The notes beneath the pieces were generated by a model, which made no database searches, had not been told where the DNA came from, and saw nothing but the letters and a program-made list of their open reading frames with translations. Shown piece by piece: positions 1 through 38,686 of a stretch of 38,686 nucleotides of DNA. Every line of letters starts with the position of its first letter. Position 1 is the stretch's first letter. Source of the DNA: Vicinamibacteria bacterium (GTDB lineage: Bacteria > Acidobacteriota > Vicinamibacteria > Fen-336); NCBI GenBank assembly GCA_025923995.1, contig JAICEW010000016.1, positions 1-38,686 on the forward strand, read 5' to 3'. Position numbers and translations under genes: made by a program.

Positions 1-546
1 ATCTTCACCACGGTCGCGGACAACCAGACCAAGGTGGAGGTGCACGTGCTGCAGGGCGAGAGCGACATGGCCGCCTACAACAAGAGCCTGGCCAAGTTCG
101 AGCTCACCAACATCCCGCCGTCGCCCAAGGGCGTGCCGCAGATCGAGGTCAGCTTCGAGATCGACGTCAACGGCATCATGTCCGTCGCGGCGCAGGACCA
201 GGCGACGGGACGGAGCCAGTCGATCGTGATCCACCCCTCCGGCGGCCTCAGCCAGTCCGAGCTGTCGCGGCTCGTGAACGAGACGCGCCTGCGCGAGCAG
301 ACCGAGAAGAGCCGCAAGGAGCAGGACGCCGTGATCCGCCAGCTGGAGGGCCTGGTGACCAACACCATGCGCTCGGTGCAGGCGCTCGAGGGCAAGCTCA
401 CCTCGGACGAGCAGGAGCACATCCTGGAGGCCATGGAGAAGGCGAAGAAGGCGCGCATGGAGCCCAACCTGGAGGAGCTCAAGGTGCGCCTCGCCGAGAT
501 GGAGAAGGCGGCCAGCCTCATCGGCCAGGCCATGCTCCGGCCCTGA
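1..546 (+). CDS. dnaK: Molecular chaperone DnaK (Hsp70), C-terminal part
   Basis: The frame is open from the window edge; 181 C-terminal residues are present and the start lies outside. Visible are the end of the beta-sandwich substrate-binding domain (HVLQGE, then [16 protein letters not shown]) and the alpha-helical lid. Hsp70 binds exposed hydrophobic peptides in the cytoplasm in an ATP-driven cycle with DnaJ and GrpE. The protein stops at MLRP straight after the lid, so the long disordered acidic tail found in E. coli DnaK (ending EEVKDKK) is absent. Its TGA overlaps the dnaJ ATG by one base (TGATG), so the pair is translationally coupled. Family identity is certain from the sequence; the upstream nucleotide-binding domain is not visible. 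Confidence 0.96.
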
Positions 547-1667
547 TGGTGACGCGCACCCAGGTCGACTACTACGAGGTCCTGGCCGTGTCGCGGCAGG
601 CGACCGACCAGGAGATCAAGTCCGCCTACCGCAAGCTCGCCCTCAAGTACCATCCCGACCGCAACCCCGGGGACAAGGACGCCGAGGAGAAGTTCAAGGA
701 GGCGGCGCAGGCCTACGCCATCCTGAGCGACCCGGAGAAGCGCCGCCGCTACGACACCTTCGGCCACGCGGGCGTGGCCGGGAGCACCGGCGGCTTCGAT
801 CCCAGCGTCTTCTCCGACTTCGGCGACATCCTGGGCGACCTGTTCGGGCTGGGCGACCTGTTCGGACGGCGGCAGCGCGGCGGCCCGCGGCGCGGCGCCG
901 ACCTGCGCTACAACCTGGACCTCACGCTCGAGGAGGCGGCGTTCGGGACCGAGACCCACATCCAGATCCCCCGCCTCAACAACTGCGCGACCTGCGAAGG
1001 CAGCGGCGCCACGCCGGGCACGCAGCCGACCACCTGCTCCGCCTGCGGCGGCGCCGGCCAGGTGACGTTCCAGCAGGGCTTCTTCAGCGTCGCGCGCACC
1101 TGCGGCCGCTGCCGTGGCACCGGGCGCATCGTCACCAGCCAGTGCAAGGACTGCAAGGGCCAGGGCCAGGTGCCGATCGAGCGCAAGCTGCAGATCAAGA
1201 TCCCGCCGGGCGTCGACACCGGCAGCCAGCTCCGCATCTCGGGTGAAGGCGAGCCCGGCACCCAGGGCGGCCCGCCCGGAGACCTGTACGTCGTCGTCCG
1301 CGTCGAGGAGCACGAGTTCTTCAAGCGCGACGGCACGAGCCTCGTGTGCGAGCTCCCGATCAACGTGGCGCAGGCCGCGCTGGGCGCGTCGCTCGAGGTG
1401 CCGACGCTCGACGGCGGCAAGGCGAAGGTCCAGGTCCCCGAGGGCACGCAGCCGGGCGCGACGTTCCGCGTGAGGGGCCACGGCGTCCCCCACCTGGGCT
1501 CGCGCGGACGGGGCGACCTCCACGTGGTGATCCGCGTGGTGGTCCCCAAGCACCTCAGCGGCGATCAGCGCAAGCTCCTCCAGCAGCTCGACAAGACGCT
1601 GCCGACGCCGGAGCTGCGCGAGAAGGACCGGTCGATCTTCGAGAAGATGAAGGACATCCTCTCGTAG
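546..1667 (+). CDS. dnaJ: Chaperone protein DnaJ (Hsp40, type I)
   Basis: 373 residues, the usual length for a type I Hsp40. The J domain covers about residues 1-72 with the HPD motif at 36-38, which stimulates the DnaK ATPase. A Gly/Phe-rich linker with repeated GD(I/L) units follows (about 73-112). The zinc-binding domain has four CxxCxGxG repeats (Cys pairs 147/150, 164/167, 186/189, 200/203), then the two beta-barrel C-terminal substrate-binding domains. The protein acts in the cytoplasm, delivering unfolded clients to DnaK. The ATG overlaps the dnaK stop by one base. A GC-rich stem-loop lies 35 bp downstream. grpE is not in the window. Confidence 0.97.
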
Positions 1668-1702
1668 GCTTCCGGCCGGCCTCATCTCAAGTTCTGGAAT
1701 CT

Positions 1703-1733
1703 GCGCCCGGCCGCCCTGCGCCATGCCGGGCGC
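1703..1733 (+). terminator. GC-rich stem-loop after dnaJ
   Basis: Perfect 9-bp inverted repeat GCGCCCGGC (1703-1711) / GCCGGGCGC (1725-1733) with a 13-nt loop, 35 bp after the dnaJ stop and about 90 bp before the next gene. No T-tract follows, so it may act as a Rho-assisted terminator or 3'-end stabiliser rather than a classical intrinsic terminator. Confidence 0.4.
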
Positions 1734-1822
1734 CCCGCGACGCAGCGCGGAGAACCTGACTCTCCCTCCTGGACCCGGTCTTGCACAAGGGCGACGCGCC
1801 TGCCTGGAGGAAGGCCCGCCCG

Positions 1823-3412
1823 ATGCAACGTCTCCGAGTCGGCGTCCTCGATCTGATGACCAAGGGCCCCACCCGCGCCTTCTGGGGGCGGCTCATGCAG
1901 CCCAACTTCGCGAGCATCATGCCGCAGGTGGTCGCCGTGTGGTGCGAGCAGGCGGGGCACGACGTGCGCTTCCTCTGCTACACGGGCGGCGAGGACCTCA
2001 CGCGCGACCTGCCGTCCGACGCGGACGTGATCTTCATCGCCGCCTACACGCAGTCGGCACACCTCGCCTACTCCCTGAGCAACCTCTATCGGAGACGCGG
2101 AGTGGTGACGGTGCTGGGCGGGCCCCACGCGCGCTGCTACCCCGACGACGCGGCCCGGTACTTCGACTACGTGGTGGGCTTCACGGACCAGGCCCTGGTG
2201 CAGGACGTCCTGCGCGACGCGACGCCGCAGCACCCGGGGGTGCAGCTCTCGGCGGCGCGCCAGCCCACGCACCTGCCGGGCATCGAGCGGCGATGGAACT
2301 TCATCGCCCCCACCATCGCCCGTACGCCCATCCTCAAGATCGTTCCGACGCTGGGCAGCCTGGGCTGCCCCTACACCTGCCCCTTCTGCATCGACGCGGT
2401 GGTCGACTACCAGCCGCTCGACACCCGGCAGATCAAGGAAGACCTCCGGTTCCTGCTGACGCGGCTGAAGCGTCCGCTCGTGGGCTGGCACGATCCGAAC
2501 TTCGGCGTCCGCTTCGAGCAGATCATGTCGGCGATCGAGGAGGCCGTCCCCCGCGACCGCATCGACTTCGCCGCCGAGAGCAGCCTGTCGCTGCTCTCCG
2601 AGGACCGGCTGGGCCGGCTGCGCGCGAACGGCTTCAAGGCCATGCTGCCCGGGGTCGAGTCCTGGTACTCGCTGGGCGGCAAGTCGAACACGGGCCGGGC
2701 CGCCGGAGCCGAGAAGGTGGGCAAGGTCGCCGATCACCTCAACACCGTCCAGCGGTACATCCCCTACGTGCAGGCCAACTTCGTGCTCGGACTCGACGAT
2801 GACGAGGGCGAGGAGCCGTTCGAGCTGACTCGCCGCTTCGTCGACCTGGCGCCTGGCATCTTCCCGGCCTACTCGCTGCTCTCCGCGTTCGGCCAGGCCG
2901 CGCCGCTCAACCTGGCCCTCCAGCGCGATGGACGCGTCCTGCCCACGCCGTTCCATTTCCTCGACAACAACCGCGCAACCAACGTGCGCCCCAGGCACTA
3001 CACCTGGACCGCGCTGTACGACCACGTGATCGCGCTCAGGCGGCACTCGTTCTCGTGGCGCGCGGTGGCCCGGCGCTTCCAGGCGAACCAGGGAACGGTC
3101 CCTCGCTGGCTGAACGCGGTGCGTGCGCGCTCGTCGGAGGGCTCGGGCCGCATACGCTACGACACCACGGTCCGTCGCCTGCTGGACACCGACGCGGGCC
3201 TCCGGCGCTTCTTCGAGGGCGAGACGAGCGCCGTGCCCCGCTTCTACCTGGACCAGATGCGCTCGGACCTGGGCCCGTTGTGGGGGGCGCTGCCGGACGG
3301 TGCGTTGTCCCACGATCCGAACGCCTACTGGCGGGCCCAGGCCGCGCCTGCGGCCGGACCGCATCCGGGGGCTAGGAGCGCACCAGGCCCGTCATCTGCT
3401 GGAGGATGGTGA
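1823..3412 (+). CDS. B12-binding-domain-type radical SAM protein
   Basis: 529 residues from the ATG at 1823, chosen because GGAGGAAGG lies 8 nt upstream; an ATG at 1781 in the same frame has no such site. Residues about 1-150 look like a Rossmann-type cobalamin-binding domain (ending in the VLGGPHA segment at 97-103) but I do not see the DxHxxG motif for base-off B12. The radical SAM cluster site is GCPYTCPFC, with CX3CX2C cysteines at 182, 186 and 189, which would bind a 4Fe-4S cluster and cleave S-adenosylmethionine. A long C-terminal extension (about 380-529) is unassigned. The substrate is unknown. The gene stands alone and its last 41 bp overlap the convergent gene ending at 3372. Confidence 0.85.
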   Translation: MQRLRVGVLDLMTKGPTRAFWGRLMQPNFASIMPQVVAVWCEQAGHDVRFLCYTGGEDLTRDLPSDADVIFIAAYTQSAHLAYSLSNLYRRRGVVTVLGGPHARCYPDDAARYFDYVVGFTDQALVQDVLRDATPQHPGVQLSAARQPTHLPGIERRWNFIAPTIARTPILKIVPTLGSLGCPYTCPFCIDAVVDYQPLDTRQIKEDLRFLLTRLKRPLVGWHDPNFGVRFEQIMSAIEEAVPRDRIDFAAESSLSLLSEDRLGRLRANGFKAMLPGVESWYSLGGKSNTGRAAGAEKVGKVADHLNTVQRYIPYVQANFVLGLDDDEGEEPFELTRRFVDLAPGIFPAYSLLSAFGQAAPLNLALQRDGRVLPTPFHFLDNNRATNVRPRHYTWTALYDHVIALRRHSFSWRAVARRFQANQGTVPRWLNAVRARSSEGSGRIRYDTTVRRLLDTDAGLRRFFEGETSAVPRFYLDQMRSDLGPLWGALPDGALSHDPNAYWRAQAAPAAGPHPGARSAPGPSSAGGW

Positions 3413-4208
3413 TGGTGCGGCTCGAATCCTCCCAGACCTCCTTGAACACGTTCGCCTCCCGCATCCTGCGGTCCGCTTCGCGCGCCTCCTTGAGCACATC
3501 GTCCACGATGGGGCCAACGCTCTTCGGATTCACGATGCCGGCGTCGGCTCGGGCACGCAGGTCGCGGCTCACGGCCGCGAAGTAGTGGAGCTCGCCCAGG
3601 AACTGCTGGCCGCGGCTCGCGTAGCTTCCGAGCTCCTCGCGGGCGCGGCCGTAGGCCCTCGCGGCGCTCCCCTCGAGCTCGGCGGCCAGGTCGCGGAACT
3701 CCTGGAGCGGCGCCCCGGCCAGCGCGGGCACCACGTAGGGCGGTGGCACGTTCACCTCGCCGCCCGCCAGGGACAGCTGCATCAGCCCGAGCACCGCGCC
3801 CACGGCCGCCCATTCGGGGTAGGTGCTCGGGAGGACGCCCGCGGCGCGGAGCCGCTCCTCGACGGCGCGGGACACCTCGGTCAGCGCGGCCACCCGCGGA
3901 GCCGGGTCGAACCGCGCCGCGGGATACTCGTCCAGCGCGGCCCGGAAGTCCCGAGTGGAGCGCGCGAAGGCACGGATGGACGACAGGAACCTCGTGTCGG
4001 TCCGCGCACCGGAAAGGACCGCGTCGCCCGCCCCTTCGAGCAGGCCTTGCGCGGTCTCGTCGAGATGGCGGGCGAGCGAGCGCATGGTCTCGTAGCGCCT
4101 GGCGTCGAGTGGCCGCGCCGCGCTCGCCTCGCTTGCCCTCGCCGCCGCCGGGGCGGCCAGCAGCAGGCTGGTGACGGCCGCGCGGGCCAGCGCCGGGCGC
4201 CAGCTCAC
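3372..4208 (-). CDS. Secreted alpha-helical protein of unknown function
   Basis: 278 residues from a GTG at 4208-4206. The GTG overlaps the TGA of the upstream gene (GTGA, 4208-4205), which fixes the start and indicates translational coupling. A signal peptide is clear (VSWRPALARAAVTSLLLAAP, then an A-rich cleavage region near residue 26). The mature protein is predicted mostly helical and charged, with no cysteine pattern and no motif I recognise. It is the last gene of the four-gene operon headed by the GlsB/YeaQ gene, so it probably works in the periplasm with the CX6C repeat protein. Its 3' end overlaps the convergent radical SAM gene by 41 bp. Function not inferred. Confidence 0.75.
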   Translation of the reverse strand: MSWRPALARAAVTSLLLAAPAAARASEASAARPLDARRYETMRSLARHLDETAQGLLEGAGDAVLSGARTDTRFLSSIRAFARSTRDFRAALDEYPAARFDPAPRVAALTEVSRAVEERLRAAGVLPSTYPEWAAVGAVLGLMQLSLAGGEVNVPPPYVVPALAGAPLQEFRDLAAELEGSAARAYGRAREELGSYASRGQQFLGELHYFAAVSRDLRARADAGIVNPKSVGPIVDDVLKEAREADRRMREANVFKEVWEDSSRTITILQQMTGLVRS

Positions 4209-5089
4209 CGCGTGCCCCCTCCCGGGGGGAGGGCCGACACTTCGGACGGGCTCAAGCGCGATCGGTCGCAGTACCCCTGACCGCTCCGGCACGCCTGGAG
4301 GTTGCGCCGGCGCTCGCTGGCCGCCAGGGCGCCGGCTTCGCGCGGGCTCAAGAGGGAGTAGTCGCACGTCTCGCCACCCGAGCGGCACGTCTCGAGGTTG
4401 CGCGCTCGGGCCGCAAGGTCGACGCTGGCCGCTTCTCTCGGGCTGAGCCGCGACCGGTCGCACGCATCCCAGCCGCCCATGCATCTCCAGAGGTTTCGCT
4501 CGCGGGCCTCGTGCTCGACCTCGCGCGCCTCCCGTGGCGTGAGCACCCCCGGGTCGCAGCTGGCGAACCCCGACGTGCAGTCGGCCACCGTGCGCTCGCG
4601 CTGGCTACGCGCGATCTCGGCCTCGTCGGCCGGTGTGAGGGAGGATCGGTCGCACGATCCGACTCCGCTTCGGCAGGCCGAGACCATGCGTGCGCGCTCC
4701 TCCCCCGCGACTTCGCGCGCCTCCGAGGCCGTGAGCCGCGAACGGTCGCAGGGACCGATGCCGTCCCGGCAGCTCGACACGTTGCGGTCGTGCCGCGCCA
4801 GAGCTGCTGCGTTCGCCTCCGCGGGGGTGAGCTGCGCCGGATCGCAAGCCGCTGCGCCGCGCCGGCACTCCTGCAGGTTCCGCGCACGATCCGCGGCCGC
4901 GACGGCGGAGGCGTCCGACGGCGACAGGAGGGTGCGGTCGCATGTGGACGCACCTCGCTTGCAGTCCGAGAGGTTGGCCGTCTCGTCCGCCGCGGCGGAC
5001 AGGGCGCCCGCACAGAGAGCGAGGCCCAACACGCGCAGGCACCTCGTAGTCGTCGCTCTCACTCCCCATCGCGGCGGACGGACCTTCAT
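4205..5089 (-). CDS. Secreted protein of eight tandem 32-residue CX6C repeats
   Basis: 294 residues from the ATG at 5089-5087, which overlaps the upstream stop (ATGA). Residues 16-34 form a hydrophobic signal peptide (RCLRVLGLALCAGALSAAA). The rest is eight head-to-tail repeats of exactly 32 residues without a single indel. Cysteine pairs are at 43/50, 75/82, 107/114, 139/146, 171/178, 203/210, 235/242 and 267/274. The repeat consensus is roughly RNLxxCRxGxxxCDxSxLTP, followed by xEAxxVAxxxRx. Sixteen cysteines in a secreted protein suggest one disulfide per repeat and a regular solenoid, or metal/ligand binding; this is inference. I do not recognise a named family. It is the third gene of the operon behind a sigma-54-type promoter. 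Confidence 0.85.
   Translation of the reverse strand: MKVRPPRWGVRATTTRCLRVLGLALCAGALSAAADETANLSDCKRGASTCDRTLLSPSDASAVAAADRARNLQECRRGAAACDPAQLTPAEANAAALARHDRNVSSCRDGIGPCDRSRLTASEAREVAGEERARMVSACRSGVGSCDRSSLTPADEAEIARSQRERTVADCTSGFASCDPGVLTPREAREVEHEARERNLWRCMGGWDACDRSRLSPREAASVDLAARARNLETCRSGGETCDYSLLSPREAGALAASERRRNLQACRSGQGYCDRSRLSPSEVSALPPGGGTR
4211..4978 (-). repeat. Eight in-frame 96-bp tandem coding repeats
   Basis: The DNA counterpart of the 32-residue CX6C repeats, running with an unbroken 96-bp period. The copies are diverged at DNA level (only the Cys, Cys-Asp, Leu-Ser/Thr-Pro and Glu-Ala codons stay constant), so the array is old and held by selection on protein structure rather than a recent slippage expansion. 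Confidence 0.85.
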
Positions 5090-5346
5090 GGGGTTCGCTT
5101 TCGCCGGGACGACACGGCGGGCGCGCGGACCGACCCGGGGCTCTCTTCGTGGTCCACGTCGTCGAGGACCTGCACCAAGGATCGAGGCGCCCTCCGGACC
5201 ACCGCCGCGATCGACAAGGCGATGGCGGCCAGCGCCAGCGTCACCCACGCGAGGCCCCTGAGCCCGAAGCCCTGGGGCGCGAGGATGGCGTATACGGCCG
5301 CTACGGCCACGCACAACGAAACGACACTGACTGTGAGGTTGGACAT
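5086..5346 (-). CDS. Small two-TM inner-membrane protein
   Basis: 86 residues. Two hydrophobic segments are evident (about residues 5-24 and 30-51), followed by a polar C-terminal tail rich in Asp/Glu then Arg/Lys (VLDDVDHEE ... SSRRKRTP). By the positive-inside rule the tail is likely cytoplasmic. No named domain recognised. It starts 12 bp after the GlsB/YeaQ-type gene and its TGA overlaps the ATG of the CX6C repeat gene (ATGA), so it belongs to the same operon. The context suggests an envelope-stress role; this is inference only. Confidence 0.75.
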   Translation of the reverse strand: MSNLTVSVVSLCVAVAAVYAILAPQGFGLRGLAWVTLALAAIALSIAAVVRRAPRSLVQVLDDVDHEESPGSVRAPAVSSRRKRTP

Positions 5347-5358
5347 GTGCTTGATGCC

Positions 5359-5625
5359 TCAGCGTGCCGAAGCGAACCGGTTGAAGACGCCCAGCGCCCG
5401 AAGCGCCCCGATCAGGGCCGACGCTCCCAGGATCGCGACGATCCAGCCGCCCACTGGCCCGAGAGGGCCGACGTGGATGGCGCTGGCCAGGGCCAGTCCG
5501 AGCAACGACCCCACGATGCCGACGATCACGTTGGCCAGGATCCCCATCTGCGCATTGGTCTTCATCAGGATGCTGGCCAGCCAGCCGACGACCCCTCCGA
5601 TGATCAGTGTCCACAGGACGCTCAT
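5359..5625 (-). CDS. GlsB/YeaQ/YmgE family stress-response membrane protein
   Basis: 88 residues from the ATG at 5625-5623, which is preceded by GGAGGAG; the frame stays open further upstream but without a better site. Three glycine-rich transmembrane segments and the family pattern at the start (GGVVGWLASILMK) and in the middle (NVIVGIVGSLLGLAL) identify the transglycosylase-associated/GlsB family. Members are small inner-membrane proteins induced by acid, osmotic or general stress; their biochemical role is unresolved. It is the first gene of a four-gene minus-strand operon. A sigma-54-type -24/-12 element lies about 60 bp upstream. Confidence 0.92.
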   Translation of the reverse strand: MSVLWTLIIGGVVGWLASILMKTNAQMGILANVIVGIVGSLLGLALASAIHVGPLGPVGGWIVAILGASALIGALRALGVFNRFASAR

Positions 5626-5681
5626 GTCTCCTCCTCGCCGTCGGCCAGGAATGGCGCACTGGCGGTGGCTGCTGGTGAAAC

Positions 5682-5697
5682 AGCAAGAGCCGAGCCA
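5682..5697 (-). promoter_or_regulatory. Sigma-54 -24/-12 promoter element for the GlsB/YeaQ operon
   Basis: On the minus strand TGGC (5697-5694), seven bases, TTGCT (5686-5682): an exact match to the invariant -24 GG / -12 GC spacing of sigma-54 promoters (TGGC-N7-TTGCW). The predicted start is near 5671, giving a leader of about 46 nt before the ATG at 5625. A NtrC-family activator is encoded in the divergent operon. Confidence 0.65.
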
Positions 5698-5868
5698 TGG
5701 CGCACGCACGCTGCCGGCGCGACAGCTGCCGCCACGCTTCGAAGTTCCCGAGCCGGACATCGCGTTTTCTGTAATCCGCTGCATTGGTGGCCGCCCTCTC
5801 CTGCGCACGTCTCGATCGCCCGCTGCGGCGGTGGCGCTTCAAGCCGGGCTCGTGGTCCGTGGAAGTGA
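5698..5868. promoter_or_regulatory. Shared upstream region between two sigma-54-type promoters
   Basis: 171 bp without a credible gene, lying between the two -24/-12 elements. This is where an NtrC-type activator would be expected to bind upstream of both. Visible symmetric or repeated elements are the palindrome CTTCGAAG (5737-5744) and two GCTGCCG copies 15 bp apart (5710 and 5725). None is proven to be an enhancer site. Confidence 0.4.
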
Positions 5869-5884
5869 TGGCCCTGGTCTTGCT
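5869..5884 (+). promoter_or_regulatory. Sigma-54 -24/-12 promoter element for the YtxH-kinase operon
   Basis: TGGC (5869-5872), seven bases, TTGCT (5880-5884). The GG and GC dinucleotides have canonical sigma-54 spacing. With -12 at 5883 the transcript would begin near 5895, precisely at the AAGGAGG Shine-Dalgarno sequence (5895-5901) of the YtxH gene, so the leader would be only about 11 nt. Confidence 0.65.
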
Positions 5885-5905
5885 GGATCGAGGCAAGGAG
5901 GTTCC

Positions 5906-6154
5906 ATGAGCCAACGCATCGAGTACTGGACGTGGCTGAGCGGTTTTCTCGCCGGAGGGCTCGCAGGTGCGGGGGCCGCCCTGCTGTTGGCTCCCCGGTC
6001 GGGCAGGGACACGCGCGGACGCGTGGGACGCAAGCTGCGTCGCGCCGCCCGCGTCGCCCGCGAGCTGCGGGATCGCGAGCTCGTGGACCAGTCGGCGCTC
6101 GCCGGCAACGGAGGGCGCGCGGCGCCCCGCGAACCCGCACAGCCGGTCGAGTAG
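5906..6154 (+). CDS. YtxH-like small membrane protein
   Basis: 82 residues from the ATG at 5906, directly behind AAGGAGG. The N-terminal segment WLSGFLAGGLAGAGAALLLA is a single transmembrane helix followed by APRSGRDTRGRV, the signature of the YtxH/gas-vesicle-like stress family (membrane anchor, then APxSG-type turn and a basic helical tail). Such proteins are small general-stress membrane proteins without known enzymatic activity. It is the first gene behind the rightward sigma-54-type element and is followed 67 bp later by the first histidine kinase, so it may be a target and/or part of the signalling operon. Confidence 0.85.
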   Translation: MSQRIEYWTWLSGFLAGGLAGAGAALLLAPRSGRDTRGRVGRKLRRAARVARELRDRELVDQSALAGNGGRAAPREPAQPVE

Positions 6155-6221
6155 CGGGCCCGCCCTGACTCCGCTGGGGAGACTCACGACCGCACCAACC
6201 GCGCCGAAAGGGCTGCCCAGG

Positions 6222-8309
6222 ATGTTGACTGACGGGCCGGCGAGCGGTTGGCTGGAGCGCCATGGCCCGGGAGTCGTCGCGGGCCTCTGCGGCGTCCTGA
6301 TCGCCATCGCCGTCAAGCTCGTCCTCGGCCGCCTGATGGACGAGACCGGCCTCTTCCTGCTCCTGCTCGTCGCAGTGACGGGCGCGGTCGCTCTGGGCGG
6401 GGCAGCGTCGGGTCTGGCCATCACCCTGCTGGCGGGCATGGCGACGGTCATGCTCAGCGGCTTCGCGAGCGAGCCGGTCCAGGCCTCTGACGCGATCACC
6501 CTCGCCCTCTTCCTCGCCGCCGGCGGCACCGTCAGCCTCGCCCTCGAGCGTCTGCGCCTTCCCCGGGGGCCGACGCTCCGCCCAGCGCCGCCGTCAGGGC
6601 CAACCGCCCTCGACGACGACCTGGACGCGAAGACCCACGAGCGCCGGGCGCAACTCGCGGCCCTCGATCAGCTGGGCCTGACGCTCTCCGGCCAGCTCGA
6701 CATGGCGACGCTCGCGAAGTCGGTGACCGAAGCCGGCGTGGCCATGACCGGCGCCGCGTTCGGAGCGTTGCTGTTCAAGGACGCCGCAGGCGCGTCCGCG
6801 CAGTACGTGACGGGCGCCCACGCGGGCGCCCTCGCCGACTTCCCGATGCCCCTCGACACGCATGCGTTCGGCTCGCCGTTCCGCGGCACGGTGACCCGGA
6901 GCGACGACCTCGTCGAGGACGGAAGGTTCGGTCCTGACCTGCCCTTCAAGCAGATGCCGGTGGGGCAGCAATCCGCACGCAGCTACCTGGCCGCTCCCAT
7001 CCATTCCGGCACCGGGACTTTCCATGGCGGCCTGTTCCTCGGGCATCCCGAGCCGGGCGTGTTCCGCCAGGCCGACGAGCGGCTGGTCGCGAGCCTGGCC
7101 GCGCACGCCGCCATCGCGGCGGACAACGCGCACCTGTACCGTGAAGCGCAGGAGGCGCGTGGCGCGGCCGAGGCAGCCAACCACGTCAAGGACGCCTTCC
7201 TCGCCACGCTCTCCCACGAGCTGCGGACTCCGCTGACCTCCATCGTGGGCTGGGCCAACCTGCTCAAGCTCGGGCGGCTCCCGGCGGACCAGGTGAGCGT
7301 CGCGGTCGAGACCATCCTCCGCAACGCCACCGCGCAGAGCCAGATCATCGACGAGCTGCTGGACGTGTCGCGCATCATCACCGGCAAGCTCCAGCTCGAC
7401 CTGCAGGTCGTGGACATCGGCGCCATCGTCAAGGCGGCGCTCGAGACCGTGACACCGGCCGCGGACACCAAGAAGATCCAGCTGCAGCTCATCCAGGATC
7501 CGGCGGGAAGCTTCATCCTGGGCGACCCGGAGCGCCTCCAGCAGGTGTTCTGGAACCTGCTCTTCAACGCGCTCAAGTTCACTCCCAGGAACGGGCGGGT
7601 GCGCGTGACCGTCCGGTCCGTCGGTTCCAGCGTCGACATCGTGGTGGAGGACACGGGCGTGGGCATCGACCCCGCCTTCCTCCCCCACATGTTCGAGCGC
7701 TTCACGCAGGGCGATTCCTCGAGCACGCGGGCCGCGCGCGGCCTCGGCCTCGGTCTCTCCATCGCGCGCCAGCTGGCCGAGCTGCACGGCGGCACCATTC
7801 GGGCGGACAGCCCCGGCGTCGGCTACGGCTCCACGTTCACGGTGACCTTCCCGCGCTCGCCGACGGCGGCGCCCCTGCCGGCCGAACCGGGCCTCCCTGA
7901 CGATGTGGTGGAAGACATGCCCCGGCTGGACGGCATACGGGTGCTGGTCGTGGAGGACGACGACGACGCGCGTGCGCTGCTGGAGGAGGTCCTGGGCGGC
8001 CAGGGCGCCTCGGTCCTCTCCAGCCCGACCGCTTCCAAGGCGCTCTCCATCCTCGAGCAGCAGCCGATCGACGTGCTGGTGAGCGACATCGAGATGCCCG
8101 GCATCGACGGTTATCACCTGATCCGCGAGGTCCGGTCGCGGTCCGTCGCGCAGGGGCGCGACGTCCCGGCGGCGGCTCTCAGCGCCTACGCGCGGACGGA
8201 AGATCGGCTGCGCGCCCTTCGTGCGGGATTCCAGCTACACTTGGCGAAGCCGGTGCAGCCTTCCGAGCTGGTCACCGTCGTCGCCAGCCTGGCGGCGCGG
8301 CGCAGCTAG
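6222..8309 (+). CDS. Membrane hybrid histidine kinase (DUF4118-like TM, GAF, HisKA, HATPase, REC)
   Basis: 695 residues from the ATG at 6222. Residues about 15-108 form four hydrophobic helices resembling the KdpD-type DUF4118 sensor region. A GAF domain follows (about 145-305), then the dimerisation/phosphoacceptor domain with H332 in SHELRTP. The ATPase domain has the N box (WNLLFNALKFTP), G1 (DTGVGID) and G2 (GLGLGLS). A C-terminal receiver has its phospho-Asp at D622 (VSDIEMPG). It should autophosphorylate at His in the inner membrane and pass phosphate to its own receiver and/or the NtrC-type regulator downstream. No HPt domain is visible. The gap to the next kinase is 30 bp; the two are paralogues. 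Confidence 0.93.
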   Translation: MLTDGPASGWLERHGPGVVAGLCGVLIAIAVKLVLGRLMDETGLFLLLLVAVTGAVALGGAASGLAITLLAGMATVMLSGFASEPVQASDAITLALFLAAGGTVSLALERLRLPRGPTLRPAPPSGPTALDDDLDAKTHERRAQLAALDQLGLTLSGQLDMATLAKSVTEAGVAMTGAAFGALLFKDAAGASAQYVTGAHAGALADFPMPLDTHAFGSPFRGTVTRSDDLVEDGRFGPDLPFKQMPVGQQSARSYLAAPIHSGTGTFHGGLFLGHPEPGVFRQADERLVASLAAHAAIAADNAHLYREAQEARGAAEAANHVKDAFLATLSHELRTPLTSIVGWANLLKLGRLPADQVSVAVETILRNATAQSQIIDELLDVSRIITGKLQLDLQVVDIGAIVKAALETVTPAADTKKIQLQLIQDPAGSFILGDPERLQQVFWNLLFNALKFTPRNGRVRVTVRSVGSSVDIVVEDTGVGIDPAFLPHMFERFTQGDSSSTRAARGLGLGLSIARQLAELHGGTIRADSPGVGYGSTFTVTFPRSPTAAPLPAEPGLPDDVVEDMPRLDGIRVLVVEDDDDARALLEEVLGGQGASVLSSPTASKALSILEQQPIDVLVSDIEMPGIDGYHLIREVRSRSVAQGRDVPAAALSAYARTEDRLRALRAGFQLHLAKPVQPSELVTVVASLAARRS

Positions 8310-8339
8310 CCAAGCGGACGGCCGCGAGGAGCCTCACCC

Positions 8340-9890
8340 GTGCAGGCGGCGCTTCCCCCGCAGACCGACGACGAGCTCCGCAGCTTCCTGGATGACGCGC
8401 GGCTGGGCCTCCGTCTGGTCGATCCCGACGGTCGCATCCTCTGGGCGAACGGGGCGGAGCTGGAGCTGGCCGGCTGCCTGGAGCGCGACTACGTCGGCCA
8501 CCACCTGGGCGAGTTCTTCGTGGAGCCCGGGGCGGCGGCGGAGATGCTGGCACGCCTGGCCGGACGTCAAGGCCTTTCGGGCTTCGAGACGTGCCTCCGG
8601 GCGCGGAACGGCACCATCCGCAGGGTCCTCGTCGACGGGCAGGGGCTGTTCCGCCAGGGCCGGCTCGTCCACAGCCGCTGCATCACGCGCGACGTCACGT
8701 CCCTGTTCGAAAGGGAGGAGACCGCTCGGCGTCGGGCCGAGGAGACGAGCCGACTGCAGGAGGACTTCCTGGCCCTGCTCTCGCACGAGCTGCGGGCGCC
8801 GCTGGGGACGGTGCTGCTCTGGCTCGGCCTGCTCAAGCAGGGCGAAAGCGACGCCGACGAGACGAGGCGCGCCGTGGAGATCATGGACCGCAGCGCCCGG
8901 ACCCTGGAGCAGATCGTCGAAGACCTGGTGCACGCCTCGCGCATCGCCGCGGGCGGACTCACGCTCACCCTCGAGCGCATCGACCTGGTCCGCGTCGTCC
9001 AGCAGGCGGTGGACGCCGCTCTCGGCGACGCCGCTGTCGCCGGCCTGCAGCTCATCTGCTCCGCGGGGACGGAGCCGATATGGGTGCTGGGGGATGCCGG
9101 CCGACTGCAGCAGGCGGTGTCCAACCTGCTCGCGAACGCCGTCAAGTTCACGCCGGCAGGGGGACGGGTCGACGTCTGCCTCGACGTGCGCGATCCGACG
9201 GCCCGGCTGCGCGTGAGCGACACGGGAGAGGGGATGAGCTCCGGCTTCCTGCCGTTCGCGTTCGGCAGGTTCCGCCAGCAGGACAGCACGAGCACGCGCG
9301 CCCATCACGGCCTGGGCCTGGGACTGTACGTCGTCCGGCACGTCATCGAGCACCACGGCGGACGAGTCCTGGCGGAAAGCCCCGGGCCGGCGCACGGGAG
9401 CACGTTCACCGTGCTGCTGCCCCTGGCGGACGAGGAGGCCGTCCGACTCCGCTCGCCCGTGGAGGCGCGCGCGGAAGCGGTTCTCCTGCGACCCGGGCTC
9501 AAGGTGCTGCTGGTGGACGACGAGGACGACGTGCGTGAGGCGCTCACGCGCCTGCTCGGGCAGCACGGAGCCGTCGTGGTCGGCGCCGCCTCGGCCCAGG
9601 AGGCGCGCGTGGTGCTCCAGGGCCTGCTGCCCGACGTGATCCTGAGCGACATCGCCATGCCGGTGGAGGACGGTCTCTCCTTCATCCGCAGCGTGCGGCA
9701 GCTGCCGCCCGAACGCGGCGGGCGGACGCCGGCCGCCGCGCTCTCCGCGTACGCCGGCACCGAGCACCGCAGGCAGGCGCTGGAGGCCGGCTTCGACGAG
9801 CACGTGTCCAAGCCCGTCCAGCCGCCCCACCTCCTGGCCGTCATCGCGAGGATGACCGGTGCGCCGGCGATCGCCCGGCGCACCGGATGA
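8340..9890 (+). CDS. Soluble hybrid histidine kinase (PAS, HisKA, HATPase, REC)
   Basis: 516 residues from a GTG at 8340, with GAGGAG 8 nt upstream. No membrane segment. A PAS domain occupies about residues 11-125, then HisKA with H149 (SHELRAP) and the ATPase domain with N box (NLLANAVKFTP), G1 (DTGEGMS) and G2 (GLGLGLY). The C-terminal receiver has D437 (LSDIAMP). The receiver of this protein and of the upstream kinase share the same ending (PAAALSAYA ... TE ... AGF ... KPVQP), so they arose by duplication. It lies 25 bp before the NtrC-type regulator and is probably co-transcribed with it. Cytoplasmic sensor; signal unknown. Confidence 0.93.
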   Translation: MQAALPPQTDDELRSFLDDARLGLRLVDPDGRILWANGAELELAGCLERDYVGHHLGEFFVEPGAAAEMLARLAGRQGLSGFETCLRARNGTIRRVLVDGQGLFRQGRLVHSRCITRDVTSLFEREETARRRAEETSRLQEDFLALLSHELRAPLGTVLLWLGLLKQGESDADETRRAVEIMDRSARTLEQIVEDLVHASRIAAGGLTLTLERIDLVRVVQQAVDAALGDAAVAGLQLICSAGTEPIWVLGDAGRLQQAVSNLLANAVKFTPAGGRVDVCLDVRDPTARLRVSDTGEGMSSGFLPFAFGRFRQQDSTSTRAHHGLGLGLYVVRHVIEHHGGRVLAESPGPAHGSTFTVLLPLADEEAVRLRSPVEARAEAVLLRPGLKVLLVDDEDDVREALTRLLGQHGAVVVGAASAQEARVVLQGLLPDVILSDIAMPVEDGLSFIRSVRQLPPERGGRTPAAALSAYAGTEHRRQALEAGFDEHVSKPVQPPHLLAVIARMTGAPAIARRTG

Positions 9891-9915
9891 TCCCGGCCGT
9901 GCGCGGAGAGCAGCC

Positions 9916-11250
9916 GTGACGCTGCCGCTGGCGCTCATCGTGGACGACGACCGCGGCTTCGCGCTCGGGCTCACGCGGCTCGTGCGGACCGAGGGCTTCG
10001 ACGTGGTCAGTGCGCACAGCCTGGAGGAGGCCCGCGCGCAGATCGCTTCGAGACGCCCCGACATCATCCTGGCCGACCTGCGGCTGCCCGACGGCAGCGG
10101 AGCCGACCTGCTGGGCAGCTTCGAGGGGACGGAACCCCCGGACCTCGTCCTCGTCACCGCACACGCCAGCGTCGAGACCGCGGTCGACGTCCTGCGGCGC
10201 GGCGCCGTCGACTACCTCACCAAGCCGATCGACTTCGGCCGCGTCAAGATCGCGCTGACGGCGCTCAAGCGGGCGCTGGAGCTCAAGGGGGAGGTCGGAT
10301 CCCTGCGCAGCGAGCTGCGGAGGCTGGGGAGGTTCGGTTCCCTGGTCGGCGCCTCTCCGGCCATGCAGCGGGTCTACGACATCATCGAGCGCGTGGCCGC
10401 CAGCGAAGCCCGGGTCCTGATCTCGGGCGACACCGGCACCGGCAAGGAGCTCATCGCCGAGGCCATCCACGCCCACAGCCGGCGGCGCCGCGGGCCGTTC
10501 GTGGCTGTCAACTGCGGAGCCATCTCCACCAGCCTGATCGAGAGCGAGCTGTTCGGCCACGAGCGAGGCAGCTTCACCGGAGCCGACCGGCAGCACAAGG
10601 GACACTTCGAGCGGGCCCACGGGGGAACGCTGTTCCTCGACGAGGTCACGGAAATGCCCATGGACAGCCAGGTCCGGCTGCTCCGGGTGCTCGAGGCCTC
10701 GGCGCTGACGCGAGTGGGCGGAACGACGCCGGTGACCCTCGACGTGCGAGTCCTGGCCGCCACCAACTTCCCCATCGCGCAGGCGGTGGCGGCCGGCAAG
10801 CTGCGCCAGGACCTGCTCTACCGCCTGAACGTCATCGGCATCCAGGTGCCCCCCTTGCGCGAGAGGGGCGACGACGTGGCCCTCCTGGCCGAACACTTCC
10901 TCGAAGGGCTCAACGCCGCGGCAGGATTGCGACGGCGCTTCACGGAGGCCAGCCTGGACCGCATCCGCGAGCATCCCTGGCCCGGGAACGTTCGCGAGCT
11001 GAAGAACGTGGTGGAGCGGGCGTACGTCCTCACGGACGACGAGGTGGACGTGGAGGTGGCCTCCGCGCTGGAGCCGGATCCGTCCCCTTCCCTCCACAAC
11101 GGCGTCGGCAGCTCGCTGGGTGAATCCGAGCGCCAGCTGATCCTGGCCACCCTCGATCACTTCTCGGGCGACAAGCGCAAGGCCGCCGCCATGCTGAAGA
11201 TCAGCCTCAACACCCTCTACAGCCGCCTGCGAGAGTACAAGCTGGACTAA
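9916..11250 (+). CDS. Sigma-54-dependent NtrC-family response regulator
   Basis: 444 residues from the GTG at 9916 (GGAGAG just upstream). The receiver domain covers about 1-120 with phospho-Asp D54 ([11 protein letters not shown]) and the switch lysine in LTKP. The AAA+ domain (about 140-375) has Walker A GDTGTGKE (171-178), the sigma-54 contact loop ERGSFTGAD (217-224, a Ser variant of GAFTGA) and Walker [10 protein letters not shown] Fis-type helix-turn-helix ends the protein ([19 protein letters not shown]). Such proteins hexamerise when phosphorylated and remodel sigma-54 RNA polymerase. Two sigma-54-type promoters lie at the head of this operon and of the divergent one, so autoregulation and control of the envelope operon are likely. 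Confidence 0.95.
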
Positions 11251-11262
11251 CCGTTCGCGGTT
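11249..11262 (+). terminator. Small UUCG-loop hairpin at the end of the response-regulator gene
   Basis: AACCG-TTCG-CGGTT, a 5-bp stem with a UUCG tetraloop, overlapping the last base pair of the stop codon. No T-tract follows. It is a plausible 3' end for the kinase/regulator transcript, but short. Confidence 0.3.
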
Positions 11263-11285
11263 GGACCTCACCCTCCGCTCCGGCA

Positions 11286-11291
11286 TATGCT
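11286..11291 (+). promoter_or_regulatory. Possible -10 element of the secreted esterase gene
   Basis: TATGCT in a GC-rich stretch, ending 8 nt before the ATG at 11300. There is no Shine-Dalgarno sequence, so a transcript from here would be essentially leaderless. No matching -35 at 17 bp. Confidence 0.35.
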
Positions 11292-11299
11292 CGCGCGCC

Positions 11300-12208
11300 A
11301 TGAGGGCATCGCTCGTCTCCTCGCGCGCGGCGCTGGCGGCGCTGGCCCTGGCCCTGGCCGAGCCCGTCGTGGCCGCCGACGACTACGTGCTGGGCCCGGA
11401 CTCGCAGCCGCAGGCCGGCGCGCCCAAGGGGCGCATCGAGGGCCCGCTCACCTGGAAGAGCACGATCCTCGACGGGACCTCGCGCGACTACTGGATCTAC
11501 GTGCCCGCCGGCTACGACCCGAGGCAGCCGCCGGCCCTGATGGTCTTCCAGGACGGGCACAAGTACGTGGACGTGCAGGCCGAGTACCGCGTGCCGGTCG
11601 TGTTCGACAACCTGATCGCGAAGCGCGAGATGCCGCCCACCATCGGCGTCTTCGTGAACCCGGGGCACCGCGGCGCGGCGCCGCCGCAGACGCCCTGGCA
11701 CGCCGACAACCGCAGCAGCGAGTACGACCGCCTGGGTGACCTGTACGCGTCCTTCCTCATCGACGAGCTCCTGCCGGAGGTCGCGAAGCGCTACCCGTTC
11801 ACGCCCGACCCCGAGGGCCACGCCATCGCCGGCGTCAGCTCCGGCGGCATCTGCGCCTTCACCGCGGCCTGGGAGCGGCCTGACTACTTCCGCAAGGTCG
11901 TGAGCCACATCGGCAGCTTCGTGGACATCCTGGGCGGTGGCGCCTATCCCCGGCTCGTGCGCCAGAGCGGGAAGCGGCCGATCCGCGTGTTCCTGCAGGA
12001 CGGCACGAGCGACATCGACAACCGGTGGGGCAGCTGGCCGCTCGCGAACCAGCAGATGGCGGCCGCGCTCAAGTTCCGCGGCTACGACTACCGGTTCGAG
12101 ATGGGCGACGGGGGCCACACGCACACGCACGGCGGGGCGCTCCTGCCCGACACGCTGCGCTGGCTCTGGCGCGACTACCCGAAGTCGACCGACGCGCCGC
12201 GCCGCTAG
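11300..12208 (+). CDS. Secreted alpha/beta-hydrolase, enterochelin-esterase-like
   Basis: 302 residues from the ATG at 11300; the frame could open at a TTG at 11261, but the ATG directly starts a good signal peptide (about residues 1-26, ending PVVAA). The fold follows the esterase D/Fes-like family: [20 protein letters not shown], the nucleophile elbow GVSSGG with S180, a likely acid in LQDGTSD and the His in [10 protein letters not shown] near the end. It should hydrolyse an ester in the periplasm or outside the cell; the substrate cannot be told from sequence. The DUF4105 gene follows after 17 bp. Confidence 0.85.
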
Positions 12209-12225
12209 AGGGAAGTCACCTCGCC

Positions 12226-13224
12226 ATGCGGGCGCTCCGCTGGATCGCCATCATCCTGGCCGGAGCCGGGGGCGCGGCGTTCGCCGCCTGGAGCGCCCTC
12301 GCCCTCTGGTTCGACGGGCCCGCGAGCCGGCCCCTGGCCGGCCTGTCGGCGGCCGCCTGCATCGCCGCCGCCCTCTGGCCCCTCGTCAGCCTGCGGCCTC
12401 TCACGCGCGCGCTGCCTCTCGCACTCCTGCCGTGCGCGCTCGTCCTCGCGTGGTGGCTCCGCCTGCCGCCCTCGAACGGGCGCGCATGGCTCCCCGACGT
12501 GGCGCGCACTCCCACCGCCACGCAGGAGGGCGCGATCGTGACCCTCGACGGGGTCCGGAACTTCGACTACCGCAGCCAGACCGATTACGCAGAGCACTGG
12601 GAGACGCGCCGCTACGACCTCGACGCGCTGCGCGGCCTCGACCTGTTCGTCTCGTTCTGGGGGCCGACGCTCTACGCCCACACCATCATGAGCTTCGACT
12701 TCGCGGACGGCCCGCCGCTCGCGGTGTCGATCGAGACGCGCAAGGAGCGGGGCGAGTCCTACTCGGCCGTGCGGGGCTTCTTCCGCCAGTACGAGCTCGT
12801 CTACGTGATGGCCGACGAGCGCGACGTCATCCGGCTCCGCGCCCGCTTCCGCGGCGAGCGCGTCATGCTCTACCGGCTGGCCACGCCGCCCGAGCGGGCA
12901 CGCGCGCTGCTCGAGCAGTACCTGCGCGAAGCGAGCTCCCTGGCCCGAAGTCCCGAGTGGTACAACGCCTTGACGCAGAACTGCACCACCGGGATCTGGC
13001 GCAACGTGCGCGCCATCGCCCCGCAGGTCCGTCTCGACTGGCGGCTCATCGCGAACGGCGCCCTCGACGAGCTGCTCTACGAGCGCGGCCTGGTGGACAC
13101 ACGGCTGCCGCTGCCGGAGCTGCGGGTGCTGAGCGACGTCACCGAGGCCGCCAGGCGCTGCGCCGACCGCGCCGACTTCTCGGCCTGCATCCGCGAGGGA
13201 CCACCGCTGCCGCCAGGACGGTGA
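12226..13224 (+). CDS. DUF4105 (Lnb-type) membrane-anchored periplasmic protein
   Basis: 332 residues from the ATG at 12226, 17 bp after the esterase stop with AGAGGGA in front. Two or three N-terminal hydrophobic segments (about 5-27, 37-55, 62-80) anchor it. The rest matches the DUF4105 domain: NFDYRSQTDY, FWGPTLYAHTIMSFDF, FFRQYELVYVM, and WYNALTQNCTTGIW, whose Asn-Cys is the conserved, possibly catalytic NC motif of this NlpC/P60-like family. The domain probably acts at the outer face of the membrane on an amide or ester bond; substrate unknown. C-terminal cysteines at CADRADFSAC may form a disulfide. Confidence 0.85.
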   Translation: MRALRWIAIILAGAGGAAFAAWSALALWFDGPASRPLAGLSAAACIAAALWPLVSLRPLTRALPLALLPCALVLAWWLRLPPSNGRAWLPDVARTPTATQEGAIVTLDGVRNFDYRSQTDYAEHWETRRYDLDALRGLDLFVSFWGPTLYAHTIMSFDFADGPPLAVSIETRKERGESYSAVRGFFRQYELVYVMADERDVIRLRARFRGERVMLYRLATPPERARALLEQYLREASSLARSPEWYNALTQNCTTGIWRNVRAIAPQVRLDWRLIANGALDELLYERGLVDTRLPLPELRVLSDVTEAARRCADRADFSACIREGPPLPPGR

Positions 13225-13250
13225 GGCGTCGAGCGCCGCCCCGGGGAATT

Positions 13251-13263
13251 GGACCCTGGGTCC
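13251..13263. promoter_or_regulatory. Perfect 13-bp palindrome upstream of the dienelactone hydrolase gene
   Basis: GGACCC-T-GGGTCC, lying 27 bp after the DUF4105 stop and 22 bp before a TAGAAT -10 box. It could be an operator or the remains of a terminator stem; no T-tract follows. Confidence 0.35.
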
Positions 13264-13285
13264 CATCGCCCCGCTCGCGCGCGAC

Positions 13286-13291
13286 TAGAAT
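13286..13291 (+). promoter_or_regulatory. -10 element of the dienelactone hydrolase gene
   Basis: TAGAAT, ending 30 bp before the ATG at 13322. No -35 at the right distance (TTGGAC at 13249 is 31 bp away). Confidence 0.45.
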
Positions 13292-13321
13292 GGCCGGACA
13301 CGGGCGAGCGCAGGAGGCGAC

Positions 13322-14212
13322 ATGGAGATGAAGACGGCGGCGGACTTCGACCCCGAGCTGCTCATCCTCTTCGATGCGTACGTGCACGGGGCGATCGACA
13401 GGCGCGGCTTCCTCGACCGCGCCGCGAAGTTCGCGGTCGGAGGAACGACGGCGGTCATGCTGCTCGACTCCCTCAACCCGCGGTTCGCGGAGGCCCAGCA
13501 GGTCGCCAAGGATGACGCGCGCCTGAAAGCGGAGTTCGTGGAGTATCCCTCCCCCGCCGGCTCCGGGACGATGCGCGGCTACCTGGTGAAGCCCGTCTCC
13601 GCCAAGGGCAAGCTGCCGGGCGTGCTCGTGGTGCACGAGAACCGCGGGCTCAACCCGCACATCGAGGACGTCGCGCGCCGCGTGGCGCTCGAGGGCTTCG
13701 TGGCCTTCGCCCCCGACGCGCTCTTCCCGCTGGGCGGCTACCCCGGCGAAGAGGACAAGGCGCGCGAGCAGTTCCAGAAGCTCGACCAGGCCAAGACGCG
13801 CGAGGACTTCGTGGCCGCGGCCGCCTGGTTGAAGGCGCGCCCCGAGTGCACCGGCAAGGTCGGCGTCGTCGGCTTCTGCTACGGCGGCTCGATCGCCAAC
13901 ATGCTGGCCACCAAGGTCCCGGACCTGGGAGCGGCCGTTCCCTTCTACGGCGGCCAGGCCAAGGCCGAGGACGTGCCGAGCATCAAGGCGCCGCTCCTCC
14001 TCCACTACGCCGAGAACGACGAGCGGGTGAACGCGGGCTGGCCCGCCTACGAGGCCGCGCTCAAGGCCGCGGGCGTCAAGTACGAGGCGTTCATCTACCC
14101 CGGCACGCAGCACGGCTTCAACAACGACACGACCCCGCGCTACGACAAGGCCGCGGCCGCGCTCGCGTGGCAGAGGACCATCGACTTCTTCAAGAAGAAC
14201 CTGGGCGCCTGA
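13322..14212 (+). CDS. Dienelactone hydrolase family protein, probably exported
   Basis: 296 residues from the ATG at 13322 with AGGAGG at 13312; an in-frame ATG two codons later is equally spaced for that site. The N-terminus carries a twin-arginine-like element (RRGFLDRAAKFAVGG at 27-41) and a hydrophobic stretch (to about 50), so export is likely, though the n-region is unusually long. The core is the alpha/beta-hydrolase of dienelactone hydrolases: nucleophile C186 in GFCYGG, D233 in ENDERV and H264 in GTQHGF. This arrangement resembles YghX-type proteins. It would cleave lactone or ester bonds; substrate unknown. It stands between its own -10 box and the prmA promoter. Confidence 0.9.
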   Translation: MEMKTAADFDPELLILFDAYVHGAIDRRGFLDRAAKFAVGGTTAVMLLDSLNPRFAEAQQVAKDDARLKAEFVEYPSPAGSGTMRGYLVKPVSAKGKLPGVLVVHENRGLNPHIEDVARRVALEGFVAFAPDALFPLGGYPGEEDKAREQFQKLDQAKTREDFVAAAAWLKARPECTGKVGVVGFCYGGSIANMLATKVPDLGAAVPFYGGQAKAEDVPSIKAPLLLHYAENDERVNAGWPAYEAALKAAGVKYEAFIYPGTQHGFNNDTTPRYDKAAAALAWQRTIDFFKKNLGA

Positions 14213-14224
14213 GCCCGCGGTCTC

Positions 14225-14236
14225 CGCTCCGGAGCG
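14225..14236. promoter_or_regulatory. 12-bp palindrome at the -35 position of prmA
   Basis: CGCTCCGGAGCG, perfectly symmetric, ending 5 bp before the TACAAT -10 box, i.e. where the -35 region would be. Candidate operator. Confidence 0.35.
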
Positions 14237-14241
14237 CGACG

Positions 14242-14247
14242 TACAAT
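14242..14247 (+). promoter_or_regulatory. -10 element of prmA
   Basis: TACAAT. Transcription would begin near 14255, immediately before an ATG (14256) that opens a four-codon reading frame ending TGA at 14268-14270, which overlaps the prmA GTG. Confidence 0.45.
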
Positions 14248-14255
14248 CGCTCGCG

Positions 14256-14270
14256 ATGGAGCGCGGGTGA
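14256..14270 (+). other. Four-codon upstream ORF (Met-Glu-Arg-Gly) overlapping the prmA start
   Basis: ATG GAG CGC GGG TGA. The TGA overlaps the prmA GTG as GTGA, the same arrangement used between coupled genes elsewhere in the window. It could load ribosomes on a leaderless transcript and hand them to prmA, or be coincidence. Confidence 0.3.
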
Positions 14271-15097
14271 AGAAAGACGCGATCGTGACCTTCGAGGTCC
14301 TCGTCCCGGCCCGGTTCGAGGACGAAGCGACGTGCACGCTCTGGGAGTGCGACACGCTCGGCGTGCAGGTGAGCGTCGTCGCGGATGACGTGGCCCTCAC
14401 GGCGTCCTTCCGCTCGGCCCCCGATCTCGAGCCTCGCCTGCGCGCGGCCCTCGAGTGGATCCCGGGCGCGCGCGTGCGTCCCGTCGAGGTGCCCGACGTG
14501 GACTGGGTCGCGCGCTTCCGTGAGGACTTCCGGTCGTTCGCGGCCGGTGGCTTCACGATCGTCCCCGAGTGGGAGGAGCGGCCGCCGGGCCCGCACGTGA
14601 TCGTCGTCGATCCAGGCCGCGCGTTCGGCACCGGCACGCACCAGACGACCCGGCTCTGCCTGGCCCTGCTGGCCGAGGAGTCGGCGCGCCGGCCTCTGGG
14701 CCGCGTGGTCGACGTGGGGGCGGGCACGGGCATCCTCGGCGTCGCGGCGCTGCGCCGAGGCGCGACCCTGGCGGTCGCGGCCGACCTCGATCCCGAAGCC
14801 ACCGCCTCCTCGGCGCGGCATGCGCACCTCAATCGCGTCGCCCTCCGCGTCGTCCAGGCCGACGGCGGCCGCGGGTTCCGCGCGGGCGCGTTCGACCTCG
14901 TCCTGGCCAACTTGATGGCGCCGCTGCTGGTCGAGCGCGCCGACGAGATACGCCGGCTGTGCGCTCCTGGTGCGACGCTCGTCCTCTCCGGCCTGCTGGC
15001 CGAGGACGTCCACGCCGTGTCGGAGGCCTACGCGTTCGGCCGGGTCGACGTCCGCGCGGACGGCGAATGGGCCGCGCTGCGGGTGCGGCTGCCGTGA
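14267..15097 (+). CDS. prmA: Ribosomal protein L11 methyltransferase PrmA
   Basis: 276 residues from the GTG at 14267; no earlier in-frame start exists. The N-terminal L11-recognition domain is followed by the Rossmann methyltransferase: DPGRAFGTGTHQTT (115-128) is the PrmA hallmark, motif I is VVDVGAGTGILGVAA (147-161) and LVLANLMAPLL (211-221) is the catalytic-loop region. PrmA trimethylates amino groups on ribosomal protein L11 in the cytoplasm, using S-adenosylmethionine. In many genomes it sits next to rsmE; here the two are separated by a zincin and a wHTH-TPR gene. Confidence 0.93.
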   Translation: MKKDAIVTFEVLVPARFEDEATCTLWECDTLGVQVSVVADDVALTASFRSAPDLEPRLRAALEWIPGARVRPVEVPDVDWVARFREDFRSFAAGGFTIVPEWEERPPGPHVIVVDPGRAFGTGTHQTTRLCLALLAEESARRPLGRVVDVGAGTGILGVAALRRGATLAVAADLDPEATASSARHAHLNRVALRVVQADGGRGFRAGAFDLVLANLMAPLLVERADEIRRLCAPGATLVLSGLLAEDVHAVSEAYAFGRVDVRADGEWAALRVRLP

Positions 15098-15102
15098 CGC
15101 CC

Positions 15103-15612
15103 TCAGCCGCCGCAGCGCTGGAGGACGCGCGCCGTGATGTCGCGGCTGCTCGGCGGGTTCTCGCCCAGCCCGAGCGTGTGGAGCGCCTCGTGGATCACGA
15201 CGACCTCCGCGTGCCAGCGGTCGACGCGCCATCCGCGCACGAACTGGTCGCCGCACACGAAGACCACGCGGCTGCCCGGCCAGGTCGTGGCCAGGACCTT
15301 GCGCGCCTTGCAGTGGCCGGCTGCCTGGGCATCGTAGAACACCAGGACGTCGAGGTACTGGGCGGGGGTCAGGCCCAGCGCGTCCAGGTTGGCCCGCAGG
15401 GGTCGGCCGGCCGCGTCCCTGAACTCGTCGAGCACCCGGCGGCACTCCTCCGCTCCCAGGCGCCGCTGCGCCCCCGCGACGGCGGCACGGACCAGGATGC
15501 CCAGCTCGCCCTGGCCCTGGAGGCGCTCGTAGGCCGGGCCCCCCGCCGTGCCCGACGCCGCCTGTGCCATCACCACCGTCCCGACCGCCACGACCCACTC
15601 GCGTCGTCCCAT
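15103..15612 (-). CDS. Small secreted putative zinc metalloprotease
   Basis: 169 residues from the ATG at 15612-15610, with GGAGGGAGGA 7 nt upstream. A short signal peptide is present (about residues 1-23). Near the C-terminus HEALHTLGLGENPPS provides an HExxH zinc site with a downstream Glu in the HExxHxxGxxE arrangement of compact zincins. Four cysteines (in EECRR, GHCKA, FVCGD, QRCGG) can form two disulfides. It is probably a small periplasmic or secreted peptidase; the substrate is unknown. It converges tail-to-tail with prmA (5 bp apart) and is transcribed away from the wHTH-TPR regulator, sharing a control region with phased repeats. Confidence 0.8.
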   Translation of the reverse strand: MGRREWVVAVGTVVMAQAASGTAGGPAYERLQGQGELGILVRAAVAGAQRRLGAEECRRVLDEFRDAAGRPLRANLDALGLTPAQYLDVLVFYDAQAAGHCKARKVLATTWPGSRVVFVCGDQFVRGWRVDRWHAEVVVIHEALHTLGLGENPPSSRDITARVLQRCGG

Positions 15613-15653
15613 CGCCGTCCTCCCTCCGCCCCGCCAAGCTGGCGCCGAGCGGC

Positions 15654-15702
15654 TGGGACGGCTTGGGAGCGGCCTGGGAGTTTCGTGGGACTTTCCTGGA
15701 GG
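15654..15702. repeat. Five helically phased TGGGA direct repeats
   Basis: TGGGA begins at 15654, 15664, 15675 and 15686, with a fifth imperfect copy TGGAG at 15697: spacings 10, 11, 11 and 11 bp, about one helical turn each. This is the spacing of tandem sites bound by OmpR/PhoB-type winged helices. The array lies between the zincin gene and the wHTH-TPR gene, and its last copy forms the Shine-Dalgarno sequence (GGAGG, 15698-15702) of the latter. Confidence 0.7.
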
Positions 15703-15706
15703 TCTC

Positions 15707-17530
15707 CTGCGCCTCCGTTTTGAGGACTGGCTCTACGACGACGGGAGCCGTCAGCTCTTCAAGGGCGACAGCCCCATCCGCTTGACGCCCAAGGCCTTCG
15801 ACCTGCTGGGCGCCCTCCTGGAGGTGCGGCCGCGCGCGCTGTCCAAGGCCCAGATCCGGGACCGCCTCTGGCCGCAGACGTTCGTGGCCGAAGCCACCCT
15901 GGCGAGCGTCGTCTCGGAGCTGCGCGCCGGCCTTGGCGACGACGCGAAGGAGCCGCGGTTCGTGCGCACGGTCCACGGCCACGGGTACGCGTTCGCCGCA
16001 CCGGCGGCGGAGGAGCCGGCCAGCGCGCCGCGACGGCCCACGACCCGACGGCTTCCCACGCCCGGCGTGGTCGGGGCCGCGGCGTCGGCGCTGCTGGCCG
16101 TCGGCGCCCTGCTCGTCGCCGGACGGACCGACCGGGGCGAGCTCGACGCCGGCATCGCCACCCGGCCGCTGGCCGTGCTCCCGCTCCAGGACCTGTCGAA
16201 CGACCTCGACCGCTCGTACGCCATCGACGGGATGACGGAAGCGCTCGCGGCCCGCCTGGCCGAAGGCGGCCTGACCGTCGTCTCCCGGACCTCCGCGCTG
16301 CGCTACCGCGGCTCGACGCGCCCGCGATCCGAGATCGCGCGGGAGCTGGGCGCGTCGTGGCTCGTGGAGGGATCGGTCCGGCGCGACGCCAGCCGCATGC
16401 GCCTCGTCGTCCGGCTCGTCGTGCCGCCCGACACGCGGCCCGCCTGGACGCGCTCGTACGACGCCGCCGTCGACGAGACGGCCGCGCTACCCGCGCGCGT
16501 CGCGCGCGACGTCGTGGAGGCCTCGCGCCTGGTGCTGACGCCGGATCGGGAAGCGCGCCTCCACGCCGCGCGACCGGTCGACCCGGAGGCGTACGACGCG
16601 TACCTGCGGGGCCGTCATCTCATGAACCGCGGATCGCTCGAGTCGAACCGCAAGGCGATCGAGCAGTTCCAGGAGGCGCTCGGCCGCGATCCGCGCTACG
16701 CGCCGGCCTATGCGCACCTGTCCATCGCGTACGGCTCGCTCGCCGCGGTCTGGGGCGGGGAGGCGCCGCGGCCGATGCGGACGCTGGCCGCCGCCGCGGC
16801 CCAGCGCGCGCTCGACCTCGATCCGGACCTGGCCGACGCGCACACGTCCCTGGCGACCGTGAAGTTCTACGAGTGGGACTTCGCGGGTGCGACGAGCGGT
16901 TTCCGGCGTGCGATCGAGCTCGACCCCAGCGCGGGCAACGCGCACACCGCCTACGGGACCTACCTGGCCGCCCGCGGGCGATTCGACGAGGCCCTGGCCG
17001 AGGCCCGCAGGGGCGAGGCCCTCGATCCCCTGAGCGTCCGCGCCCGTCGCAACGTCGGGTACGTGCTCTTCCAGGCGCGCCGCTACGACGACGCGATCTC
17101 CACGCTGCAGGCCGTCGCGGCCGCCGAGCCCAACGACTTCTTCACGCAGTGGTTCCTGGGCTGGGCCTGCTCCTTCGCGGGCCGCCACGGCGAGGCGGTG
17201 CCCGCGCTGGAGCGGGCGGTCGCGCTCTCCGACCGGCTGCCCAGCATGGTGGGGGCTTACGCGCAAGTGCTGGCTCGAGGAGGCCGCGAACGGGAGGCAC
17301 GCGAGCAGCTCGCGAGCCTGGAGGAGACGGCCCGGCAGCGCTACGTCTCTCCGGCCGCCTTCGTGTTCGCCCAGACGTCGCTGGGCGAGCGCGAGGACGC
17401 GCTGCGCTCGCTGGAGCGGGGCTTCGAGGAGCGGGCCAACCTCATGGTCTTCCTGAAGAACCTGGAGGCACTCGATCCCTTGCGCGGCGACCCGCGGTTC
17501 CAGGACCTCCTGCGGCGCATCGGCCTGTGA
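15707..17530 (+). CDS. CadC-like winged-helix regulator with TM segment and TPRs
   Basis: Residue numbering assumes a CTG start at 15707, giving 607 residues. The only standard in-frame start that keeps the whole DNA-binding domain is a GTG at 15548, which would overlap the divergent gene and place the phased repeats inside the coding region; GGAGG lies 4 nt before the CTG. Domains: OmpR-type winged helix (about 1-97, RLTPKAFDLL ... VRTVHGHGYAF), a transmembrane helix (119-138), a TolB-N-like alpha/beta domain (152-260, AVLPLQDLS ... DGMTEALAARL) and at least six TPRs. It is a membrane-bound one-component transcription factor; the periplasmic TPR part presumably senses a protein or ligand. 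This architecture is frequent in Acidobacteriota. Coupled to rsmE by a GTGA overlap. Confidence 0.88.
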   Translation: MRLRFEDWLYDDGSRQLFKGDSPIRLTPKAFDLLGALLEVRPRALSKAQIRDRLWPQTFVAEATLASVVSELRAGLGDDAKEPRFVRTVHGHGYAFAAPAAEEPASAPRRPTTRRLPTPGVVGAAASALLAVGALLVAGRTDRGELDAGIATRPLAVLPLQDLSNDLDRSYAIDGMTEALAARLAEGGLTVVSRTSALRYRGSTRPRSEIARELGASWLVEGSVRRDASRMRLVVRLVVPPDTRPAWTRSYDAAVDETAALPARVARDVVEASRLVLTPDREARLHAARPVDPEAYDAYLRGRHLMNRGSLESNRKAIEQFQEALGRDPRYAPAYAHLSIAYGSLAAVWGGEAPRPMRTLAAAAAQRALDLDPDLADAHTSLATVKFYEWDFAGATSGFRRAIELDPSAGNAHTAYGTYLAARGRFDEALAEARRGEALDPLSVRARRNVGYVLFQARRYDDAISTLQAVAAAEPNDFFTQWFLGWACSFAGRHGEAVPALERAVALSDRLPSMVGAYAQVLARGGREREAREQLASLEETARQRYVSPAAFVFAQTSLGEREDALRSLERGFEERANLMVFLKNLEALDPLRGDPRFQDLLRRIGL

Positions 17531-18258
17531 CGACACCCCGCTTCCACGTGCCCGAGGCCGCGCCCGGCGCGCGGCTGCCGCTGCCTGAGCACTCGGCCCA
17601 TCACGCTCGTGAGGTCCTGCGCCTGCGGGCCGGCGCGATCGTGCGCGTCTTCGACGGCGCGGGCGGGGAGTTCGAGGCGGCGCTCGAGAGCGTCACGCGC
17701 CAGGGAGTCTTCCTGAAGCTCGGAGGCCCCGTGGCGGCGCGCGCCGAGTCGCCGCTCACGATCGTGCTGGCGCTGTCGCCTCTCAAGGGCGACCGCATGG
17801 AGCTGGTGATCCAGAAGGCGACCGAGCTGGGCGTGTCCGAGGTGTGGCCGGTCGTCTGCGCGCGCACGGACGCCGCCGCGCGTCCCGCGCTCAAGGGATC
17901 GCGCCAGGACCGCTGGGAGAAGGTCGCGAGCGGCGCCGCCGAGCAGTGCGGCCGTGCGGTCGTGCCAGGCATCGCGCCCACCATGGAGCTGAAGCAGCTC
18001 CTCCCGCAGCCCTTCGACGGGCGGAAGCTGCAGTTCTCGGAAGCGCAGGGCGCGCCGCCCATCGCGCGCGGCGGTGCCGCGCCCACGTCGGTGCTCGCGC
18101 TGGTCGGTCCCGCGGGCGGCTGGGAGCCCCACGAGTCCGAGCGGCTGCGCGACGCGGGCTTCGAGGCCGTGGGCCTCGGCCCGCGCATCTTGCGCGCCGA
18201 GACCGCGGCCATCGCGGCGGTGACGGTGCTGCAGGTCCTCTGGGGCGACCTGGGTTAG
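17527..18258 (+). CDS. rsmE: 16S rRNA (uracil-1498-N3)-methyltransferase RsmE
   Basis: 243 residues from the GTG at 17527, overlapping the previous stop as GTGA. An N-terminal PUA-like RNA-binding domain (FHVPEAAPG ... HHAREVLRLRAG) precedes the SPOUT methyltransferase fold. LVGPAGGWEPHE and LGPRILRAETAAIAA are the knotted SAM-binding signatures. The enzyme methylates N3 of U1498 in helix 44 of 16S rRNA, acting on assembled 30S subunits. It is likely translated by coupling to the wHTH-TPR gene, although functionally it pairs with prmA. Confidence 0.94.
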   Translation: MTTPRFHVPEAAPGARLPLPEHSAHHAREVLRLRAGAIVRVFDGAGGEFEAALESVTRQGVFLKLGGPVAARAESPLTIVLALSPLKGDRMELVIQKATELGVSEVWPVVCARTDAAARPALKGSRQDRWEKVASGAAEQCGRAVVPGIAPTMELKQLLPQPFDGRKLQFSEAQGAPPIARGGAAPTSVLALVGPAGGWEPHESERLRDAGFEAVGLGPRILRAETAAIAAVTVLQVLWGDLG

Positions 18259-18269
18259 CCGGACGCGTC

Positions 18270-18278
18270 TGCTATACT
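18270..18278 (+). promoter_or_regulatory. Extended -10 promoter of the Ser/Thr kinase gene
   Basis: TGCTATACT, an extended -10 element, ending 12 nt before the ATG at 18291. No -35 and no Shine-Dalgarno sequence, so the mRNA leader would be only about 6 nt. Confidence 0.55.
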
Positions 18279-18290
18279 CCGCGCGCATTC

Positions 18291-19226
<936 letters not shown>

Positions 19227-19253
19227 CCCGAAGGGCCTCAGTCACTTCGATCA

Positions 19254-19283
19254 TTGACAGCGGGCGGACCGGGGGCTTAGAAT
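19254..19283 (+). promoter_or_regulatory. Sigma-70-type promoter of the ilvE operon
   Basis: TTGACA (19254-19259), 18-bp spacer, TAGAAT (19278-19283). It is the best housekeeping promoter in the window. The predicted start is near 19290, giving a 37-nt leader with GGAGGG ahead of the ilvE ATG. Confidence 0.75.
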
Positions 19284-19326
19284 CCAGCCGGTTGTCGTAT
19301 CGGCGCCAGACGGAGGGCCTGACCGC

Positions 19327-20301
19327 ATGACGTTTGCGAAGTCCGACCTGATCTGGATGAACGGCGCGCTGGTGCCCTGGGACGATGCCAAGGTGCACAT
19401 CGGCACGCACGTGATCCACTACGGCTCCGGGGTGTTCGAGGGCATCCGCTGCTACTCGACGCCCGACGGGCCCGCGGTCTTCCGGCTGGACCTGCACACC
19501 GAGCGGCTCTTCGACTCCGCCAAGATCTACCGCATGGACGTGCCCTACACGCCCGAGCGGGTGGACGAAGCGATCCTCGCGACGATCGCGGCCAACCGCA
19601 TGGAGGCCTGCTACATCCGCCCGCTGGTCTACCGCGGGTACGGGCAGCTCGGCGTGAATCCGTTCCCCTGCCCGGTGGACGTCGCCATCATGGTCTGGGA
19701 CTGGGGGCGCTACCTCGGCACCGACGCGCTCGAGAAGGGCGTCGACGTCTGCGTCAGCTCCTGGACGCGCCTGGCGCCCAACACCATGCCGGCCATGGCC
19801 AAGGCCACCGCCAACTACATGAACTCGCAGCTCATCAAGATGGAGGCCCTCAAGGCCGGCTACGCGGAGGGCATCGCGCTCGACGCGCAGGGCTACCTGT
19901 CGGAGGGCAGCGGCGAGAACCTGTTCCTGGTGAAGAAGGGCGTCCTGCTGACGCCGCCGCTCGTCTCCTCCGCGCTGCCGGGCGTCACCCGCGACACGGT
20001 GATGCGGCTGGCGCACCGGCTGGGCATCGAGGTGCGCGAGCAGATGATGCCGCGCGAGATGCTGTACCTGGCGGACGAGGTCTTCATGACCGGCACCGCG
20101 GCCGAGATCACGCCGGTGCGGTCCATCGACAAGATCACGGTCGGGCGGGGCGCCCGCGGAGAGGTCACGGAGGCGCTGCAGAAGGCGTTCTTCGACGTCA
20201 TCGAGTGTCGTGTCCCCGACGAGTTCGGGTGGCTCACGTTCGTGCCGGGCCTGGGCACGGCTTCCGCCGTCCAGGCGCAGAGGAAGTCGAGCGCTGGCTA
20301 G
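19327..20301 (+). CDS. ilvE: Branched-chain amino acid aminotransferase
   Basis: 324 residues. It belongs to the fold-type IV PLP aminotransferases: HYGSGVFEGIRCY (31-43), PLP-binding K159 in MAKATANYMNS and the phosphate-site segment LSEGSGENLF (191-200). It transfers amino groups between glutamate and the 2-keto acids of Leu, Ile and Val in the cytoplasm. The start is set by the ATG with GGAGGG upstream. It heads a long co-directional run behind a TTGACA/TAGAAT promoter and is 26 bp from pilT. The C-terminal extension (FGWLTFVPG onward) is typical of this subgroup. Confidence 0.95.
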   Translation: MTFAKSDLIWMNGALVPWDDAKVHIGTHVIHYGSGVFEGIRCYSTPDGPAVFRLDLHTERLFDSAKIYRMDVPYTPERVDEAILATIAANRMEACYIRPLVYRGYGQLGVNPFPCPVDVAIMVWDWGRYLGTDALEKGVDVCVSSWTRLAPNTMPAMAKATANYMNSQLIKMEALKAGYAEGIALDAQGYLSEGSGENLFLVKKGVLLTPPLVSSALPGVTRDTVMRLAHRLGIEVREQMMPREMLYLADEVFMTGTAAEITPVRSIDKITVGRGARGEVTEALQKAFFDVIECRVPDEFGWLTFVPGLGTASAVQAQRKSSAG

Positions 20302-20327
20302 GCGGAGCCAGGGAGCTTAGAGAAGGC

Positions 20328-21458
20328 ATGCACATCAACGATCTCCTGAAGATCGCGTCGGAGCGCAAGGCCTCCGACCTCCACCTGAAGGTGGGCTCGC
20401 ACCCCGTGCTGCGCATCAACGGCGAGCTGCTGCCTCTCGTCGAGACCAAGCGCCTCATGCAGGAGGACACCATCGCCATGGCGTTCTCCATCATGAGCAA
20501 CCGCCAGAAGCAGAAGTTCAAGGACAACCTCGAGATCGACATCGCGTACTCGGTGCCGGGCCTGGGCCGCTTCCGCTGCAACGTCTTCCAGCAGCGCGGC
20601 ACGGTGGGCCTGGTGCTGCGCGTCATCCCGGTCAAGATCCTGACCGTGCGCGAGCTGGGCCTGCCCGTCGTGCTGGAGAAGATCGCGCAGGAGCAGCGCG
20701 GCCTGATCCTCTGCACGGGGACCACCGGCTCGGGCAAGTCGACCACGCTGGCCGCGATGATCGACTACATCAACTCGCAGCGCACCGAGCACATCATCAC
20801 CATCGAGGACCCGATCGAGTTCCTCCACCGGGACAAGAAGTCGATCGTGAACCAGCGCGAGGTCGAGGTCGACACCCGCTCCTTCGCGGCCGCGCTGCGC
20901 TCCGCGCTGCGCCAGGACCCCGACGTGATCCTGGTCGGTGAGATGCGCGACTACGAGACGATCGAGACCGCCATCACCGCCGCCGAGACCGGCCACCTGG
21001 TGCTCTCCACCCTGCACACCCTGGACGCGACCGAGACCATCAACCGCATCATCTCGGTCTTCCCGCCTCACCAGCAGAAGCAGATCCGCCTGCAGCTCTC
21101 GGGCGTGCTGAAGGCCGTCATCTCCATGCGCCTCGTGCCCCGCGCCGACGGCCACGGCCGCGTGCCCGCGGTCGAGGTCATGATCGCGACGCCGTTCATC
21201 CGCGACTGCATCATCAACAAGGACAAGACCAAGCTCATCCACGAGGCCATTGCGGCCGGCGTCTCGCAGTACGGCATGCAGACCTTCGACCAGTCGATCT
21301 TCCAGCTCTACAAGAAGGAGCTGATCACCTACGACGAGGCGCTGCGCCGGGCCAGCAACCCCGACGAGTTCAAGCTCAAGATCCAGGGCATCCAATCCAC
21401 CTCCGACATGGCGGCCGAGGAGATGGAGAAGACGATGCAGTCCTTCGACCTGGAGTGA
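20328..21458 (+). CDS. pilT: Type IV pilus retraction ATPase PilT
   Basis: 376 residues from the ATG at 20328 (AGAAGG just upstream). It starts with the PilT N-terminal pattern (MHINDLLKIASERKASDLHL). Walker A is GTTGSGKST (131-139), the Asp box and EDPIEF follow, Walker B is ILVGEMRD (201-208), and the His box is HLVLSTLHT (223-231). A C-terminal IRDCIINKDKTKL replaces the AIRNLIREGK motif of classical PilT but is similar in position. A hexameric cytoplasmic motor that depolymerises type IV pili for twitching and DNA uptake. No other pilus gene is in the window. RecX follows by a GTGA overlap. Confidence 0.93.
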   Translation: MHINDLLKIASERKASDLHLKVGSHPVLRINGELLPLVETKRLMQEDTIAMAFSIMSNRQKQKFKDNLEIDIAYSVPGLGRFRCNVFQQRGTVGLVLRVIPVKILTVRELGLPVVLEKIAQEQRGLILCTGTTGSGKSTTLAAMIDYINSQRTEHIITIEDPIEFLHRDKKSIVNQREVEVDTRSFAAALRSALRQDPDVILVGEMRDYETIETAITAAETGHLVLSTLHTLDATETINRIISVFPPHQQKQIRLQLSGVLKAVISMRLVPRADGHGRVPAVEVMIATPFIRDCIINKDKTKLIHEAIAAGVSQYGMQTFDQSIFQLYKKELITYDEALRRASNPDEFKLKIQGIQSTSDMAAEEMEKTMQSFDLE

Positions 21459-22006
21459 GGTCGAAGCGACCTCCAGCGCCTCGCGTCCCTGAAGATCCCT
21501 CGTCCGAGAAGCTCGCCTACGGCAAGGCGCTCGGCCGTCTCGCGCGCCGCGAGATGTCGTCGGCCGAGGTGCGCCGGGGCCTGAGCCGCGACGGCTTCAC
21601 GGAGGCCGCGACGGAAGGCGCCGTCAAACGGCTCGAGGAGCAGCGGTATCTCGACGACAGCCGCATGGGCGAACGGATCGCCCGTAGCCGATTGTCCGAT
21701 CGCGGCTACGGGCGTGCTCGCGTCCGGCAAGCCCTTTCGCAGAAAGGACTTTCCCGGGGCATAATTGAGAGCAGCCTTCGCGCGGCACTGGCCGACGTGT
21801 CCGAGGCGGACCAGATCGACCGCCTGGCGAGGCGCTATTGGCGCCAGAAGGTCGGGCACGCGCCCGAGCGGAGGCTCAAGGGCCTGTGGGCGTTCCTGAT
21901 CCGCCGCGGCTTCCCCGCCGGCCTGGTCGGGGAGCGGCTGCGGGTCCTCTGGCCGCGCTGGGGCGACGCCCTGGCGGGGCTGGAGCCGGCGGAGTCGGAC
22001 GAGTAG
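21455..22006 (+). CDS. recX: Regulatory protein RecX
   Basis: 183 residues from the GTG overlapping the pilT stop (GTGA). The family is recognised by its helical triplet repeats: ALGRLARREMSSAEVRRGL, then VKRLEEQRYLDDSRMGERIAR and GYGRARVRQALSQKG. RecX binds RecA filaments and limits their extension and activity. recA itself is not here; the common recA-recX-alaS order is kept on the alaS side only, with pilT in the recA position. The N-terminal 18 residues are poorly ordered and proline-rich. Confidence 0.88.
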   Translation: MRSKRPPAPRVPEDPSSEKLAYGKALGRLARREMSSAEVRRGLSRDGFTEAATEGAVKRLEEQRYLDDSRMGERIARSRLSDRGYGRARVRQALSQKGLSRGIIESSLRAALADVSEADQIDRLARRYWRQKVGHAPERRLKGLWAFLIRRGFPAGLVGERLRVLWPRWGDALAGLEPAESDE

Positions 22007-22062
22007 CGGGACCATTCGAGGTGATGATCGTGGGCGGCGAGAAGGGCGGAACCCAGACGGCG

Positions 22063-24732
22063 ATGACGGCGGACCAGATCCGGGCGGCGTTCCTCGGCTT
22101 CTTCCAGGAGCGCGGGCACCGGGTCGTGAAGAGCTCCTCGCTCGTTCCCGAGAGCGACCCCACGCTGCTGTTCGCCAACGCGGGCATGAACCAGTTCAAG
22201 GACCTCTTCCTGGGCAAGGAGCAGCGGGACTACGCGCGCGCGGCCTCGTCCCAGAAGTGCGTCCGCGCGGGCGGCAAGCACAACGACCTCGAGAACGTGG
22301 GCGTCACGGCGCGCCACCACACGTTCTTCGAGATGCTCGGCAACTTCTCCTTCGGCGACTACTTCAAGCAGGACGCGATCGAGTACGCGTGGGAGTTCCT
22401 CACCCGCACCATGGGACTGCCCGCCGACCGCCTCACGGTGACGATCTTCCGCGGCGAGGACGGCGTCCCCCGCGACGCGGAGGCCCACGGCTTCTGGCGG
22501 GCGCACGTGCCCGCGGACCGCATCCTGGAGCTCTCGGCCAAGGACAACTTCTGGGCCATGGGCGACACCGGCCCCTGCGGCCCCTGTTCGGAGATCCACT
22601 ACTTCCAGGGCGACAGCCTCCCCTGCCCCGAGGCGGACGCGGGCCGCGCGTGCCCCGGCGTCGAGTGCGAGTGCGACCGCTGGCTCGAGGTGTGGAACCT
22701 CGTGTTCATGCAGTTCAACCGCGACGCCTCCGGGAAGCTGGAGCCGCTGCCCGCGCCCTGTGTGGACACGGGCATGGGCCTGGAGCGCGTGGCGGCCGTC
22801 GTCCAGCGCAAGCTCAGCAACTACGACACCGACCTGTTCCAGCCGCTCATCGAGGCGGTCGGCCAGCGCGCGGGCAAGACCTATGGCCGGGATGCCGACG
22901 ACGACGTCTCGCTGCGGGTGGTCGCCGACCACCTGCGCGCGACCACGTTCCTGGTGGCGGACGGTGTCATGCCGGGGAACGAGGGCCGCGGCTACGTGCT
23001 GCGCAAGATCATGCGCCGGGCGATGCGCCACGGGAAGAAGCTGGGCATCGAGGGCGCGTTCCTGCACGAGCTGACCGGGGTCGTGGTCGAGCGCATGGGC
23101 GCGGCCTACCCCGAGCTCATCCCGCAGGCCCCTTCCGTACGCAGCGTCGTGAAGACGGAGGAGCAGCGCTTCGGCTCCACGCTCAAGCAGGCCTTCGCGA
23201 TCTTCGAGCAGGTCGCGCAGAAGTCCGAGGGCGCGGGCGTCATCCAGGGCGCGGACGCGTTCAAGCTGTACGACACCTACGGCCTGGCGCTCGACTTCAC
23301 GGAGGAGCTGGCCAGGGACCGCGGGCTGCGCGTCGACAAGGACGGCTTCGAGCGGGAGCTGGAGGCGCAGCAGGAGCGCGCGCGCCAGTCGAGCAGGATG
23401 GGCGCCGTCACGGGCGACCCCGTGTACCTGGGCCTGCTGGAGCAGCACGGCCGCACCGGCTTCACCGGCTACGAGGGCCTCGCGCTCGAGGACGCGCGCG
23501 TGCTGGCGGTCGTCCGCGAGGGCCAGCCGGTCAAGCGGCTGGAGAAGGGCCAGGAGGGCGGGATCGTCCTGGACCGCACGCCCTTCTACGCGAACTCGGG
23601 CGGCCAGGTCGGCGACCACGGCGTGATCGGGGCGGAGGGCGCGACCGCGGAGGTCACGGACGCGACGCTGCCGGTGCCCGGACTCTACCTGCACCACGTG
23701 AAGGTGACCGCGGGCGCCTTCGAGGCCGGCATGACCGTGCGGGCCCAGGTCGACCGCGAGCGCCGCGCGGGCGCGCGCCGGCACCACACGGCGACCCACC
23801 TGCTGCACGCGGCGCTGCGCGAGCAGCTCGGGCCCCACGTGAAGCAGGCGGGCAGCCTGGTGGCGCCCGACCGGCTGCGCTTCGACTTCAGCCACTACTC
23901 GGGGGTGAGCGCGCCCGAGCAGCGCACGCTCGAGAACCGCGTGAACGCGGAGATCCTCAAGTCCACCCCGCTCACGTCGAAGGTGATGGGCCGCGAGGAG
24001 GCGCTCGCCTACGGCGCGCTCGCGTTCTTCGGCGACAAGTACGGCGAGCGCGTGCGCGTCATCGAGATCCCTGGCTTCTCGAAGGAGTTCTGCGGCGGCA
24101 CGCACGTGGACAACACGGGCGAGATCGGGCTGTTCCTGCTGACGAGCGAAGGCGGCGTGTCCGCGGGCACGCGGCGCGTCGAGGCGCTCACCGGCGAGGC
24201 CGCGCTCGCGCGCGCCCAGGCCGACCAGGGCATCCTGGAGGAGCTGGAGCAGTCGGCCAAGGCCGACCGGCGACAGCTGGTGGACGAGTACGCGAAGCTT
24301 CGCGACGCGCTCAAGGCGAAGGACCGCGAGATCCAGGCCCTGCGCCTCAAGCTGGCCCAGGGCGGCGGCGCCGCCGCGGGGCCGTCCGACGTCGAGGAGA
24401 TCGGCGACGTCAAGGTCTGGACGCCGCGCTACGAGGGGCTCGACAAGAAGACACACGCGAACGTGATCGACGAGTTCCGCAACCAGAACCGCAACCGGTC
24501 GTTCGTCGTGCTGTCGGCGTCGGTCGGCGAGGACGGCGTGCACGTGATCAGCGCGGTGTCGGACTCGCTCAAGGCGAGGCTCCCGGCGCCGGAGCTGATG
24601 AAGCGGCTGGGCCTGCGCGGGGGCGGACGCCCGGACTTCGCGCAGGGTGGCGGCGTCGACGCGGCGGGGGTCGACGAGATGCGGCGCAAGGCGGTGGACG
24701 TGGCCCGGCAGGTGCTGGGCGCCGCCGCCTAG
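22063..24732 (+). CDS. alaS: Alanine--tRNA ligase
   Basis: 889 residues from the ATG at 22063, where homologues start (MTADQIRAAFLGFF); in-frame GTG/ATG at 22021/22024 would add 13-14 residues. The class II core begins with the motif 1 region and SEIHYFQGD; the editing domain has the zinc/hydrolysis motif HHTATH (from residue 574) and C677/H681 in CGGTH. A linker coiled coil precedes the C-terminal DHHA1 domain (RGGGRPDFAQGGG). It charges tRNA-Ala and hydrolyses mischarged Ser/Gly. It is 56 bp from recX, and the AGGAGG for the next gene overlaps its stop codon. Confidence 0.97.
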   Translation: MTADQIRAAFLGFFQERGHRVVKSSSLVPESDPTLLFANAGMNQFKDLFLGKEQRDYARAASSQKCVRAGGKHNDLENVGVTARHHTFFEMLGNFSFGDYFKQDAIEYAWEFLTRTMGLPADRLTVTIFRGEDGVPRDAEAHGFWRAHVPADRILELSAKDNFWAMGDTGPCGPCSEIHYFQGDSLPCPEADAGRACPGVECECDRWLEVWNLVFMQFNRDASGKLEPLPAPCVDTGMGLERVAAVVQRKLSNYDTDLFQPLIEAVGQRAGKTYGRDADDDVSLRVVADHLRATTFLVADGVMPGNEGRGYVLRKIMRRAMRHGKKLGIEGAFLHELTGVVVERMGAAYPELIPQAPSVRSVVKTEEQRFGSTLKQAFAIFEQVAQKSEGAGVIQGADAFKLYDTYGLALDFTEELARDRGLRVDKDGFERELEAQQERARQSSRMGAVTGDPVYLGLLEQHGRTGFTGYEGLALEDARVLAVVREGQPVKRLEKGQEGGIVLDRTPFYANSGGQVGDHGVIGAEGATAEVTDATLPVPGLYLHHVKVTAGAFEAGMTVRAQVDRERRAGARRHHTATHLLHAALREQLGPHVKQAGSLVAPDRLRFDFSHYSGVSAPEQRTLENRVNAEILKSTPLTSKVMGREEALAYGALAFFGDKYGERVRVIEIPGFSKEFCGGTHVDNTGEIGLFLLTSEGGVSAGTRRVEALTGEAALARAQADQGILEELEQSAKADRRQLVDEYAKLRDALKAKDREIQALRLKLAQGGGAAAGPSDVEEIGDVKVWTPRYEGLDKKTHANVIDEFRNQNRNRSFVVLSASVGEDGVHVISAVSDSLKARLPAPELMKRLGLRGGGRPDFAQGGGVDAAGVDEMRRKAVDVARQVLGAAA

Positions 24733-24743
24733 GAGGCGACCTG

Positions 24744-25679
24744 ATGGGTGACGGGGGGCCGGTGCGCAGCGGAGACGATCGCAGGCGGGGCGAGCGGAGG
24801 CGGAGCCCCCGGCCGGGGCGTGATCGCCGCTGCGCCGAACGGCGCAACGCCGGGGCCGGAGCCGCCGGCTTCGTGCTGATGGCGCTGGCCATGGTCGGCA
24901 CGCCGCCGGCGCACGCGCAGGTCTACACGCGCAAGAACGCGAACGGAGTGGTCGAGGCCACGAACGTCCCCGCCTCGCGCGACTTCCGCCTCACCTATCC
25001 CGGCAAGGGAACGGTCATCCACTCGGCGGCCTACAAGATGCGCCCGTCGTACAACGGCGAGTTCAACCACCACATCGCGGCCGCGGCCTCGCTGCACGGC
25101 GTCAGCGTCGACCTGGTGCGGGCCGTCATCCAGGTCGAGTCCGACTTCGACCACCTGGCCCGCTCCAGCAAGGGCGCGCAGGGCCTCATGCAGCTCATGC
25201 CCGACACCGCCCGCCGCTTCGGCGTGAGCAACGCCTACGACCCGCGGCAGAACATCTTCGGCGGCGTGCGCTACCTGCGCTGGCTGCTGGACCTGTTCCG
25301 CGGCGACATCGCGCTGGCGGCGGCGGGCTACAACGCCGGCGAAAACGCGGTCCTGCGCTACAACGGCGTGCCGCCCTACAAGGAGACCCGCGGCTACGTG
25401 GACAAGGTCCAGGCGCTGCTCGGCATGACGCCGACGCCTCTGGTCGCCGCCGCGCAGGCCACCGCGGCCTTCTTCACCCCCAGCCCCGGCGGGGCCCTGC
25501 GCCCCGCGGCCGCGCCGGCCTCGCTGCGCACCGCCGGAGCGCCCGCGAAGAAGGGCAAGCTGCAGCCGGCGCGTCCCCGTGTCTTCTACAAGTGGAACGA
25601 CGAGCAGGGCGTGCTGCACGTGACCCAGAATCCCCCGTCGGAGGGCGTCGTCTACAGCATGATCCGGGCGTTGGACTGA
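24744..25679 (+). CDS. Lytic transglycosylase (SLT domain) with flanking DUF4124-like segments
   Basis: 311 residues from the ATG at 24744, with AGGAGG 7 nt upstream. The first 40 residues are an unusually long Arg-rich n-region; the hydrophobic core (about 41-58, ending PAHAQ) is the signal peptide or anchor. The SLT domain covers about 107-225: catalytic E132 in VIQVESDFD, GLMQLMPDTA, and AAGYNAGENAV. It cleaves the MurNAc-GlcNAc bond of peptidoglycan to a 1,6-anhydro end. Similar short segments flank the domain (YTRKNANGVVEATNVP and FYKWNDEQGVLHVTQNPP), resembling DUF4124 strands. Part of the ilvE-to-27585 run. Confidence 0.92.
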   Translation: MGDGGPVRSGDDRRRGERRRSPRPGRDRRCAERRNAGAGAAGFVLMALAMVGTPPAHAQVYTRKNANGVVEATNVPASRDFRLTYPGKGTVIHSAAYKMRPSYNGEFNHHIAAAASLHGVSVDLVRAVIQVESDFDHLARSSKGAQGLMQLMPDTARRFGVSNAYDPRQNIFGGVRYLRWLLDLFRGDIALAAAGYNAGENAVLRYNGVPPYKETRGYVDKVQALLGMTPTPLVAAAQATAAFFTPSPGGALRPAAAPASLRTAGAPAKKGKLQPARPRVFYKWNDEQGVLHVTQNPPSEGVVYSMIRALD

Positions 25680-25692
25680 GCGCCAGCCCGCC

Positions 25693-27099
25693 ATGCGCGA
25701 TCCTTCGCCACGCGCTCCCTTCGATCAGGGTCTGTTCCTCACCCACTTCAACAAGGGACAGGCCTTCTATGAGGAGCGCCGGTTCGAGGACGCCGAGCGC
25801 GAGCTGGAGGAGGCCTACCTCCTGCGGCCGCGCGACCAGCGCGTCCTGAACCTCCTGGGCCTCGTCTACTTCAAGCAGGAGAAGCTGGAGAAGGCGGAGG
25901 AGGTCTACCGCAAGCTGGCCGCGGAGAGCCCCGACGCCCCGACGCTGTTCCACAACCTCGGGCTCATCCACTTCAAGCTCAGCCGGCTGGAGGAGGCGGA
26001 GGCGGCGTTCGCGAAGGCGCTCGAGCTCAGCGGCAACAACCCCAAGATCAACTTCTACCTGGGCAACATCTACGAGCGCCTGCAGCGGTTCCAGGATGCG
26101 ATCTACCAGTACCGGCAGGCGGGCGCCAACCTGATGGTGCGCCGCGTCGAGGACAAGATGGCGGCGGCCGCGCCGGCCGCCCGCTCGGGCGGCTCGGCCG
26201 TGCAGAAGCGCAAGGACGACACGGCCGAGTTCCTCACCCACGACATCCGCCAGGCCATCCGGAAGCACGCCGAGCAGGAGCGGGAGCCGAAGCCCGAGGA
26301 CACGCTCGTGCCCCCCAAGGCGCTCGAGCCCGTGAGCGACGTGCTCATGGCGCCCAGCCTGGAGTCGGACACGGCACGCTTCCGCGTGCCGCTGCGGCCG
26401 CGCCAGCCGCCGCTGCCGCCGCCGGCGACGCGCCCGCGCTTCCCCGAGGTCATCGGGTACGCCGGCGCCGACCGCCGCGCGCCCACGTCCAACCCCGACT
26501 ACGCGAGCTCTCCGCGGCCGCGCCGGGCCACCGACGTGTTCCGGTTCCTCGAGAACAACCTGATGGAGATCAACGTCACCGGGAAGGTCTTCATCAAGCA
26601 GGGCACGATCTACTCGTACGGCGGCAACCTGACCTTCTGGGTGAAGGACCGCCGGCCCGGCGGCCATCCGGCCCTGGTGATGATCACCGGCCAGGGCAAG
26701 ACCATCCTGACCGACCGCGAGCGCCAGATCACCTTCATGCGCGTCGAGGACGAGACGCTGTTCGTCGAGCCCTTCCACCTGCTGGCCTGCGAGGAGACGC
26801 TCACGCCGCGCTACGCCCCGCTGGACGACGCACATCCGGGGGCCGAGTTCCTGGCACTCGAGGGCAGCGGTATGGTCGCCCTCTCCGTCGCCAGCAAGCC
26901 GCTGCCGCTGGAGGTGACGCCCGACCTGCCGGTGTCGGTGCCGGCGGCGTCGATCATCTGCTGGTCGGGAAGCCTCCTCCCCCACGTCGTCGACGACCGG
27001 CACCTGTTCGAGGTCATGATGCCGCCCCCTGGACGCAGCGGGACGCTGATCCGCCTGGAAGGCACCGGGCGGCTCCTGATGGAACAAGCCCAGGCCTGA
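25693..27099 (+). CDS. TPR protein with C-terminal AIM24-like domain
   Basis: 468 residues. The N-terminal part contains at least three TPRs (about 16-49, 50-83, 84-117, with a fourth to about 145). A disordered, Pro/Arg-rich linker follows (about 158-282). The C-terminal half (about 283-462) is beta-rich and has the AIM24 layout: ITGQGKTILTDRERQITFM, LFVEPFHLLACEETLTPRY, then LEGSGMVALSV and WSGSLLP. No signal peptide is present, so it is cytoplasmic unless exported otherwise. TPR and AIM24 are both assembly/binding modules; no enzymatic role is implied. 13 bp after the lytic transglycosylase gene and 27 bp before the next. Confidence 0.8.
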   Translation: MRDPSPRAPFDQGLFLTHFNKGQAFYEERRFEDAERELEEAYLLRPRDQRVLNLLGLVYFKQEKLEKAEEVYRKLAAESPDAPTLFHNLGLIHFKLSRLEEAEAAFAKALELSGNNPKINFYLGNIYERLQRFQDAIYQYRQAGANLMVRRVEDKMAAAAPAARSGGSAVQKRKDDTAEFLTHDIRQAIRKHAEQEREPKPEDTLVPPKALEPVSDVLMAPSLESDTARFRVPLRPRQPPLPPPATRPRFPEVIGYAGADRRAPTSNPDYASSPRPRRATDVFRFLENNLMEINVTGKVFIKQGTIYSYGGNLTFWVKDRRPGGHPALVMITGQGKTILTDRERQITFMRVEDETLFVEPFHLLACEETLTPRYAPLDDAHPGAEFLALEGSGMVALSVASKPLPLEVTPDLPVSVPAASIICWSGSLLPHVVDDRHLFEVMMPPPGRSGTLIRLEGTGRLLMEQAQA

Positions 27100-27126
27100 C
27101 GGCCCTTCCGGCAACGAGGAGGCGAG

Positions 27127-27585
27127 ATGGGATCGGAGATCTACGGCAGCCCGTACGGCGGCGGCGCCCACCGGGCGATCGCGGCGTCGAAGGTGAACGC
27201 GCCGGCCATCGGCCTGATCGTGATCGGCAGCCTCGGCATCGCCTGGAACCTGCTCTCGCTCGGCCTGTACCTGTTCGGGGCCACCTTGACGCTTCCCAGC
27301 ATGATGGGCGACCAGGACGCTGCCCAGCGCGCCCTTTCGATGATGCACAGCGGCTTCGGACTCCTCCTGGCCATCGTCGGCCTCGCCGCCTCGGGACTGA
27401 TCATCTACGGGGCGATGAAGATGCGCGCCCTCACCGGCTACGGCCTGGCCATGGCCGCCGCCATCCTCGCGATGGTTCCGGGCCTCGCCTGCTGGTGGTG
27501 CTGCTGCGGCCTGCCCGGCCTCCCGATCGGGATCTGGGCGGTGATCGTCCTGGTGGACAACAACGTCAAGGCCTCGTTCGTCTGA
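27127..27585 (+). CDS. Four-TM membrane protein of unknown function
   Basis: 152 residues behind GAGGAGG. After a short Gly/Tyr-rich N-terminus (MGSEIYGSPYGGG) come four hydrophobic helices (about 26-48, 72-94, 102-120 and 123-142). The end, GYGLAMAAAILAMVPGLACW, a CCC cluster, GLPGLPIGIWAVIVL and VKASF, is a pattern seen in small inner-membrane proteins of several soil phyla; their function is unknown. The last 20 bp overlap the convergent gene ending at 27566. Last gene of the run. Confidence 0.75.
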   Translation: MGSEIYGSPYGGGAHRAIAASKVNAPAIGLIVIGSLGIAWNLLSLGLYLFGATLTLPSMMGDQDAAQRALSMMHSGFGLLLAIVGLAASGLIIYGAMKMRALTGYGLAMAAAILAMVPGLACWWCCCGLPGLPIGIWAVIVLVDNNVKASFV

Positions 27586-27967
27586 GCGCGTCCTCCTCGC
27601 CGGACGCTCCTCGGCTGGCCGTCCACCGGCGCGCGCGCGCGCCGATGAGCGGCAGCGCGGCGTCCCGCCGGCGGTACGCGTGCGCCATGCAGCGCAGGCT
27701 GAGGGCGAGGTAGGCGGCGGCCACGGCCAGTTGCAGCACGACGGTCGCGAGCCCCGGCGTCGGCAGGCCGGACAGCTCCAACGCGAAGTCGAGCAGCCAC
27801 AGGAGGACCACGACCAGGCCCGCCAGCGCGGCCAGCAGCAGCCCCTGCCACGCGTGCGCGCGCACCCACGGCCGCCCGCGCGCGAGGAGCAGGATCGCCA
27901 GGCCGGCCAGCGGACCGATCCCGCAGACGGGGACATAGGCGAACAGCGCGACCAGCTCCTCGGGCAC
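27566..27967 (-). CDS. DUF4870-like membrane protein
   Basis: 133 residues counted from a GTG at 27967. The frame is open up to a CTG whose CTGA overlaps the stop of the upstream gene (28021-28018), which would add 18 residues; the start is therefore uncertain. Three transmembrane segments are evident. LFAYVPVCGIGPLAGLAILLL followed by RGRPWVRAHAWQGLLLA is the DUF4870 pattern (charged, His-containing loop between helices). The C-terminal tail is polar and Arg-rich. It lies directly behind the secreted zincin gene and is probably co-transcribed with it. Confidence 0.7.
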   Translation of the reverse strand: MPEELVALFAYVPVCGIGPLAGLAILLLARGRPWVRAHAWQGLLLAALAGLVVVLLWLLDFALELSGLPTPGLATVVLQLAVAAAYLALSLRCMAHAYRRRDAALPLIGARARRWTASRGASGEEDALRRTRP

Positions 27968-28017
27968 GCCGAGCAGCCGCGCGTGCGAGTCGGCGGCAGG
28001 CCGGACGGCGGGCTCCC

Positions 28018-29292
28018 TCAGGGCGCGGCCGTCCTGCGGGCGCGCAGCGCGCTCTCGAGCACGCGCGCGTCGTCGGACGAGAGCAGCGTGACCGCGCCGT
28101 CCTTCTCCGCGCGCCACGCGATCGTCCAGGGCGCCGCCTCCACGATGCGGAAACCCTGGCGGTCGCGCCCCGCGCGGCCCCGGGCCGCGAGGCTCGCGGC
28201 GAGCGCGTCCCTGAACTCGCGCGCGTCGACCTCGGTGTCCCACACCGAGCGCCAGGCGAGCAGCGTGCGGCCGCCCAGGTCCCACGTGCGGTAGCGGTCG
28301 CCGCCCCAGCCCGCGGCGGCCGTCTCCGCGGAGCCCCCCAGCAGCGTGCGGATGAACGCCTCGCCCAGGACGCCGTCGGCGATCGGGCGGGCGCCGGCGG
28401 GCGCGGGACCGGGGTCCACCTCGCGCGGCGCCTCGCCCGACACGTACTTCTCGGGATGCAGCACCTGCTCGCTGCTGCGGGGCGGAGCGTCCCAGGCGGC
28501 GCGGACGGCCGGCCATCCCCCGCGCGCGTGGAGCGCCACCGCGAACGAGCGCCCGAGGGTGTACGGCAGGACCAGCTGGTCGCGCAGGATCGGCGGGGCG
28601 TTCCCCAGCGCCTCCGCGGGCAGGCTCAGGCCCGACGCGTCGAAGGGCGACTCGCTCTCGGCGTCGATCCGCTTCATGAGGAACCGCTCCATGACGAGCA
28701 GCGCATCCCCCTCCAGCAGGCTGAGCAGGGCGAGGCTGCGGTCGTCGAAGTCGCCCACCTCCTCGGGCAGCAGGGTGTGCACGTCGAGGTGCTGGTCCTG
28801 CAGCGCGTGCCGCAGCTCGTGCGCGAGGACGATCTGGTTGGCGGGCGTGAGCCTCCGCTGCCCGCTGATCGCGTAGAGCCGCTTCCGGCCCGGCCTCACG
28901 TCGTAGAAGCCGGCGACGTTGTCCTCCAGCAGGCGCGCGCGCACCGCGCGCAGGTCGGTCTCGCCGTCGATCAGCCCGAAGGCGCGCAGCGTCCGCTCGT
29001 CGGCCTTCGCTTCCGGCTCGCCGTACTCCTCCTGGAGGAGCTCCTGCACGTAGCGGGCGAGCGCCGGCCGGTCCAGGTACTCGAACGTGACGCTCGAGCG
29101 GAACGGCACGCCGCCCAGGTCCGCCACCTCCTGCTCCAGCTCGGCGGCGGTCAGCTCGCGGAACCCCCCCAGCCCCACCAGCAGCGCGTCGAGCAGCTCG
29201 CTGGGGTCGGGCGCCGGCTCGTCGTCGCGCGCCAGGGCGCTTCCGCAGAGGAGGGCGCCCGCCAGCAGGACCGGCCCCGTCCGCCACTTCAT
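28018..29292 (-). CDS. Secreted putative zinc metallopeptidase (HELRH)
   Basis: 424 residues from the ATG at 29292-29290. A signal peptide is clear (residues 1-21, cut near ALA-RDD). The zinc site HELRHALQDQH (158-168) fits HExxH; a third ligand may be the Glu in LLEGDALLVMERF downstream. The N-terminal third (to about 135) is a helical region that includes LRAFGLID and VAGFYDVRPGRKRLY, the strand running into the active site. No family with a known substrate is recognised; a periplasmic peptidase role is likely. The gap to rtcA upstream is 82 bp, with no clear promoter seen. Confidence 0.82.
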   Translation of the reverse strand: MKWRTGPVLLAGALLCGSALARDDEPAPDPSELLDALLVGLGGFRELTAAELEQEVADLGGVPFRSSVTFEYLDRPALARYVQELLQEEYGEPEAKADERTLRAFGLIDGETDLRAVRARLLEDNVAGFYDVRPGRKRLYAISGQRRLTPANQIVLAHELRHALQDQHLDVHTLLPEEVGDFDDRSLALLSLLEGDALLVMERFLMKRIDAESESPFDASGLSLPAEALGNAPPILRDQLVLPYTLGRSFAVALHARGGWPAVRAAWDAPPRSSEQVLHPEKYVSGEAPREVDPGPAPAGARPIADGVLGEAFIRTLLGGSAETAAAGWGGDRYRTWDLGGRTLLAWRSVWDTEVDAREFRDALAASLAARGRAGRDRQGFRIVEAAPWTIAWRAEKDGAVTLLSSDDARVLESALRARRTAAP

Positions 29293-29374
29293 CGACGCCC
29301 TCCGGCCGCGGATCGCACCCGCCGCTCGTTCGCCCCCACCCCGAACAGTAGCAGACCCCGCCGCCCGCGCGCGC

Positions 29375-30436
<1,062 letters not shown>

Positions 30437-30470
30437 GTCCGCTCCGGCCAGGCGGACGGGCCGCGCGACG

Positions 30471-30899
30471 TCAGGCCGAGGTGGCCGCGGTGTCGCGCGC
30501 CGCCGCGCGCATGGGGACGAAGTAGCCCGGCGTGGCCCGCACGAAGTGGGCCGGCGTGTCGTAGTGGCGCAGCAGCGCTTCCTGCGCCTCCGGGTAGGTC
30601 TCCGCGGCGAAGAAGCGCTGCACGGGAACGGGCGTGCCGTCCCGCGTCACCTGCTGGAAGCGGACGCGCAGCACCGGCTCCAGGTTGTCCGGCCCCTCGA
30701 ACGAGCTCCAGCGGGCCGACTCCTCCGCCACCCAGATCGAGACCTCGTCGACCGTGACCATGCGCCGATGGCGGTGCTCCATGAGGTAGCGCCACAGCCC
30801 GAACTCGTCCAGCGGGACGTAGCGCAGCGCGCGCACGGGGTCCTCGTCCCGGGGATCGAGACGGCATCGGACCATCGGGACCGTGTCGTGCGCAGTCAT
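30471..30899 (-). CDS. Hypothetical protein, no recognised family
   Basis: 142 residues from the ATG at 30899-30897, or 134 from an in-frame ATG at 30875. Neither has a Shine-Dalgarno sequence. The protein is soluble, without signal peptide or membrane segment, and looks mixed alpha/beta (ALRYVPLDEFGLWRYLMEH, VSIWVAEESARW, LRVRFQQVTRDG, QRFFAAETYPEAQEALLRHY). Only one Cys. Codon use and frame are consistent with a real gene. A strong palindrome sits directly in front of the first ATG. It lies between tdk and rtcA on the same strand. Function not inferred. Confidence 0.65.
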   Translation of the reverse strand: MTAHDTVPMVRCRLDPRDEDPVRALRYVPLDEFGLWRYLMEHRHRRMVTVDEVSIWVAEESARWSSFEGPDNLEPVLRVRFQQVTRDGTPVPVQRFFAAETYPEAQEALLRHYDTPAHFVRATPGYFVPMRAAARDTAATSA

Positions 30900-30900
30900 C

Positions 30901-30924
30901 GCCGGCGCTTGTCAAGCAACCGGC
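30901..30924. promoter_or_regulatory. Compound palindrome at the start of the hypothetical gene
   Basis: Inner perfect palindrome GCTTG-T-CAAGC (30907-30917) nested in outer arms GCCGG (30901-30905) and CCGGC (30920-30924). It ends one base before the ATG at 30899, so it would either form an RNA hairpin over the ribosome-binding region or act as an operator. It could also close the tdk transcript. Confidence 0.45.
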
Positions 30925-31021
30925 GTGCCCGGAGGGTTCCGTTCCACCGAAGCCGTTGACGCCGCTGGGATTGCAGCCTGTCCCGCGACGGCCGGGGGCG
31001 CACGGGGAGGCCATCGCGCTG

Positions 31022-31600
31022 TTACCCTTCGGAACGGCCGTCGCTGGCCTGGAAGCAGCGGCGGCAGCGCGCCTCGTAGTGCTGTGCGCCCCCCACCACC
31101 ACGCGGTCGCGCGAGCCCACCAGCCGCTGGCTGCGGTTGGCCGGCGCTCCGCAGCGCATGCAGATGGCGAGCATCTTGTCCACGTACTCCGCGATCGCGA
31201 GCAGCTGCGGCATGGGGTCGAAGGGGCGGCCGGTGTAGTCCTGGTCGAGCCCGGCCACGATCACCCGCAGGCCGCGGTTGGCCAGCGTCTCCACCACGCC
31301 CACCAGCGACGGGTCGAAGAACTGCCCCTCGTCGATGGCCACCACCTCCGTCCGGTCGTCGAGCTCCGCGAGGATGTCTTTCGCGGCCTCGACGGTCCGC
31401 GACGGCATCTTCATCTCGGAGTGGCTCACGATCTCGTCCCCCGCGTGGCGGTCGTCCAGGCGGGGCTTGAACAGCTGGACCCGCTGGCGGGCGATCTGGG
31501 CCCGGCGCACGCGGCGGATGAGCTCCTCGCTCTTGCCGCTGAACATGCTGCCGGTGATCACCTCGACCCAGCCGGAGCCGGGGCGCGCGGGATGGTTCAC
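31022..31600 (-). CDS. tdk: Thymidine kinase
   Basis: 192 residues from a GTG at 31600-31598, 8 bp after the efp stop. It is a type II (TK1-like) kinase: Walker A GSMFSGKS (17-24), catalytic E91 in AIDEGQFF, the lasso/substrate loop [13 protein letters not shown], and zinc ligands C147, C150, C179 and C182. It phosphorylates thymidine to dTMP in the salvage pathway. It is certainly co-transcribed with efp. The ribosome-binding site is weak, so reinitiation after efp is likely. Confidence 0.94.
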
Positions 31601-31608
31601 GGTAGGCG

Positions 31609-32169
31609 CTATTTGACGCGCTCGATGTAGGCGCCGGACGACGTGTCGATGCGGATACGCTCGCCCTCGGAGATGAAGGCGGGCACCTGGACGATGAGGC
31701 CGGTCTCCATCCTGGCCGGCTTGCCGACGTTCGAAACGCTCGCGCCCTTGATCGCCGGCTCCGTCTCCATGACGGTCATCTCGACCGTCAGCGGCAGGTC
31801 GATGCCGACGGGACGGCCCTCGTACATCTGCACCTTGAGCTTGATGTTGGCGATGAGGTACGGAACGGCCTCGCCCAGCACCTCGTCCGAGAGCCCGATC
31901 TGCTCGTAGGTCTCGTTGTTCATGAAGTGGAACATGTCGCCGTCCTGGTACAGGAACTCCATCTCCGTGTCGTCCAGGATGGCGCGCTCGACCATATCCA
32001 CCGACCGGAAGCGGTGGTCGCTGATGGACCCGCTCTTCAGGTTCCGGATCTTGGCCTGCACCATGCCGCGCAGGTTGCCGGGGGTCTTGTGCTGCGCCTC
32101 CACGACCCAGTACAGGTCGTTGTCGTGCTTGATGCACATGCCGCGCTTCAGCTGGGTGGCCTGGATCAT
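31609..32169 (-). CDS. efp: Translation elongation factor P
   Basis: 186 residues from the ATG at 32169-32167 (AAGAGG upstream). All three beta-barrel domains are present: KOW-like N-terminal ([15 protein letters not shown]), the central OB domain ([21 protein letters not shown]) and the C-terminal OB domain ending in [23 protein letters not shown] enters the E site to rescue ribosomes stalled at polyproline. The tip loop is T-P-G-N-L-R-G (29-35) instead of the PGKGQ of E. coli, so the modifiable Lys34 is absent. It has its own TATAAT and is followed by tdk. Confidence 0.94.
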
Positions 32170-32196
32170 GTCGTTGCCTCTTACGCTCCCTGCAAA

Positions 32197-32214
32197 CCGC
32201 GCATTATAGCGCGG
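32197..32214. promoter_or_regulatory. Inverted repeat containing the efp -10 box
   Basis: CCGCGC (32197-32202), ATTATA (32203-32208), GCGCGG (32209-32214). On the minus strand the central six bases read TATAAT, a perfect -10, starting 39 bp upstream of the efp ATG. The repeat begins one base after the GHMP kinase stop, so as RNA it is a 6-bp GC stem with an AU-rich loop that could also end the upstream transcript. No -35 is recognisable. Confidence 0.55.
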
Positions 32215-32215
32215 C

Positions 32216-33223
32216 TCACGCGTCCCCCTCCACTTCCAGCCCCCGCAGGTCCAGCCGGAACGGCACGGGCTTGAACCCGGCCGCCTGGACGGCGGCCATC
32301 GCCGCGTCCCGCTTCCCGGGCGGCGCCCACACCGCCACCATGCCCCCTCCGCCCGCTCCGCAGACCTTGGCCGCGCCGCCGGCGGAGACCGCCGCCTCGA
32401 CGATGCGGTCCACCTCGGGCGTCGTGACGCCCGGCGCCAGCCGCTTGCGGGCGGCCCACTCGCGCGCCACCAGCGAGGGCACCTCGTCGTAGCGGTGGCC
32501 GGCCAGCGCCGAGCGCAGCGCCGACGCGGCCGTCACGATCTCGGCCAGCGCGCCCCGCACCTGCGCGTCGCCGTCGATCTGGCCCTTGAAGACGTCCCAG
32601 TTGTTGATGCCTGAGAAGCGGGTCGCTCCCGCGTCCACCAGCAGCAGGCACTCCTCGACCCGCGCCGGGTCGGCCAGGCTGCGTGCGACGCCGATGCGGC
32701 CCGGCATCAGGTCGATGTTGAGGACGCCGCCGTGGATGGCGGCGAGGTAGTCCTGGATGCCGGTGGGGACGGCGATGGCCTGCGCTTCGGCGTCGCGCAC
32801 CACGGGCCAGAGGGAGTCGGCGTCCAGCGGCCGCCCGAGCGCGCTCGCCGCCGCCGCGGCCACCGCCACCGCGAGCGCCGAGGAGCCTCCGAGCCCGGAC
32901 CCCGCCGGGACCCGCGACTGCGTGACCACCTTCACGCCCTCCTCGATCCCGAGCGCGCGCAGGATGTACGCCACGAGGCCGAGCGACCCGCCCGCGAGCA
33001 CCTCGTCCAGATCGCGTCCCTCCGCCTTGGCCAGCGTGTCCTTCGACTCGATGCGAACGCCGGTCACGCCCGTCTCGACCCGGCACCACGCCCGCCGGTC
33101 GATGGCAACGTTGACCGTGACGGATCCGGGGTGGAACAGGTAGACCGGCCAGATGTCGAGCGTCCCTCCCGCCAGGTCGATGCGGGTGGGCGCCGTGGCT
33201 TCCACGACTCGCTTGTCGGTCAT
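32216..33223 (-). CDS. GHMP-family sugar kinase
   Basis: 335 residues from the ATG at 33223-33221. GHMP signatures: the N-terminal [16 protein letters not shown] (11-26), the ATP loop [17 protein letters not shown] (105-121) and the C-terminal motif [16 protein letters not shown]. The LAGGTxD N-terminus resembles sugar-1- or heptose-7-phosphate-type kinases (galactokinase, HddA, fucokinase) rather than mevalonate or homoserine kinases. No nucleotide-sugar gene is adjacent, so the sugar cannot be named. The -10 box TAGAAT lies only 10 bp before the ATG, with no Shine-Dalgarno sequence. Confidence 0.85.
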
Positions 33224-33233
33224 CAGGGGCCGG

Positions 33234-33239
33234 ATTCTA
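33234..33239 (-). promoter_or_regulatory. -10 element of the GHMP kinase gene
   Basis: TAGAAT on the minus strand (33239-33234), 10 nt before the ATG. It implies a leader of about 4 nt. It is back-to-back with the -10 of the divergent zincin gene at 33258. Confidence 0.5.
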
Positions 33240-33254
33240 CCTGCGCCTCCATCC

Positions 33255-33263
33255 TGCTACCAT
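33255..33263 (+). promoter_or_regulatory. Extended -10 element of the zinc-ribbon/TPR/zincin gene
   Basis: TGCTACCAT, ending 8 nt before the GTG at 33272; the same TGCTA start as the kinase promoter at 18270. No Shine-Dalgarno sequence follows. Confidence 0.5.
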
Positions 33264-33271
33264 GCGCCCCG

Positions 33272-34795
33272 GTGCCTTGCCCCCGGTGCGGTTTCGAGAG
33301 CGCAGGCGCGGCCGCCGGTCCGTCCTGCGAGCGGTGCGGTGTCGTGTTCTCCAAGGTCGGGGCGGCACGCGCCCGGCCCGCCGCGTCGCCCCCGGCCGCG
33401 GCGCCGCGCCCCGGCCGCGGCGGGGCCTGGATCCTGGTGGCCGCGGTCCTGGCGGGGGCGGGGTTCGGGCTCTACGTCTGGCTGCGCCCGGCGCCGCGCC
33501 CCGAGCCGATGGCCGAGGCCGAGCCCGGGGCCGAGCCCGAGGCCGTGTCGGAGGACTCGGCGTTCGAGATGCCTCCGCCGTCGCTCGCGCCGGTCACGCT
33601 CGCCCAGGCGGCGGAGCCCATCACCTTCCAGCCGGAGGCGGTCCCGGAGGCCGACCGCCACGAGGCGGAGACGCTGGTGCGGCGGCTGGCGGGCGCGGGA
33701 TCGGTCTCGACGAGCGACGTGCAGGCGGCCGAGCAGCTCTTCGCCCGCTATCCGCAGGAGGAGCCCGTTCGGCAGCTCCTGGAACGGGTCCTGCTCACGG
33801 CGGCCGCGACCGAGTCGCGGTCGAAGCGCCTGGCCCCCGCGGCCACGCTGCTCCGGCGGGCGACCGAGGTGCAGCCCGCCAGCCTCAACCCGTGGATCGC
33901 GCTGGCGCACGTGCTGTTCGACCAGGGCGACTGGACCGGCGCCGAGGCCGCCGCGCGCGCCGCGCTCGGGCTCGCGCCCCGCAGCTTCGACGCGCTGCAG
34001 GTGCTCGGCTACGCGCTGATGCGGCAGGACCGGAACCGCGACGCGGAGGAGGCCCTGCGCGCGGCCCTCGACGTGCGGGCCGACGCGGCGACCAAGGCGA
34101 TGCTCGACCGCATCCGCAAGGGCCTGTCCGACGAGAAGGGCATGGCCGAGCGCCAGCTCGCGCACTTCCACGTGCGCTACGACGGCGACGCGCACGAGGA
34201 CGTGGGGCGCGAGATCCTGGGCGCGCTGGAGCGGCACTACGCGACCCTCGTCACGACGCTCGGGCACGAGCCCCAGACCTCGATCCCCGTGATCCTCTAC
34301 TCGCGAAAGGCCTACTACGACGCGTCGGGCGCCCCGGCCTGGTCGGGCGGAGCGTTCGACTCGACCGACGGCCGCATCCGCATCCCCATCGGGGGCCTCG
34401 ACGTCCGCCTCACGCCCGACATGGACAGGACGCTGATCCACGAGCTCACGCACGCGTTCGTGGCCGACCTGTCCCGCGGGCTCGCGCCGCGCGACATCCA
34501 CGAGGGGCTCGCGCAGTACCTCGAGGGGCGGCGCCTCGACGAGACGCTGACCGACGCGCAGATCGGCGGGCTGGCGGACGGCCGCTTCTCCGGGGTGGCG
34601 GGTTTCTACATGGCGGCGCTGGCGTACGTCGAGCACCTCATCGCGCAGCGCGGGATGGGCGGGATGACCGAGCTGCTGCGCGCCATGGGCGAGACGGGCA
34701 GCGTCGACAAGGCGTACCAGCAGGTCCACGGCCGGGACCAGAAGGCCACGCGCCAGGCCTGGGCCGAGCGGCTCCGCACCCAGTACGGCAGCTGA
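33272..34795 (+). CDS. Zinc-ribbon / TM / TPR / zincin (peptidase MA-like) protein
   Basis: 507 residues from the GTG at 33272; the zinc ribbon follows at once (CPRC ... CERC, Cys 3, 6, 19, 22), which supports this start. A transmembrane helix is at about 51-70 (GAWILVAAVLAGAGFGLYVW), then an acidic Pro/Glu linker, helical TPR-like repeats (about 185-285) and a peptidase domain with HELTH (390-394) and a likely third ligand in HEGLAQYLEG (410-419). Topology: ribbon in the cytoplasm, TPRs and peptidase in the periplasm. A membrane-anchored peptidase or pseudo-peptidase; substrate unknown. It ends 3 bp from the convergent sppA. Confidence 0.83.
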   Translation: MPCPRCGFESAGAAAGPSCERCGVVFSKVGAARARPAASPPAAAPRPGRGGAWILVAAVLAGAGFGLYVWLRPAPRPEPMAEAEPGAEPEAVSEDSAFEMPPPSLAPVTLAQAAEPITFQPEAVPEADRHEAETLVRRLAGAGSVSTSDVQAAEQLFARYPQEEPVRQLLERVLLTAAATESRSKRLAPAATLLRRATEVQPASLNPWIALAHVLFDQGDWTGAEAAARAALGLAPRSFDALQVLGYALMRQDRNRDAEEALRAALDVRADAATKAMLDRIRKGLSDEKGMAERQLAHFHVRYDGDAHEDVGREILGALERHYATLVTTLGHEPQTSIPVILYSRKAYYDASGAPAWSGGAFDSTDGRIRIPIGGLDVRLTPDMDRTLIHELTHAFVADLSRGLAPRDIHEGLAQYLEGRRLDETLTDAQIGGLADGRFSGVAGFYMAALAYVEHLIAQRGMGGMTELLRAMGETGSVDKAYQQVHGRDQKATRQAWAERLRTQYGS

Positions 34796-34798
34796 TCG

Positions 34799-36514
34799 CT
34801 AGCGGATCTGCAGGTCGAACGGGAGGCGCGCCAGGGGCTGGCCGTCGCGCAGCATCGCGCCCAGGCGGAGCATCGCGCGCAGGTCGCGCGGAAGGACGGT
34901 CTCGACGCCCTCCTCCTGCCGCTCCAGGAGGGTCTCGAACAGCCCCTTGCGCTCGGGCAGCTCGACCAGCCGGACGTCCTCGTCCTTGTCGATCTTCGCC
35001 CGCTCCTTGGCCACCGCGAGCGCCACGTCCAGCCCGCCCAGATGGTCGACGAGGCCGATGCGCTTGGCCTCGGCACCCGTCCAGACGCGTCCCTGGGCCA
35101 CCGCGTGCACCTCGTCCTTCTCCTTGCGCCGGCCCTTCGCCGCCTTGGCCACGAAGTCGTCGTAGAAGGCCACCATCATGGCGTGGATGTGGCGCCGCTC
35201 CGCGTCCGACCAGGGCCGGTACTCGGAGAACAGGGCCGCGTGCTCGCCGCGCGTCAGGATCTCCTTCGAGAGCCCGATCTTGTCGTACAGCCCGCGCAGG
35301 CTGAACTTGCCGCCGAACACCCCGATCGACCCCGTGATGGTGCCCGGCTGCGCGACGATCGCGTCGCTGCCCATCGCGATGTAGTAGCCGCCCGAGGCGG
35401 CCATGTCGCCCATCGACACCACGACCGGCTTGCTCTTGCGCGCCAGCTCCACCTCGCGCCAGATCACGTCCGACGCCGTGCCGGAGCCGCCCGGGCTGTC
35501 CACGCGCAGCAGGATGGCCTTGATGCTCGAGTCCTGGCGGGCCTGGCGCAGCGCGCTGGCGACGGTGTCCGAACCGGCGAAGGAGCCGCCGAACGGGCTG
35601 TTCTGGCTCTCCCCCGGGATGATCTCGCCCACGGCGTAGACGAGCGCGATGCGGGCCCGCCCGTCGAAGCCCATGCCGCGGCTGCGCTTGACGTATCGCG
35701 CCGGCTTGACCTCCGTGGTACCCGACAGGCGCGTCACCAGCTGGTCGCGGTAGAGCAGGTCGTCCACGAGCCCGGCCTTCTTCGCGGCCGTCGCGTCGTA
35801 GGGCCCCTTGTCGACCAGCGCCTGCACGGCCTCGGCGCTGAGGCCGCGCGACTGCGCGATGCCCGCCACGTACTCGCCGTACAGGCTGTCGAGCAGCGCC
35901 TCCATCTGCTCGCGGTGCGGCTCGGTGAACCCGGCCTCGGTGAACTGGTTGGGCGCGTTCTTGTACTTGCCGACGCCCTCGAACTGCGCCTGCACGCCCA
36001 GCTTGTCGAGCGTGCCGCGGAAGAACGTCACTTCCGTCTCCAGGCCCGTGATGTCGAGCAGGGCCGTCGGCACCGCGTAGACCTTGGTGCACGCGGTGGC
36101 GAGGTAGTACTCCTTGTTGCCGCAGAACTCCAGGTGGGCGTAGGCGGGCTTGCCGGAAGCGCGGAAGCGCGTGATCGCGTTGCGCAGCTCCTGCACCTGT
36201 CCCCAGCCGGACGCGGGCAGGCTGCTCACGCGCACCAGCACCCCGCTCACCTTCGGGTCCTCCGCCGCGCGCTCCAGGCTCTCCACCAGCGTGCGCAGCG
36301 ACGGTGGCCGCCGCTCGAAGAGGTTGCCGATGTCCGTCGGGGGGTTCTCGGGGATCTCGCCCGACAGGTCCAGGGACAGGTAGCTCGGCCCGCCCAGCCG
36401 CGGGCCTCCGCCCGAGCCGCCACGCAGCACGAGCGCCAGGGCCCCGACCGCGGCCGCGCCGATCGCGAGCGCCGCCACGCAGGCGACCAGGACCCACGCG
36501 GTCCGTTTCTTCAT
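34799..36514 (-). CDS. sppA: Signal peptide peptidase SppA (67-kDa type)
   Basis: 571 residues, the double-domain length of E. coli SppA. An N-terminal transmembrane helix (about 7-30) anchors it, with the rest in the periplasm. The Ser/Lys dyad is split between halves: K185 in GKYKNAPNQFTEAGF and S374 in MGDMAASGGYYIAMGSD. Also visible are RVDSPGG (337-343) and PGTITGSIGVFGGKF. It forms a tetrameric bowl that degrades signal peptides left after secretion. The gap from the YfgM-like gene is 34 bp, so both are probably transcribed from upstream of the tRNA. Confidence 0.95.
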   Translation of the reverse strand: MKKRTAWVLVACVAALAIGAAAVGALALVLRGGSGGGPRLGGPSYLSLDLSGEIPENPPTDIGNLFERRPPSLRTLVESLERAAEDPKVSGVLVRVSSLPASGWGQVQELRNAITRFRASGKPAYAHLEFCGNKEYYLATACTKVYAVPTALLDITGLETEVTFFRGTLDKLGVQAQFEGVGKYKNAPNQFTEAGFTEPHREQMEALLDSLYGEYVAGIAQSRGLSAEAVQALVDKGPYDATAAKKAGLVDDLLYRDQLVTRLSGTTEVKPARYVKRSRGMGFDGRARIALVYAVGEIIPGESQNSPFGGSFAGSDTVASALRQARQDSSIKAILLRVDSPGGSGTASDVIWREVELARKSKPVVVSMGDMAASGGYYIAMGSDAIVAQPGTITGSIGVFGGKFSLRGLYDKIGLSKEILTRGEHAALFSEYRPWSDAERRHIHAMMVAFYDDFVAKAAKGRRKEKDEVHAVAQGRVWTGAEAKRIGLVDHLGGLDVALAVAKERAKIDKDEDVRLVELPERKGLFETLLERQEEGVETVLPRDLRAMLRLGAMLRDGQPLARLPFDLQIR

Positions 36515-36548
36515 CCGAGTCTCCAGGGCCGCGGGCGAGAGGGGCTCG

Positions 36549-37280
36549 TCAGCCGCGCGACGCCCCCTCCAGGTACTCGGCCCGCTGGCGGGCCTCGGGA
36601 GCGTACGGGCTCGACGGGAACTCGTCGACGAGGCGGCGATACGCGGCTCCGGCCTCCGGCAGGCGCCTGGCCTCCTCGAGCGTGTGCGAGAGCGCCATCA
36701 GCACGTGGTCGCGAGGAACGGCCAGCGTGGCGTCGTCCGCCATCTGCTTGTACGCGTCGATCGCCTGGTCCACCTTGCCCGAGCGCCGGTACGCGTCGGC
36801 CAGGGCGAGGCGCGCGAGGGCCGGCTCCAGCTTCGACTTGTCACCCGTGGCCATCTCGGCGAGCGCCTTCTCCGCCTCCGCGGCCTCGCCCAGCTCCAGG
36901 CGGCACAGGGCCGCGTAGTAGCGGGCGCGTCGGCCCGCGTCCGTCGAGCCGTAGCGCCGGACGACACCGTCGAACTCGCCCACCGCCTGCTTGAACTTCT
37001 CCGCGGGCGCCGCGAAGCGCACGCCGCCGGGGGTCTCCGGCGACGCCTCGCCGGCGACCGGCGCGTGGAACGTCGCCAGCGCGGCCTGGAAGGCCCGCTC
37101 GGCGTCGGCCTGGCGGGTGCTCCGGTAGTACGTGAAGCCGCCGATGGCCAGGACGGCCACGACGACCGCGGCGGCCGTGACCTTGACCTCCTGGCCATGC
37201 TCGCGCAGGAAGCTCGCGGCGTTCTGCACGCCGGTCACGAGCTCGTCCTGCTTGATCTGGTGCTTGAGCTGCTTGTTCAA
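36549..37280 (-). CDS. YfgM-like membrane-anchored TPR protein
   Basis: 243 residues from a TTG at 37280-37278, chosen because AAGGAG lies 8 nt upstream; the only in-frame ATG (37328) is inside the tRNA gene. N-terminal LNKQLKHQIKQDELVTGVQ is cytoplasmic, a transmembrane helix follows (about 35-53, VKVTAAAVVVAVLAIGGF), then periplasmic TPRs (EKFKQAVGEFDGVVRRYG, ALAEMATGDKSKLEPALARL, AYRRSGKVDQAIDAYKQMA, AYRRLVDEFPSSPYAPEARQ). This matches YfgM, a Sec-translocon-associated helper of periplasmic folding; here the order is N-in/C-out as well. It lies between tRNA-Arg and sppA. Confidence 0.85.
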   Translation of the reverse strand: MNKQLKHQIKQDELVTGVQNAASFLREHGQEVKVTAAAVVVAVLAIGGFTYYRSTRQADAERAFQAALATFHAPVAGEASPETPGGVRFAAPAEKFKQAVGEFDGVVRRYGSTDAGRRARYYAALCRLELGEAAEAEKALAEMATGDKSKLEPALARLALADAYRRSGKVDQAIDAYKQMADDATLAVPRDHVLMALSHTLEEARRLPEAGAAYRRLVDEFPSSPYAPEARQRAEYLEGASRG

Positions 37281-37298
37281 CGCCGATGCTCCTTGGTG

Positions 37299-37375
37299 TG
37301 GTGCGCCTGGAGGGACTCGAACCCCCAACCTTGAGCTTAGGATGCTCCTGCTCTATCCTGTTGAGCTACAGGCGC
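37299..37375 (-). tRNA. tRNA-Arg (anticodon CCT)
   Basis: 77 nt including an encoded CCA (37301-37299). The acceptor stem is GCGCCTG/CAGGCGC, the D arm GCTC/GAGC, the anticodon loop ATCCTAA with CCT at 34-36, the variable region AGGTT, and the T arm GGGGG-TTCGAGT-CCCTC. Base pair 27-43 is a G-A mismatch. It reads AGG. Four bases after the CCA begins the Shine-Dalgarno region of the YfgM-like gene. Confidence 0.95.
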
Positions 37376-37441
37376 GTTCCCGTGGCGCCCCCGCACCCTC
37401 GCGAGAGCGCTCCCGAACGGGTCAGCGTACCACAGGCGGGA

Positions 37442-37987
37442 TCAGTAGACGACGACGCTGCGCACGTCCGCGCCGCCCAGGCGCTCGCGGCCCTTCAGGA
37501 AGGACAGCTCGACCAGGAACGCGAAGCCGGCGACCGAAGCACCGAGCTCCTGGACCAGCTGGCCCGTGGCTTCCGCGGTGCCGCCGGTGGCGATGACGTC
37601 GTCCACGATCAGCGCCCGCTCGCCCGCCGACACGGCGTCCTCGTGGATCTCGACGCTGTCGGTCCCGTACTCGAGCGCGTAGGACCGCGAGCGGCGCTTG
37701 TAGGGGAGCTTGCCCGGCTTGCGCACGGGCGCGAAGCCGATGCCGAGCCGGTCGGCGACCACCGCGCCCGGCACGAAGCCGCGGCTCTCGATGGCCACGA
37801 TCTTCTCGGGGCGGAGGTCGCGGCAGGACTCCGTCAGCAGGTCCATGGCCTGCCGGTACGTCCGCGCGTCCTTGAGCAGGGTCGTGAGGTCCTTGAAGAC
37901 GATGCCGGGCTTGGGGAAGTCCGGCACGTCGCGGATGGCGGCGCGCAGCGCGCGGACGCGCGGGTCGTCCTGGTCCGTTTGGCTCAA
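37442..37987 (-). CDS. apt: Adenine phosphoribosyltransferase
   Basis: 181 residues from a TTG at 37987-37985 that overlaps the acyP stop (TTGA); no better start exists before the conserved region. Apt signatures are IRDVPDFPKPGIVFKDLTTLL (split at residues 18-38), IESRGFVPGAVVADRLG and the PRPP-binding ALIVDDVIATGGTA. The enzyme makes AMP from adenine and PRPP (purine salvage, cytoplasm). Length is normal for the family. Co-translated with acyP. The next element downstream, after 66 bp, is tRNA-Arg. Confidence 0.95.
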   Translation of the reverse strand: MSQTDQDDPRVRALRAAIRDVPDFPKPGIVFKDLTTLLKDARTYRQAMDLLTESCRDLRPEKIVAIESRGFVPGAVVADRLGIGFAPVRKPGKLPYKRRSRSYALEYGTDSVEIHEDAVSAGERALIVDDVIATGGTAEATGQLVQELGASVAGFAFLVELSFLKGRERLGGADVRSVVVY

Positions 37988-38253
37988 CGGATGTGGAATC
38001 CCTTCTCCGCCTCCCGGGGCGGGATGGCCTCTCGCTCCACCGAGGCCACGGCCGCGAAGGCGGGGCCTTCGCGCAGCCGTGCCTCGAAGGCGGCCAGCAC
38101 GTCCTCGGCGCCTTCCGCGATCACCTCCACCCCGCCGTCCGGGAGGTTGCGCGCGAAGCCGGCGACGCCGAGCGACTCCGCCTCACGCGAGGCGAAGTAG
38201 CGGTATCCGACGCCCTGCACGCGGCCCCGGATCAGGTAGCGATACGCGGGCAA
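37984..38253 (-). CDS. acyP: Acylphosphatase
   Basis: 89 residues from a TTG at 38253-38251 with GGGGGAG about 7 nt upstream. The ferredoxin-like fold signatures are present: GRVQGVGYRYF (10-20) with the phosphate-binding R18, and GFARNLPDGGVEV with the catalytic N36. It hydrolyses acyl phosphates in the cytoplasm. Its stop overlaps the apt start, so the two are translationally coupled. Confidence 0.93.
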   Translation of the reverse strand: MPAYRYLIRGRVQGVGYRYFASREAESLGVAGFARNLPDGGVEVIAEGAEDVLAAFEARLREGPAFAAVASVEREAIPPREAEKGFHIR

Positions 38254-38287
38254 CCTCTGGCTCCCCCGGGGTGGACGGCAAGCCGGA

Positions 38288-38686
38288 TCAGCGCTTGCCC
38301 TTCTTGCCCTTGCCCTTGGCCTTGCCGCCCTTCTTGCCGGCGTTGACCCGGGCGGCCCTGGCCGCCTTCACCGCCGCGGCCGCGCCCTTCTCCCGGGCCA
38401 CCGCCGCCTTGGCCAACTCGATCTTGCGCAGCGCGGCCGCGCGCGACATCAGCGGGCGCTTGAAGAGCGGCTTGCGCAGCACCGGCTTCTTGACCGCGGC
38501 CGGCTTCTTCACCTTCGGGATCTTCGCGATCGTGAGCTGCGGCTTCTCGTGCGTCTGCAGCAGGCGGCGGCCGGCCTCGATCGCCTTCTCGCCTTCCTTG
38601 CCGAACAGCTCGAGGTAGACCGCCTCCAGGTTCCCGATCATCTCGTCGCCGACCTTGCCCCAGTCGGCGTTGCCGTCCAGGCGCGA
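38288..38686 (-). CDS. Partial protein with Lys/Ala-rich histone-H1-like tail
   Basis: The frame is open to the window edge, so the start is missing; 132 residues are visible. The first part (DWGKVGDEMIGNLEAVYLELFGKEGEKAI, residues 8-36 of what is visible) looks like a folded helical segment. From about residue 50 the sequence is strongly basic: repeated KKP/RKP units, then AAALRKIELAKAAVA and a terminal run of GKK/KGK. Such tails occur in nucleoid-associated histone-H1-like proteins and in some RNA-binding proteins. A DNA- or RNA-binding role is inference. Its stop is 34 bp before acyP. Confidence 0.6.
   Translation of the reverse strand, partial: SRLDGNADWGKVGDEMIGNLEAVYLELFGKEGEKAIEAGRRLLQTHEKPQLTIAKIPKVKKPAAVKKPVLRKPLFKRPLMSRAAALRKIELAKAAVAREKGAAAAVKAARAARVNAGKKGGKAKGKGKKGKR

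Follow-up and report, generated by a model that had tools for sequence, protein, structure and literature searches.

The 280-bp non-coding region at positions 5626-5905 of the window (i.e., the whole stretch of DNA analysed, 38,686 bp) lies between a leftward and a rightward operon. It probably contains a divergent pair of functional sigma-54 promoters that share a single enhancer located between the two. This reading draws on the promoter sequences themselves, the genome-wide position bias of their motif, the presence of rpoN, the domains of the activator, and an enhancer motif that recurs at other loci. A first-pass annotation had interpreted TGGC-N7-TTGCT, occurring twice in this region and once per strand, as two divergent sigma-54 promoters, each at the head of an operon. 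That interpretation is supported by the present analysis; it included neither the enhancer between the promoters nor the wider stress regulon described below. The features of the region are listed in Table 1.

Table 1. Coordinates of the divergent operons and of the elements between them
Feature	Position	Strand	Sequence or basis of assignment
Probable exported protein with paired-cysteine tandem repeats, probably third gene of leftward operon	4205..5089	-	translation
86-aa membrane protein, second gene of leftward operon	5086..5346	-	no family found
GlsB/YeaQ/YmgE-like small membrane protein, first gene of leftward operon	5359..5625	-	via paralogue at C386
Leftward sigma-54 promoter	5682..5697	-	TGGCTCGGCTCTTGCT, exact match; GG at -24, GC at -12
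Candidate shared enhancer (UAS)	5766..5779	+	TTTCTGTAATCCGC
Rightward sigma-54 promoter	5869..5884	+	TGGCCCTGGTCTTGCT, exact match
YtxH-like small protein, first gene of rightward operon, SD AAGGAGG	5906..6154	+	PF12732, E=2.6e-11
Hybrid histidine kinase (hydrophobic N-terminus, GAF, HisKA, HATPase, receiver)	6222..8309	+	domain matches, N-terminal sequence
Hybrid histidine kinase (PAS, HisKA, HATPase, receiver)	8340..9890	+	domain matches
NtrC-type response regulator / sigma-54 activator	9916..11250	+	receiver, AAA+, Fis-type HTH

Organization of the operons

The GlsB-like protein has no Pfam match of its own at 0.001; its paralogue on contig C386 (59% identical) matches Transgly_assoc (PF04226) and has an exact sigma-54 site too. 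No family was found in Pfam or NCBIfam for the 86-aa membrane protein, nor for the scanned part (4348-5013) of the cysteine-repeat protein, which consists of about eight repeats of ~32 aa with the motif RNLxxCRxGxxxCDRSxLxPxEA. The rightward operon (YtxH, two kinases, regulator) does encode an NtrC-family activator, as had been claimed: besides the domains listed in Table 1, the protein carries a Walker A motif and the GSFTGA loop, the features of an NtrC-type enhancer-binding protein. NtrC-like matches number 23 in the genome, among them close paralogues on contigs C89 and C215 (the window regulator lies on C16).

Promoter sequences

Both 16-mers are exact, and no further exact match to TGGC-N7-TTGCW occurs in the 38.7 kb of the window; the expectation per 280 bp is ~0.004 (from 90 matches in 6.82 Mb). 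The spacing of GG (-24) and GC (-12) is likewise exact in both sites, in agreement with the canonical spacing first reported for them, and the variant with the same half-sites at N6 spacing is rare (12 matches genome-wide). The extended sigma-54 consensus is TGGCAC; the two sites read TGGCTC and TGGCCC, the A being absent from both. The start sites are predicted at 5671 (-) and 5895 (+). The latter is the first A of AAGGAGG, just as the first-pass annotation had placed it, and leaves a leader of 11 nt. A special role for this short leader was considered and rejected, similarly short predicted leaders (12-16 nt) being common at other sites of the genome. Neither sigma-70-like promoters nor terminators were found in the intergenic region, and the only RNA family found in the window was a tRNA gene at 37302-37375 (-), away from that region.

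The genome (6.82 Mb, 592 contigs) encodes one rpoN (Sigma54_DBD, E=9e-63), whose presence had been named as a check on the proposal. A second check was whether the motif is concentrated before genes or equally frequent inside coding sequence. The bare motif is not enriched in number, with 90 matches of TGGC-N7-TTGCW genome-wide versus 98 of a reversed-pattern control, and enrichment was therefore judged by position instead. By this measure 68 of the 90 sites are non-coding, compared with 3 of 30 sampled control sites (Fisher p=1.7e-10), where coding and non-coding calls were made with a home-made codon-usage score and the control sample comprised the first 30 of the 98 reversed-pattern sites in contig order; 11.7% of random window positions are non-coding. 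A start codon with a Shine-Dalgarno sequence follows shortly downstream of most non-coding sites, and the motif is concentrated before genes and not in coding sequence. The unselected bases point the same way: A occurs at position 5 in 34/68 non-coding sites (p=8e-11) and C at position 6 in 38/68 (p=2e-4), as in TGGCAC, and this bias is absent from the coding sites. The 22 matches in coding sequence (of 90) are probably non-functional.

That the bare pattern is no commoner than its reversed control is what might be expected if both window sites were chance matches without function. This explanation is highly improbable in view of the position bias, the flanking-base bias, the exact spacing, a paired arrangement that is absent from the controls, and the enhancer.

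Candidate shared enhancer

The centre of TTTCTGTAATCCGC lies ~75 bp from the -24 element of the leftward promoter and ~100 bp from that of the rightward promoter. An enhancer for an AAA+ activator is typically located ~80-150 bp upstream of a sigma-54 promoter (PMC4987338), and the two distances were counted as agreeing with this range. In the relatives (genomes G001-G034) an element of approximately TTTSTAGAWTC recurs 65-105 bp upstream of TGGC at sigma-54 sites that adjoin orthologous NtrC genes, and TTTCTGTAATCCGC fits this element. The form TTTSTRBADTC has eight matches in the genome, five of which are followed at a distance of 67-103 bp by an exact sigma-54 site (the window pair, a divergent pair on C9, groESL on C23, and the PBP1 and DUF5670 genes on C89); two of the remaining three are within genes and one is near a contig end with no evident sigma-54 site. 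The exact sequence TTTCTGNAATCCGC occurs twice in the genome, in the window and at groESL, each time upstream of the identical 16-mer TGGCTCGGCTCTTGCT, which precedes groES as it does the leftward operon.

A position weight matrix (PWM) was trained on ten instances from the relatives only; these were chosen by eye, and the motif statistics are hence partly exploratory. The score of the window enhancer was reached in 11 of 89 regions at -40..-140, in none of 86 at -150..-250 and in 2 of 88 downstream. The window enhancer is itself a diverged version (PWM 10.0) that ranks third in the 38.7 kb, two other places in the window scoring higher, so that its strength lies in its position and its groESL twin.

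Subtypes of the element can be distinguished: TTTCTGKAATCCGC is present in the window and at groESL, and TTTCTACATTC and TTTGTAGAGTC are found near the C89 regulator. The recognition helix reads SLNTLYSRL in the window regulator and SLKTLYNRL or SVKTLYNRL in the C89 and C215 paralogues. The subtypes differ in parallel with the recognition helices, a pattern that is only suggestive, being drawn from very few sites.

This comparison bears on the question of which activator is at work. Both promoters could be real and be activated by another enhancer-binding protein (that of C89 or C215, or any of ~20 NtrC-types), the regulator encoded here acting elsewhere and the layout being incidental. The number of NtrC-like proteins in the genome would allow for this, the paralogues keep most of the recognition helix (SLNTLYSRL vs SLKTLYNRL), and C89 has similar sites of its own. 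Such an arrangement is nevertheless unlikely, since the window and groESL enhancers form their own subtype, distinct from the sequences near C89, in step with the changed recognition helix of the C16 regulator, and since in related genomes, too, NtrC-type activators repeatedly lie next to sigma-54 targets.

Conservation in related genomes

The genome probably belongs to the Acidobacteriota; by GroEL, its closest match in a small set of named genomes is an Acidobacteria MAG (84%). Divergent pairs of exact sites 145-175 bp apart were found seven times in 193 genomes of the class and not once with the reversed-pattern control. Within the family of the window the enhancer motif accompanies 3/3 such pairs (PWM 10.0-13.7), and outside it 1/4 (PWM 11.4). 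G034, a member of another family of the same class, has two GlsB homologues with the sigma-54 sites TGGCTCAGCTCTTGCA and TGGCTCGGCTCTTGCA, and at one of the two the enhancer motif TTTGTAGAAAG is located upstream of the TGGCTCAGCTCTTGCA site. In G001, homologues of GlsB and PBP1 are oriented divergently, and the stretch that separates them contains two sigma-54 sites and a single TTTGTAGAAAA. DUF5670 genes adjoining the regulator have sigma-54 sites and the enhancer motif in G034, G004 and G001 as well as on C89 of the genome studied here. A sigma-54 promoter of groESL was not found in the relatives (groES loci L193 and L194-L217, a set exclusive of L218-L221). At eight loci from Eisenbacteria, Polyangiaceae and Betaproteobacteria, regulator orthologues are present and the enhancer pattern is absent or isolated.

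The syntenic YtxH-kinase-kinase-NtrC operon of G005 has two imperfect promoters, with TGGACCCGTTCTTGCT before ytxH, and no visible enhancer. The imperfect site before ytxH in this orthologue, together with the coding-sequence matches noted above, is in line with a situation in which only one of the two window sites works, the second having arisen by chance or decayed and its operon being read by another sigma factor. This is quite unlikely for the window, where both sites are exact, leave leaders of plausible length and have one enhancer motif between them, and where no sigma-70-like site was found; moreover, the left 16-mer is common to groES and nearly so to the GlsB homologues of G034, and the start predicted for the right site falls at an SD-led start codon.

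Other candidate regulon members

Two groES genes are present in the genome, one at L187 784-1071 (the groESL copy on C23) and one at G000:C245:9183-9464; the C23 copy carries both the sigma-54 site and the enhancer. The regulator of the window probably also drives this second groESL operon, judging from the shared promoter and enhancer sequences. The close paralogues on C89 and C215 probably drive BON, DUF5670 and PBP1 genes via the related TTTSTASAKTC.

The second divergent pair of the genome, on C9, has BON/CsbD on one side and a small conserved protein and an SOD-family protein on the other. The surrounding segment (C9:20001-40000, L168) forms a stress cluster that encodes Ku, an Fe/Mn SOD-family protein, BON and CsbD, and in which the divergent sigma-54 pair with its single enhancer occupies L168 6043-6202. 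Also on C9, at L167 17852-17891, a pair of divergent genes is separated by a perfect inverted repeat in which two sigma-54-like sites TGGCACCGGAGTTGCA are arranged back to back with 8 bp between them; the repeat may represent either divergent sigma-54 promoters or an operator. In the window itself, an enhancer-like GTTCTGGAATCTGC (1691-1704, two mismatches) is located 79 bp upstream of TGGACCCGGTCTTGCA (1770-1785, one mismatch). A B12-binding/radical SAM gene (1823-3412), which directly follows dnaK-dnaJ, begins 38 bp further on. The regulon may have a third sigma-54 promoter in the stretch 1691-1785.

Proposed mechanism

With two functional promoters and one shared enhancer as the preferred reading, we infer the following course from signal and phosphotransfer to binding and transcription. 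The two hybrid kinases of the rightward operon, the membrane one and the one with a PAS domain, would sense a stress signal and pass phosphate to the NtrC-type regulator. Bound at TTTCTGTAATCCGC, the regulator would reach RNA polymerase-sigma-54 at either of the -24/-12 elements by looping and would melt the promoter via ATP hydrolysis. Rightward, its own operon would thereby be amplified (positive autoregulation); leftward, the output would be an envelope-stress response made up of the GlsB-like protein and the two further membrane or exported proteins.

Relation to known systems

The closest known system in its working is zraP/zraSR of Salmonella and E. coli, in which divergent sigma-54 promoters are under an NtrC-family regulator encoded in one arm (PMC4987338); binding of ZraR upstream of both zraSR and zraP has been confirmed by ChIP-exo (PMC7657598). 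Common to both are the divergent sigma-54 promoters, the regulator in one operon and an envelope-stress protein on the other side. In the present system the place of ZraS is taken by two hybrid kinases, the regulator operon starts with a YtxH gene, the enhancer is different, and the set of targets is wider and includes groESL. Because no ZraP family was found on the divergent side in Pfam or NCBIfam (5359-5625, 5086-5346 and part of 4205-5089), the system is not a member of ZraPSR.

In the phage-shock system of enterobacteria (pspA/pspF), a stress operon under sigma-54 and the gene of its activator diverge from a region that contains the enhancers, a layout that resembles the present one; PspF lacks a receiver domain, in contrast to the regulator of the window, and pspF is not known to be transcribed from a sigma-54 promoter. 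Sigma-54 control of a groESL operon has a precedent in groESL3 of Bradyrhizobium; the activator there is NifA, acting in symbiosis, rather than a stress two-component system.

Sigma-54 promoters and their activators have been associated with envelope functions (Francke et al. 2011, PMC3162934); neither Acidobacteria nor Solibacter came up when the main text of that paper was searched by word, and a search of the literature for sigma-54 together with YtxH, DUF5670 or Vicinamibacter yielded nothing. The divergent sigma-54 layout is of a known kind, and no earlier description was found of the stress regulon reached through it.

Biological significance

Comparable general stress responses in Proteobacteria are run by RpoS or EcfG-type sigma factors. 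It is conceivable, if doubtful at present, that sigma-54 of this lineage runs a broad general stress response via paralogous NtrC-type systems that have co-diverged with their enhancers, and that this response comprises small membrane stress proteins, a chaperonin and a cell-wall synthase. Stress regulation has been little studied in this group of mostly uncultured soil bacteria, and the sequences reported here provide testable promoters and enhancers of a sigma-54 stress regulon in it. They would tie GlsB-like, YtxH, DUF5670 and BON proteins, small stress proteins that are widespread but whose role is unknown, to one signalling system. With their matched differences in helix and enhancer, the paralogous regulators would offer a route to testing how activator specificity diverges.
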